Source: Strigamia acuminata
Taxonomy: Eukaryota; Arthropoda; Chilopoda; Geophilomorpha; Linotaeniidae
Length of the DNA stretch: 64,000 bases
Assembly: GCA_949358305.1 (NCBI GenBank)
Contig: OX442317.1
Coordinates: forward strand, 10,978,186-11,042,185
Direction: 5' to 3'
Positions 1 to 64,000 of the stretch are shown here, one piece after another. The notes under the pieces were generated by a model. The model did not search any database. It saw only the letters and a program-made list of their open reading frames with translations, and had not been told where the DNA came from. The position numbers and the translations under genes were made by a program. The first letter of the stretch is position 1. Every line of letters starts with the position of its first letter.

Positions 1-3387
<3,387 letters not shown>

Positions 3388-4700
3388 TGAAATTGGAGAT
3401 GTGGTGAAGAGGCAATACCTGCTCGAATGCAGGACCTATCAAATTCGCGAAGTTGCAGAGAGACGACGAAATATCCAGCTAAACATAACTGGAAGTTGGT
3501 TGAAGAATCAATAGGGGTGCAATGATGTGTCCCGAAATTGCAATTTCCATCTGGATTTGCAAAAAAAAATTATTAGCTTTGTTCTGTTCCATTTTCTTCA
3601 TTTTTTAATTATTTTTTTTCTATTGCTTTTCCTGTTTATTTTTCTCACTTAATTGTCCTTTTTTTGTAACTCAAAACAGCTACAACACTGTATTCGGTTT
3701 AAACATGTAAGCAATTTTCACAGTAACAGCAGATCAGACTAATTCGTGGGAAGAATATTTTTGTTTAAATTTCGTATTTGAAGGGTGAATCGTAAAATAG
3801 ATTTGGAATGAAAAATTGAATTTTTCTTATAGATTTGGTTTATATTTAACTCTAATATGCGTCATAGGTGAGTTGCCTTGTTTAAAGCTAATAAAAACAC
3901 TTGGTTTTAATTCCATCAGTTGTCATAATTATCATCTTGAAATCACAACATTAAGTATTTTTTTCAAAATGTTATGATTGGGAACTGGCTACCGTCTTCC
4001 ACCGAAAATAAGACCATATAACCCCATCCTGGGGTTGTATTCAAATACAGAGTACAACACCGTGGTCTCATATTCATCCAATATCACGTAAGTTTGTTAA
4101 AAAAGCAAAATTCTTATTTACTCTATTAATTTGTATTTATTACTCTGTTTAAAAAAACAAACAAGATATATAAATTAACAAAAACCACTATAAAAAAACA
4201 CTAAATGAAAACCTACTATAAGCGTTCAGTGCACATTTTGGATGCATATACGTTTCAAATATTTAAAAAAAAAATTGAATATAACACCGTCAGCGCTTTC
4301 CAAATTGTTGCCCAACAATTAAAACATAGTGAATTCAGATTATGAGCAGTAATGAATCTCCATTTAAACCTAAAATTATGAATAAACTTTCATAAATAAT
4401 TAGTTTTAATAAAAACTTTATTCCAATTTATACAAATAAATTGAATGGAAGATTTTTAAATGAATGATTCAAAATCCTTAGTGAAGAATTGTGTTTTTCT
4501 AAAATGGAAATTAATCTATTTTGATTAAGTTGTCACGTCATAATTAGGATAGGTCAAGAATACGATTCTACTAACTTAACACTGGAAAAAAAAGTAGATT
4601 TCTATACTTGTAAAACATTGTAAATATAAAGGTAGATAGGTTTTACAAGTTTGGAAATTAGATTTACAAACAATTGAAAATAAGCTTTTTCTCAGCATAT
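3388..4700. other. UPF1 3' UTR and AT-rich flank, no gene seen
   Basis: AT-rich sequence after the UPF1 stop. I see no long open frame and no recognisable gene. A possible polyadenylation signal lies at 3890. A short palindrome (AACCCCA, 3-nt gap, TGGGGTT) occurs near 4020-4040. The part beyond about 3900 could be degraded repeat, but I cannot assign it. Confidence 0.6.
3890..3895 (+). terminator. Candidate polyadenylation signal AATAAA for UPF1
   Basis: First clear AATAAA downstream of the UPF1 stop, about 500 nt into the 3' flank. It is a motif match only; the cleavage site is not visible. Confidence 0.45.
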
Positions 4701-4826
4701 TTACAATCTAGGAAGGAGACCATTTCCATGACTTTTTTTACAATCTAGGAAGGAGACCATTTCCATGACTTTTTTTACAATCTAGGAAGGAGACCATTTC
4801 CATGACTTTTTTTATAATCTAGGAAG
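4701..4826. repeat. 37-bp tandem repeat, 3 full copies plus a part copy
   Basis: Units begin at 4701, 4738, 4775 and 4812, each opening TTACAATCTAGGAAG. The first three are almost identical. The fourth has TTATAATCT and breaks off after 15 bp exactly where the LTR of element G begins, so the array abuts or was cut by that insertion. Confidence 0.9.
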
Positions 4827-5419
4827 TGTGGTGATTCGGCATCACCAGAAGATGTAATTAGTGGTAATTATCATATTATTAATTCTCGACACTAGAGTGC
4901 GCTGGAAACGTTGACTAGACTGACTAGTCCAAGAGATTTGCATATGACGTCACTTCCGGTTAGTATATATTACCGAACCGGGCCGGAAACGACACTACAG
5001 TTACCACATTCAGCAAGAGCACCATTTACCTCACCTTTCAGGCCGTTTCACGGATTGATCGAGGACCGGTGCCCGCTGACCATTTCAACTGTACAACAGC
5101 CATTTCTATTTAACGTGGCCAATCCACGTTAGAATAGATATCCAAGCGATATTCGTTTAATTCGCACGAGAAAGCGAATTCTCACGTGTTCATTATAACA
5201 CGTGAAAAACCCTAGACAACAAAGCAGACCACGCGTAGGCCTAACCGATTTAAGAACAATCGTTTAGCAGCGAATCGTGTTCGCAGGAGAACCCGAAGAC
5301 CAATCTATAATATAATTGTATTTAATCGTAAGTGTAATAAATAAAGGAATCACTTCCTTCTAAACCAAATCCCGTGTCTACTATTATTATTCTATTGTCC
5401 ACAAAGTCGAATCACGACA
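4827..5419 (+). repeat. 5' LTR of element G
   Basis: Starts TGTGGTGATTCGG and ends GAATCACGACA (TG...CA), 593 bp, followed after 2 nt by a primer-binding-site-like sequence. It contains AATAAA near 5339-5345 and strong hairpins, for example TCACGTGTT/AACACGTGA near 5190-5215. No second copy is present, so the borders rest on the terminal dinucleotides and the PBS. Confidence 0.7.
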
Positions 5420-5421
5420 CG

Positions 5422-5439
5422 TGGGGGTCTGTCCGGTAT
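5422..5439 (+). other. Primer-binding site of G (tRNA-Pro-like)
   Basis: TGGGGGTCTGTCCGGTAT, two bases after the LTR. It resembles the classical proline-tRNA PBS (TGGGGGCTCGTCCGGGAT) with a few mismatches. The tRNA assignment is from memory. Confidence 0.55.
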
Positions 5440-5514
5440 AGATTTTGCTAACCTTCCGACAAAACTATAGAATAATAACCGGGATCTTTCAATCGATCAT
5501 TATATCGAAAGAAA

Positions 5515-5773
5515 ATGACGAAAACCACCGCTGAAGATAGAAAGAAACGCAACGCCGAAAAGGAGAGAAGAGAAGCCGAAGAAGCGTCGCAAAGGGAAGC
5601 GGAGGAGGCGAACCACGTGGAACAAGAAGTCGAGACTAACTCGACCGAAATTCCAATCGATTCGTCAAAAGAAGTCGACCCCATCGCAAGAAGACTCCTA
5701 TTCACCAGAGGGGAATTCCAAGGACCAGGTGTAGGCTTACGAGGGCGCAGTGGAAGTCTTAAAGACTGAAAAC
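5515..5773 (+). pseudogene. Element G gag N-terminus, interrupted
   Basis: The frame from ATG 5515 encodes a highly charged Lys/Glu/Arg-rich start typical of a coiled Mag/gypsy Gag. It stops at 5767-5769. In the next frame, coding-like sequence starting near 5724 runs through the copia A insertion site and continues at 18623 for about 33 codons to TAA near 18710, so G carries at least one frameshift near 5720 as well as the insertion. No zinc knuckle or pol is visible. Assignment to gag is from position after the LTR and PBS. Confidence 0.55.
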
Positions 5774-6252
5774 TGTTCTAATTTGTCGCTGCAGTGTTGG
5801 TTGAAAAAAAAAGAAAAACTCAGTTTTTCAGGTGCCGCATCAATTGGCCAACATGGCCGCTTCATTTATTACGTGAAGAGTGAAGTTGTGTGATTTACAG
5901 AACAAATCTTTGGCACTAGTTACAAAATAGTTTAAACAATATAGAATGAATCTGTAAAATAAGTATGGCAGTACATTTGTGCCAATTGCAAAACATTTAT
6001 ACAATTGTAAAAATTCCTTGGAATATAAAACAACAAATGTACAACAGTGAAGTCTACAATACAACTAAAAAAATGGCATGATGCAAACAACGACATTACT
6101 CTCACAATTAAACACTTTGGGCCGCTCAAATGCAAAATATAACCACCTTAGCAATTGCACATCACCAGCGCACTAAATCAGAAACATGCGCCTAAAACAG
6201 ACACGCAAATAACAATGTGCCCGTCCACAGCATAAGTCGATCATTTCTAACA
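5774..6252 (-). repeat. 3' LTR of copia A
   Basis: TGTTCTAATTTG...TTTCTAACA, 479 bp, identical to 18139-18617. On the minus strand it is preceded by the purine tract AGAAGGGGTT at 6253-6262, the expected plus-strand primer. Confidence 0.95.
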
Positions 6253-6269
6253 AACCCCTTCTGATCGAC

Positions 6270-8890
6270 TCAGAAAAATATACTCTCATTAAGAGTAGAC
6301 AACTTTGGGCGCGAAAGCCATTTCGTCAACAAATCTGCTATATTTGACGTCCCGGGAATATGGCGGATATGAAACATTTCTGCTTCAAAAAGATCTCGAA
6401 GAAAGTGGAACTTAACTTCAATATGTTTGTTCGCACGATTCTCGATACGATTCTTAGAGTACTGTATCGCAGCAGTACTGTCTGCAAGAATGCAAGGTTT
6501 CGTGGGAACAAACATGGATGCTATCAAATCGATCCCGAAAAGGCGTTTCAGCCATACAAGCTCCCGCACACCGTCAACGATGGCCACAAACTCGCTTTCC
6601 ATAATTGAAAGTGAAGTCATTCGCTGACGGCGGCATGACCAAGTGATAGGTACACCACCCAAAAACACAATGTGTCCACCGAAGCTCCGTCTCGTATCCA
6701 TATCTGAAGCATACGAAGCGTCGGTGAACGCTGACAAATCCGTGTTTCGACAATTCGACAAGTCTATGCTCAAATGTGCTGTTGTTTTTAGGTACTTTAA
6801 AACCTGTAAGAGCATATTAACATGCTTTGTCGTGTGGCTTTCGTTGTACTGCGACAACACTATGACCGAGAATAGAATGTCGGGTCGTGTCCTCGCAGCA
6901 ATAAACATCAAAGATCCCACCAAAGATCGATATGGGAACGTGGAGTTCAACCTCTCCCCAGTTCGAGGGATCATGGTTCCCACTGTCCCTGGTACTGTCA
7001 CACGACAATTGGTGTCAATCTTAAAAAGATTGCAGACTTTGTCAATATAGGTCCGCTGATGAATCCGGATATGACCGTCCCCTCTCTCAAACTCTACTCC
7101 GAGTAATAAAGTCACTTTCCCGAGATTCACCAGTTCGAACTCGTCACTAATCCATTTCAGAACTAATTGTTCTGCGGTTTTATCCCGCGTAAACAAGACG
7201 ATATCGTCCACGTAGACGATGAGTATGGCATCACGATCGAGGGCATACACGCAATTTAAACCCGGAATGGCAACAAACCCGATTCGTAATAACTCCGTAT
7301 GTAGTTTTTCGAACCACATACGGCCCGACTGGTGTAGCCCATACAATGCCTTTCCTAGGCGCCAGCATTTCCCCACATTTTTAGTCGTTTGGTATCCTTT
7401 AGGAATACGCATAAATTGTGGAATATCGAGGTCCCCATAAAGATAGGCGGCCTTTATATCTATGTGGGTGTCACGCCAGTTCCCCAAAACTACTAGGACA
7501 CAGAAGAAAACCAATACGATTACAAAGTTCACCACTGGTGAAAAGACTTCATTAAAGTCGAAGCCCGGCTTCTGTTTGAAACCTTGTGCAACTAGTCTTG
7601 CACGAAATCGTTTGATTTCCCCCTTATCGTCACGTTTGACTTTGTATATCCACTTATTACCTAATAATTCTTTATCAGGTGGGATATTAACCTCCTCATA
7701 CACATCTCGTTCGTGAAAAATGTTGATTTCATCATCCATGGCATCATTCCAGTCTTTGTGATTTGGGCTCGACACAGCTTCTTCAAATGTTCCAGGTTCC
7801 ACAATACACATATGTGCCTCTGGTATGATCCTTGGGATTCCTTTGGGAATAAACTCGAATTGCCCTGGGTTATACACATAACCTTCGTCTTCGCACCATC
7901 GTGCGACCTCGAGACGACTTCGCAATCTTTCATTCAGGGGTGTTTGATAATAAACATCTATCCTCCCTTTAGTCATTCCCCTCTTTCTTGTGATTTCATG
8001 TCGTACCCATTGTGACATGTCTAAAGGTCGTAATTCTTCATCTCTTCCTTCTTCAACCCCGCCCTCAGCCGACTCAAATGTATCTACAAATGTTTCAAAT
8101 GACTCTTCCATTTGTTCTTGAGGTTCATCCTTTATCTCTGTGATTACTTCATCAGGATCAGGGTATCTAGGAATAATGGGACTAACAGCCCTCTGAGAAG
8201 AAGTGGGTTTCACAATGGGCTTGGGAGTACTAGGTAATGGGGGTTTGGCTTTTGGTGGAGGTGGAGCTGGATCAGATGAATAATCATTTTCATCTTCAGA
8301 TTCATGCTCTTCAGAGGGCAACTCCATCAACCTTCTAGTTGATCCCGATAATTTCGACGGTTCCCTTTTCTTGACCTCCCCCTCGTACCAATAAATATTC
8401 TCAAATATTTTTACATGTTTGGATTCTATCACACATCTGCTTTTCGAATCCCAAATTCTATACCCCTGGGTATTGATTGCATAGCCAATCAATGCCCCTG
8501 TCCAAGCCCTTTGCTCAAGTTTGGTTTGTCTATTTTGAGACGGTATATGGACGTACACTTTTGATCCGATGCAACGCAAGTGCCTAACTGACACTTTTCG
8601 TCCATAAAACACGCAAAAAGGAATTCTGTTTTCTAATGTAAAACTCGGGAATCTGTTCTTCAGATATACGAATGTAACAGCTAATTCCCCCCATAAGTTA
8701 GCCGGAAACTTATTTTCAATAACCATCGCTCTAACCCCTTCTAATATGGTTCTATTGGCCCGTTCAGCCACCGAGTTCATCTCGGGCGAGTATGGATTCG
8801 ACCTTTGACATTTAATGCCTTGATCGTTGGTAAAAGTTTCCCAGCTTCTAGAGATAAATTCTCCCCCGTTGTCGGTTCTTATGGCTTTGA
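6270..8890 (-). pseudogene. Copia A Pol, C-terminal part: integrase core, RT, RNase H
   Basis: Long open frame read on the minus strand from the edge of element B. In order: integrase core with the DNGGEF catalytic-Asp motif and the downstream Glu in an AERANR context, a proline/acid-rich linker, copia reverse transcriptase with YVDD in LIVYVDDIVLF, and RNase H with TDASYAS and MESEF. It ends with a short tail at 6270. The protein would begin far upstream (16869), so this part is separated from its N-terminus by B. The junction is clean: removing B and one CCTT restores reading from Arg-Lys-Val into the core. No stop occurs within this piece. Confidence 0.93.
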
Positions 8891-8894
8891 CCTT

Positions 8895-10614
8895 TGTGAC
8901 GGTGACGACCACAACTCCCATTTGACAATGGTACCGGGAATAGATCGCATTACAATACAGTGAATAATACAAGAGATAAAATACAAGACAGTTTATTGTT
9001 GGCAAACAATATAAATGCAACTAAATTATACATGAGACTAATGCCGACATTTGGCAAGTTAAATCAAACTTACTAAACTATACAATGGTTTGGCTGTGGA
9101 AAACAGCCCTAAAATAATGTCAATTACGTGTCTGGAATATGGGAGCGGTTGTCCCATCGCTCGACCTGGTTATAGATGTCGTCTAAGCCGGATGGCTGCG
9201 TCCTGGAGTCCGATACGGCTTTGCTGGTTCCTTGGTTCGCTTTTGTGTAATTATCGCACGTCGATAAATCGAATGATCTGAGAGGTACGGTTGACTCATT
9301 TGCACCGCCACAACTTAGGTTGGATATTGTTGTAAGTAAATGGATTCATTTACTTATCAATATTCCGGAATGAATTACATTTAATTCATAAGTCGTTGTG
9401 AGTTCTTTTCAGATGTTTCGCCGATAAGTTATTCTCAACTTATCGTCACAATTAGTTTCCATATTCTGTAATTAAGTCTCGTGACTTAATTTGTTTAACT
9501 TGTATTCAAGTTAATATTGCTTTTGCTGTTGAAGATAAAACAATTAGACTTCCCGTCGCAATCACACCTGTTGCCGTCGATAGAATACGCCTTGCCATGC
9601 AGAACGGTATCAAGCGTCCCCTGCGTCGCAGCACGGTCGTTCGTCTAGCGATTGACGGTACCACTTCACAGGAGTCGATAGCTCGCGGCTCCGCACAGCA
9701 GTTTAGTCCTTCGCGGTACTAATAACAAACCGACTGCTTTGGCACCGAATACCATGAGAATTAGTTTACCAAACACTTGGTGCTACTCGTGGTTACTGTA
9801 AGTCAGACTACTTTGGCACCATCAGGCGATGGAACAAACTCTCAACAATACCGGTGCTTACTTACGGTAACAGAATGCTTTCATACCGAAAATGACCACT
9901 TAGACCTGCCCAGAGGATACTGAGTTGCACAGAAGGCGGGTTCTCCTCGGCGAGCCCGTATGACGGAAACATGAATAGTCCGAATCGTCGACTTCAATTG
10001 CCGGTGGTCGCATGATTCTGTAGAATCATGCAGCGGTTCTTTGTGAATAAATCAACAAAGAACCAAATGGTTCGTGAACAATGAAATTTCTAGTTTTGTT
10101 AGTAAAAGTACCAAAACAAAACACAGTCAAAATCAGAGCTGCGGGATCGCTTGTTGTCGGGGTATATATACCTCGACCGGATTAGTGATAGCCAATCAAT
10201 CACCTGAATCCGTGGATTCGCAGGACACTTTTAGGGATTAAAGAGTCCGGACCTAGCAGAGAACTCTGGTCTGCAAGAGCTTGGCGGGTTCTCTACAATC
10301 CCACCAATCATATCAATCGAACGATTGATTGATTCATAAAAACCTCTTTTCTGTCGAAATAGAGATTCTAATCAACCGTTTATAAATAACAACCATTAAT
10401 ATATATTTATATTAATGCTAATAAAGCTTCTTTTCGCTCTTAAATAAATATATTCTTATATTTATTTGCAAGATTTAACTCACATTTCGAATTTACCGCT
10501 AACTTGCGGTTACGCCATCTAGTGGCGGGTTTGAGCATTGACAAATGCGGGTTTTACCGATAACGTAAGTTTTCGGCCGTGATATTAAATAAATGACGCC
10601 TATAAACCGTCATA
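8895..10614 (-). repeat. Complete (3') LTR of element B
   Basis: 1720 bp. On the minus strand it begins TATGACGGTTTATAGG after the purine tract and ends CCGTCACA. The terminal dinucleotide is TA where F and D have TG. The last 142 bp on the plus strand (10473-10614) recur at 13822-13963 with one difference. It contains the CGCCATCTAGTGG segment also seen in the LTR of F. Confidence 0.85.
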
Positions 10615-11106
10615 CATCCCCCTTAATAACTCCACTTATGATATCCAAGATAAATAAGTTTATGTTATTCCTTTGAATAGCTTTATTAATATCGCGGAAA
10701 CTTCCTTTTCCACAATCGAGGATCAGCGACTCAAAATAATGTTCATATTTTAATGCTCACAATAAATTCTTTTAATGAATTATCCTTATAAAAATATTTT
10801 TCAGGTTACAAAAAATAAAAAACAATAAGAATCGAAGTTACAGATCGTCTTCTCATTTCTCTCAAACAATTATCACTCTTTTTGAAAGACGGGAACAAAT
10901 ATAATTTCAGAAATTATTTCTTTTTCGATTAATATTTTTAGCAAAATGTTTTTCATTTCTTAGGGGATATCTTTTTGATTCCTCCTCTAAAAAATAACGT
11001 GAAGATATATATCACAAATGCTTATTAGTTATCACAAAACATTTTCTTAATTTCTTGTTAATTCTAACACTTTTAATTTCTTAAATTCCGAAATTACTTC
11101 TGGGAG
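10615..11106 (-). other. Element B 3' untranslated region and polypurine tract
   Basis: AT-rich stretch between the ORF3 stop and the LTR. The LTR-proximal end reads AAGGGGGATG on the minus strand, the expected plus-strand primer; F has CGGGGGATG at the same place. No gene seen. Confidence 0.7.
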
Positions 11107-12741
11107 TCACTTGTCTTCTTCTACCTCGGTATCTGACTCAACTTTTTCCGATTTGGCTATTTCACTGACGTTGTTTTCAACTTCTTTCCCTGGCGAAATA
11201 ACCAATGAAGGTTTTCTATCTATAACGAACTGGAGCGGTTCATTCGAATCTTCTCCTAAATCTTCAGGCGGTGGAGATTTCGGCACGTATTCTGGAGTTT
11301 TATCGATTAACTCGTAACTATCCTGGATGACCTTCTTTGAGGCGTCATACACCTCGGCTACACATGGCAATCCGTAGAACCATGACGGGTTTACAAACCC
11401 TTTTCCCTCCGTGTTGACTTTGTCGATGAGCAGCGTCCATATGTGCTCTAATACGGCAAAGGATTCTCCTCTGTTCGCATCAAACACCAATTTCATGATG
11501 TGAACCGCATAGTTAATAAATAACGGATCGGTGGTGCCCTGCTGGATCTGTTCGGAGATCTTCTCCGCAATCTGCAGGAGTACTGGAAAATAGTAACTTA
11601 CTTCAAACTCGAACAGGTGTGCGATTTTTGCTCCTGGCGGGGGGAAAAACGGTTCGATGAGAAGTTCGTTCGTAGCTTTCAGCTCCTCAGTTGTCGGTGC
11701 AGTTTGACAACTCTTGTTGGCAACGGTCGACTTTCGCGGCGTTTTCGAGCTCTCTAGAGCCTCTTTCGGGATCTTTAGATCTTGCAGTTCCTTCCCTAAC
11801 GGAGTCTTTATGGCGTTTAAAAACGCTGGACTGATATAAGGCGATTTTCCGTTGCTTGACAACACTACTTTACATTCCGGACAGGTTGCCCATAACCTGG
11901 CCGGCGGAGGATGAATTCCTTTTACCACGACAGGCAAGAAGCTGGGCCGCCACGGCTGGCTCTTGGGCCTCTTTTTGGTGCCTTCACAGTTGGCACACTG
12001 CGCCAAGTGGCCTCCCGTCTCGGATCCTGAGACCCACCCGACTGCGGCGCAGAAGGGGCACGGTATTTCGTTCCTCGAAAGTACCATATCGTCGTGTGGT
12101 TTGCCTTCTTCCGTATCGCGTCTACATTGGTCTCGTCGTTTTTGGATTTGACGCACCTTGTTCGCCAGCCTCTGGCGATCTGACCATGATTGCGTTTCCC
12201 TTGAGTTTCGACCATGACTACTGGAATGAGAACGTTCGGTTCTACGTCGTTCCGGTGAATTGTCGAAACTAACATATTCACGCCTGGATCTGTTGTCCGA
12301 TTTTTTGGCCTCGGAAGACTTTTCTTCTGCAACACGGCTCTTTTTTCGCTCTGGCGAATTAATCCTAGTTCGTACGACTTCTACTGTCCTCTGACGACTT
12401 GTACCGGGTCGACTTGTATCGATTGGCGGATTATTTCGTTCGAAATCATCTTTCCTGTTCGTTTTCTTGGGAATAACAAATGGTTTCGATGCAGTCTCTT
12501 TTTCTGCAGGTGGATCGTGTAGTGTTGGGATCTCAGGTGGGCCGAGTTCGGCGGGGAGCAATTCCGGGTGCTCGCGGGCCCAACTCAAGATATCCCAGCC
12601 TCGCGCGTTTATAATAACGGGTGTCTTCGGACAACCTTCCACGAATACTGCAGCGGATACTGGAGGAGGCGTTACTTCTTCCTCCGATGAAGAGGATTCA
12701 ATCAGCACGTATTTCCGTTTCTTCTCAATTTTCTTTCCCAT
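11107..12741 (-). CDS. Element B ORF3, Arg/Ser-rich protein with three CxxC pairs
   Basis: 544 aa from the ATG at 12741, chosen because it follows a splice-acceptor-like CCTAG (12746-12750) and matches the MG(K/S) start of the F and D homologues. N-terminus basic with a Ser/Glu run; residues ~100-215 are Arg/Ser/Glu-rich; a conserved segment QCRRDTEEGKPHD leads into CPFC at ~228, then CANC and CPEC. The C-terminal ~200 residues are mixed helical-looking sequence with an acidic end. No signal peptide, transmembrane segment or protease motif is visible, so it is not an Env-like protein. The paired cysteines suggest zinc binding. Function unknown. It is the only intact ORF left in B, with the second Cys group less Cys-rich than in F and D. 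Confidence 0.85.
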   Translation of the reverse strand: MGKKIEKKRKYVLIESSSSEEEVTPPPVSAAVFVEGCPKTPVIINARGWDILSWAREHPELLPAELGPPEIPTLHDPPAEKETASKPFVIPKKTNRKDDFERNNPPIDTSRPGTSRQRTVEVVRTRINSPERKKSRVAEEKSSEAKKSDNRSRREYVSFDNSPERRRTERSHSSSHGRNSRETQSWSDRQRLANKVRQIQKRRDQCRRDTEEGKPHDDMVLSRNEIPCPFCAAVGWVSGSETGGHLAQCANCEGTKKRPKSQPWRPSFLPVVVKGIHPPPARLWATCPECKVVLSSNGKSPYISPAFLNAIKTPLGKELQDLKIPKEALESSKTPRKSTVANKSCQTAPTTEELKATNELLIEPFFPPPGAKIAHLFEFEVSYYFPVLLQIAEKISEQIQQGTTDPLFINYAVHIMKLVFDANRGESFAVLEHIWTLLIDKVNTEGKGFVNPSWFYGLPCVAEVYDASKKVIQDSYELIDKTPEYVPKSPPPEDLGEDSNEPLQFVIDRKPSLVISPGKEVENNVSEIAKSEKVESDTEVEEDK

Positions 12742-13521
12742 TTTTCTAGGAAAAATAAAACAAAAATTGTACATAAATGCTGTCAGAGCCATCTATCGGG
12801 GGAATTCGTAAATTTCCTCGATAGTTTCGATATATTCTTATATCTCTTTCGCGTGTTATTTTATCATGTAAAATCTCGATAAAATCATTATAACACTTAC
12901 GCCTAGATGTCGAGAGTCTAACTGAATGTTAGAATGAACTGGTAAGTCGACTTTTAATTGATGACGTCGCTAATTTTCTTCTGACGAAAACTTCTATCGC
13001 GACTTTGGAGTACTAAAATATAGATACCATATTCAATATCGAGCGATATAATTCAAATCATTACTACTTACATTCAGATATTCCTTTCTGAATGACGTAT
13101 CGACAATTTCGTTGGCGAGAGAAAATGAATTTCCTCCTTGAAGAAGCGCGTGTCTCCCTCGGTCGATTTATTAATCAGCTTACTCCTTCCTTTCTTTCTG
13201 GAAAGTCACTGTAAATTTATGTCAATTTACATAATGTTCCTGGATTATTATTGTCATAATAATTGATAATTACCAATAAAAATCCTGAATTTCTTTATAA
13301 GAATCCTGATCAAATTGTTCCTGGTCCGGCGAATCCACTCGTTCACACGTGTGTGTGAAAAGTTTTATCGCAAGAACAAATCTTCTACTCTCTACCCCGG
13401 GTATTTTTAATATACCCTCCTATTGGTTATAAATTAACCATGACTCATTTGTGGGTCAAAAGTGACCCGGTGTTTATTTTAAATAAACTAATTTGTGATT
13501 TTATAAGATGCGCTATTTAAT
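12742..13521 (-). other. Spacer between pol tail and ORF3 in element B
   Basis: About 780 bp without a gene. By analogy with the ~1.1 kb pol-ORF3 spacers in F and D, it probably acts as the intron or leader upstream of the ORF3 acceptor. A pyrimidine/T-rich tract and CCTAG precede the ORF3 ATG. Confidence 0.5.
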
Positions 13522-13821
13522 TTAGCGGCGATCTTGAATCAAATTCACAAAATCTATCGCATATTCTGGATTCGGTGTAGCGACTCGCTTCGCTTGCGGC
13601 TGTAATTGTGGGGGTTCACAATTTTTTCTCTTCCTAAGGTTATAATCATGCTTCGGGTTGTGAATTACAATATTGCTTTCTTCTGAAGCAGGTGTCGTAA
13701 TTTCTTCCGAATCTAATTCCATGCTAGTAGAATTATTCCCTAAATCTTGTTTGTTTAATTCTTCCGAATTATCCACGATTGATTCGTTATTCATCCAATC
13801 GGGGTTGGGATGATTTTCCAA
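13522..13821 (-). pseudogene. Element B remnant of Pol C-terminus
   Basis: An open frame reads on the minus strand from inside the LTR remnant (possible ATG at 13893) through ~100 codons to the stop at 13522. The non-LTR part contains NPDWMNNES, matching NPKWM(D/N)ES in the Pol tails of F and D, and a basic YNLRKRK segment as in the Pol tail of C. It is the last piece of pol left by the internal deletion. The LTR-Pol fused ORF of 123 aa is probably a by-product. Confidence 0.75.
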
Positions 13822-13963
13822 ATTTAACTCACATTTCGAATTTACCGCTAACTTGCGGTTACGCCATCTAGTGGCGGGTTTGAGCATTGACAAATGCGGG
13901 TTTTACCGATAACGTAAGTTTTCGGCCGTAATATTAAATAAATGACGCCTATAAACCGTCATA
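13822..13963 (-). repeat. Truncated 5' LTR of element B
   Basis: 142 bp matching 10473-10614 with a single base change, then an abrupt switch to pol sequence. It represents the first part of U3 only. Confidence 0.88.
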
Positions 13964-13967
13964 CCTT

Positions 13968-14336
13968 TCGAGAAGTTGTTTTCTCAACTTCGTTCTTCCA
14001 AACTTTAAATCTTTCAAGGACTTCGCTCTTTTGCTTCATCATGAAGATCCACGTGTATCTGGAGAAGTCGTCAACTATAATCAAGTAAAACTTTGCCCCA
14101 CCCTGTGAGGTTACTTTGGTGGCCCCCCAGACATCCATGTGTACTAGATCCAAAATCCCAGTTGTTTTTATCTCCCCTATCGGTGGAAAACTAACCCGGG
14201 TACTTTTAGCTTTATGACAAGCATCACAATGTGAAGCATCGTCCTTTGTCAACTTTACTCCAAATACATCGGTTGACTTAGCCATTTCTTTAATTCCCTG
14301 TATATTCAGGTGCCCAAATCTCGAATGCCAATAGTC
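13968..14336 (-). pseudogene. Copia A Pol, pre-integrase zinc domain and integrase start
   Basis: On the minus strand, DYWHSRFGHLN, then CDACHKAKS (the HHCC zinc-binding module of copia integrase) and the first catalytic Asp in LVHMDVWG, ending at Arg-Lys-Val beside element B. It lies between B and the MITE. If MITE and one TTAA are removed, this frame is one base out of step with the upstream gag-protease frame, so A carries a 1-nt frameshift near this junction or the MITE insertion was imprecise. Confidence 0.88.
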
Positions 14337-14340
14337 TTAA

Positions 14341-15224
14341 GGTTGGTTCACACTTGTGTTCACACTATGAAGTAACGCAACGCAATGTTGCTGCGCATTG
14401 CATTGTTGGATTGTTTTTGCAGTAAAGTAAGCAAAAAGCTACTTCAAATTGGTTTTGAAGTAAGAAGTAATGAAATGCAGAAAGCTTACTTCCAGCCAAT
14501 CAGGAACAATCTCAATCTCGCGAGAAGGTTAGACTAAACGAGACTGGACGAGACTAAATTCGCCGCCATTATTAGCAACGTTTTTATTCGTTATTCGTGA
14601 CGGTTTAGCAATGTTTTTGCGAAATATTCGCGATGTATCTTTATTCGTTATTCACGACGTGTTCGCGACGTTTTGGCGGGGTATTTTTATTCATTATTCG
14701 CGACGTTTTCGCGACGTTTTCGCGAAATGTTCGCCAAACATCGCCCGTATTCGATTGCACAAATGCGGGCGATGTTCGCCTGCATTCAATTGCACAAATG
14801 CAGGCGATGTTCGGCAGCATTCGATCGCTCAAATGCGGCCGAACATCGGCCGCATTTGATTGCGCAAATGTGGTGGAACATTGGCCGTATTCAATCGCGC
14901 AAATGCGGCCGAACATCAGCCGCATTTGTGCAATTAAATGCGGCCGAACATCGGCCTCATTTGTGCAATCGAATACGGCCAAACATCGCTTTGACGAGGC
15001 GCGCAGGGAGGTAAAAAAAAAACACAAACACCCACACTAGAAATAAAAATTTAGAAACACTTTTACTTCTTATATTTAAAAGCTTTACAAAAAAGTGCAA
15101 TCACAACATTGGATAATCCTTATTTTAACTTCAAACAAGTGTGGACACACTTGCGTTACCTTACTTCTACTTTATCTGAGCTTACTTTACTTTACCTTAC
15201 TTTACTTCCAAGTGTGAACCCACC
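14341..15224. mobile_element. TTAA-flanked inverted-repeat element (MITE-like, 884 bp)
   Basis: Flanked by TTAA on both sides (14337-14340, 15225-15228). Left end GGTTGGTTCACACTTG; right end, reversed, GGTGGGTTCACACTTG, so terminal inverted repeats of at least 16 bp with one mismatch. Subterminal AAGTAA-type repeats occur on both sides and a 35-bp tandem array in the middle. It has no transposase, hence non-autonomous. TTAA duplication is typical of piggyBac-type transposases, but these termini are not the usual piggyBac CCC ends; a Harbinger-like TWA system is an alternative. Confidence 0.88.
14725..14986. repeat. 35-bp palindromic tandem array inside the MITE
   Basis: Units starting AAATGC recur at 14761, 14796, 14831, 14866, 14901 and 14936 with an exact 35-bp step, plus a diverged 36-bp unit at 14725. 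Several units are themselves palindromes (ATGCGGCCGA...TCGGCCGCAT). Long open frames in all directions here are a by-product of the 35-bp period. Confidence 0.9.
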
Positions 15225-15228
15225 TTAA

Positions 15229-16869
15229 TGACGCTGCCTTCTCATTTTTGGCATTTGGAATTCTTTCCTTTTGAATCTGTAAACTCAGTTTATCGTTTGC
15301 TGCCCCAACACTACCCTGCATCGACCCTGTCGACTTTAAAGACGTTTTGTCACTCGCTTGCGCATTGTTGCTAATTGCAATCTTAGTAGTCGCTTGTTGT
15401 TTCGGATTTGACATTAATACGCTCTTATAATTAGGTTTTGTTAGTGGGGTAACATTTTCAAATGGTTTAAGCTCCAATGAGATTGCATCCTGAGGCGCAG
15501 TTGATGCAACCCCATTTACAATTTGGGCTTCAATTGTACAATCCAACTTGTACATTCGATTCGTCAATCGTTGTGCAGTTAATGAAGGAACTGATGGCTT
15601 GTCACGAAATATTGTCATTTTTCCTTTCCTAATATTCGTTGAGAATCCAGCCTCATCAGTCCGTCCAAGGGAAATTAAGTTTTTTCTGAAGTTTGGTGTA
15701 TAATAAACACGGTTCAGAGTTACTTCCCGTTTGAGTTTTCCAAAAGTCGCCATTAGTTTCACTGATCCGACCCCCTCTATTTTAGATGATCCTTCACCCA
15801 TTAACACGCTGGCTCCTGTGAGGGGTCTGTAGTCATCAAGCCATTCACGGCGAAAAGTGAAGTGGTCGGTGGCCCCGGTATCAATATACCAACCAACGTC
15901 TGCTGGGCCACCCGACACTAATGACAATTGGGGTTTTTGTCCATTTCCGGTATCCTCTGTTGAAATGATTTCCGAAACAAAAGAATCGCGTATTTGTTCT
16001 ACGCTTTCAGTGGGATGTGCCTTTCTAGACCTCGATCCACGACCTCGATTCTTGCCACGTGACATTCCAGCGGCTTGGACTGCAGACGGCAGCTTATTCT
16101 GGCCAGTATCAGTCCTTTTCGGGGACGGGCAGTCCCTCGCAAAATGGTTAGCACCACCGCAGTTATAGCAAACCCCTCCTTTATAGGGGGTGGTGGTCTT
16201 GCTTGACCATGGCACGTTGCGAGCCGCGAATGCCCCTGCATTTCCAGTCGTGTCGTGGCTTTTCCCTTCGTAGACGCGATTGTATTCGCTTAAGAGTCGC
16301 TCTTTTACTTTCGTTGTAGTAAAGTCCGGGTCGTCCCAGTGGTAAAGTGTTTGTTTCAATGTTTCAAACTCTGCCGGTAGAAAATCCAGGTATTGGAATG
16401 CAATGTCCTCATCTGACATTACAACTTTTACATTCTTCAATTCCTCGGATTTGCGATCAACCCTATTTGTAAAAACGACCATCTCCTCGTCGTCCTCCAT
16501 CCTCATTTGAAGAAATTCACGTCGCAACCGGTTCTTGCGCGCACGTGTGGTGGGCTGATACGCCGCTTCCAGCGCTTTCCAAACGTCCTTGGACTTTTTC
16601 TTAGAAGTAGCCACTAATAGTTGCTTAGGGCAACAGCCCAAACAAATAGTCGACCTTGCACGCGATTCACGCGTATTATATTCGCGAATTTCCTTCGCTG
16701 TCGCACTTGACGGTAATGCAGGCTCAGTTCCCTCGACGTGCCCCCATGTCCCTTGCTGCTCGAGGATGAGTTGCATATACTCTTTCCATTGGTCATAATT
16801 AGTCCCATCTAGTCGACCCACATCATGTCTAACTAACTTGGAAAAGTCATCGTGTCCAAATGAAGCCAT
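15229..16869 (-). pseudogene. Copia A Gag and protease
   Basis: ATG at 16869 (MASFGHDDF, better context than the ATG at 16884). It encodes copia Gag (DUF4219/UBN2-like region with LDGTNYDQWK near the start), a CCHC zinc knuckle CYNCGGANHFARDC near residue 240, a basic region and an aspartic protease with DTGATDHF near residue 330. The frame runs into the MITE at 15228 and ends 6 codons inside it. It is the N-terminal third of a single Gag-Pol polyprotein whose other parts are at 13968-14336 and 6270-8890. Confidence 0.93.
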
Positions 16870-18125
16870 TTTCCAAAAATTCACAATTTAGTAGCACAAC
16901 AATATTAAACCGTAGCACTAAACACTTGCACAAACTAAAACACAATAATTTTTCTCAGCCAAAACTCAAGGAGAAAATACACAACTTCCCAGGGACTAAT
17001 CTCACTAAGTGAGATGGAAAACTCCAACACAGTATTTCCCAAGTTCCGACCGGTGCTCCTGGGCCCGCGGGACACTTGGTGGCCAGAAATAGCCTGTGTG
17101 GAAATAGGACCTTGCTACTCGACTGAGTAAAGGGCAAGGAACAAACTAAACGACCCCAATACAAAAACCTTATATAACTATCTTAAATCTATACAAAGAA
17201 TTTCGACAGGCTTAATATTAAGTAGGCAAGTTGATTTGATTGTTGGCTTCTCTTCAAATCACGGGAAATGTGCGTCGTGATTGTTCCGCACGGTAATGGC
17301 GCTGTCGTGCCTTCTCGTTTGCACTCGTCCGTGCAAAAACGAGGAAATATCTCAAAATCGTCGTCAAATTTACTCACACGCACGCCGGGGTGCTAATGTG
17401 AGGAGAATACCTCTCAACCGAGCGTACACGGTGCACTGCCTCGGGGTCTCCACTTGAAATCGTCGGCAAACTCGTCTCGTTTGCAAAACGTGTGTCCGTC
17501 GCTCGAAAATCGTCGTGGCGACGTAAATTCCGCTTCGAAAATTCCGCCAATTGTCGGAATTCCTTCCTAAGATCCTTGGTGTATCCAACGTTGCTAATTT
17601 CCAGCGTTGGATAACTCAAAAGCACTTGAAAACCGTCCGTTTTTAAGCACGATCACGATGTGCGATGGACGCCGCCATCTTAGAAAACATCGTGTGCGGA
17701 TCGTTGAAAATTGGCTTATTTCGCCCAAAATAAATTCGACAATTGTTCCTACCGTCCATTAATGGATCCAAATACACTTTGAAGAATCACACAGCTGATT
17801 TCCCTGCACAATTCCGGTTGAAAACGGTCAAAGTCGTCGCAAATTCGCACTTTTCGTCGTCGACGAAGTTCGCTCGTTCTCTCGAAGCCGTCAATCGATT
17901 CCCGCCGTCCGCCTCGAAAACGTATTCGTTCCGTACTCCGGAACGTCGCCTCAACGATCGTCTCGATGTGGCTTTCCTGCCCGACGCGCACGCGGATTTC
18001 TCTTCGCGTGTCGGCGTCCCGGCTCTCTCGGTCCGCCCGCGTGTCCGACGATTCGCGTACTCGCGAATTTGATGAAAAACGACTTGCTAAACACGTTTAG
18101 CACTCACCAACAATGCAGGAACCAT
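16870..18125 (-). other. Copia A 5' leader
   Basis: About 1.25 kb between PBS and gag ATG with no recognised gene; open frames here are short and in both directions. It holds two exact copies (minus strand) of CGACGATTTT, at 17354-17363 and 17506-17515, a motif also repeated in the leader of copia E. Confidence 0.7.
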
Positions 18126-18137
18126 CCTCTGCTACCA
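18126..18137 (-). other. Copia A primer-binding site (initiator tRNA-Met type)
   Basis: Minus strand TGGTAGCAGAGG, one base from the LTR. It resembles the copia-type PBS that pairs with initiator Met tRNA (TGGTATCAGAGC); copia E has TGGTAGCAGAGA at the same place. Confidence 0.8.
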
Positions 18138-18138
18138 T

Positions 18139-18617
18139 TGTTCTAATTTGTCGCTGCAGTGTTGGTTGAAAAAAAAAGAAAAACTCAGTTTTTCAGGTGC
18201 CGCATCAATTGGCCAACATGGCCGCTTCATTTATTACGTGAAGAGTGAAGTTGTGTGATTTACAGAACAAATCTTTGGCACTAGTTACAAAATAGTTTAA
18301 ACAATATAGAATGAATCTGTAAAATAAGTATGGCAGTACATTTGTGCCAATTGCAAAACATTTATACAATTGTAAAAATTCCTTGGAATATAAAACAACA
18401 AATGTACAACAGTGAAGTCTACAATACAACTAAAAAAATGGCATGATGCAAACAACGACATTACTCTCACAATTAAACACTTTGGGCCGCTCAAATGCAA
18501 AATATAACCACCTTAGCAATTGCACATCACCAGCGCACTAAATCAGAAACATGCGCCTAAAACAGACACGCAAATAACAATGTGCCCGTCCACAGCATAA
18601 GTCGATCATTTCTAACA
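18139..18617 (-). repeat. 5' LTR of copia A
   Basis: 479 bp, identical by eye to 5774-6252, followed by the AAAAC target duplication (18618-18622). Confidence 0.95.
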
Positions 18618-18622
18618 AAAAC

Positions 18623-18727
18623 GAGCTTGAAAAACGAAATGGCGTCGTTCCGTTATCGGAATTAACCATGCGCGCAACTAAAGAGTTGCTTATATGCGCT
18701 AACTAACTCAAATGCACTTATAAACGT
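18623..18727 (+). pseudogene. Element G gag, continuation after copia A
   Basis: 105 bp between the target duplication of A and the LTR of F. In the frame that is open just before A (gct tac gag...), it continues as a charged ~30-codon stretch to TAA near 18710, supporting the view that it is the other side of the G gag. Confidence 0.55.
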
Positions 18728-19156
18728 TGTGACGATTCTACTTTTGGCTGAATAATTAGCCATTACAAGAGATAAATCGGTTTAAACAAGACATTTCTAC
18801 AACTAGAAATAACCTAACCGAGATAAGCTACGGAAGTCTGTACAACGTGAATATGTGACCAAAATAATAACTTACGATTTTCGTGTGATTCAAATACATG
18901 TTTATTAACATTACAACTGGGTTGAGGTTCTGGGTAAGTGTAACGGCGGCTACACTGGTTGAGGATCCGGGCGATGCTGTTCGAGTGGTGCGGCTGACTT
19001 TGCGGCATCGTCACAGTTAGCGCTGCGGAAACGCATTCGGTCCCGCAGCTAGGATATCTATTAATACGAAGAATCCTTCGTATTTGGTCGGGAATATTCA
19101 TTAGAATATTCCGTATTCAAATCAACAAAACATTATTATTAGTGTAATATAACAAA
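18728..19156 (-). repeat. Element F 3' LTR, U5-side piece
   Basis: On the plus strand begins TGTGACGATTCTAC and ends at the C insertion site, where CAAA (19153-19156) is repeated at 31983-31986. The uninterrupted sequence is seen at 44365-44800. Its first ~200 bp differ clearly from the 5' LTR; the rest is nearly identical. Confidence 0.9.
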
Positions 19157-19495
19157 TGTGGTGACCTCAAATATTCCTATTTGAGCGGACACCATATTTC
19201 CAATTCGTCTTGTAACTACAACAAACATTATTTTATGTTCTGTTTCAATGTAAATTGAAATAGAACATATACTGCCATAGTTAAATAAAAGGCACAATAT
19301 TATCCAAATAATATTGTGTCTTGCAACAAGTTTTGGCCCGGCAACAGCGTTAACCAATCGCGCTGCAGCGTGCATTGCTTTGATGATGCTGCTAGGCGTG
19401 TGCCTGGGCGGAGCATCCCCTCCTCTCGCGCGTGCCCGGCTCAATTGTTGCACACGACCCGAAGGCGGCCGTGTGTGATCTAAGCGCAACTCGTC

Positions 19496-19720
19496 ATCTG
19501 CGCAGCTCTACTGAGCAGATTTGGGAGTGAGCCAAACGGTTTTGGCCCACTCTTCCCGCATTCTTGATCTTGCTTCCAAACCTTTCACAACCGTGTCAAA
19601 CTTATGCCCAAACTTGCTAAGTGTGATCTGTGATATTGGAAGAATTGAGTCTCATTGCTGGTTCGTGCCAACTGTACGGAATAGCGCCTTTCTGCTTGAA
19701 TTACTACGAGTAATTTAAGC
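19496..19720 (+). other. Strong hairpins in the element C LTR
   Basis: ATCTGC/GCAGAT (19496-19520); a 12-14 bp interrupted stem GAGTG-GCCAAA with TTTGGC-CACTC (19523-19557); GCTTGAATTACT with AGTAATTTAAGC (19694-19720, 3-nt loop, one G-U). They precede the shared-loop array. Confidence 0.75.
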
Positions 19721-19732
19721 CATTTCTGTGTG

Positions 19733-19945
19733 AAATTGACATTGAGCTTGCTCTGTCAATTTGAAGGCTTTGTGTCGAGTTTAACTCCACAAGGCGATCT
19801 GTGTGAAGACGGATTATTGCGTCGAGCTTGCTCCGTAATAATCAACCCGCTGTGTGCTAGACGTATTCTCGTGTCGAGCGTGCTCCACGAGAAGTTTTAG
19901 GTGTATTAGAAGTAGGTTTTTGGCATTGAGTTTACTCTGCCAAAA
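19733..19945 (+). other. Array of five hairpins with a shared loop in element C LTR
   Basis: Stems and loops: 19733-19762 (9-bp stem AAATTGACA, loop TTGAGCTTGCTC); 19767-19795 (8 bp with one G-U, loop TCGAGTTTAACTC); 19812-19843 (10 bp with one G-U, loop TCGAGCTTGCTC); 19866-19893 (8 bp TTCTCGTG, loop TCGAGCGTGCTC); 19918-19945 (8 bp TTTTGGCA, loop TTGAGTTTACTC). Stems are unrelated, loops nearly the same; GAG and CTC inside the loop can pair to cap a tetraloop. The array recurs in the 3' LTR at 31479-31691. Likely an RNA structure; role unknown. Confidence 0.88.
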
Positions 19946-20238
19946 TCCCGCGCTCACGCGACGCCATCGACGCCATATTGGAGCCAACGGTCAACTGTGA
20001 GTGTGCCAGTGTAAGAAGAAGTCAGATCGACCCCGTCATTACATATTATTTTGCATCATATTCGCTGTGTATTTTAGAACGATTAAAACAATCTAATTTT
20101 TCCTTTTACTATTCTGTGTAAAAATCATTCCCCTAGACAACCATTTGGCCACAGAGTAGAAGACCTGTACGGCATCTCAACGACGATTACTTGATAAGTC
20201 TACTTGATTTATTAAGTAAAAACCCGGATCGCCACACT

Positions 20239-20256
20239 TGGGGGCCCGTACGGGAT
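20239..20256 (+). other. Element C primer-binding site
   Basis: TGGGGGCCCGTACGGGAT, two bases after the LTR. It resembles a proline-type PBS but differs at several bases; which tRNA fits must be checked against the host tRNAs. Confidence 0.65.
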
Positions 20257-20327
20257 TGTTTTTATTGTTAAAATCCGATTTTTGCAAAAAGATCCATTAT
20301 TTCCTTTGTTCTCTCAATTTGACAAAA

Positions 20328-23225
20328 ATGGCGACGCCAATTCAAATTGTGAAACGACTACGAGGTCGACCAAGCACCCAGAAGCGAGCAGCAACGGTTC
20401 TCCCGGCTCTCGAAGCTGAAGTGCTTGTAGAAAAGAATATCGACGAGGAAATAACACCAGTTCCAGATCCAAAACAACTTAAGGATGCTGAAAATGAAGT
20501 AGCTAAAGCATTAAGCGCTTCAAGCACGAGTTCTAACGAACAAGAACTCCCGCCACTTCCACTGGAAGAAGTGGAAAATACATTACGAGAGATTGAGAGT
20601 GAATCGTCACAAGAATCACCTCCTCGCATAACCATGCTGGATGCTTTGAGAAATCAAGCACGCCAGGATGGCACCCAAATAACGGATGATATGACGGTGG
20701 AAGAGATTCATCGCGCCATGATTCGAATTCACACCGATCGAGCCGTCTCAAATTTAAAATTTGAAATGGAACGAAAAGAAGCTGAGCTTCAGCAACAAAA
20801 AGCTGAGGTTGAACTTCAACACATGGAACTCAATCGCCAAAATGAAGAATTTCTAGCCCAAAAAGCTAGAGAATACCGATTAAAAGGTGAGTTGGAAGAT
20901 CTTTCTAAGATGAACGTTAGAAATGAACTTTCAATTCGCTCACATCAGGAGGCGCGAAAACAGCTCGAACTTACTAAAAATAAGTTGGAGCAGAAAAACA
21001 AAGAATTGATTGAGTTGGCAGATCACTACCAACGCAACCATAACCAATTAATAAGGTACGCTTCTGAATTAGACGAACGAGCTAAAACACAGCGTACTCG
21101 AGAAAGTCGAATAGCTCAGCGGGAAGATGAGGTTTTCCAGTCGTTGGATCAACCAAGTACGAGTGGACAAATCAAATCTATCGACTCTGCTAATCGAACA
21201 CAAATAACTAAAACAAAAGTTCACTTAGAAGAGAATGAGATTCTCCGAGCTGATTTGTTACGAGCTCAAGAAGAGCTACAAGAAATGAAGGATCGCTTGA
21301 AAGAGAGAAGCGATGCGATGCGATTGGTGCAACCCGAATTGGTGGCACCAACTGCTCCAATAAAAATGCCCGAAACAATAGAAATTACTACTGTTTCAGA
21401 GCTGAGCAGCCAATCTGGATTATCGAGTGATGACGACCAACGTTCACGTAGTCGCCATCGCTCAAAAAGAAAACGTCCTTCGGATTCCGAGGAGAGGAAG
21501 TCCGAACGAAATCCCCTTCCGGGAAATCGAAATCCTATTTTTCACAACAGTGACCGACTGTTGGGAATGGTAGACGCTCGAAATAGGCAACGTGAAACTG
21601 TTGTTCACGCTAACCAACCAGTATTAGCTGCCCAGCAACAAGGATCGTCGAAAAGAAGTCGACAAGAAGCGAATCCAGCACGCGAACCACCTGATGGACA
21701 TGAAAGCCCACCTGGTGGGGGACAGTATAGAAGAAATCCGCCAGATGGAGGAAATCCAGATGGACATGGAGATGGACCGCCTGGAGGTGGACGGCGGCCG
21801 CCAGATGATGACGGTGACCCGCCCGATCCACCTGAGACGCCACATTTTAATACACCCTCGAATTCGCAATCGGATTCGAGATCCGATTCTGACGCGAATT
21901 CCAGGCAACAAGACCGCGATAACCGACATCGTCACCATCGACGTCGACATCGAGGACATTCTTCTCGGCGTAATACTCATTATTATACTGCTGAAGAAAT
22001 TGATAGATTATTAGCTGATCGTCGATCTTCTGATCGATCTGACGCTATCGCCGATAATGCTGACATTGCATTACGACAAAAAATTGCACAATATACTGCC
22101 GTCAACTGGACTCACGATCTTGTTGATGAAAGAACCATAAGATGGGATCACATCAAACCCGCTCTATTTGATGGAGAATGGGAAGCTGGATCCACTCTGT
22201 TAGATGAAGTTCTACGAATTTCAAGGTTGAATGGCATTGCATGTCACACTGCTTTGAAAAGAGTAGTACCCAAAGCTCTTATAGACCGAGCTGAAAAATG
22301 GTTTTATTCAAAACAATTTCAAAATTGGAATCACTTTGTAGAGGAATTCATGGTCGAATACGGAGAATCGAGTGAGGACCTGCTACAAATGTGGGATAAT
22401 CTTTCTCAAAATAAAGGCGAAAGTCTTCGTTCTTATTTGAGACGGACAGAAGATTTATTGGCAACTCTACCCTATACGATGGGAGATGCAGCCGTTGATC
22501 GTCAATTCCGTCGGGGATTGACTGATTATTCCAAAGGTATTCTACTTTCAGTACGAGCACCTTATCCGGGTGGTTTTGCAGAATTAGCCAAATTCATGCG
22601 CATTAACCAGATAAGGATTGATGAAAATTATAAAGCTTACTTACCAGCTGATGAAAAAGTTGCGTACGCTAAGCGACAGCAAAGGAGAAAGGAATTGGCA
22701 AAAGATACACGTTTTGCTAACACCCCTCTTTTGCAACCCCCAAAACGAGGAGATTATTTGGCAGAAACTGCTAAAGAATCGAAAAAGGGATCGGATGGGA
22801 AAAACCCACATCCAACCCCGAAAGCTCACTTGGCTGAAGTGACCGAAATGGAAACTGCTTCGGAACCGGAGAAATCTGACTCGGAACCAGAAAGCGAAGC
22901 TGCAGCTGCATTACTAGCACGTAATAATGCAGTAGCTAGAAAGTTTGGACCAAAGATGGCGCCTAAGAACGTTACTTTTGGTTCACCAAAAACGGACGCG
23001 CTCAGTAGGACGAAGTCACCGACTCCTAAAAAAGATGAAGCTAAACGTTCAAGTTCACCTTCACCAAAAGTTGCTAAATCGCCGGCTACTGACCCGTGTA
23101 ACATTTGTAAAAAATTGGGACATTGGGCTAAAGAATGTCCTGATAGGAAATCGAGCAAGGACAAGGTTTTGGAGGAGTTCGAGAAATCGATGAAGTCAAT
23201 CGGCGAACTTCTAAAAAACTTGTAA
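20328..23225 (+). CDS. Element C Gag (965 aa)
   Basis: Start chosen at the first ATG after the PBS (20328). Residues ~5-15 hold a basic RLRGRPS AT-hook-like stretch; ~165-340 is a long Glu/Gln/Lys/Arg-rich coiled coil; ~380-550 is Ser/Arg/Pro/Gly/Asp-rich; ~555-780 carries the Retrotrans_gag-type capsid region (WDHIKPALFDGEW... onward); a CCHC knuckle CNICKKLGHWAKEC lies near 924-937. At 965 aa it is long for gypsy Gag, mostly because of the coiled coil and low-complexity linker. It should assemble virus-like particles and bind the RNA. The last codons contain the -1 slippery site. No break in the frame. Confidence 0.92.
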   Translation: MATPIQIVKRLRGRPSTQKRAATVLPALEAEVLVEKNIDEEITPVPDPKQLKDAENEVAKALSASSTSSNEQELPPLPLEEVENTLREIESESSQESPPRITMLDALRNQARQDGTQITDDMTVEEIHRAMIRIHTDRAVSNLKFEMERKEAELQQQKAEVELQHMELNRQNEEFLAQKAREYRLKGELEDLSKMNVRNELSIRSHQEARKQLELTKNKLEQKNKELIELADHYQRNHNQLIRYASELDERAKTQRTRESRIAQREDEVFQSLDQPSTSGQIKSIDSANRTQITKTKVHLEENEILRADLLRAQEELQEMKDRLKERSDAMRLVQPELVAPTAPIKMPETIEITTVSELSSQSGLSSDDDQRSRSRHRSKRKRPSDSEERKSERNPLPGNRNPIFHNSDRLLGMVDARNRQRETVVHANQPVLAAQQQGSSKRSRQEANPAREPPDGHESPPGGGQYRRNPPDGGNPDGHGDGPPGGGRRPPDDDGDPPDPPETPHFNTPSNSQSDSRSDSDANSRQQDRDNRHRHHRRRHRGHSSRRNTHYYTAEEIDRLLADRRSSDRSDAIADNADIALRQKIAQYTAVNWTHDLVDERTIRWDHIKPALFDGEWEAGSTLLDEVLRISRLNGIACHTALKRVVPKALIDRAEKWFYSKQFQNWNHFVEEFMVEYGESSEDLLQMWDNLSQNKGESLRSYLRRTEDLLATLPYTMGDAAVDRQFRRGLTDYSKGILLSVRAPYPGGFAELAKFMRINQIRIDENYKAYLPADEKVAYAKRQQRRKELAKDTRFANTPLLQPPKRGDYLAETAKESKKGSDGKNPHPTPKAHLAEVTEMETASEPEKSDSEPESEAAAALLARNNAVARKFGPKMAPKNVTFGSPKTDALSRTKSPTPKKDEAKRSSSPSPKVAKSPATDPCNICKKLGHWAKECPDRKSSKDKVLEEFEKSMKSIGELLKNL

Positions 23226-23254
23226 GCGCGCATCCAGACGGTCTAGTGGATGCG
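23213..23254 (+). promoter_or_regulatory. -1 ribosomal frameshift signal, gag-pol of element C
   Basis: Slippery heptamer A AAA AAC at 23213-23219 in the right phase, then TTG and the gag stop TAA at 23223-23225. After 9 nt comes a perfect 8-bp hairpin: CGCATCCA (23229-23236), 10-nt loop, TGGATGCG (23247-23254). The pol frame is open exactly in the -1 phase from the site onward. Confidence 0.9.
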
Positions 23255-26200
23255 ACGCCTACAGCCTCGGAAAACGAACTAACACCATCTCAAATTTTAG
23301 ATGAATTTTTAAATACTCAAATTAAAATAGAAATTGAAAATAATTTGACGTTTCCAAAAATTGATGTTTCCAGTTTAAGGCAAGTGCTGCAAAGTGAAAA
23401 CATTAATGAAGAATTCTTTAAACAAGAAGTTCAAAAAATTAAAATAAATTGGGAATCTAAAATAAAAGATGCTGTTACTTTACTAGATAACAAATCTAGA
23501 CCAACACCTGAAATCGTTGAAAGGTCAGATAAAATTGATTTACCTGGTCTTGATGAATGCATTGAAAAATTAATGGCTACTATGTTAGTCACTAATGATT
23601 TATTGGACGAATTACCATTGGATCCGCCAATAGAAATTAAACCTCCACGACGTTTCAAGTGCAAGTACGCGGACATACCAAATAGTAATGATTTGCCGAC
23701 AATTCGATTGCAGACGGCAACCGGAATGATAACAGGGATGCTAGACTCTGGAGCTAATCGAAGTTTCATGGCCTACTCCGTAGTAATTTCACTGAAGCTG
23801 GAGGAGGAAATTCGACCAATTGGACCGGATGTGAGAGTTACAACTGCTTCAGAGGATGTAGTCCCCGAATGAACTCTCCTACTTTCTTTTGCGTGGACAC
23901 ACGGGATGTTAAGTCATCCATTCATAATTTTGAGAAATAAATATCCTATTGTTTTATTAGGATGTGATTTCATGAATCGACTCAACATACAACCAAATCC
24001 TAAGACGATGTCTTGGAATTTTGTTAAGTCTTTGAAAGAAGATTTACCTTTTGTTCCTCAAGCGATTCTTGATCGTTATCAAGAGTTCCTTGATCCACCC
24101 GAAGAAATAATGAGACGCGACTTTATTAAGGCTAATCACATGAAAGCTGGTTCCGCCACTGCATGTCAAGCTAAAGTTGCGAATGAAGAAAATATAGTTC
24201 AAAGACTTGTTAGCGATGCTAATTTGTCAATGGAAAATAATTTAATGCTTGAAAAAGTATTAAAGAAACATGAAAAGATTTTATCGCACCGACCAGGTAG
24301 AACACACCTCGTTAGGCATGAAATTAAACTGGACACTAAAGTTCCTATTAGAGTTCCGTTTAAAAGCGTAAACCCACAAAAACGTGAAATTATTCGTCAA
24401 ATCTGTCAAGATATGTTGGATAATGGATACGTTGAACAAGCAACTGGAGACTATGCAATGCGAATAGTTCTAGTTATGCGTCCGGACTGTGATCCGAGAC
24501 TCTGCATTGATTTTAGACCACTCAATGCACACACACTATATGACCCTCCTCAAATGCCAAGCATTGAGGAAATCCTTCGAGAACTCGGAAGATTTGAATG
24601 GGTCACAACAATAGATTTGTCAAAAGGCTATTGGCAAATAGAAGTTCATCCGAACGACCGTGCTAAAACTGCGTTTTGGAGTCCTTTGGGTCGACTACAG
24701 TTTCGAGTCATGCCCTTTGGTCTCGTAAATGCACCGTCAACTTTTCAAAGGTTGATAGAAAAAATTCTAGGGGATGCCTATCGAAAATTCGCATGGGCAT
24801 ACCTCGATGATATAATTATTATATCTAAAAATTTTGATGAACATATGATTCATCTTGAGGAAATTCTGAGTAAGCTTGAAGATGCAAATCTTCATGTTCA
24901 TCCAGAGAAGTCAAAATTTGGCAGAAAAGAATTAACTTTTCTTGGTTACAAGTTAAGTGTTCAAGGAGTTAGTGTCGACCCTAAAAAAGTCGCTGCTATA
25001 AAAGAAATGCCAGCTCCTTCAAATTTGAAAGAGTTACAAAGATTTTTGGGAATGGTGAACTTTTTTCATCGATTGCTTAAAAATCTGGCAGCAATGACAG
25101 AACCTCTACGTCCTTTACTTAAAAAGGATATAGAATTTATTTGGTTGGAAATTCATCAAAAAACTTTTGATCAAATAAAAGATGCTTTAACGAATGCAGA
25201 AACAATGGCCATGCCTGATTTGACAGAACCATTTATCGTGCATACCGACGCTAGCAGAAAAGGGTTAGGCGCCGCGCTTATGCAAATGAGAGACATCGAT
25301 GATCAAAATATCGAAGTGCCTTGTGTTTATGCCAGCAGAAGTTTACAACCTGCCGAAATAAATTACAGCGCCACCGAATTAGAGTGCCTAGCAGTAATCT
25401 GGGCCTTGCGTAAATTTCGACATTACTTAGAATTTACAACATTCATAGTAAGGACTGACCATCAAGCATTAAAATGGTTAATGCAGTTAGACGAACCTGC
25501 CGGAAGGTTAGCGCGTTGGCAAATGGAGCTGATGCGCTACTCTTTCGAAATTCAATGCATTAAGGGTCCACTAAATGTTTTAGCAGATACTTTATCAAGA
25601 TCACCAATTGATAAACCGGAAAATCCTGAAGATGATGGAGACAATGATGAATTACTGTCTTACTGTCCATCACCACAAAGAAATTGGAAAATGGGAAAAT
25701 TTTATGAACTTCCTGTTTCCACTCTGGAGGAAAAGGAAGATCACGAATTCGTCAACTACTGGACTAAAATATATGACCCCTCTGAAGAATCAGATGACGT
25801 CATACGAGCGCAAATTTCAAAGAAATTCCAAATTCAATCATCAAATGTTTTAATAAAAGCATTTGTTGCCAAAATAGTAGAACGTCTTGATTGTGAACCT
25901 CCCACAAGAGCGGACATAATTAAGGCACAAAAAGAAGATAAGGATTGCCAGTTAATGCGTAACTTTTTGAACAGCAATCAATTTCCTCCTGACGTTGTAA
26001 CACGACTTCAGAGGAAACAATATCGAAAGCGTGCGTCCACCTTCTTGATCGAAGAGGACCTATTAATGCAATTTCATCCCACAATGTCTGATGAATTGGG
26101 GGAGGATGGGAGAGCACTCAAAGTTTTTGTACCTCAGAAATTGAAGTATAAAATTATTTGGCTAATGCACGGCCACCCACTTTCTGGTCACCCAGGAATT

Positions 26201-27694
26201 GCAAGAACTCTTTATCGAGCCCGCCGAATTTATACTTGGAAAGGTATGAAATCCGACATCACGCGATTCATTCGACACTGCGAGCGCTGTCAAGCTTGCA
26301 AACCTCGAACGAAAGGACAAATTGAAGCTGCACAAATGGGTCCTTACAGCCCATTTGACTGCTTAAGTGTTGATTTGACTGGCCCGAAACCTCGGACACG
26401 CAAAAACAACACACATATTTTAGTCATACTTGACGTGGCAACTCATTGGCCAGAACTATTTCCAATGAGTAACCCCACCGCCGGGAAGGTGGCAAATTGT
26501 ATTTATCATCTTTCCATGAGTGTAGGATTCCCTCGCAAAATTATTTCTGATAACGGCCCGCAATTTCGTGCCCAAGTCTTTAAAAAATTTTGTGAAAAGT
26601 TCAAGATGGTTCCAACACCAACTTCGACCTATCACCCGCAAGCAAACCCGGTTGAACGAGTCAACCGTGACATCAAGTACCTGATTGCAATTTATTCCAG
26701 TATTCATTCTAAATGGGACGAATATTTGCGTGAATTTGCATTTAGTTTGAGAACTACGGTTACGAGAGGAAGAGATTTCTCTCCCGCATTTCTTAACTTT
26801 TTTCGAGAACTCAGAGTACCTTGGGATCCAAGAATACCTGAAGGAATTTTAGTACTAGATCCAAAAAATCCACATTTGTACATACAAAAACTGGAAGCAA
26901 TTATTGCTGAAACATATCAGCACATGATGTCACATGTGTTAGATTTGCGTAAGCGAGTGAATTTGAAAAAAGAAGGTGAGAAGTTCTCCAATTTTAAAGT
27001 CAATGATTTAGTTTGGAGAGATTCTCATGTTTTGTCGAGCGCTGCCCGTGGTATTGCAGCTGGCATCGCTGATAAACGCACTGGACCTTATGTAATAACC
27101 AAAGTATTGCAAGGAGGTTCAGTAGAATTAAGAAAGCTAGAAAATAACGAGATATTTCCAGCTGTCCATTCGTCAGAATTAATCCCGTATTTCCCGAGTT
27201 TTGATCAGGAAGTATGGCTAGAAGGCGAAGAAGTCGGTCAGCAGACTGAAAATATAATTAATACGTTAGATGACGATGAATTAAAGAAAATACCTGTCGA
27301 TAGTTCATCTCCTACAAACATGGAGTCAGACCTCGTGACTAACGACGTTGAACTCCGTAACAGTTTCAAAAAACTTGAAATTGCTAAAAAATTAAATAAA
27401 AAGGTGTTTTTAGACAAAAAACAAAAAACATCTGAAATAAAAAACTCATCTGACTCAGTCTCCGATGACAATGAAGACGGCGATTTAAACACAATAAATC
27501 CCTCACCGACAAAGAGATATAATCTTCGGACTCGTAAACCGAGAGGAAAAAACAACATGTGTCTTCTCCCCTCGCTAGCCTCGAGATCTAGGGATCAGCC
27601 GTATGACGTAAGGAATAATTCCCCAAGCCATAGGCAAGTCAATCAGACGCTGAGATTGGATGACGTCGCTAACCACGACGCCACCCAAACGTAA
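23219..27694 (+). CDS. Element C Pol with an in-frame stop in protease
   Basis: Translated by -1 frameshift from gag. Aspartic protease with DSGA at 23744-23755, then an in-frame TGA at 23870-23872, then the same frame stays open through the LLGCDF part of the protease, reverse transcriptase (YLDD at 24800-24811), RNase H (HTDAS near 25240), integrase zinc module (HGHPLSGHPG to CERCQAC, 26167-26300), DD35E core (Asp near 26371 and 26548, Glu near 26655), a GPY/F module (TGPYVI near 27081) and a charged tail with YNLRTRKPRG. The single TGA would remove RT and integrase unless read through, so this copy is probably inactive. Ty3/gypsy domain order. Confidence 0.92.
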
Positions 27695-27902
27695 CTTCCG
27701 GTATTTGAACCGATCACTTTGCGTTTGAACCATAACCAGTTCACACGTGCTAAGTTGTCGGTGAGAAGAAATCGAGGAAAATAACCATTGGATTACTTCT
27801 TCGAGATTCGCAAGTGAAAAGTGAATAGTCTTTCTCTGAAAATCAAGTTCAAAGAAGCACTAAAACATTTATTTTACCTTCTCCATCTAAATTAGTTTTT
27901 AA

Positions 27903-30732
27903 ATGGAGGAAAGTGAAACCAACGAAGGAAGCGACGCCGGAGCCGGCAGCCTCGAGTTAGAAACTAATTCGACGTTGCATGGTTCCGCTAACACGTCTAA
28001 CACGTCGGTGGAAGTGAATGACCCGTCCGCCGAAGCTCAAGCCGCTCTGGCCGACGCCGCCGCTCACCTGCCGCCCGATCCACGAAGGGTTCGCGGGCCA
28101 AGAAATCCAGCTGTCGATGAAAACGGCGAAACACGCTTTCAACGACACCAAAGGGTAATTAAGAATCAAATAAAATTACTTTTCAGTCACGAAAAGTAAT
28201 TTAAAGTGCTTTTTATTGAAAAAACACAAAAGTTTGTTGGTAACGTCTTCCAAGGAAGACGCCGCCATTTTTACCGTTAGATGGCGCTGTGTGTCATCTT
28301 TAGGGCGTTGCTACGGCAACGCGCGCGAGATGAAACATAGCCATCGGGGACACCATTTTGCCATGATTTTTCAAATATTTTTGAAAAATTATTAAATTAT
28401 AAAGACCGAATAATATCCTATTTACGATTTTATTCGTCAAAAAATAGAAAAATAATTATTTTCTGGAAGAATAAATATTAATCGATTTTTCCGAATAATT
28501 TTCAGATTCTGAAGCTTCGGGAAACAGCATTAGAGCTGCACCCCGATGTGCCAACCGATCCAGGAATCTGGCGACATGCGTTGCCGCCAGAAATCATCAA
28601 GTCCAAAGGAACCATGACGTTCTGGAAAGCTCGCCATCGTTTCTCGAGAGCGATTATGAGACGATGGGGATCACGATGTCGAATCGCCTTTCTCATCGAC
28701 GGCTTCGGACATCGTGACGCTCTCGAATGGGCGCAAAGACGTGACACGCAAGCGCCACTACAAAACTGCTTGTTGGACTTTGCTTTCGCCCCGACTACAC
28801 AAGAAGGGCGAGACCATCGTCGCTTCTTCAACGCTCCAATGAGGGAGCGCCGTCAGATTTTAGACGACATTTTTCACCGGCTTGACCAAACGAAAAATGA
28901 AGTCGTACGCCAGTACCACGAGTCTTTCCGGCCGATAACGAATGGAAGGAGTCGATGGGTCCCAACAAGTCAGACTGAAATGCATCAGCTGGCTATGGCG
29001 GGATGTTTCGACGCAGATTTCGTGCCGAATCCGTATCCGGAGCCCGAGCCCAGGGTACAAGTCGCATCGACCGTACACGTGGCGCCACCCCGTTCCACGT
29101 CGAGGTCTCGTTCATCAAGGTCGCCTTACAGTGGCCGTCGCTCCTCTCCAACCCAGTCGTCGGGAGAAGGCGCCATTGGAGGGCTACCCCAACTCCAAAA
29201 GACTCGTCACCGATCACATCATCGCCATCATCAAGTCAACGCCACCAGCGAGACAATCGAAGTCCGTTTCCAGACATTCGTCCCGAAGCCGACCTCGAAA
29301 GCCATCGCGCCAATCCTCAGCGAGAAGTTCCGTTTCCTCGCATGAAGAAAGTTCGAACGCTACACGAGTTAGCGCTTCCTCCTCTTACCAAATTGACTGG
29401 TCGGAAGAGATAGCGAAAGAAGACCGACGCATCACCGCGTTGGAAGCCGGACAGGGAGACGCAAACGACTCGCTGCCCTTCGCCTGCCGTCCCGTTCGAA
29501 GTGACATGCGACCCGATCTAACTGTGCCCGTGCCACAAGTGACAACGGTCATTCGATTCGAGGGATCGCACATCTCTCCGGAACCGTTCCCCGCTCAGGA
29601 ATGCAACGATCTCTGGAGACGATTCTCATCGTTTCCCGAAACCGCACAAGCGATGTACCTCGCGAATTTGGACGAATACCAACTCGCCCAAGTTCGCGAA
29701 GGTGAGAAGGAATGGCAGTGGCTTGCCCGAGAACTTGATTCGTGCAAGTCAGACAAGCAACTTCAACGGAAGCTGCAAATGATGCAGAGAAAACTTGCGG
29801 TAGGACTTCTTCGAATTCTATCCCAAGGAGTCTTCCCCGATCTGCAAATTGCTCTAGCGGCTGCCACACGACTGTGGACCGTGCCGCTGGGACTCCGTCG
29901 AGCCTTACTGGATGACTGGGAGTCAGTTCGTCCCGATCCTCCAACGATGCTCGCCGAGCTAACGCAGCAAGCCAAAGCGACTGGCGAAACTCCAGCAGGA
30001 TCCGCCATTCGACTACGACAAGAATGGGCAACGCTAAAGCAGCAACGCGCAACGGAACGAGCTACCGCCCGTCCCGCTGGCGCCCCACCGTCCAGCGTCG
30101 CTCCACTCAACGCTGTCATCGCGGCAACGTCGGGTAGGATGCGTGCAACCGAGGCACCAGGTTGCAACCCCTCGTCGCCAATGGAGTGGCTCGACAGCGA
30201 CGACCGCGAATTTGTCGTGCCCGTGGACAGCGGTGCGAGATCGAAGAAACGCACCCCGGCTTCGCGCAGATCCCGATCACTCTCGATCTGCAAGAAGTCG
30301 CCACCGCCACCGCCACCTCCAAGAGATTCGCCGCCCAGAGATAGGGAAGCCGACATGCTCTCCTACCTCACCGCTTATCAACGATTGCGCTCGTTATATC
30401 CGTTCTTCTATATAACGAGCGCAACGAAAACGATTTTGCAGCATAACGACGACTTATGCAACCGAGTCGTCGCTTGGTTGGAAAACCATATCAAGGAGCA
30501 ACAGCCATGGCTTCTACACCAGCGCCTGGTTTTTGCTCGAGTGGCACCAAAAGACCCACAGGAGTTTTTCGAGATGGGGTTTGGCAAGAAGGAAGGTGTG
30601 AAGCTCCTAAAACAGGTGTGGCTTCACATCAACCCCGGATTCCAATCCGGACCGAACATTGGAAAGCCCTTGTGTAGCGTTACGGAACGCAAGGACCCCA
30701 ACGATCTGTCGTCCGATATGCTTCCTAAATAA
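27903..30732 (+). CDS. Element C ORF3, two predicted exons, function unknown
   Basis: ATG 27903 follows a TTAG acceptor-like site at 27892-27895. Exon 1 (27903-28154, 84 codons, acidic, Ala-rich) and exon 2 from 28506 join in phase 0 across a 351-bp GT-AG intron. Exon 2 stays open to 29345, giving a Trp/Arg-rich segment and Arg/Ser dipeptides. The remaining coding sequence is open one frame over (to 30732): RS-rich, a helical region with many Gln/Arg/Leu, a proline run near 30300, and a C-terminal domain without known motifs. The frame change lies between about 29130 and 29300 and may be an indel, a second intron or a frameshift. No signal peptide, membrane segment or CxxC pairs. It is not recognisably related to the ORF3 of B, F and D, although it occupies the same place. 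The intron and frame switch are inferred. Confidence 0.7.
28155..28505 (+). other. Predicted intron in element C ORF3
   Basis: Starts GTAATTAAG and ends ATTTTCAG after an AT-rich tract. Both flanking frames are in phase 0. Contains stops in all frames and sequence unlike the flanking coding region. Retention of an intron means this RNA is spliced after transcription, since the genomic copy was made from unspliced RNA. Confidence 0.7.
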
Positions 30733-30902
30733 TTAGGGAACATGTCGGCCCACTAAAAAGAAGTTCTTTTTTATTTTTTTTTGTAATAAAAAACGAATAA
30801 ATATAGCCTGTTCCATTTTACTTTGAAAACTTGTGTATTTATTCTTATACTTACCTGTCTCTTCTGGAAAAGAATAAGATTCTTTCTTAAAAGGGGGGGA
30901 AG
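30733..30902 (+). other. Element C 3' UTR and polypurine tract
   Basis: Short AT-rich tail ending AAAAGGGGGGGAAG immediately before the 3' LTR, the expected plus-strand primer. Confidence 0.8.
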
Positions 30903-31982
30903 TGTGGTGACCTCAAATATTCCTATTTGAGCGGACACCATATTTCCAATTCGTCTTGTAACTACAACAAACATTATTTTATGTTCTGTTTCAATGTAAA
31001 TTGAAATAGAACATATACTGCCATAGTTAAATAAAAGGCACAATATTATCCAAATAATATTGTGTCTTGCAACAAGTTTTGGCCCGGCAACAGCGTTAAC
31101 CAATCGCGCTGCAGCGTGCATTGCTTTGATGATGCTGCTAGGCGTGTGCCTGGGCGGAGCATCCCCTCCTCTCGCGCGTGCCTGGCTCAATTGTTGCACA
31201 CGACCCGAAGGCGGCCGTGTGTGATCTAAGCGCAACTCGTCATCTGCGCAGCTCTACTGAGCAGATTTGGGAGTGAGCCAAACGGTTTTGGCCCACTCTT
31301 CCCGCATTCTTGATCTTGCTTCCAAACCTTTCACAACCGTGTCAAACTTATGCCCAAACTTGCTAAGTGTGATCTGTGATATTGGAAGAATTGAGTCTCA
31401 TTGCTGGTCCGTGCCAACTGTACGGAATAGCGCCTTTCTGCTTGAATTACTACGAGTAATTTAAGCCATTTCTGTGTGAAATTGACATTGAGCTTGCTCT
31501 GTCAATTTGAAGGCTTTGTGTCGAGTTTAACTCCACAAGGCGATCTGTGTGAAGACGGATTATTGCGTCGAGCTTGCTCCGTAATAATCAACCCGCTGTG
31601 TGCTAGACGTATTCTCGTGTCGAGCGTGCTCCACGAGAAGTTTTAGGTGTATTAGAAGTAGGTTTTTGGCATTGAGTTTACTCTGCCAAAATCCCGCGCT
31701 CACGCGACGCCATCGACGCCATATTGGAGCCAACGGTCAACTGTGAGTGTGCCAGTGTAAGAAGAAGTCAGATCGACCCAGTCATTACATATTATTTTGC
31801 ATCATATTCGCTGTGTATTTTAGAACGATTAAAACAATCTAATTTTTCCTTTTACTATTCTGTGTAAAAATCATTCCCCTAGACAACCATTTGGCCACAG
31901 AGTAGAAGACCTGTACGGCATCTCAACGACGATTACTTGATAAGTCTACTTGATTTATTAAGTAAAAACCCGGATCGCCGCA
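30903..31982 (+). repeat. 3' LTR of element C
   Basis: 1080 bp, four differences from 19157-20236; ends GATCGCCGCA and is followed by the target duplication CAAA (31983-31986). The hairpin array lies at 31479-31691. Confidence 0.95.
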
Positions 31983-31986
31983 CAAA

Positions 31987-33121
31987 TGAATTGTTATATT
32001 GTTATTCTATGGGCGGGGACAGTCACGACAGTCGAGGGGACCATCGCGGGAGTTGTTGAGGCTCCATCCGCCAGCATGCCTTACGACGACAAGATCCAGT
32101 GATCAGGCGCCGGGTATTTGTTTTCTGCGTTAAGTCGCTTTCAGTGGTACCAACCACTGGGTAAACAGTTCCTGGGGGACTACCAGATCGGCATTACCAA
32201 TACCCGAGTGTTTGTTTAGCGCAAGGTATGAATGCAATTGCTCACGGGCCACCAACCCGGTGTGTCGCCTATGAATAGGCCTTTTACCGACCTCAGGCAA
32301 GTCTTGCCTACTTAACGGAAGGGCCAATGCACTGCATCGGAACCCTGGGAATACAGTTTGCCCATATTTGTTAAACGGGTTCGACTTCCCGTATATGTGC
32401 TCTGGCAGAGCATCTGACCTATGATCGGAGAATCGCGCAAATAGATGCGACTATCACCGATCATATAATTTGACATTTGTTTAACGGGTTAGTCATTCCC
32501 GTGCATGAGCGATATACTAAGCCACCGTACGAAATCTAACTGTCCCTTGGAACAGCAAGCTAGCGCTACGGGGCCATTTCATGTGTGAAACATGTCTACT
32601 GGAGTTAGCCTTCCCAGATGGGCCCTACAACAAGCAATAACGTGATAGTAATAATACATATCCATTGAGAGCTGAGGAGGCCCGATGTGTCGTGAGAGAA
32701 AGTGAGATCATACGATAACAACAATGCAATACAACAATATTCATTCAAGCCAAGGGGGTCGCGCTGGTGAAAACCAGAGCTTATATAGTTCTAGAGAACA
32801 ATCAGATTAGCGACAGCCAATCAGACGTCAGAATCCATGGATTCGTGGATCACTAGTCCGGACCTAATATTGAACTGGGTCCAGAAGAGTCCTATTGGTC
32901 CTCTTCAAAAGGTAAGTATAACAGGATACTGATTCGATAGAATCAATATCCCAAGTAAATAATACTTTGTGGAGTCTAGTAAAATACTGTATATTTTATT
33001 CGCAACGTTTATATTAATTCTTTAATATAACTCGTAACCTTATCGAGTTTAAACTGCGCGCGTTAAATAAACAGCGCCATCTAGTGTGAACATTGGATAA
33101 TACGGTTTTATAACCGTCACA
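31987..33121 (-). repeat. Element F 3' LTR, U3-side piece
   Basis: Continues the LTR of F after the C insertion and ends (plus strand) ACCGTCACA at 33121; minus strand begins TGTGACGGTTATAAAACC. The purine tract CGGGGGATG precedes it on the minus strand. It matches 44795-45721 almost base for base up to 32911, after which the 5' copy is cut by D. Many short hairpins. Confidence 0.92.
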
Positions 33122-33847
33122 CATCCCCCGGTGACAAGCATAGAGTTTCCAACTCTTTAATTGTCATTCTTAATATTTTAAGAAATGTTCACTGAATTCT
33201 ACCGAATCATCAGACTCAGCTAGTACTCGACTTTTAATTTATTCAAAATTAATCAACTACTTTCTTTCAGAAGCAGCGCAGAACGATTAGACTAACCAGC
33301 TTTTCCTGCATAGCTCATCTCCCGGTTGCTAAGCAACAAAATGAACTCGTCCGAACTTTGCGCTCATGTTCGTCAACGTAGATTTCAATAGAAATCTTAA
33401 CTTCTTCGATCAAAAATAAACTTCTCTGTAGTTTATATAAGTTAGATGAGACATTAAATAAATTTATGCAAAACTTTATTTATCAAATCTAATCTACGAA
33501 TCATTCTTTATTACGATTGTTATAAAAATGAAAACTGACTTCAACTTGAAGTCTTTTAAACTTTGATCAAAGTGAAAAACAAACACACAAATCTTTATGT
33601 AACTCGAAACACATCTTATTATGAGAATAATCAAGATCAGCAAAAATAAACTGAATTCAAACTTGAATCCAATTTCCAGATTGAACTTATTCTTAGGAAT
33701 ATTAATAATTAGTTCAAAATTCTTCAAACATTTAAACAAATTATTCTTAATTCGAAAATAAACGAAAATTACACTTAAAACACAACAAACAACACTTGGC
33801 ATATTTTAAAACGTAAAATATCCACTCGGAAAAACAAATGTTAATTT
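33122..33847 (-). other. Element F 3' untranslated region
   Basis: AT-rich sequence between the ORF3 stop and the 3' LTR, without a convincing gene. Confidence 0.65.
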
Positions 33848-35692
33848 CTACTCCTTCTTCTCGACGTCAGTCGATTTTTCAACCGGTTTCTCAACTTCGG
33901 TCGAAGTTAGGAAATCCGAAGATTCTTCAGTTGCCTCGGTGGAGACGGCGGAAAATACAGCTTCCTCGGGTTTTTCCACTTCCTCCGGACTCGGTGGAGG
34001 GAACGGCACATCTTCCAAAAGATCAGCCACGAAGTCGACGATAGAAATCGGATTCTCTTCAGCATCCTCGTACTTCGACTCGTCGGAAATATCCGACTTG
34101 GCCACTGGAGGAACCTCCGGCTGCTTGTTCTGCTCCGTCACGATCTTCTGGAGCCGACGGGCTCGTCCTCGTGCGACGATGTTTTGTCGCTGTTCCTGGG
34201 CGATAGCCTTAGCCCTGTCTAACGTAAGACACTCTCGCCCACGAGACATGGTTCTCGGGCGAGTGACCACTTCTTCCTCGACGCTCTCAACCTCTTGTAC
34301 CGTTTCATCCGAAATTTCCGATACGTTTGATGAGGGCGGATGTCGAAAAGCTTCGACCGTCAATCCTGCATTGGCAGCGGCTCGTTCCTTCGTGAGGAAC
34401 CTAGGGTCGATGTAAACGGCTTCTCCTCGAGCGTTGAGAAATACTCGACAGATTGGGCAGTGAGCCCAGCATCGCTTCTCGTTCGGCTTCATCCCCTTAA
34501 CGACGTGGGGTTCCACCTCCTTGCGCCAGGGCTCTGAGCGCGGTCGCACCTTCGTGCCCCGGCAGTTGGGACATCTCATAAGAGAAGAACCGGCGGATGC
34601 ACCGCAACACCAACCACAACCAACACAAAACGGACAGATGGTCTCCGTCGCTTGGTCGGTGACAATATTGTCGTGGGGGATTCCCTGCGCAATATCCCGC
34701 GCACACTGCTCACGGCGCTTTTGGGCCGCCTCATCCTTCTTCTTGGCTTTGTAAGCCATGCGCTGCGCGTTGGGACGAGTCGTCGACGTTGGTAAACGAA
34801 ATGCTCCTGGCGGAGGTTCCGTCCATCCAGACGAAGAGGCAGACGACTCTGCTCCGGCGGGAATCCATCCTGGATTCGCAGCTACATTAGTAACTGGGGC
34901 ACTGACGGCGGAAGTATTCGCGACGATTGGCGGAACACTTGCTACTGGTGGCTGGAACACTGGCGTGTGTGGAGCCAACGGTACGCTGATGACATTCGTC
35001 GGTGGGTATACCAGTTGTGCGAGCGGGGCCAATTGGGCCACTGGAGCTGGCTCAGAAATAGTCAGCTGTGCACTTATCCCAGGAAGAACTTCCGTTGGCA
35101 GCGGCGCATTCGCTTGCATATCGGGTGGAAGACATTCCGGGTGCGAACGAAATGCTCCTGGCGGAGGTTCCGTCCATCCAGACGAAGAGGCAGACGACTC
35201 TGCTCCGGCGGGAATCCATCCTGGATTCGCAGCTACATTAGTAACTGGGGCACTGACGGCGGAAGTATTCGCGACGATTGGCGGAACACTTGCTACTGGT
35301 GGCTGGAACACTGGCGTGTGTGGAGCCAACGGTACGCTGATGACATTCGTCGGTGGGTATACCAGTTGTGCGAGCGGGGCCAATTGGGCCACTGGAGCTG
35401 GCTCAGAAATAGTCAGCTGTGCACTTATCCCAGGAAGAACTTCCGTTGGCAGCGGCGCATTCGCTTGCATATCGGGTGGAAGACATTCCGGGTGCGAACC
35501 GATCCAATTTAGGGCGGCCAATTGAAGCGGCGTTAAGTTGAACGTCGGCACTGGTGCAATTTGTTGCAACCTTATCAAATTCCGTTCGGCGGAACGACGC
35601 TGTTCTCCCTCCGTTGAGGTGGATGAGCTGGAGCTGGAACTTCGTCGATGCCGACGATGACTGCGTTTAGAATGATGCTTATTTGAACCCAT
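33848..35692 (-). CDS. Element F ORF3, SR-rich protein with three CxxC pairs
   Basis: 614 aa from ATG 35692, which lies one base after an acceptor-like TTTGTTTAG. N-terminus KHHSKRSHRRHRR followed by a Ser run (SR-like basic/serine region), then a Pro/Ala-rich segment (TPLQLAALNW...) that is tandemly duplicated, then KRREQCARDIAQGIPHD leading to CPFC near residue 353, CPNC about 21 residues on, and CPIC near residue 392. The C-terminal ~180 residues are acidic with Val/Glu runs. No signal peptide, transmembrane segment or furin site, so not Env. The three Cys pairs suggest a zinc-ribbon-like fold. Homologues: B ORF3 and D ORF3. Role unknown; SR-rich plus zinc pairs would fit RNA binding, which is inference. 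Confidence 0.88.
   Translation of the reverse strand: MGSNKHHSKRSHRRHRRSSSSSSSTSTEGEQRRSAERNLIRLQQIAPVPTFNLTPLQLAALNWIGSHPECLPPDMQANAPLPTEVLPGISAQLTISEPAPVAQLAPLAQLVYPPTNVISVPLAPHTPVFQPPVASVPPIVANTSAVSAPVTNVAANPGWIPAGAESSASSSGWTEPPPGAFRSHPECLPPDMQANAPLPTEVLPGISAQLTISEPAPVAQLAPLAQLVYPPTNVISVPLAPHTPVFQPPVASVPPIVANTSAVSAPVTNVAANPGWIPAGAESSASSSGWTEPPPGAFRLPTSTTRPNAQRMAYKAKKKDEAAQKRREQCARDIAQGIPHDNIVTDQATETICPFCVGCGWCCGASAGSSLMRCPNCRGTKVRPRSEPWRKEVEPHVVKGMKPNEKRCWAHCPICRVFLNARGEAVYIDPRFLTKERAAANAGLTVEAFRHPPSSNVSEISDETVQEVESVEEEVVTRPRTMSRGRECLTLDRAKAIAQEQRQNIVARGRARRLQKIVTEQNKQPEVPPVAKSDISDESKYEDAEENPISIVDFVADLLEDVPFPPPSPEEVEKPEEAVFSAVSTEATEESSDFLTSTEVEKPVEKSTDVEKKE
34797..35498 (-). repeat. 351-bp in-frame tandem duplication in F ORF3
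   Basis: 34797-35147 and 35148-35498 are two apparently identical 351-bp units, 117 codons each. D ORF3 has only one equivalent Pro/Ala segment, so the duplication is specific to F and recent. Confidence 0.93.
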
Positions 35693-36791
35693 TCTAAACA
35701 AATAAATCATTTATTAAAATAATTTTCACTTCAAAACTCCAAAGTTCTTTGTATTCAAAAAAATTGCAAAAAAAATACGTTTGTAACAACTTCGTGTAAA
35801 CCGAGTTATTTATAACTTGTATCACATGGCACTTAATGACTCATGTCCCCTTGTGTTTATGACAAGAGAATAGACTCGCCCGAAGGATTTTTCAAAATCG
35901 CAACTTGTTGGGCTTTTCTCTCGAAAATTCTTTTAGCTAACTTTTCCATAGAAACTCTAGTTCCGAATAATTAATTATTCCATTCCACATGTGGGTGAAA
36001 AATAAAATACCGAATAAACTTCGGTTGGGGAATTTATTACGAATAAAAATCGCCCAAGCCTCGACCGCGACTTAATTTAAATTAGTGCTACTACGCTAAA
36101 ATTAACAAATACTTGTTTAAATTCAAGCCATCTGATTCATTCGATAGAATAATTAATTTCCCTGCTAAATTAGCTAAGTCACGTTTATAACTACACGTGA
36201 ATTTTTCCAGTTTTAATCAAAACTTTTATCGGGACGCCGTATACAAGTGTTACGAACCATTTACAACTCTTTGGAAAAGAATTCAAGATCTACTTACGTA
36301 ATATCGTTTAGGAACTCCTAAATTTCCGCAAACTCTCACTTAATGGATAAGTCCGTTCGTTTTAATCTTTCTCGACGTGCGAAGAAAAGTAGAGACGAAT
36401 AGACCGGTGTCCACGTTTTGAAGTGTGTGTGTGCAATGAACCCTAGGATTTTTTATCCCCTTTTAATCGGGTTCAAGGTTTAATCGCACTTCGGTAATCA
36501 CGTGTCTTCGTGAGAAGACGAGATCACTTGTTCAAGTAAATCTTCGTATTTTTTAATCAAAAAATACCTATACATCTCAAAATAAAAATGAATCAATGAG
36601 ATAATCTATCGAAACTAATTAAGTTCGATACCAATTTGTATTTTAATACAAATCTGATGAGAATGTGTGTTTATTATGTCCCCCGGTGTTGAGATTATAA
36701 ATCACTACACGAATTTAGACATGTAAATAAGTACACACCAAGTTTTGAATAAAACTTTATTAAATCCTAGGTAAACTTTGAGATTTTTATC
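35693..36791 (-). other. Spacer between pol and ORF3 in element F
   Basis: 1.1-kb AT-rich gap with no gene. It corresponds to the D spacer (54835-55771 plus 62512-62629) and contains the uninterrupted version of the copia E target (GTTATAAATAACTCGG on the minus strand near 35805-35822). Likely removed as part of an intron when ORF3 is expressed. Confidence 0.65.
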
Positions 36792-39700
36792 TCATTGTTG
36801 ATAAGGCTTCTTAAATACTGCCGTAATATTTCGCACGAAATTTTCATCTGAATATTTCGGATTAGGAACTCGTTCTCTTCGAGGACGCGTGCTAGTTCGT
36901 TCAACTAGTTTCTGGGGTTTACGTGGTTTGCGAGGAGGTTTCTTTAGAGGTTCTCCTCGTTCCACAGCTGCTTTCTTCTCTACAGCAATTAATCGCTGTC
37001 GATGTCTATGTTTAGACTTTTCTTGTACAGATTTTTTGGTCTGTACTTGAGGCGAGTCGGATAATTCCATCGGAACTTCCGTAGGAGTTTCAGGAATTAT
37101 TTCCTCTTGAACAGGTGGTGACGGAAGTTCATTACTTTCATCCATCCATTTAGGATTTTCCTGATCAGTATTTGAAGCAGTTTTCTGCCCTATTTTCCAA
37201 GTTTCAATTGGATATAACGGCGTGTAAGGATATAAAGCCTTAATATTTACTGATTTTTCAATTGAACCATCAGCAAGTTTACGTAATTTATATGCGCTAC
37301 CTGGAAGAATTTCGACAATCTCCCAAGGACCGTCCCGCTTCTCAGCAAGACCCGCGGAGATCTTTTTATCTGCGCACGAGAGAATGTGAGTTTGTTTCCA
37401 AACTAAATCTCCGATTTCGAATTCAACAATTGTGAACTTTTGTTCATGAATCTTACGATGTCTCTCGTAATTCAATTGAATTCTTCTATGCATCTCTTGA
37501 TGCGCTCTACGTAATATGTCGAGTAATTCTCGAACATACTTCTCAGGGTTATGCTTGTCAAATGGATTGGCATGCCTGAGAATTCTCGGATCGAAAGGTA
37601 AGGTAACAATTCTCCCCGTATTCAGCAACATCGGTGTCGAATTTGTTGCAGCCGATTTATTATTACGAATTACAAAAGCAAATTCGTCTAAATATCGCGG
37701 CCATTGGGTGTGCACATCAGTGTAGATTGCCAATAAAACCTTAATGTCCCTGTTGGCTCGCTCTGTCGGGTTAGCCTGAGCATGATAAGTGCTCGTATGA
37801 GCCGGTCGGATATGATAAGTTTCGCAATATTCATTATAAATATCTGAAACGAATTGTTTCCCATTATCACTAACAATCTTTTTTGGGTGGCCCCAACGAT
37901 TTGCAACAGATCTTAGTTCTTGAACGCAATTGGCGCTCGTGGCTTTGGTTAAAGCTTTAATCTCTACAAATTTAGTACAATTGTCAATTATGACGAAGAC
38001 GTACTGGTTTTGGGATCTCCCGGCTGGTTTTGGCCCCATTAAGTCCATATTAATATGTTCCCAAGGGTTGGTCATGTTATGTGGCACGTAAGGGCCAGCA
38101 CGCTTTTTCTGCTGATCCGGCTTGTATTGACTACAATGCGGGCAGCTTTTAACGTAATTTCTTACGCTTCGGCTCATTCCTGGCCAATAATATATCAATC
38201 GAGTTTTCTCGAGAGTTTTACTCATGCCTGCGTGGCCGCTCAAAGGGTGACCATGACAGGCGAAAAGTACTCGCTTTATGAGTGAACTGGGAACAACTGC
38301 TTTGAAGCCGTTACCAGAGTCGTTGAACTCTTCTTCAAACGAAGGATTAAAGAAAATGATCATTTGATCGCCATCATCTTCCTTTTTGTCTAAACAATAG
38401 TTTCTAACTTTGTTTTTCCATTCTTTTATTTCCGATTTCGGAATTCCAACAATTCTGTCGAATAAAAGATACTCTCGAATGCGTTTACATTCAGTGTCGA
38501 CTAACTGCACATCAATTATTTCCCTTCTTGTAGGTGGGACTTCTTTTATCACATCTGTGAGAGCACTATACAAAGTTTCTTGTATCTCCTCCCCCTCCCT
38601 TTCTTCAGAATATTCTTTAGAATTTTCTGAAAAATGGACACGAACATTTGCTAAATATTCTGACCTTCCTGGAGCACGATTTAACGAAATCGAAGGATTG
38701 CCGTCCCATTCTGGCCAATACTGATTTATTTCGATGGGTTCCACATGATCACGAAGAGGAATGTCTTCCTCTCCTAATGGGGCTCTTGAGAGTGCGTCTG
38801 CAACTTGATTACAAGCACCCTTTCGAAATACAATCTTAAAGGCACCACATTGGATTCTTAAGGCCCAGCGGCCAAATTTTCCCGATGGTTCAGGTGTTCG
38901 CATAAGCCATTTTAATGCTTCTGCATCTGACTCGAGTGTAAAAGTACCATATTCTAAATATGGTTTAAAACGATCAATAGCCCACACGACTGCGAGGCAT
39001 TCGAGTTCTGGCGTTGTGTAACGCTTCTCTGCTCCTCTCAAAACTCTGCTTGCGTAAGCTACAGGTCTGGCTGCCGTGCCAGTTTTCTTTTTGTCTTTAT
39101 CAAAAAGGTCAACATCTTGGCAGATGACAGCTCCTAAGCCTTCGTGGGATGCGTCAGTCATGACTACGAAGGGTTTGGACATGTCTGGTTTGTGTAGACA
39201 ATTGTCGTTACAAAGCAGCGCTTTAATTTTATTAAAAGCTTCAGTTTGAGCATCTCCCCATTCGAATGGAGTTTTCTCATTCATCATACATGTGTATGGC
39301 GCTGCTATGGCTCCGTGATTAGGAACGAACTTCCTGAAGAAGTTTGTCATTCCATGAAACCGTTGAATGTCCTTAGCACATGTCGGAGTCGGAAATTTCA
39401 TAATTGCAGAAATTTTATCGGGATCTCCATATAAACCGTCAGGTTTAATCCAATGTCCTAAGAACTTAAGTTCCGTTCTTCCAAAACGAGACTTTGCTTT
39501 GTTAATCGTCATATTAGCTTGGTTAAGCTTTTCCAACACGTCTCTAACATGAATGAGATGTTCATCCCAAGTATTCGAATAGATAATTACGTCGTCTAAA
39601 TAAACTAACGCGTAGTTTTGTAATGCTGAGCCTAAAACGCCTTCCATCAATCGTTGGAAGGTGCAAGGGGCATTGCAAAGTCCAAATGGCATTCGCACAA

Positions 39701-40967
39701 ATTGGTAAGGGCCATTTGGCGTATAAAATGCCGTCTTTGGACGATCTTCTTTGCACATCTCTACTTGATAATAACCTTTGACAAGGTCAATGGATGTGAA
39801 ATACCTACCTGGTCCAGTATTATGCAAAAGCAGATCTATACTGGGCATCTGTATCACATCTAATTCGGTGATTGCATTCAACCACCTATAGTCGATACAC
39901 ATTCTATACGTACCATCAGGTTTCGCAACAATTACAGGATGACTAATAAATGGCCCAGTGGCCTTTTCAATTAACCCATCTTGCTCTAGTTCAGCAACTA
40001 GTTTGGACATAATGGCTCTTTTGGCCGGATTGTACATACGGTACTGCATTCTGGGCAATGAATGCCCTTCTTTGAATTTAATACGATGTTGAGTAACATT
40101 CGTACATCCAACTTGGTCACGAAATACATTAGAAACTGCATTGACCACTTCTCGAAGCGCTAGGCGCTGTTCAGGAGTGCAATCACTACCTTCAACTAAC
40201 TTCTCATCCCATTCTAAAACGGGTGCGTCAGATAATTCAATTGAATCAGTGACTGACGCAAGTTCTTCTAAATATTCGAAAGTAATTCGATTTAGCGGTG
40301 CCATTGCAAAGTTATCCTCTTCCGACACATAAGGGGCGGACCAAGTAGGTTTATCAGCACAAGAGAACTCTTGGAGATGTGGATGTGTACTAATCTTTTG
40401 TCGACGCATGAAATTGTGTCCAAGTATTAATCCACAGACTCGCTTTGCTAAAACGATGAAATTCATCGGCGTGAATTCATCAGCCCACTGTACGCACAAA
40501 GTTATTTGTCCGACTGGTTTGTGTGCTACGCCTACAGCATTAACCAACATGTTTCTGGGTGCTTCTTGTAAAAATTCAGGCAGAGCTTGAGTTTCTGACA
40601 AAAGCTGTTCCCCAATATAACATTGTGAAGCTCCTGTATCCATGAGCGCATTGTAGGTGAGCCCACCAATTGTAACTTTCATTCGAGGATCGTCTTTATT
40701 ATTACCCAAAGTAATATTGTGCAAATTATTGCTCCCGATGACTCTGTTGAGTCGTCTAGGTCTACAGAATTTCTTCGTGTAACATTTATGTGGAAACAGT
40801 GTCAAATTCTTGAGTTGTTCCGTCATCTTTTGTAGATTTTCATCTATTCCACCGCTATGACTAGTGGCCTCTTCTAGAAACGTAGTTTCCACGTCCATAA
40901 ACAACGAATCCGACATAGCATCAGCTATTTCTGGGGGCTGAATGAGTCCTTCATCCCCCGGATCTAG
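36792..40967 (-). CDS. Element F Pol, intact
   Basis: First internal Met at 40916, but the frame is open back to the frameshift site (40967-40973), so it is made as Gag-Pol. About 1374 aa from that Met: protease DTGASQCY near residue 92, reverse transcriptase with YLDD near 440, RNase H (MTDAS) near 585, integrase zinc module HGHPLSGHAG to CPHC, DD35E core, and GPW module (RDGPWEI), with a basic tail RPRRERVPNPKY. Typical Ty3/gypsy order and length. No stop. Very close to D Pol. Since gag is broken, this copy would need Gag from elsewhere. Confidence 0.95.
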   Translation of the reverse strand, partial: LDPGDEGLIQPPEIADAMSDSLFMDVETTFLEEATSHSGGIDENLQKMTEQLKNLTLFPHKCYTKKFCRPRRLNRVIGSNNLHNITLGNNKDDPRMKVTIGGLTYNALMDTGASQCYIGEQLLSETQALPEFLQEAPRNMLVNAVGVAHKPVGQITLCVQWADEFTPMNFIVLAKRVCGLILGHNFMRRQKISTHPHLQEFSCADKPTWSAPYVSEEDNFAMAPLNRITFEYLEELASVTDSIELSDAPVLEWDEKLVEGSDCTPEQRLALREVVNAVSNVFRDQVGCTNVTQHRIKFKEGHSLPRMQYRMYNPAKRAIMSKLVAELEQDGLIEKATGPFISHPVIVAKPDGTYRMCIDYRWLNAITELDVIQMPSIDLLLHNTGPGRYFTSIDLVKGYYQVEMCKEDRPKTAFYTPNGPYQFVRMPFGLCNAPCTFQRLMEGVLGSALQNYALVYLDDVIIYSNTWDEHLIHVRDVLEKLNQANMTINKAKSRFGRTELKFLGHWIKPDGLYGDPDKISAIMKFPTPTCAKDIQRFHGMTNFFRKFVPNHGAIAAPYTCMMNEKTPFEWGDAQTEAFNKIKALLCNDNCLHKPDMSKPFVVMTDASHEGLGAVICQDVDLFDKDKKKTGTAARPVAYASRVLRGAEKRYTTPELECLAVVWAIDRFKPYLEYGTFTLESDAEALKWLMRTPEPSGKFGRWALRIQCGAFKIVFRKGACNQVADALSRAPLGEEDIPLRDHVEPIEINQYWPEWDGNPSISLNRAPGRSEYLANVRVHFSENSKEYSEEREGEEIQETLYSALTDVIKEVPPTRREIIDVQLVDTECKRIREYLLFDRIVGIPKSEIKEWKNKVRNYCLDKKEDDGDQMIIFFNPSFEEEFNDSGNGFKAVVPSSLIKRVLFACHGHPLSGHAGMSKTLEKTRLIYYWPGMSRSVRNYVKSCPHCSQYKPDQQKKRAGPYVPHNMTNPWEHINMDLMGPKPAGRSQNQYVFVIIDNCTKFVEIKALTKATSANCVQELRSVANRWGHPKKIVSDNGKQFVSDIYNEYCETYHIRPAHTSTYHAQANPTERANRDIKVLLAIYTDVHTQWPRYLDEFAFVIRNNKSAATNSTPMLLNTGRIVTLPFDPRILRHANPFDKHNPEKYVRELLDILRRAHQEMHRRIQLNYERHRKIHEQKFTIVEFEIGDLVWKQTHILSCADKKISAGLAEKRDGPWEIVEILPGSAYKLRKLADGSIEKSVNIKALYPYTPLYPIETWKIGQKTASNTDQENPKWMDESNELPSPPVQEEIIPETPTEVPMELSDSPQVQTKKSVQEKSKHRHRQRLIAVEKKAAVERGEPLKKPPRKPRKPQKLVERTSTRPRRERVPNPKYSDENFVRNITAVFKKPYQQ

Positions 40968-40973
40968 TTTTTT
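40933..40973 (-). promoter_or_regulatory. -1 frameshift signal, gag-pol of element F
   Basis: Minus strand A AAA AAC (plus 40967-40973) directly followed by the TAG gag stop (40964-40966); 7-nt spacer; stem GGGGG (40955-40959) with CCCCC (40933-40937), extended inside by TGAA/TTCA. Same design as D with a different inner stem. Confidence 0.88.
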
Positions 40974-43205
40974 GCACTAGAATCAGTTGAATCGTTAGCT
41001 TCGGGTTTAGCCAATTGTTTGACTATCTCAGCTAATTGATTAGTGAGCGTCGATTGCAACTTATTCTCAAAATTGTTAAATTTTGAATCAAGTTTTGTAT
41101 CTAGTGTTGCATCCAACACTTCTTGGGTTACCCAATTAGGTTTACGCTTGGCAGAAGGATCCAAAGTTGGAGTATCTGGAGTATTTCTTTTCTGAATGTC
41201 TTCAGATTTAAAATTCGAGCGAGGTTTTAAATCTGGACATTCTCGTCGGAAATGTCCGGGTTTCTTACAATTAAAGCAAACCATTTGTCCCCTCCTGTTG
41301 GGATCTACTACACCATTTACTGCGTAAATTAGTTCACATTCTTCGGGTAACTCATCTGTACAGAAATTAATCTGTTCACTCGAATCCATAGTCAGGGATT
41401 TAGCGTTGGTTTTTGGTTGCAAACGAGTGTCCGGTTTCCTTGGTGGGAAAACGACTGGATCGCTTACTTTCACCCCATTGGCTGTACGGCTGTACAGCCC
41501 TTTCTTCTTCGTAATGGCATTATAAATGTCCAAAAAAGGAAGCTCATCTAAACCTTGCGTGTGTAAGAGAAGATCGTTGGCGGGAGTGATACTTCCCAAA
41601 AATATACTCGCAGCTCCCTGAGAGTTAAGATTATCTTGTAACAACCAAAGTTGGTAAAACTTATGTGTATAATCATACAAGTTTTCCGTGTCGAGTTGTC
41701 TCAACTTAGTCAATTGGGTTGTTCGTTCCAGACACGTGGCAACAAACCTTCCTCTAAACGCTTTTTCAAACGTATCCCAATTATGAAAATCGTCTCGTCT
41801 CTCTTGAAACCAACTATATGCGAGGTCGGTTAAGTAACCAGCCACGCCTTTTACTAACATTTCATCGAGTGATATGTTTCGCAGGAACGCAACGTTTCGT
41901 ATTATACCAAGGAAGCGCTCGCTTTCTTCAGTTTTACCCGAAAATACAGGTATGTCTGGGGGTTTCAAACTTATAGTTTGGGGTGAGGCGGGTGTGGAAT
42001 TCTTTCCCACTTGTGCTAATTTATGCATATTTAAAGCAATAGTAGCTAAGTCGTCCGCTGACATCCCAAAACTACTAGTTGGTCGCGAATTATCATTCGT
42101 CGATTCATTATTAGACTGACTCGAATTATTTTGACTAGAGCCGTTAAAATTATTGGGGTTGAAATTATTCGACCCTCCTTGATTCTGTCTATTTTGATTG
42201 CCAAAATTCGAATGATTATTCGGCCTACCCTGATTGCCAAAATTCGAATGATTATTCGCTCCACTGTGATTTCCAAAGTTCGAATGATTATTCGAATTTC
42301 CCTGATAACCTTGGTTCGAATAATTATTCGATTGGTTCTGATTGCCAGATTGTGAATAGTTATTCCACTGGCCTTGATTACCGGAACTTGAATAGTTATT
42401 CGGATTATTTAAGTTATTTAAGTTCGGCTGAACTGGATAACTTCCTTGCACTAAAGGTAAATGATTTGGAATATTAATATTCCTTGAAAAAGGATTCAAA
42501 CGATTGTTTGGATCGACTGTCCCTCTTAATTAAGAACTTAAATCACGATTCAATCCATGAATAGGTTCAGCAGCAAGATTCGGACAACTGTTAGCTATTT
42601 GGAAAACCAGGATTAGGGTGGACAAAATTATTTATACCCATATACATTCTTCTATGAGAAGCGACAAGTGGATTATTTAATCGCTGATGAAACGCTTGTT
42701 CAAAGCTACCGGGTGTAGGATTCTGTTGATCCCAACGAGATTTCCGGTTGGTCGTCGGAGGTCTTGTCGTTTTCTGACGATACCGGGTGATCGGTGTTGA
42801 TGGATTCAAACTAGGATCGGTTGGTCCATGATCACTTGGAGTCTGTGATCTAGAACTAGAATGCTCTGACGGGTCTCGTTGTGTATTCACAAAATCTAAA
42901 ACTTCAGTCAACGTTTGAAATTGACTTGGATTCAAACAATAATCGCGACAAATCAAAAGTCCAGCCGGACCTAAATGCGATCCATCAAGAGGAAGATTCA
43001 CTTCAACTACGGAGGTTGGATCAGTTACTACTAAATTAGGGTCGATAATGGCGACTGGATCAGTCGATTCAGTTGAAACATTGTTATCGACCACGTGGTT
43101 TTCCACAACATTCACTATTTCCGTTCCCTCTGGAACGGGTACAAATCCGGTTAAATTAATTCCGCCGGTTAAACACGTTGTTCTTTCCTTACCACGGGTA
43201 TTCAT
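40964..43205 (-). pseudogene. Element F gag, broken into two frames
   Basis: N-terminal piece 43205-42591 (204 aa, MNTRGKERTTCLTGG, matching the D Gag start) ends at a frame slip near 42600. The C-terminal piece 42499-40964 (511 aa) carries an Asn/Gly/Ser-rich repeat region, the capsid-like region (FLGIIRNVAFLRN...), and a CCHC knuckle CFNCKKPGHFRREC. In D these are one 738-codon frame. At least one frameshift and stops between 42500 and 42600 make this gag defective. Confidence 0.9.
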
Positions 43206-44344
43206 CGAATGCTGGTTACTAGTTATCTTTAATTGAAATCGAAAATTCCAAATTCACAAAATTAACGAAGAAGTCACAAGCGATCTGGAGGGTTGCAAAC
43301 GAAGCAATGGTTTCACTGGATCGTTTTGGGGTTCAAGTACCTCCGTAAACCTCTCTGATTGGTCGAACTTCAAACGTTAGTCTCATGAGATTTTAATCTC
43401 GTCTGTGATTGATGGATTTCACCTTTTTCGCGGACCCATGATTTAGTCAGATTTCTGAATTATGACGTAGTCATAAAATAAAATGGATGATTATCCAATT
43501 TTACAAAAACAAGCATTACTTATTTTCGCAATAAAATCTTACTTATTGACAATTTGACAATTTGAATTTTGCTAAAATTCCGTATGACAAAGCGCATGAA
43601 AAACCTTTTGATTTCTACGGCTTTGCTGTAAAGCTTTGGTTGCTAAGCAACACAACAACGAAAATTTCTTCGCCAACATTCGAATGAACTTTTCACTCGT
43701 AGAATTTGATTTTAATGTCTTAAAATCCTAATTTTTTTTTTTTTTGACCGAACATTTTAAATATAAAATCAAGTATGTAAGCGAAATAAACTCTTTGAAA
43801 TAAAATATTAATTTTAATTCCTTCGAAAATGTTAATTTTCTTGTATTTTATTCACGTGAACTAAGTTAGTTTTTTAACTTGAAATCTCAAGTAGTGTATA
43901 GTTATTAAAATAAACAGACTACAAATACCTGTCGGAATTCATTTAGAATTCCCGATAAAACTTTGAACTTTTCGTATTAGGCCCAACCACGTGGTTTCTC
44001 GAATCGACGACGGCGAATCGACGTATCACGGGCGGACGTAACAACGACAAGTTCGGGCAAGATTTTCCAATTCTCGTGGTCGGGTCATTAGGCCTGACCA
44101 CGCGGTGGGAAATTATTATTTTTTAAAACATACAATTTCTTCGGCGGAAAATCGGAAATGCAAATGAATTACATTTATTATTTTGTGAAACATTTAAAAC
44201 AAAGTAAAATAAAATATTAGACACAAAAATAAATTTCGTTTGAAACTTATTTTTACACACAAAAACCACTGTAAAAGTTATATTTATTCGAATTCACGAT
44301 AGACACACAAACTTAAAATATTTTATTTAAAATTTGGACAGCCT
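43206..44344 (-). other. Element F 5' leader
   Basis: 1.1-kb AT-rich leader between PBS and gag with no gene; contains a 14-17 nt T run near 43730-43745. Comparable in size and partly in sequence with the D leader (47332-48421). Confidence 0.7.
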
Positions 44345-44362
44345 ATCTCGGTAGAACCTCCA
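44345..44362 (-). other. Element F primer-binding site (tRNA-Gln type)
   Basis: Minus strand TGGAGGTTCTACCGAGAT, two bases from the LTR. It is complementary, with one mismatch, to the 3' end of eukaryotic tRNA-Gln (AATCTCGGTGGAACCT plus CCA, from memory). D has the identical 18-mer. Confidence 0.8.
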
Positions 44363-44364
44363 CT

Positions 44365-45721
44365 TGTGACGATTCTACTTTTGGCTGAATAATTAGCCGT
44401 TATAAGAGATAAATCGGTTTAAACAAGACATTCCTAAACTTGGAAATAACCTAACCGAGATAAGCTACGGAAGTCTGTACAACGTGAATAGGTGATCAAA
44501 TATAATAACTTCTGATTTTAGTGTAATACATTACATGTTTATTAACATTACAACTGGAGTTGGGGTTCTGGATAAGTGTAACGGCGGCTACACTGGTTGA
44601 GGATCCGGGCGATGCTGTTCGAGTGGTGCGGCTGACTTTGCGGCATCGTCACAGTTAGCGCTACGGAAACGCATTCGGTCCCGCAGCTAGGATATCTATT
44701 AATACGAAGAATCCTTCGTATTTGGTCGGGAATATTCATTAGAATATTCCGTATTCAAATCAACAAAACATTATTATTAGTGTAATATAACAAATGAATT
44801 GTTATATTGTTATTCTATGGGCGGGGACAGTCACGACAGTCGAGGGGACCATCGCGGGAGTTGTTGAGGCTCCATCCGCCAGCATGCCTTACGACGACAA
44901 GATCCAGTGATCAGGCGCCGGGTATTTGTTTTCTGCGTTAAGTCGCTTTCAGTGGTACCAACCACTGGGTAAACAGTTCCTGGAGGACTACCAGATCGGC
45001 ATTACCAATACCCGAGTGTTTGTTTAGCGCAAGGTATGAATGCAATTGCTCACGGGCCACCAACCCGGTGTGTCGCCTATGAATAGGCCTTTTACCGACC
45101 TCAGGCAAGTCTTGCCTACTTAACGGAAGGGCCAATGCACTGCATCGGAACCCTGGGAATACAGTTTGCCCATATTTGTTAAACGGGTTCGACTTCCCGT
45201 ATATGTGCTCTGGCAGAGCATCTGACCTATGATCGGAGAATCGCGCAAATAGATGCGACTATCACCGATCATATAATTTGACATTTGTTTAACGGGTTAG
45301 TCATTCCCGTGCATGAGCGATATACTAAGCCACCGTACGAAATCTAACTGTCCCTTGGAACAGCAAGCTAGCGCTACGGGGCCATTTCATGTGTGAAACA
45401 TGTCTACTGGAGTTAGCCTTCCCAGATGGGCCCTACAACAAGCAATAACGTGATAGTAATAATACATATCCATTGAGAGCTGAGGAGGCCCGATGTGTTG
45501 TGAGAGAAAGTGAGATCATACGATAACAACAATGCAATACAACAATATTCATTCAAGCCAAGGGGGTCGCGCTGGTGAAAACCAGAGCTTATATAGTTCT
45601 AGAGAACAATCAGATTAGCGACAGCCAATCAGACGCCAGAATCCATGGATTCGTGGATCACTAGTCCGGACCTAATATTGAACTGGGTCCAGAAGAGTCC
45701 TATTGGTTCTCTTCAAAAGGT
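44365..45721 (-). repeat. Element F 5' LTR, truncated by insertion of D
   Basis: Plus strand begins TGTGACGATTCTACTTTTGG and is collinear with 18728-19156 joined to 31987-32911, ending CTTCAAAAGGT where D starts; the intact 3' LTR continues CTTCAAAAGGTAAGTATAAC. It contains the empty site for C near 44791. Confidence 0.92.
44697..44810 (-). other. Hairpin cluster in the LTR of F, conserved in D
   Basis: Three perfect hairpins: AATACGAAG/CTTCGTATT (44701-44722), GGAATATTC/GAATATTCC (44729-44750) and AATATAACAA/TTGTTATATT (44784-44808 region). Equivalent stems in D differ by paired substitutions (see findings). Confidence 0.75.
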
Positions 45722-47311
45722 TGTGATGATTACAAATCAGTAGTTATCAATGTTCACAATAGGTGGCGCTGTTTAACAAACGCGCGTAATTCAAACTCGA
45801 TAAAACTAAGAATAGTGTGATAAATAATTATTTAGACACGGTGAATAAAATATAACTATTTTATTCGACATAAATTAAGTATTATTTACTTGACAAGTTG
45901 ATTCTATCGAATCAATATTTACATTACTTACCTGTCGAAGGGGGCCAATTGGACCCTTCCCACCCCCAACTGGGCCCATCTGGACGTAGTCATATATTAG
46001 GTCCGGACTAGTGACCCACGAATCCGTTGATTCGTACGCTGATTGGCTGTCGCCAATCTAGTAGTTCTACAGAACTATATAAGCATCAGTTTCTCACCCA
46101 CTCACCCCCCTGGCTTGATAACTGTAAATGTCTGTAATTGAATTGTTGTTATCGTTTGATTTCACTTTCTTATCGACACATCAGGCCTCCTCAGCTCTCA
46201 ATGGATATGTAGACTTACTATCTCGTTATTGCTTGTTGTAAGGCCCATCTGGGAAGGCTAACCTTGTAGACATGTTAATAACATGAAATGGCCCCGTAGT
46301 GTTAGCCAGCTGTTCTAAGGGACAGTAGGATTTCATACGGTGGCATAGTGTAGTGCTCATGCACGGGATTGACTAACCCGTTAAATAAATGTCAAACTAT
46401 ATGATCGGTGATAGTCGCATCTATCTGAGCGATCCCTCGGACGAGGGTCAGACGCTCTGCCAAGAGCATGTGTGCGGGAGGTCCCACCCGAGCACGAAAC
46501 AAACACGGACAAATGCTATTCCAGGGCGAATTGCGTATCATAGGTCCTTCCGTATTTTAGTGGTCGGTGAATGGCATATTTAAAGGCACACTACGCCGGG
46601 TTGGTAGCCCGTGAGAATTGCCCGTGAAGACATTTCGTTAAACAATTACTCAGGTATTGGTAATCCTGGAATTGGTAAATCCATAGGAATGTTTACCCGG
46701 TGGTTGGTACCACCGATAGCGATGTAAAGCGTACAAACAAATACTCGGCGCCTGATCACGAGATCTTGTCGTCGTAAGGCATGCTGGCGGATGGAGCCTC
46801 AACAACTCCCGCGACGGTCCTGTCGACTGTCGTGACTGTCCCCGCCCCATTAATATTTATACAACAATTCATTTGTTGTATTATTTTAATCACTTGACTT
46901 TATTCATTTAAAACAATGGAATATTCTGCCGAATATTCCTGCTTATGCGTAGGACTCTTCGCATATTTAGATAATCGATGCTGCGGACCAAATACGTCTC
47001 CGTAGCGATATTTGTGACGATGCCGCAAGTCAGCCGTATCCCTCTGGCTTCGCCCGGATCCTCAACCAGTTGATGCCGCCCGTTTACACGCGTCAAGAAC
47101 CCATCTTTGTTAACCGTCAATATTTAGTAATAAATATGTTATGTCGCACTAAAACTGTAAGTTATTTCTGCTTGTCCACATATTCATGTTTGTAAAGGCT
47201 CCCGTAGCTTATCTCGGTTAGGTTGTTGCTAAAGCTTAGCAACGTCTTGTATAAACCGAACTATCTATCTCAAAAGGACTAATAAATTAGCCCTAAAGTA
47301 GAATCGTCACA
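45722..47311 (+). repeat. 5' LTR of element D
   Basis: TGTGATGATTAC...GAATCGTCACA, about 1590 bp; a diverged homologue of the LTR of F in inverted orientation. Contains GGAATATTC, TATGCG/CGCATA and ATACAACAA/TTGTTGTAT hairpins (46858-46975). Second copy not in window. Confidence 0.88.
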
Positions 47312-47313
47312 AG

Positions 47314-47331
47314 TGGAGGTTCTACCGAGAT
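47314..47331 (+). other. Element D primer-binding site (tRNA-Gln type)
   Basis: TGGAGGTTCTACCGAGAT two bases after the LTR; identical to F. Confidence 0.82.
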
Positions 47332-48421
47332 AGGCTGCCAAATTTTAAATAAAATTTGAAGTTTTGCATGTCTATGATGAATTCGAGTAGTGTAACGTTT
47401 ATGGTGATTTTTTGTGCGTAAAATAAATTTCGAGCGAAATTTATATTTGTGTTTAATATATTTATTCTGTTTTAGGACTTCTCGCAAGAAAATAAGTGTA
47501 ATTCACCTTGTTCCGATTTTCCGTCGTGGAAATTATGTGTTTTAACAAAACTAATAATTCCTACCGCGTGGTCAGGCCTAAAGGCCCAACCCCGAGAATA
47601 GGAGTCTTGCCCGAACTTGTAAAGTCGGTTCCGCCCGGGTAACGTCATTTTGTCGTCGACAATCTGACAAAACCACGCGGTCGGGCCTAATTTTGAAAAG
47701 TTGACTTTTGATGGAATTCTTAAAGAATTCTATCAATTTAACAGTGTTTTAATTTTAGAATATTCTTTTATATGTATTTTGCTTGAGACTTCAAGTTAAA
47801 CCTAAATTTATTTGCCTAAATAAATAAGAAAGAAAATTGACATTTTCGAAGGAATTAAAATTTATATTTTATTTCAAATGGTTTACCTTATTTTACAGAC
47901 CTGAACTACATTAAAATGTTGGTTAAAAATCGTGATCTCAAGCCATTGAGATCGAATTTTACGAATAGAATACCATTCGAAGAAGAATTCTCGCTGTTGT
48001 GTTGCCTAGCAACCCGTGTTGTGCAGAAAAGCCGTCGACTCAAACGAATCGGCGCGTCTTTTGAAAATTACGAGTTTTTAAACTTTAAAAATTTCATAAA
48101 GGTGATCATTCATTTATTAATAAATGCGGTGATATTTTAAAATACTTTGAAAAGTATCCATTTTGTTTGGTGACTACGTCATAACACTGGAATCTGTCAA
48201 GATTACAGTTCCACGAACTTGATGATTTCCACCAATCTCGGACGAGATTGGACTCTCGCGAGACTAGCGTTGACACTTGACCAATCAGAGAGGTGTATCG
48301 AGGTACCCTTACTTCCTTTCGAACTAGTGTAACCACTGCTTCGTTTGCGATCCTCCTGAACGTTTGCAACTTCATCGCTATCTCTCAGACTTAGGAAATT
48401 TTCTTAGTTTTAAGTTTAGTT
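47332..48421 (+). other. Element D 5' leader
   Basis: About 1.1 kb, AT-rich, short open frames only. A donor for the predicted ORF3 splice could lie here or early in gag; I cannot pick one. Confidence 0.65.
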
Positions 48422-50638
48422 ATGACTAATAACCAGCATCACATGAACACCCGTTGTAAGGAAAGAACTTGTTTGACCGGTGGAATGAATCTATCCGGGT
48501 TTATACCTGTTCCTAATGGAATTGAAGAAGTGGAAAACCACGCGGTCCATAATGGCGTTTCAAATGAAACAGCCGGACCATCTGGAGAGAATAGGGCTCC
48601 ACGAGAACCTACTCCGCCTGGAGAAGAGGAATGCATTCCTGAAGGTTCTCATTTAGGCCGAGGCGGACTATTATTTTGTCAGGATCACGGTTTGAACCCA
48701 AACCAATTTAGATCTTTGACCGAAGTATTAGATTTTGTGCACGCACCTCGTGCTACGTCGGAGCAAACCCATTCCCCAGCCAGCCACCGATTAAATAATT
48801 TTAGTCCCACTCCTTCGACGCCTATTTCTAGATATAGAAATAAAAATGCACAACCTCCTCGTCAAGATCAGTCGAATTTGACACCAGGAGATTTTAATCG
48901 TGCTTTCCAACAACGATTACGAGCGAATAACTTCGCTCGCAACCAACAAAGAGGATTTACAAATCCAGAGAACTTTGAGAATACGTTCAACAGAGCGAAT
49001 TCGGGTCCGCCTAATATGGTCAACCCTAATCCAAGTTTTCTAAACGGATCAAATAGTTGTCCGAATCTCGCTGGAAATTTGAACCCAAATTCAGGTGCGA
49101 CAAGAGGTCCAAACCGTCGTTTCGACCCAAATCCTAGATTTGCAAACAATTCTAGTCCAGCACCTAACATGCAACGGGGTCACCCAGTTCCTCCGAACTC
49201 GAATAACCCAAATAATCCTTCTACTGGAACTCCAGGAAATTCAAATAACTATTTGAATCGGGGTACGCCAGGTAATTCGAACTATCGTCCGAATTTAGGT
49301 AATCAAGAAAGTTCGAACAACCGTCCGAATTTTGACAATCAGGGTAATTCTAATAATCATTCGAATTATGGGAACCAAGGCAATTCGAATAACCATTCGA
49401 ACTTTGGTAACCACGGTAGGTCAAATCAAGGAGGGTCGAATAATTTCAACCCTAATAGTGGTGGCTCAAGTCAAAATAACTCGAGTCAACCTAACAATGG
49501 CGGATCGTCAAATAACAATTCGCGCCCCCCCAGTAGCTTTGGAATGACGGCTGATGACCTCGCGTCAATTGCCACGACCATGCACAAGTTGATGCAGGCA
49601 GGAAAAAGTTCCGCCACTGTCCCTCAAACTAACTGTTTGAAACCACCAGATATCCCTGTATTCTCCGGAAAAGCAGAAGAAAGCGAACGCTTTCTCAATA
49701 TTGTAAAAAATGTCGCTTTTCTGCGAAATATGTCACTCGATGACATGCTTGTTAAAGGCGTGGCCGGTTATTTAACCGAGCAAGCGCATGGTTGGTTTCA
49801 TGAAAGGAGAGAAGATTTCATATCTTGGGAAGTATTTGAACAGGCGTTTAAAGAACGGTTTGTAGCCACTCGACAAGAGCGGACGAACCAACTAACTAAG
49901 TTGAAACAACTGGAAACAGAAAGTCTTTACGACTTTATGCACAAATATTACCAGTTATGGATATTACAAGACAGTCTTGATGCAAAAGGAGCTGGTTGCC
50001 TTTTTATCGGGAGTGTAACTCCTGCTAACGATTTGCTTTTGCATACGCAAGGCATAGCGGATTTACCTCTGACAGAGATTTACACCGTTATAACAAAAAA
50101 TAAAGGCTTGTACAGTCGTACAGCTAATGGAGCAAGGGAAAATATTTCCAATCCAGTCGTTTTCCCACCTCGGAAAACTGACACTCGTCCTCAGCCAAAG
50201 ACAAATGTTAAATCTTTAACTTTGGATTCACAAGAACAACTTAATATTTGTGAAGAAGAGTTACCTGAGGAATGCGAGGCCGTTTATTTAATAAATGGAG
50301 TAGTGGATCAGACCAGACGTGGTCAATTAGTTTGTTACCACTGTAAGAAACCAGGACACATGCGTCGAGAATGTCCCGATTTAAAACCACGAGCAAATTT
50401 CAACTCTGAAGAGTTGCAAAAGCGAAGTACGCCGGATTCCCCGACTGTGGATCCTACTTCTAAACGTCCAAATAACAGATGGATAACTCAAGAAGTGTTG
50501 GATGCAACACTAGATGCTAAATTTAATACTTTTGAAAATAAGTTACAAACTTCGCTGACTAACTCGTTGGCGGAAATGGTCAAGACTTTGACCAAACCCG
50601 AATCTGCTGATTCAAATGCGACTAGTCCAAAAAACTAG
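48422..50638 (+). CDS. Element D Gag (738 aa), intact
   Basis: Start at 48422 or, matching F, at 48443 (MNTRCKERTCLTGG). Residues ~1-250 are polar; ~255-370 form an Asn/Gly/Ser-rich repeat region (GNSNNHSNFGN-type units); ~385-600 hold a capsid-like region (PPDIPVFSGKAEESERFL); a CCHC knuckle CYHCKKPGHMRREC lies near 638-651. The low-complexity region is prion-like in composition. Gag should form particles around the element RNA. The frame ends at the slippery site and TAG. Unlike in F, no break is present. Confidence 0.93.
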   Translation: MTNNQHHMNTRCKERTCLTGGMNLSGFIPVPNGIEEVENHAVHNGVSNETAGPSGENRAPREPTPPGEEECIPEGSHLGRGGLLFCQDHGLNPNQFRSLTEVLDFVHAPRATSEQTHSPASHRLNNFSPTPSTPISRYRNKNAQPPRQDQSNLTPGDFNRAFQQRLRANNFARNQQRGFTNPENFENTFNRANSGPPNMVNPNPSFLNGSNSCPNLAGNLNPNSGATRGPNRRFDPNPRFANNSSPAPNMQRGHPVPPNSNNPNNPSTGTPGNSNNYLNRGTPGNSNYRPNLGNQESSNNRPNFDNQGNSNNHSNYGNQGNSNNHSNFGNHGRSNQGGSNNFNPNSGGSSQNNSSQPNNGGSSNNNSRPPSSFGMTADDLASIATTMHKLMQAGKSSATVPQTNCLKPPDIPVFSGKAEESERFLNIVKNVAFLRNMSLDDMLVKGVAGYLTEQAHGWFHERREDFISWEVFEQAFKERFVATRQERTNQLTKLKQLETESLYDFMHKYYQLWILQDSLDAKGAGCLFIGSVTPANDLLLHTQGIADLPLTEIYTVITKNKGLYSRTANGARENISNPVVFPPRKTDTRPQPKTNVKSLTLDSQEQLNICEEELPEECEAVYLINGVVDQTRRGQLVCYHCKKPGHMRRECPDLKPRANFNSEELQKRSTPDSPTVDPTSKRPNNRWITQEVLDATLDAKFNTFENKLQTSLTNSLAEMVKTLTKPESADSNATSPKN

Positions 50639-50669
50639 ATCCGGGGGACGAAGGTTTATTCCATCCCCC
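50629..50669 (+). promoter_or_regulatory. -1 frameshift signal, gag-pol of element D
   Basis: A AAA AAC at 50629-50635, TAG at 50636-50638, 7-nt spacer, stem GGGGGA (50643-50648) with TCCCCC (50664-50669), inner GG/CC. The -1 frame is open from here into pol. Confidence 0.9.
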
Positions 50670-53600
50670 AGAAGTAGCTAATGCTACATCGGAGACTTTA
50701 TTTATGGATGTAGACACTGTTTGTCTAGACATAGCCACTAGTCATAGTGGCGGAGTAGAGGAAAATCTGCAAGAAATGACAGAACAATTAAAAAATCTGA
50801 CATTGTTTCCACACAAGTGCTACACGAAGAAATTCTGTAGACTCCGCCGACTCAATCGAGTCATAGGTGGTAATAATTTGCACAATATTACTTTAGGTAA
50901 TAATAAAGATGATCCTCGAATGAAGATCACAATTGGTGGGCTCACCTACAACGCGCTCATGGATACAGGAGCATCTCAATGTTACATTGGAGAACAACTC
51001 TTGTCTGAAACTCAGGCTCTGCCCGAATTTTTACAAGAGGCTCCCAGGAACATGATGGTGAACGCCGTAGGCGTAGCACACAAGCCTGTCGGACAAATAA
51101 CTTTGTGCGTGCAATGGGCTGATGAATTTACACCAATGAATTTCATCGTTTTAGCAAAACGAGTTTGTGGCTTGATACTTGGTCACAATTTCATGCGCAG
51201 ACAAAAAATTAGTCCGCATCCACATTTACAAGAGTTCTCTTGTGCAGATAAACCTAATTGGTCCGCTCCTTATGAATCGGAGGAAGCCAATTTGGCCCTC
51301 GCCCCTTTAAATCGAATTACTTTCGATTACTTAGGACTGTCGTCCACTCTCAACTCAATTGAGTTAACAGACACTCCTGTGTTGACTTGGGATGAAAAAT
51401 TAGTTGAGGAGAGCGACTGCACTCCAGAACAACGACTAGCACTTCGCGAAGTGGTTAACTCGATACCGAATGTATTCCGTGATCAAGTTGGGTGCACTAA
51501 CGTGACCCAACATCGTATTAAGTTCAAAGAAGGGCATTCATTGCCCAAAATGCAGTATAGAATGTATAACCCGGCCAAGAGAGCCATTATGACCAAACTA
51601 GCTGCAGAATTGGAACAGGATGGACTCATTGAAAAGGCCAAAGGGCCCTTTATAAGTCATCCCGTCATTGTTGCGAAGCCTGATGGCTCGTATAGGATGT
51701 GCATTGACTACCGGTGGCTAAATGCCATCACTGAAGTCGAAATAATACAAATGCCAAGTATTGACCTTTTGTTGCATAATACTGGTCCGGCAAAGTATTT
51801 TACGTCAATTGACCTTGTCAAAGGTTACTACCAAGTCGAAATGTGTAAGGAAGATCGTCCAAAAACGGCGTTTTACACGCCAAACGGCCCCTATCAATTT
51901 GTGCGAATGCCGTTCGGCCTTTGCAATGCACCTTGTACTTTCCAACGTCTGATGGAAGGCATTTTAGGCTCAGCTTTGCAAAACTACGCGTTAGTTTATT
52001 TGGATGACGTAATTGTGTATTCAGATAATTGGGATGATCATCTCAAACATGTTCGAGAAGTTTTGGAAAGGCTTAACCAAGCCAACATGACAATAAATAA
52101 AGCGAAATCTCGTTTTGGGCGTACAGAATTAAAATTCTTAGGCCACTGGATTAAACCCGAAGGTCTCTTCGGTGATCCCGATAAAATATCGGCGATCATG
52201 AAATTTCCCACCCCCACGTGTGCTAAAGACATTCAGCGCTTTCACGGCATGACTAACTTCTTCAGGAAGTTTGTTCCAAATCACGGAACTATAGCCGCAC
52301 CATACACACGTATGATGAATGAGAAAACTCCATTTGAATGGGGAAATGAGCAGACAGAAGCTTTTAATAAAATTAAAGAGCTACTTTGTGGCGACAATTG
52401 TCTACACAAACCAGACATGACTCTGCCATTTGTTGTCATGACTGACGCCTCTCATGAAGGCTTAGGAGCTGTCCTTTGCCAAGACGTCGATATATTCGAT
52501 GAAAAGAAGCAGAAAAACATTTCTGTACCCAGACCTGTAGCTTATGCAAGCAGAGTGTTACGTGGAGCGGAGAAGCGTTATACAACGCCGGAACTCGAAT
52601 GTCTCGCAGTCGTGTGGGCTATTGATCGATTTAAACCATATCTCGAATATGGTACATTCACTTTAGAGTCAGATGCAGAAGCACTGAAATGGTTGATGCG
52701 AACGCCTGAACCATCTGGGAAATTTGGCCGATGGGCCTTAAGAATCCAATGTGGAAATTTTAAAATTGTTTTTCGAAAAGGTGCTGCTAACCAAGTTGCA
52801 GATGCACTTTCTAGAGCCCCTCTAACAGAGGAAAACATTCCTCTTAGTGATCATGTGGAACTTGTCGAAATTAAACAATATTGGCCTGAATGGGACGGAA
52901 ATCCTTCTGTTTCATTAAATCGTGCCCCGGAGAAACAAGAATATTTGGCTAGTGTACGTTCCTATTTTTCAGAAAATTCTAAAGAATGTTCTGAAGAAAA
53001 GGAGGGGGAGGAAGTACAAGAAACCTTGTACAGTGCGTTGACTGAAGTACTTAAAGAAGTTCCTCCTACAAGGAGAGAAATAATAGATGCTCAGTTACTA
53101 GATACTGAATGCAAACGCATTCGAGAATATTTATTGAATGACAAGGTTGTTGGGATACCACAATCTGAAATAAAAGAATGGAAAAACAAAGTCAAAAACT
53201 ATTGTTTGGACAAAAAAGAAGTTGATGGTGATCAAATGATCATCTATTTTAACCCTTCGTTCGAAGAGGAATTAAACGATTCAGGAAACGGCTTTAAAGC
53301 CGTTGTACCCAGTTCACTCGTAAAACGAGTACTCTTCGCTTGTCATGGCCACCCCCTAAGCGGTCACGCTGGGATGAGTAAGACGTTGGAGAAAACACGT
53401 TTAATATATTTCTGGCCTGGTATGAGTAGAAGTGTCAGGAACTACGTTAAAAGCTGCACGCACTGTGCCCAGTACAAGCCTATTCAACAGAAAAGGCACG
53501 CAGCTCCCTACACGCCTCACAACATGACCAATCCTTGGGAATGTATTAACATGGACTTGATGGGCCCAAAACCCGCGGGAAGGTCCCAAAACCAGTATAT

Positions 53601-54834
53601 TTTTGTCATTATTGACAATTGTACCAAGTTTGTTGAAATTAAGGCTTTGACAAAAGCCACGAGCGCTAACTGCGTTCAAGAATTAAGATCTGTTACAAAC
53701 AGATGGGGACACCCCAAAAAGATTGTGAGCGATAACGGAAAACAATTTGTTTCCGATATTTACAATGAGTATTGCGAAATGTACAACATTCGCCCGTCTC
53801 ATACAAGCACGTATCATGCCCAGGCGAACCCGACAGAGCGAGCCAATAGAGATATAAAGACGATGCTGGCCCTGTACACAGATGTGCACACGCAATGGCC
53901 ACGTTATTTAGACGAATTCGCGTTCGCGATGAGAAATAATGTCTCAGCGGCAACGGGCTCAAGCCCGATGTTACTGAACACGGGGAGAATCGTAACATTA
54001 CCCTTCGACCCAAGGATTATTAAACATGCCAATCCATTTGACAAAGAAAATCCAGAAAAATATGTCAGAGTACTATTGGATGTATTGCGCAGATCGCATC
54101 AAGAGATGCATCGCAGAATTCAATTGAATTTTGAACGACATAGGAAAATACACGAACAAAAGTTCGTAATTACGGAGTTCGAAGTTGGAGATTTAGTTTG
54201 GAAACAAACTCACATTCTTTCGTGCGCAGATAAAAATATTTCTGCTGGTTTCGCGGAGAAGAGAGATGGTCCGTGGGAGATTACTAAAGTACTTCCAGGT
54301 GGAGCGTATAAATTACGCAAATTATCTGATGATTCGATCGAAAAATCAGTGAACATTAAAGCGTTGTACCCCTATACGCCTTCGTACCCGATTGAGACTT
54401 GGAAAGTAGGACAAAAGTCCGCCTCTTACTCGCCTCAAGAAAATCCTAAATGGATGAACGAAAGTAATCGACTTCCGGAGGCTGAAGAAATGGAATTAAT
54501 TCCTGAAACTTCCTCAGAAATTCCAATGGAATTATCCGACTCAACTTCAGTGCAGATTGACAAATCTGCGCCCACAAAGTCTAAACATAGACATAGACAA
54601 CGCTTAACTGCTATGGAAAGGAAAGCGGTGTTGAAAAGAGGCGAAGTTCCAAAGAAACCGCCTCGAAAACCCCGCAAACCCCAACCGATAGTTCCTCGAA
54701 CTAGCACTCGTCCACGACGAGAACGAAAACCAAATCCTAAATATGCAGATGAAAATTTCGTGCGAAACATCACTGCAATATTTAAAAAACCTTACCAACA
54801 ACGAGGAAAAATCTCAAAGTTCTGTTGGAATTGA
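50635..54834 (+). CDS. Element D Pol, intact
   Basis: Reached by -1 frameshift; first Met at 50704 (1376 aa from there). Counting from that Met: protease DTGASQCY near 87, reverse transcriptase YLDD near 432, RNase H MTDAS near 579, integrase zinc module HGHPLSGHAG near 881 to CTHC near 918, DD35E core with Asp near 950 and 1008 and Glu near 1043, GPW module, basic tail RPRRERKPNPKY. All catalytic residues I can identify are present. With intact gag this half of D looks functional. Confidence 0.95.
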   Translation, partial: LDPGDEGLFHPPEVANATSETLFMDVDTVCLDIATSHSGGVEENLQEMTEQLKNLTLFPHKCYTKKFCRLRRLNRVIGGNNLHNITLGNNKDDPRMKITIGGLTYNALMDTGASQCYIGEQLLSETQALPEFLQEAPRNMMVNAVGVAHKPVGQITLCVQWADEFTPMNFIVLAKRVCGLILGHNFMRRQKISPHPHLQEFSCADKPNWSAPYESEEANLALAPLNRITFDYLGLSSTLNSIELTDTPVLTWDEKLVEESDCTPEQRLALREVVNSIPNVFRDQVGCTNVTQHRIKFKEGHSLPKMQYRMYNPAKRAIMTKLAAELEQDGLIEKAKGPFISHPVIVAKPDGSYRMCIDYRWLNAITEVEIIQMPSIDLLLHNTGPAKYFTSIDLVKGYYQVEMCKEDRPKTAFYTPNGPYQFVRMPFGLCNAPCTFQRLMEGILGSALQNYALVYLDDVIVYSDNWDDHLKHVREVLERLNQANMTINKAKSRFGRTELKFLGHWIKPEGLFGDPDKISAIMKFPTPTCAKDIQRFHGMTNFFRKFVPNHGTIAAPYTRMMNEKTPFEWGNEQTEAFNKIKELLCGDNCLHKPDMTLPFVVMTDASHEGLGAVLCQDVDIFDEKKQKNISVPRPVAYASRVLRGAEKRYTTPELECLAVVWAIDRFKPYLEYGTFTLESDAEALKWLMRTPEPSGKFGRWALRIQCGNFKIVFRKGAANQVADALSRAPLTEENIPLSDHVELVEIKQYWPEWDGNPSVSLNRAPEKQEYLASVRSYFSENSKECSEEKEGEEVQETLYSALTEVLKEVPPTRREIIDAQLLDTECKRIREYLLNDKVVGIPQSEIKEWKNKVKNYCLDKKEVDGDQMIIYFNPSFEEELNDSGNGFKAVVPSSLVKRVLFACHGHPLSGHAGMSKTLEKTRLIYFWPGMSRSVRNYVKSCTHCAQYKPIQQKRHAAPYTPHNMTNPWECINMDLMGPKPAGRSQNQYIFVIIDNCTKFVEIKALTKATSANCVQELRSVTNRWGHPKKIVSDNGKQFVSDIYNEYCEMYNIRPSHTSTYHAQANPTERANRDIKTMLALYTDVHTQWPRYLDEFAFAMRNNVSAATGSSPMLLNTGRIVTLPFDPRIIKHANPFDKENPEKYVRVLLDVLRRSHQEMHRRIQLNFERHRKIHEQKFVITEFEVGDLVWKQTHILSCADKNISAGFAEKRDGPWEITKVLPGGAYKLRKLSDDSIEKSVNIKALYPYTPSYPIETWKVGQKSASYSPQENPKWMNESNRLPEAEEMELIPETSSEIPMELSDSTSVQIDKSAPTKSKHRHRQRLTAMERKAVLKRGEVPKKPPRKPRKPQPIVPRTSTRPRRERKPNPKYADENFVRNITAIFKKPYQQRGKISKFCWN

Positions 54835-55771
54835 TAAGTTTTATTCAAAACTTGAAGACTGTAATTATTTACATGTCTGACAGGTGTAGTGATTTATAAT
54901 CTCAACACCGGGGGACAAGATATTACGATATTTATGGAAATTTATATTAAAAAATATGAATTTGTTGCGATGAATTAAATATTCGGTAGAATATTTTAAT
55001 TCTTTGGTCGTATTTACATGTATTTTAACCAAAATACAGAGAATTACTTTGAAAAGTGATAATCTCGCGTAATTACGAAGGTACGAGACTTACGAGGTGT
55101 GATTAAACCTCGAACCCGACAATTAATAGGGAATAACTTCCCAGGGTTCATTGCACACAAACACTTCGTAATACACACGGATACTAGTGACTTCGTCCCT
55201 TCGACCCGTCTTCACTTTCAACTCGAGATTTCCGCTAATTCATTTAGCCGACTCTAAAACAAGGAAAACAAGCTTCAATTGTAAGTAGTTTTCGTTATTA
55301 TTCTTTGACTAAAGAATTAAGAAATTGTTCGCAACAATTGGTAAAATATCGGCGTCCCGATAAAAGTTATAAATTCACGTGCTGTTATAAGCGTGAATCG
55401 GCATTAAATCACTCTGGAAGTTTAGCTATTCAGTCGAATAGTTGGGTTAAGTTTAATAATTATTTATTAAGTTTAAATACGTGGGCACTAATTATTTAAA
55501 TCAAGTCGCGGTCGAGGCTTGCATAAATTATTTAGCGGTGAATTTTCGATTTGAGATATTTATTAGACTAAGTGTTAATTAATTAATACGAAAAGTTATC
55601 TTTGATACTTGGAAGTTGGATTAAATAGTTTACAAAACTAAGGGGATTTTTCTTTTGAAAAATCAACAAGTTGCGATTTTCGATGAAAATCGCTGTCGGG
55701 CGAGTCCATTCTCGTGTCATAAACACAAGGGGAATGTGACTCATTAGTGTCACGTGTTAAGGGTTATAAAT
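54835..55771 (+). other. Element D pol-ORF3 spacer, first part
   Basis: AT-rich, no gene; collinear with the F spacer. It is cut at 55771 by copia E and continues at 62512-62629. Confidence 0.7.
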
Positions 55772-56271
55772 TGTAGATCAAGAGATCATTTATTATTTCA
55801 CAATTACAGAGTTTTTCCTTTATTTATTTATAATGCATATGTTTTGTTTTCCCCACTTATGTATCTAGTTTTGATACATATCGTATTTTAAGCATTGAGC
55901 ACCATGCGCTCTTTATCATTTTCTTTAATTTTCACTTAATGTGAAATATTGTCGCTTAGTAAAGTCAGCACCAGATGGTGTCTTATCGTTTTTGCTTTTG
56001 TTATCCAATATGGCGTCTCCCGCACAGGACGGTCGCCTTTATGTATTCTCTTCATTTATAGCAGTATGTAAGTGTATATTTTCATTAAACCGTTTTATTT
56101 AGGCTTTTTATTAAGCTTTTGTTCTTTGTTTGCCACGTTTGATAAGTGGCAAACACACACGCATTCACGAGGCCGTGCGGAGAAGCGCGCCCGTGCCACG
56201 TCGTCATTATTACGCTCATTTCGGCCATTAATAGCTTCCACTGGCCCGTTTTATTTTTCCACCACGCTACA
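55772..56271 (+). repeat. 5' LTR of copia E
   Basis: TGTAGATCAAGAG...ACCACGCTACA, 500 bp, identical to 62012-62511. Confidence 0.97.
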
Positions 56272-56273
56272 AG

Positions 56274-56285
56274 TGGTAGCAGAGA
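56274..56285 (+). other. Copia E primer-binding site (initiator tRNA-Met type)
   Basis: TGGTAGCAGAGA two bases after the LTR, as in copia A. Confidence 0.82.
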
Positions 56286-57011
56286 GCTGGGGACGACCCA
56301 TTGTGTTATTTATTGCTAATTATCGACGCCATTTTCGCGAAATTCGCGAAAATTCGCGCCGAGTTTGTGTATTTTCAGATTTTCACCCGACGGCCGCCAT
56401 TTTCGACGATTTTCATCATTTTCAACCGATTTTTCGACGATTTTGGAATTTTCCCACGTGCAGTGCACCTTGTACGGCGTGTCGGTACCAGAGTTACACA
56501 GATTTTCGACGATTTTTCCAGGATTTACGACGATTTTTGAAGTTTTTGCGACGATTTTCGCGTTCTGATGTAAATCGACGAGTTTTGATGCAAACCGACG
56601 ATTTTCGACGTGATAACTCGCCGTCGTCGCTCATCTCATCTCAACATATCACTAATCATTTTCTCCCTACAGTAGTCGCAATATACTTTGTTAATTTTAA
56701 GATTGGTTTAAGTTTTTGGGGGTCAATTAGATTCGGCTTCACCCTTCGTCCATTCGGGCACGTGAAGCTAGTATTCTTGGGCAAGGCTATCCCTGCGCCA
56801 CCTAACACTCCCGTGGCCCCAGGTGGCTTGCAAAGGACGTTAGGGGGATACTTGCCTAAGGTTTTTAAACCGATTGTAGCATCGGTTCCCCATCGTGGTT
56901 TCCGCCTTGACAGTGCTCCGATTCTCAGTGCGACGTTTTGTGCTTCGAGACGTCCTGTGTCAGTGCTTCAATCAAATTTAGTCATTCCCTGTGTCAGTGC
57001 TTCTTTTCACG
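56286..57011 (+). other. Copia E leader with repeated CGACGATTTT
   Basis: Six exact copies of CGACGATTTT begin at 56404, 56435, 56507, 56528, 56549 and 56596. An open frame runs through most of the leader but it starts inside the LTR and has no recognisable domain. The gag ATG is 57012. Confidence 0.8.
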
Positions 57012-60000
57012 ATGTCCAAGTCTTCAGACGCGTCGGTCGGCAAAATTCCGATTTTGTCAATCGGAAATTATGAATCATGGCGCAGATCGATGCGCATGTA
57101 TTTGAAGTCAGAAGGATTGTGGCATCACGTCACAGAAGACACCGAGGAAGCCGACCTTAAGACATTTAATGACAAGGAATTGAAAAAGTACAAGAAAAGG
57201 AAGGACCGTGCATTGGGTTTAATTTACTGCCAAGTGAGCGAGGCGAAACGATCCGTCTTAGATCCCTGCAATACACCAAAGGAGTCATGGGACGCCCTCG
57301 CAAAAGTGTATGCACCATCTTCTCGTGCTCGCAAGGCCGCTATGCGCCGCGAGTTTCTTGGTCTTCATCTCTTACCTGGCGAAGAAATGGTAGATTTTAT
57401 CGGCAGGGTGGACGATCACGTCCGAAAATTGACTGATGTGAAAGAAACAATATCAGATGACCATAAAGCTTATCAGTATTTGGACATGTTGCCCAGCGAA
57501 TATTCCCAAGTTTCTTTTGCAATATATCATTGGCCAGACGACGACTTCAAGCCGATTAAAGTAGCTGACCAATTACTTTCGGAATATCTCCGGCTCAAAT
57601 CCATTTCTTCCCGGGATAATCCGAATTCGTCATCTCAAGCTTTTGCCAATGAACGTCGTGGACGAGACCAATCGCGCCCTTCACGACCATTAACTCAAAT
57701 TCAGTGTTATAACTGCGGGGACATGGGCCATTATGCGAATCGCTGTCCACATCCTCCGAATCCAAATAGAATTGACAAAAATCGCCCAACTGCCACTTTT
57801 CAACGCAAATCACGCAGTTCCAGCCGTAAACGCAAGCAGAAGGCAAATCAACAAGATAATTCGAAACCAAGGGGGAATTCTCAAGTTCGAAGAGAGTCCA
57901 ATTTCTTTTTGAATGCGCCACCACAAGTTGAGGTCCCAATTGCACACTTTATGCAAAATTCGGAATGGATCGTCGATTGTGGGGCAACGGACCATGTTTC
58001 TCACGTCAAGGCTTGGTTTTCGGATTTTCAACCAGTTACACCTTTTGACATTGAGTTAGGCCAAGGCCATTCACAGGTTACTGGAAAAGGAACTGTGCGA
58101 ATTCAGACCTTTATTGACAATTGCGAATGTGTGGTGAATCTACACGAAGTCTTGTATGCTCCGAACTTCGAGGCGAACCTCATCTCGGTATCGCGGATAG
58201 ACAATAATAAACACCACATCCACATATTTAATTCCGAAATAAATGTGTATGAAACCGATATTAGACACAGCGTCCTCCGCGCGAGACAAAAGGGAGGATT
58301 GTATTACGTCGATGGATTGCGTCCGCCCACGACAGTTACTGTGAACAATCCTCAAGTTCAAAATGAGGTTTTGCCATCTACAAATCCTAAAACTATGGTT
58401 ACGGTTGAGGAAGATTTTCCAAAAATTAAGAAAGCATCCAAGAAGTCGAAGACAAGAGACATTACTGATTTTCGCATCGAGTTGCCAAATCCAGTGCCTA
58501 AAAATCTCCTTCCTCAGACTTTCCATCCTCCTCCCGTACCTACACCTGTCCTTACCAACCCCATTGTCCCGTCCTATGCTACGGCACTGAATAGCATTCC
58601 TTCCAAATCCAATCCAGGCAAGCAGATTAAGCAGAATGGTCAAAAACCAATTGCTACTGCAACGTCAAAGAAGGACAGTACGGGACTTTGGCACAGCCGG
58701 TTAGGGCATTTACACGCCAATGCCATTAGACTTTTGGCCAACAACCCACAAGTTTATGGTTTTACACCGGAAGAAGTTCGCCAAGAGCTCGCCTGCAATC
58801 ATTGCCGAATCGCTAAATCAATTCGAGCGTCGCATAAACCAGATCCACATCCAATTACCACTAAGGCATTAGATCTGATGCATATGGATCTTTGGGGGCC
58901 AGCACCTGCGACATCATTCGGCGGTGCTCGCTACGTTCTAACAATTATTGACGACGCCACTCGTTATACTTGGATAATTCCCATCGCCCAGAAATCACAA
59001 ACTTTTCAGTGTTTTAAAGACTTTGTCTCCCGTGTCGAGCGAGTAGCAAATACTCGAATCAAAGCCATACGGACTGATCGAGGCGGGGAATTTATTTCCA
59101 ACGAATTTACCAAATATCTCAACGATTCTGGAATTCAAGCGCAGAGGACTAACCCTGCATCCCCTCAGATGAATGGAACGGCCGAACGAATAAATAGGAC
59201 GATGGCCGACCATTTTCGTGCAATTTTGGATGAAACTCAACTTCCTCTTGAGCTTTGGGCCGAGATTGCCGTCAATTTTGCATACGTCAAGAACAGAAGT
59301 CCCCATTCCAGATTGAACAATGAGGTCCCTTACATTCTCTGGCGCCAACGAGCTCTTTCTCTCCGACACCTTCGCAAGATTGGATCTAAGTGCTGGGTCC
59401 ACTACACAGCCCCTGGTAGAAGCAAATTCGAATCACGAGCTTGGGAAGGGTTTCTCGTTGGTTATGCGACAGGAACCAGAGGATATCGTGTCTGGAACCC
59501 CATTGATGATAAAGTAATCGAAACAATTCATGTACAGATTGATGAAAAACAGTCTTTTCGACGATCGAGTCACAATTCTCGACGACAAACGTCATTGGCT
59601 GAAGATCTTAATGCCCAGTCTGTTCCTACGACGACGTCAAGGGTGAATTTTGACGACAACGTTGGTTATTCTGATTGGCCAGCCAGAATGTCGGACTCGG
59701 AAGACGAGAACACGTCGAGTGATTATGATTCGGACGATTCAACACCCCAAGGTGCCGTGGGAGGTATTTCTCCACCGCCTTCTCCACCAGTTCGGGTTCC
59801 AACTCCGAAACCGTCCCCTGTTTTGTCTCCGACAGTGTCACCTTTTCATACCCCGGACAATTCACCTCCGGGTTCACCTAATCCTTTCGTAACGGCACGT
59901 CGGGGCTCTGGATCAACGCATCGTCCGCCACCAGCGCCGACTGAAGCTCACACTGTTGCTCCAACAATCATCCCTACAGCCACCACATCTTATAAATGGC

Positions 60001-61802
60001 GTTACGTAGGTGGCACCGGTCCTTGTAGCCACTGGAAACGGGAGGAACATCTGAGGAAAGATCAATTCCCCGGACAAATAAAGATAGATGTGTACTACTT
60101 CCCGAAACCAGGCTTACGGCTGCGCTCAAAACCGAACATTCGAGAGTATTGTGATAAAGAGGGCATTATCTACGATGATGACCTTTTCTTCTTCGGCAAC
60201 ATGGAACACCAATTGCCTGAGGTTCCTCCACTTCGACCCATTATCCATTTATGCCGCCGTGAACCGTCCAGTTATTCCGAAGCTGGGAAATTCCCTGATG
60301 CACCAAAATGGCGTGAAGCCATCGATGAGGAGCTCGGAACCTTCAAGAAAAGGGAGGTGTATCAGGAAGTGCCTAAACCGCCAAATACAACAATATTGGG
60401 CTGTAAATGGATTTTTAAATTAAAAACGGACGCGACCGGAAAGATCAATCGTTACCGCGCGAGATTAGTAGCGCAAGGCTTTCGCCAAACCATTGGGATT
60501 GACTTCGACGAAGTTTTCAGCCCAGTTGTAAATTTCGTGCTTATCCGTTTCTTCTTTTGCCTCCTCGTGGTCCTCAAAGGATGGCAAGACACTCACCTCG
60601 ACATAAAATGCGCCTACTTATATGGAGAGCTTAAACATCGAATTTATATGAGAATTCCTGCAGGCGCAATGTGTGATGATCCGGAAAATGTTTGGTTGCT
60701 CACGAAATCGTTACACGGGTTACACCAGTCCGGTCGTGAATGGTATCAAAAATTGGACGAGACTCTCAAAGAGTTAGGATTTCGCAAGATGCCTGCCTGC
60801 AACTGTGTCTACGTTTTCGGCAAATCAGCGGTCATGCTCGTCTACGTGGACGATATAGTTCTATTTTATTCGTCTAAGAGCATTTTGACCCAAGTACTCC
60901 AACTGATCAGCAGTAAATTCGAGATTGTGGACTTGGGACCAATAACCAAACTGCTAGGAGTCGAATTCGTGCGACATATGGGCCAAACTTTCATGATTCA
61001 AAGCGTATTCATCGAGAAACTGTTAAAGAAGTTTGGCATAACGGCAGACAACGTCATTAAAGTGCCTGTCACACCTGGAACAACTTTAGTCAAGGGACCA
61101 AAAGAAAATTTGGCAGATTTCCCATACAGATCGCTGATTGGATCCCTTCTGTTCTTGGCATCTCGAACCCGACCGGATATATTATATTCCGTGATTACTC
61201 TGTCTCAGTACAACAATTGTTATACCGCGGCACACATCAAAGCATTGCTTCAAGTCCTACGTTACGTAGCTAACACCGCGAATTATTGTATTGAACTGTC
61301 TAACTGCACATCGGGACAACTCTGGGCCTACACGGACGCATCGTGGGCCAGCGATGTGGCTACTTCCCTGAGTTTTGGTGGATATATTGCGTTCATTGGG
61401 AACACACCGATTGGATGGTCATGTAAAAAACAGACCAGCGTCGCAGCTTCGACAATGGAAGCGGAGTTTGTTGCATTAATGGAGGTCGTCAAAGAGCTTT
61501 ATTGGCTTGACCACATTTACTCCGAGCTTCCATTGCTCAATCGTGTTTCCAAGCCCATCATATTTTCGGACGCATTGGCATCCATCCAGTTCTCGACCAA
61601 TGACGTGGAAAATTCACGCACGAAGTACATCCGTGTGAAGTTCCACTGGCTCAGGGAGTGGCATTCCGAGGGACGTTTCGAACTGAGGAAAATACCCGGG
61701 AGCATAAACGTCTCTGACATATTCACGAAGTGGTTAAGTGCGGACCGGCTTAATCTACTGATTGCGAACATTTTTGATTTTCATCGGATACGTCATTCCT
61801 AA
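57012..61802 (+). CDS. Copia E Gag-Pol polyprotein (1596 aa)
   Basis: Single frame, start MSKSSDAS at 57012 chosen over the in-frame upstream codons because Gag homology (IGNYESWRRSM) begins here. CCHC knuckle CYNCGDMGHYANRC near 232; protease active site VDCGATDH near 321, with Cys where the family has Ser or Thr; pre-integrase LWHSRLGHLH near 559 and CNHCRIAKS; integrase catalytic Asp near 624 and 686 and Glu near 723; acidic/proline linker; reverse transcriptase YVDD near 1278; RNase H YTDASWAS near 1440 with MEAEF. Length and order are normal for copia. No stops or frameshifts. Apart from the D-C-G protease triplet it looks active. Confidence 0.96.
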   Translation: MSKSSDASVGKIPILSIGNYESWRRSMRMYLKSEGLWHHVTEDTEEADLKTFNDKELKKYKKRKDRALGLIYCQVSEAKRSVLDPCNTPKESWDALAKVYAPSSRARKAAMRREFLGLHLLPGEEMVDFIGRVDDHVRKLTDVKETISDDHKAYQYLDMLPSEYSQVSFAIYHWPDDDFKPIKVADQLLSEYLRLKSISSRDNPNSSSQAFANERRGRDQSRPSRPLTQIQCYNCGDMGHYANRCPHPPNPNRIDKNRPTATFQRKSRSSSRKRKQKANQQDNSKPRGNSQVRRESNFFLNAPPQVEVPIAHFMQNSEWIVDCGATDHVSHVKAWFSDFQPVTPFDIELGQGHSQVTGKGTVRIQTFIDNCECVVNLHEVLYAPNFEANLISVSRIDNNKHHIHIFNSEINVYETDIRHSVLRARQKGGLYYVDGLRPPTTVTVNNPQVQNEVLPSTNPKTMVTVEEDFPKIKKASKKSKTRDITDFRIELPNPVPKNLLPQTFHPPPVPTPVLTNPIVPSYATALNSIPSKSNPGKQIKQNGQKPIATATSKKDSTGLWHSRLGHLHANAIRLLANNPQVYGFTPEEVRQELACNHCRIAKSIRASHKPDPHPITTKALDLMHMDLWGPAPATSFGGARYVLTIIDDATRYTWIIPIAQKSQTFQCFKDFVSRVERVANTRIKAIRTDRGGEFISNEFTKYLNDSGIQAQRTNPASPQMNGTAERINRTMADHFRAILDETQLPLELWAEIAVNFAYVKNRSPHSRLNNEVPYILWRQRALSLRHLRKIGSKCWVHYTAPGRSKFESRAWEGFLVGYATGTRGYRVWNPIDDKVIETIHVQIDEKQSFRRSSHNSRRQTSLAEDLNAQSVPTTTSRVNFDDNVGYSDWPARMSDSEDENTSSDYDSDDSTPQGAVGGISPPPSPPVRVPTPKPSPVLSPTVSPFHTPDNSPPGSPNPFVTARRGSGSTHRPPPAPTEAHTVAPTIIPTATTSYKWRYVGGTGPCSHWKREEHLRKDQFPGQIKIDVYYFPKPGLRLRSKPNIREYCDKEGIIYDDDLFFFGNMEHQLPEVPPLRPIIHLCRREPSSYSEAGKFPDAPKWREAIDEELGTFKKREVYQEVPKPPNTTILGCKWIFKLKTDATGKINRYRARLVAQGFRQTIGIDFDEVFSPVVNFVLIRFFFCLLVVLKGWQDTHLDIKCAYLYGELKHRIYMRIPAGAMCDDPENVWLLTKSLHGLHQSGREWYQKLDETLKELGFRKMPACNCVYVFGKSAVMLVYVDDIVLFYSSKSILTQVLQLISSKFEIVDLGPITKLLGVEFVRHMGQTFMIQSVFIEKLLKKFGITADNVIKVPVTPGTTLVKGPKENLADFPYRSLIGSLLFLASRTRPDILYSVITLSQYNNCYTAAHIKALLQVLRYVANTANYCIELSNCTSGQLWAYTDASWASDVATSLSFGGYIAFIGNTPIGWSCKKQTSVAASTMEAEFVALMEVVKELYWLDHIYSELPLLNRVSKPIIFSDALASIQFSTNDVENSRTKYIRVKFHWLREWHSEGRFELRKIPGSINVSDIFTKWLSADRLNLLIANIFDFHRIRHS

Positions 61803-62011
61803 TTTATTTATCCAGATTTTGAGAATTACTGAGCATTAGATTGGGAATTGTGTTTATAAGTGCCCTAATAGTACCCGGCTCAGTAATTCGCTTTCTTTAG
61901 TTATAATTATTGAATACGACATTGGAATCATGTCTTTTCCGGGGTTACAGTCTCGACTTTCTTATTTCATTTGTTATTTGTTCATCCCTGTGATTGTGAA
62001 AAGGGGGAATT
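61803..62011 (+). other. Copia E 3' UTR and polypurine tract
   Basis: Short tail ending GAAAAGGGGGAATT immediately before the 3' LTR. Confidence 0.85.
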
Positions 62012-62511
62012 TGTAGATCAAGAGATCATTTATTATTTCACAATTACAGAGTTTTTCCTTTATTTATTTATAATGCATATGTTTTGTTTTCCCCACTTAT
62101 GTATCTAGTTTTGATACATATCGTATTTTAAGCATTGAGCACCATGCGCTCTTTATCATTTTCTTTAATTTTCACTTAATGTGAAATATTGTCGCTTAGT
62201 AAAGTCAGCACCAGATGGTGTCTTATCGTTTTTGCTTTTGTTATCCAATATGGCGTCTCCCGCACAGGACGGTCGCCTTTATGTATTCTCTTCATTTATA
62301 GCAGTATGTAAGTGTATATTTTCATTAAACCGTTTTATTTAGGCTTTTTATTAAGCTTTTGTTCTTTGTTTGCCACGTTTGATAAGTGGCAAACACACAC
62401 GCATTCACGAGGCCGTGCGGAGAAGCGCGCCCGTGCCACGTCGTCATTATTACGCTCATTTCGGCCATTAATAGCTTCCACTGGCCCGTTTTATTTTTCC
62501 ACCACGCTACA
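62012..62511 (+). repeat. 3' LTR of copia E
   Basis: Identical to the 5' LTR by direct reading; followed by TAAAT. Confidence 0.97.
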
Positions 62512-62629
62512 TAAATAACTCGAGTTGTGTATTTTCGTTGCGAACAATACGTTTTAAATTCTTTGGACTCAAGGAATGACTATTTAGAGTGGAATTATTT
62601 TTAATAAAATAATTTATTTGCGTCTGCAG
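62512..62629 (+). other. Element D pol-ORF3 spacer, last part with splice acceptor
   Basis: Resumes D after copia E. Ends TTGCGTCTGCAG at 62618-62629, a good acceptor directly abutting the ORF3 ATG. Confidence 0.7.
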
Positions 62630-63718
62630 ATGGGAAGTGGCAAACACCGTTCAAAACGGAGTCATCGACGTCACCGTCATGAAAGCTCCAGCTCGTCCAC
62701 TTCGTCTAGTGACGAGCAACGCCGTTCAGCGGAACGTGCTTACATGAGGGCCCAACCGATACCGACGGCGCCCGCCTCGATGTACGCCCTGACGCCGCTG
62801 CAACTTGCAACGCTTAATTGGCTCAGTGTTCATCCGGACGGATTTCCGCTCGACTTAAACGCGATGATGCAGGCCCCGTCCACTTTTGCGCAGCCAACTA
62901 TTTATGAGTCGGCACAATTGGCCCCGTTGGCCCAGGTAGCATTTCCGCCTGCGAACGTTATCAACGTCCCGTTGGCCCCGCATTCGCCAGAATTTCGGCC
63001 GCCAACTGCAAGCGTGGCACCCACCGTCGCCAACACGTCGAATGCGGCTGCACCGACTGTGACGGGACAATCAGCGTCTGTTACGCATCTTCCTGCTGGT
63101 GCTGAGTCTTCTGCATCAGAATACGGATGGAATGAGCCGCCGCCGGGCGCTTTGCGTTTTTCGGAGCCTGTTTCTCGCAACCGCGAGTACCGAGCGGCCA
63201 ATAAGGCACGAAAGAAGGACGAGAAGGCTCGCCTGCGCAAGGAGCAGTGCGAACGAGACATGGCAGCCGGAATACCTCACGATAACATCGTGACGGACCA
63301 GGCAACAGAGACGATCTGCCCATTTTGCGTCGGTTGTGGGTGGTGCTGCGGTGCATCCGCAGGTTCCTCATTAATGAGATGTCCCAACTGTCGAGGAAGG
63401 AAAACGCGACCGCGTTCGGAGCCGTGGCGCAAGGAGGTTCAGCCCCACGTGGTGAAAGGCATTAAGCCTAACGAAAAGCGCTGCTGGGCTCACTGCCCAA
63501 AATGCCGCCTGTTTCTCAACAGTCGCGGTGAAGCGGTGTACATCGACCCGCGTTTCCTCACCTGGACCCGCGCTGAAGCCAACGCCGGTGTAAAAGTCGA
63601 ACTCCTTCGACAGTCGCCGCCGCCGTCCGAGGACTCCGAAGTTTCAACTGAAACCGTCCTAGCCGTGGAAGCCGCAGGATTAGCTGTCGAGGCATTTATC
63701 CATTTGTATACTTTTTAA
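62630..63718 (+). CDS. Element D ORF3, truncated
   Basis: ATG 62630 (MGSGKHRSKRSHRRHRH) matches the F start. SR-like basic/serine N-terminus, Pro/Ala segment in single copy (TPLQLATLNW), then LRKEQCERDMAAGIPHD, CPFC near residue 230, CPNC near 251, CPKC near 289. Homology with F ORF3 ends near 63694; the last ~8 codons (FIHLYTF) are novel and a stop follows, so about 180 C-terminal residues are missing, apparently through another insertion. The zinc-pair core is better conserved with F (near identical) than with B. Confidence 0.88.
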   Translation: MGSGKHRSKRSHRRHRHESSSSSTSSSDEQRRSAERAYMRAQPIPTAPASMYALTPLQLATLNWLSVHPDGFPLDLNAMMQAPSTFAQPTIYESAQLAPLAQVAFPPANVINVPLAPHSPEFRPPTASVAPTVANTSNAAAPTVTGQSASVTHLPAGAESSASEYGWNEPPPGALRFSEPVSRNREYRAANKARKKDEKARLRKEQCERDMAAGIPHDNIVTDQATETICPFCVGCGWCCGASAGSSLMRCPNCRGRKTRPRSEPWRKEVQPHVVKGIKPNEKRCWAHCPKCRLFLNSRGEAVYIDPRFLTWTRAEANAGVKVELLRQSPPPSEDSEVSTETVLAVEAAGLAVEAFIHLYTF

Positions 63719-64000
63719 TGTTAACTGTCATATAAACCCCATAATTTTTTTAGGAATTAGGCCAAAAGTAGCATTTGGCCTAGCGGATAAGGCCATGTTT
63801 GTTGGATATCCTAATTATTTTTTTTGGATAATTAATTGCGGATGTCTGACTACGGTAGGCGGATGTCACAGCGGATGCCTGGCTACAGTAGGCGGATGTC
63901 ACAGCGGATGCCTGGCTACAGTAGGCGGACCTGACAGATTGAGTTTCAGAAGCGGTTCACATGTCTACGGTCGTTCCAAAATGACGGGTTGGGTTGCAGG
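63695..64000. other. Unidentified insertion in D ORF3
   Basis: Sequence unlike F ORF3 from about 63695 on. It has a hairpin AGGCCAAA/TTTGGCCT (63759-63781) and a 33-bp tandem repeat. No coding potential seen. Probably the start of another mobile element whose rest is beyond the window; class unknown. Confidence 0.5.
63838..63936. repeat. 33-bp tandem repeat, three copies
   Basis: Units at 63838, 63871 and 63904, each GCGGATG(T/C)CTG(A/G)CTAC(G/A)GTAGGCGGA..., exact 33-bp step, few differences. Confidence 0.92.

What the first reader, a model, noticed from the sequence alone, without database searches (positions are those of the whole stretch)
19733..19945. Five hairpins with unrelated stems but one shared loop in the element C LTR
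Seen directly: five consecutive inverted repeats with 8-10 bp stems of different sequence enclose 12-13 nt loops of the form TYGAG-NNNN-CTC. Stems stay paired while their sequence changes, and the loop stays fixed, which is the pattern of selected RNA structure and not of simple repeat expansion. GAG/CTC in the loop can form a further 3-bp cap with a 2-nt 5' bulge, reminiscent of protein- or RNA-binding stem-loops in retroviral leaders. Inference: a multivalent recognition element for Gag, ORF3 or a host factor, or a transcript stability/translation element. I know of no described equivalent.
Basis: partly seen in the sequence, partly recalled or inferred. Interest (0 to 1): 0.87.

Follow-up and report, generated by a model that had tools for sequence, protein, structure and literature searches.

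The report
Five TAR-like RNA hairpins in retrotransposon
The repeated ends of a mobile genetic element carry a row of five inverted repeats, predicted to fold as RNA hairpins, whose stems change in sequence yet stay paired while the tip keeps the same letters that let HIV's TAR RNA grip a protein's arginines, so the row is likely a docking site for an arginine-rich protein, predicted to be the element's own Gag.

Summary
In detail: five hairpins with 8-10 bp stems and one shared tip, at 19733-19945 and again in the 3' LTR; an exact scan finds no others in the window. In 56 distinct arrays from this Ty3/gypsy family in the same genome 98.9% of pair cells pair, with two-sided changes and few transversions. 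Changes favour G-U over A-C on the element's sense strand (about 37 vs 19, p 0.011), which points to RNA. LTRs only about 67-77% similar carry arrays with other stems; several related LTRs have none. The fixed part is R-U-Y-GAG-Y-N-U-R-CUC-Y. The bulge U changes once over 5 sites, its neighbour 29 times. These are the positions HIV TAR needs for its arginine-binding base triple (PMC11885821, PMC6189040, passages read). I infer a multivalent docking site for an arginine-rich protein, most likely the element's own Gag, which has an Arg-rich segment; binding is untested. Transcript start, host and partner are unknown. No Rfam match in the array, and no described equivalent in my literature searches.

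The parts
19157..20236 (+). 5' LTR of element C (TGTGG...CCACA), 1080 bp
   Evidence: self-alignment; 4 of 1080 positions differ from the 3' LTR, none inside the array; 4-bp target duplication CAAA
19733..19762 (+). hairpin H1: 9-bp stem, UU bulge, GAG/CUC cap, loop CUUG
   Evidence: copies show compensatory U-A/C-G at 19736-19759 and G-C/A-U at 19738-19757
19767..19795 (+). hairpin H2: 8-bp stem, UC bulge, GAG/CUC cap, 5-nt loop UUUAA
   Evidence: loop ends U-A 50 / C-G 6 across 56 arrays
19812..19843 (+). hairpin H3: 10-bp stem, UC bulge, GAG/CUC cap, loop CUUG
   Evidence: absent from the single MFE fold of the whole region
19866..19893 (+). hairpin H4: 8-bp stem, UC bulge, GAG/CUC cap, loop CGUG
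19918..19945 (+). hairpin H5: 8-bp stem, UU bulge, GAG/CUC cap, loop UUUA
   Evidence: compensatory G-C/A-U at 19922-19941 and A-U/G-C at 19925-19938
30903..31982 (+). 3' LTR of element C
31479..31691 (+). second copy of the five-hairpin array, in the 3' LTR
19284..19289 (+). AATAAA, the only one in the LTR; if it is the poly(A) signal the array lies in U5
   Evidence: its role is inferred
20082..20087 (+). ATTAAA, the only one in the LTR; if it is the poly(A) signal the array lies in R
   Evidence: its role is inferred
20187..20219 (+). further hairpin near the LTR 3' end: on the 12 pairs that are Watson-Crick in the window copy about 9 paired double changes, 8 to G-U, 1 to A-C
20239..20256 (+). 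probable tRNA primer-binding site, 2 nt after the LTR
   Evidence: sequence; the tRNA was not tested
20238..23225 (+). Gag ORF (Retrotrans_gag, CCHC knuckle)
21924..21971 (+). arginine-rich segment of Gag (ORF residues 563-578), candidate ligand of the array
   Evidence: binding untested
23906..27694 (+). pol ORF (RT, RNase H, integrase) placing the element in Ty3/gypsy

Best explanation
The LTR carries a row of five hairpins whose pairing and fixed tip are kept while the stem sequence changes, and the row likely works, as sense-strand RNA of the element's leader, as a multivalent docking site for an arginine-rich protein, predicted to be the element's own Gag selecting its genome. Shown: pairing kept through sequence change, and a fixed core of purine, bulge U, pyrimidine, GAG, Y-N-U-R, CUC. 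Supported but not proved: that it acts as sense-strand RNA. Inferred: the bulge U folds back on the A-U pair of GAG/CUC as in HIV TAR, and arginines stack on that triple and contact the two flanking guanines. Inferred: several equal sites in tandem raise avidity, so stems may drift as long as each stays a rigid handle. Inferred: the ligand is the Arg/His-rich segment of Gag, giving packaging or leader remodelling.
For: Pairing: 58 pairs x 56 distinct arrays, 3012 WC, 196 GU, 22 AC, 14 other mismatches, 4 gap cells. With 36 distinct LTRs 99.14% of cells pair against 96.15 +/- 1.08 in a tree-based null, 0 of 1000. About 16 double changes end paired, about 2 unpaired. Transversions in 36 LTRs: 5 over 116 paired sites, 54 over 97 unpaired array sites. 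Strand: about 48 WC-to-GU against 19 WC-to-AC changes (p 2.6e-4); restricted to the 56 of 58 pairs that are Watson-Crick in the window copy, without the loop-end pairs, 37 against 19 (p 0.011). Tip: bulge base 1 has 1 change over 5 sites, bulge base 2 has 29, linkers 2.44 per site; U 278 of 279, A of GAG 279 of 279, its U 279 of 280. This is the TAR pattern: U23 is needed, its neighbours are ancillary, a two-U bulge is natural in HIV-2, and swapping either flanking G-C to C-G abolishes Tat binding (PMC11885821, passages); G26 and G28 are arginine contacts (PMC6189040, passages). Diverged LTRs: L100, L110, L111 and L113-L118 match the window LTR at 67-77% over most aligned blocks (83-88% in five shorter blocks of 24-231 nt) and give 3-5 hits of a relaxed scan, with other stems; one hit each in L115 and L116 is weak. 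Gag: an Arg-rich segment (8 R in 16 residues) is kept, with at most a few substitutions, in all 10 copies whose piece covers at least most of it; 17 pieces fetched, 14 matched, 4 of those begin after it. An Arg-rich stretch lies at that place in the one Gag found downstream of a diverged array, 27% identical over the match (1 of 8 pieces matched).
Against: No binding data. About 30 single changes on the array tree do break a pair (19 to A-C, 11 other). The strand bias is moderate once reference bias is removed (p 0.011). Part of the high rate at bulge base 2 may be CpG mutation, since C there is followed by G. In HIV TAR a third contact is G21; here the pair two below the bulge has a pyrimidine on the 5' side in 78 of 78 stems, so that contact is absent. 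The number of pairs with double changes is not significant against the tree null (5 vs 2.45, 57 of 1000). Of 8 loci fetched by LTR 3' end alone 6 show no convincing array hairpin. H3 is absent from the single minimum-energy fold of the region. The transcript start is unknown. In the one diverged Gag seen the protein is 27% identical, which could equally point to a host partner.
Confidence: 0.45

Rival explanations
1. The array is a decoy or recruiter for a host transcription factor set: it mimics 7SK or works like TAR, binding HEXIM or another arginine-rich host protein on the nascent transcript and so freeing or attracting P-TEFb for elongation.
For: The tip matches the bulge of TAR; [quoted passage not shown] In one diverged copy the LTR is about 70% alike in DNA while its Gag is 27% alike in protein (the two measures are not on one scale), as a host partner would allow.
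Against: No Tat-like gene was recognised; no 7SK or other Rfam match in the array. If the AATAAA at 19284 marks the U3/R border, the array lies some 400 nt into the transcript, not at its start as TAR does (inferred; the strand asymmetry would allow a later start).
Confidence: 0.25
2. The array is a genome dimerisation element: the self-complementary GAGC..GCUC tips of two RNAs pair with each other (kissing loops), helped by NC.
For: GAGY..RCUC is a palindrome apart from its centre, and N1/N4 covary. Several equal loops per RNA would give many contacts.
Against: The loop centre is not self-complementary in most hairpins: 4-nt loops have N3 = U in 92 of 95 and N2 = U or G in 84 of 95, and 3 of 110 distinct hairpins have the full palindrome CATG. 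Kissing does not explain the fixed bulge U beside a freely varying neighbour.
Confidence: 0.12
3. The palindromes act as DNA: binding sites of a dimeric regulator or cruciforms in the LTR.
For: Repeated near-palindromes at 35-52 bp spacing in an LTR resemble clustered protein sites. The strand bias of the array is only moderate (37 vs 19 events, p 0.011).
Against: A DNA-binding factor would not keep pairing while most of the stem sequence changes, and DNA symmetry predicts equal G-T and A-C mismatches; cells on pairs that are Watson-Crick in the window copy are 179 vs 22. LTR hairpins upstream of 19555 show no bias (summed events about 22 vs 25), those from 19595 on outside the array do (about 21 vs 2).
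Confidence: 0.06
4. The array is a translation or RNA-stability element of the leader, for instance a roadblock or a bound translational regulator; the fixed tip is an unknown protein's site unrelated to arginine stacking.
For: A fixed tip would fit any stem-loop binding protein; the nearly invariant loop U (N3, 92 of 95) is not explained by the TAR comparison.
Against: Would need the match to the TAR bulge determinants tested here to be chance.
Confidence: 0.12

Closest known systems
HIV-1 / HIV-2 TAR RNA bulge
   Same: Pyrimidine bulge starting with U on the 5' side, G-C, A-U, G-C above it, a pair below it; the U and the G-C orientation are fixed and the other bulge base is free; HIV-2 also has a 2-nt bulge. 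Lies in an LTR.
   Different: Usually five, up to seven copies in tandem; a Y-N-U-R tetraloop with a 4-bp cap in place of the hexaloop (recalled); pair two below the bulge is Y-R; no Tat gene recognised; position in the transcript unknown; Ty3/gypsy retrotransposon, not a lentivirus.
7SK snRNA stem-loop 1 arginine sandwich motifs
   Same: Several arginine sandwich bulges in one RNA; one has the same secondary structure as the TAR bulge (PMC6189040, passages).
   Different: There the motifs sit within one helix; here each has its own hairpin. No Rfam match.
Retroviral packaging-signal hairpins (for example tandem leader stem-loops)
   Same: Repeated hairpins with shared tips and variable stems, upstream of gag.
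   Different: Known ones use GNRA/GACG-type loops bound by zinc knuckles (recalled); here the constraint sits on a bulge and cap. For the yeast elements Ty1/Ty3 a review describes packaging sequences as not precisely defined and Ty3 RNA structure as uncharacterised (PMC4974528, passages).
Su(Hw) site cluster of the Drosophila gypsy leader (recalled)
   Same: Tandem cluster of repeated motifs in a Ty3/gypsy element's leader.
   Different: That is a DNA-binding insulator without inverted repeats (recalled); here base pairing is under selection.

Membership tests
Arginine sandwich motif (TAR type) | Bulge pyrimidine U (cap) on the 5' side | tested here: met
   U in 278 of 279 hairpins; 1 change over 5 sites vs 29 at the next base
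Arginine sandwich motif (TAR type) | A-U pair second above the bulge, able to take the U in a triple | tested here: met
   A 279 of 279, U 279 of 280; the triple itself is not testable here
Arginine sandwich motif (TAR type) | Flanking G-C pairs in fixed orientation | tested here: met
   first G 273 of 279 and second G 276 of 279; no C-G swap at either pair in the 56 arrays
Arginine sandwich motif (TAR type) | Watson-Crick pair directly below the bulge | tested here: met
   5' base purine in 278 of 279; Watson-Crick in 67, G-U in 10, unpaired in 1 of 78 distinct stems
Arginine sandwich motif (TAR type) | Arginine intercalates and binds | not testable with these tools
   needs binding or NMR data
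HIV-type TAR element | Guanine two below the bulge (G21) as third arginine contact (PMC11885821, passages) | tested here: not met
   pyrimidine on the 5' side in 78 of 78 stems
HIV-type TAR element | Apical loop of six bases that binds cyclin T1 (recalled) | tested here: not met
   Y-N-U-R tetraloop, 5 nt in H2
HIV-type TAR element | Hairpin at the very 5' end of the transcript | tested here: inconclusive
   transcript start unknown; sequence hints disagree
HIV-type TAR element | Tat protein encoded by the element | tested here: inconclusive
   no Pfam hit in the longer ORF3 frame; Arg-rich stretches in Gag and ORF3
7SK snRNA | Match to the Rfam family | tested here: not met
   no Rfam match in the array up to E = 5
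Ty3/gypsy LTR retrotransposon (host element) | LTRs, gag, then RT, RNase H, integrase in that order | tested here: met
Retroelement packaging signal | Needed in cis for packaging, bound by Gag | not testable with these tools
   no binding or packaging data

The most novel reading that the evidence does not exclude
A Ty3/gypsy retrotransposon has evolved on its own a TAR-like, arginine-gripping RNA switch and multiplied it five- to seven-fold, so that arginine-sandwich recognition of leader RNA is not a lentiviral speciality but a general retroelement device.
Probability: 0.35. Interest if true: 0.92.

Novelty: new variant of a known kind. Interest (0 to 1): 0.8.

Why it matters
How Ty3/gypsy elements, close relatives of retroviruses, recognise their own leader RNA is poorly defined; for Ty3 itself a review calls the RNA structure uncharacterised (PMC4974528, passages). 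Here is a compact natural mutation set, 110 distinct hairpins of one kind in one genome, that shows which bases matter. If arginine recognition is right, TAR/Tat-type recognition arose outside lentiviruses and in multivalent form, which a simple peptide or argininamide assay can test.

Tried and rejected
Rejected: chance; simple repeat expansion (stems differ), although unit duplication does occur; a known RNA family; DNA-level palindrome as the main function; my idea that bulge base 2 covaries with the pair below it as a base triple (one search shows all four combinations in H5). Tested and weak: number of pairs with double changes against the tree null (57 of 1000 reach it).

Counting only changes from pairs that are Watson-Crick in that copy lowers the array from about 48 vs 19 to 37 vs 19 events, and the 88 vs 2 cells of the hairpin at 20187-20219 become about 8 vs 1 events. 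I left the odds of the main reading unchanged and raised the DNA rival by 0.01.

Led nowhere: protein search of the window's genome with part of pol (not completed); Gag and another window ORF against the protein collection (no hit at E 1e-5 and 1e-10 among the roughly 8000 candidates scored in each), so host and Gag relatives stay unknown; viral contigs with a two-loop pattern: 95 and 13 stretches, of 106 loci read 1 had stems of 5 bp or more, identical copies of one repeat. Literature searches showed no equivalent in their listings: 0 papers hold 3 of 'tat-like', 'retrotransposon', 'arginine-rich motif', 'tar-like' and 0 hold 'tar-like', 'retrotransposon', 'stem-loop'. I saw passages of three papers (PMC6189040, PMC11885821, PMC4974528) and listings of the rest; most subscription papers are not in that library.

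Limits: counts of copies are lower bounds (the tool scores 40 candidates per search). The tree was built from the arrays themselves, that from the LTR outside the array. In one search the 110 hairpins were those with at least 6 of 8 flanking pairs out of 177 loop matches on both strands; most of the other 67 look like antisense reads of the same palindromic tip and a few are chance; L092 was left out. The 94.4% paired there is thus partly by selection (arm-shuffled mean 67.5%). Identities of diverged LTRs come from the best three alignment blocks per locus. The 8 loci fetched by LTR 3' end alone were 8 of 13 in the list that I did not yet hold; 8 others in that list were already held and have the array.

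Full report
What was checked. Gag (Retrotrans_gag and CCHC) and pol (RT, RNase H, integrase) lie between them. The LTRs differ at 4 positions, none in the array, and the insertion has a 4-bp target duplication, CAAA. The window comes from a 237.5-Mb genome in 157 contigs with no name given.

The observation. Scanning both strands for the loop T[TC]GAG-N4/5-CTC with at least 5 uninterrupted pairs gives exactly 10 hits, five per C LTR, all on the + strand, and none in 30 dinucleotide shuffles of the window. Each folds on its own into stem, 2-nt 5' bulge and cap. In the one minimum-energy fold of the 253-nt region H1, H2 and H5 are complete, H4 has 7 of 8 pairs and H3 none of 10. A covariance model from H1, H3, H4 and H5 finds H2, which was left out, at 24.2 bits (E 4.5e-4); it also gives a weak antisense match to H4 (17.3 bits) and one chance-level match at 63094. 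Across the four aligned window hairpins 7 of 11 pairs change on both sides with every cell paired; none of 500 shuffles reaches either figure.

Copies in the genome. A DNA search with the array gave 40 scored matches of 265 candidates at 87-100% identity. I fetched these LTRs: with the window 41 sequences, 36 distinct. Over 58 pairs they give 1932 Watson-Crick, 134 G-U, 13 A-C, 5 other and 4 gap cells. Throwing the same substitutions at random on a tree built from the LTR outside the array gives 96.15 +/- 1.08% paired against 99.14% seen, 0 of 1000 runs reaching it; A-C cells are 13 against 61 expected; the number of pairs with double changes, 5 against 2.45, is not significant. In the same 36 LTRs transversions are 5 over 116 paired sites against 54 over 97 unpaired array sites. 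Two further searches and fetches bring the set to 72 loci plus the window, 56 distinct arrays: 3012 Watson-Crick, 196 G-U, 22 A-C, 14 other, 4 gap cells. Clear compensatory pairs are 19736-19759 (U-A 39, C-G 16), 19738-19757 (G-C 44, A-U 10), 19922-19941 (G-C 29, A-U 26), 19925-19938 (G-C 30, A-U 26), and the loop-end pairs of H1 and H2. On a tree of the 56 arrays about 16 double changes end paired and about 2 unpaired; about 48 single changes lead from Watson-Crick to G-U, 19 to A-C and 11 to other mismatches.

RNA, not DNA, and the sense strand. Palindromic DNA would lose pairs equally as G-T and A-C. Here changes from Watson-Crick go about 48 times to G-U and 19 times to A-C on the sense strand (p 2.6e-4). 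Because pairs were defined on the window copy, I repeated the count on pairs that are Watson-Crick there: 37 against 19 (p 0.011) for the 56 arrays and 23.5 against 12 for the 36 LTRs. Elsewhere in the LTR, hairpins upstream of 19555 show no bias (summed about 22 G-U against 25 A-C events), while those from 19595 on, outside the array, do (about 21 against 2) (regions chosen after seeing the data). I infer that the array is transcribed and that the transcript may start between those two regions. The LTR's only AATAAA (19284) would instead put the start further upstream and the array in U5, its only ATTAAA (20082) would put the array in R. No transcript data were at hand.

Diverged relatives. 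A pattern of two tips at 44-72 nt spacing matches 164 times in the genome, the reversed control pattern 0 times; a narrower spacing matches 0 times. One match (L100) belongs to an LTR 67-76% similar, with four hairpins whose stems differ. Searching with it and fetching 20 loci gave 12 chosen by the array (L110-L121), which show 2-7 hits of a relaxed scan, and 8 chosen only by the LTR 3' end (L122-L129): 2 (L127, L129) have array hairpins, 4 have none, and 2 have one weak hit each that I take as chance. So the array is a feature of some of the related LTRs. It also changes in number: an H1-H2 unit was copied and then diverged in the seven-hairpin arrays of L102, L105, L119 and L120, and H4 is missing in L106. 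Taking loops from the loci then held except L092, 110 distinct hairpins with 78 distinct stems have at least 6 of 8 flanking pairs, out of 177 loop matches on both strands.

What is fixed. The first bulge base is U in 278 of 279 hairpins; the second is U 116, C 162, A 1. The A of GAG is 279 of 279 and its partner U 279 of 280; no G-C pair of the cap is turned to C-G in the 56 arrays. Changes per site on the tree: lower stem 1.28, first bulge base 0.20, second bulge base 5.80, GAG 0.53, CUC 0.60, linkers 2.44. The second bulge base, when C, sits in a CpG, which may raise its rate, but the first base is also far below the linkers. Loop bases N1 and N4 pair, C-G 64, U-A 27, U-G 3, G-G 1 of 95 four-base loops, and N3 is U in 92 of 95. 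Below the bulge, the 5' bases at pairs -1, -2 and -3 are purine (76 of 78 stems), pyrimidine (78 of 78) and purine (77 of 78), while pair -4 takes all four pair types.

What this resembles. In HIV TAR the first bulge base U23 forms a triple with A27-U38; U23C and U23A abolish Tat binding; any base does at position 24 and U25 can be deleted; HIV-2 has a two-U bulge; flipping G26-C39 or G28-C37 abolishes binding (PMC11885821, passages read). The arginine sandwich motif is a bulge pyrimidine in a triple as cap and the paired base before the bulge as base, with G26 and G28 as arginine contacts (PMC6189040, passages read). The array's fixed and free positions agree with these; it lacks the G21 contact, the six-base loop and any recognised Tat. 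So it works like the TAR bulge, by inference, but it is not a TAR element by the tests made.

Likely partner. Gag has an Arg/His-rich segment, 8 Arg in 16 residues. It is kept, with at most a few substitutions, in the 10 copies whose fetched piece covers at least most of it; 17 pieces were fetched, 14 matched and 4 of these begin after it. Of eight pieces fetched downstream of diverged arrays, one has a Gag match, 27% identical, with another Arg-rich stretch at that place. That this Gag differs so much is also what a host partner would allow. ORF3 frames have Arg/Ser-rich stretches too; the longer has no Pfam match. I put Gag first because leader hairpins of retroelements commonly serve Gag (general knowledge), not because binding was shown.

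Verdict. The feature is real, its pairing and tip are under selection, most likely as sense-strand RNA, and it is repeated. The arginine-docking reading is specific and easily tested. No Rfam family matches the array and no paper in the listings of my searches describes it, as far as titles and abstracts show.

Noticed in passing
window 20187-20219: Hairpin just before the LTR 3' end, 98.6% of cells paired across 36 LTRs with 4 pairs changed on both sides; a hairpin near the LTR 3' end recurs in related LTRs that lack the array (L122-L126), so it may be older than the array.
   Followed up: partly
L102, L105, L119, L120: Arrays of seven hairpins: an H1-H2 unit duplicated, after which both copies changed with pairing kept.
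   Followed up: partly
window 19555-19595: LTR hairpins upstream of here show no G-U over A-C bias, those downstream do; this may mark the transcript start.
   Followed up: partly
window 28548-30732: Two overlapping frames after pol with Arg/Ser-rich stretches and no Pfam match in the longer one; not an obvious envelope.
   Followed up: no
window 18727-19158 and 31982-32913: Element C sits inside another element: its target site CAAA lies at the start of an LTR whose uninterrupted copy is at 44790-45721.
   Followed up: partly
window 20239-20256: Primer-binding site resembles the 3' end of tRNA-Pro with two mismatches (recalled, not tested).
   Followed up: no
window 55768-56271 and 62008-62511: Another LTR-like direct repeat pair of 504 bp, 99.8% identical.
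   Followed up: no
IMG/VR stretches: Many contigs carry two GAGC-N-T-GCTC tips at a constant spacing, mostly without stems; probably a repeated coding motif.
   Followed up: partly
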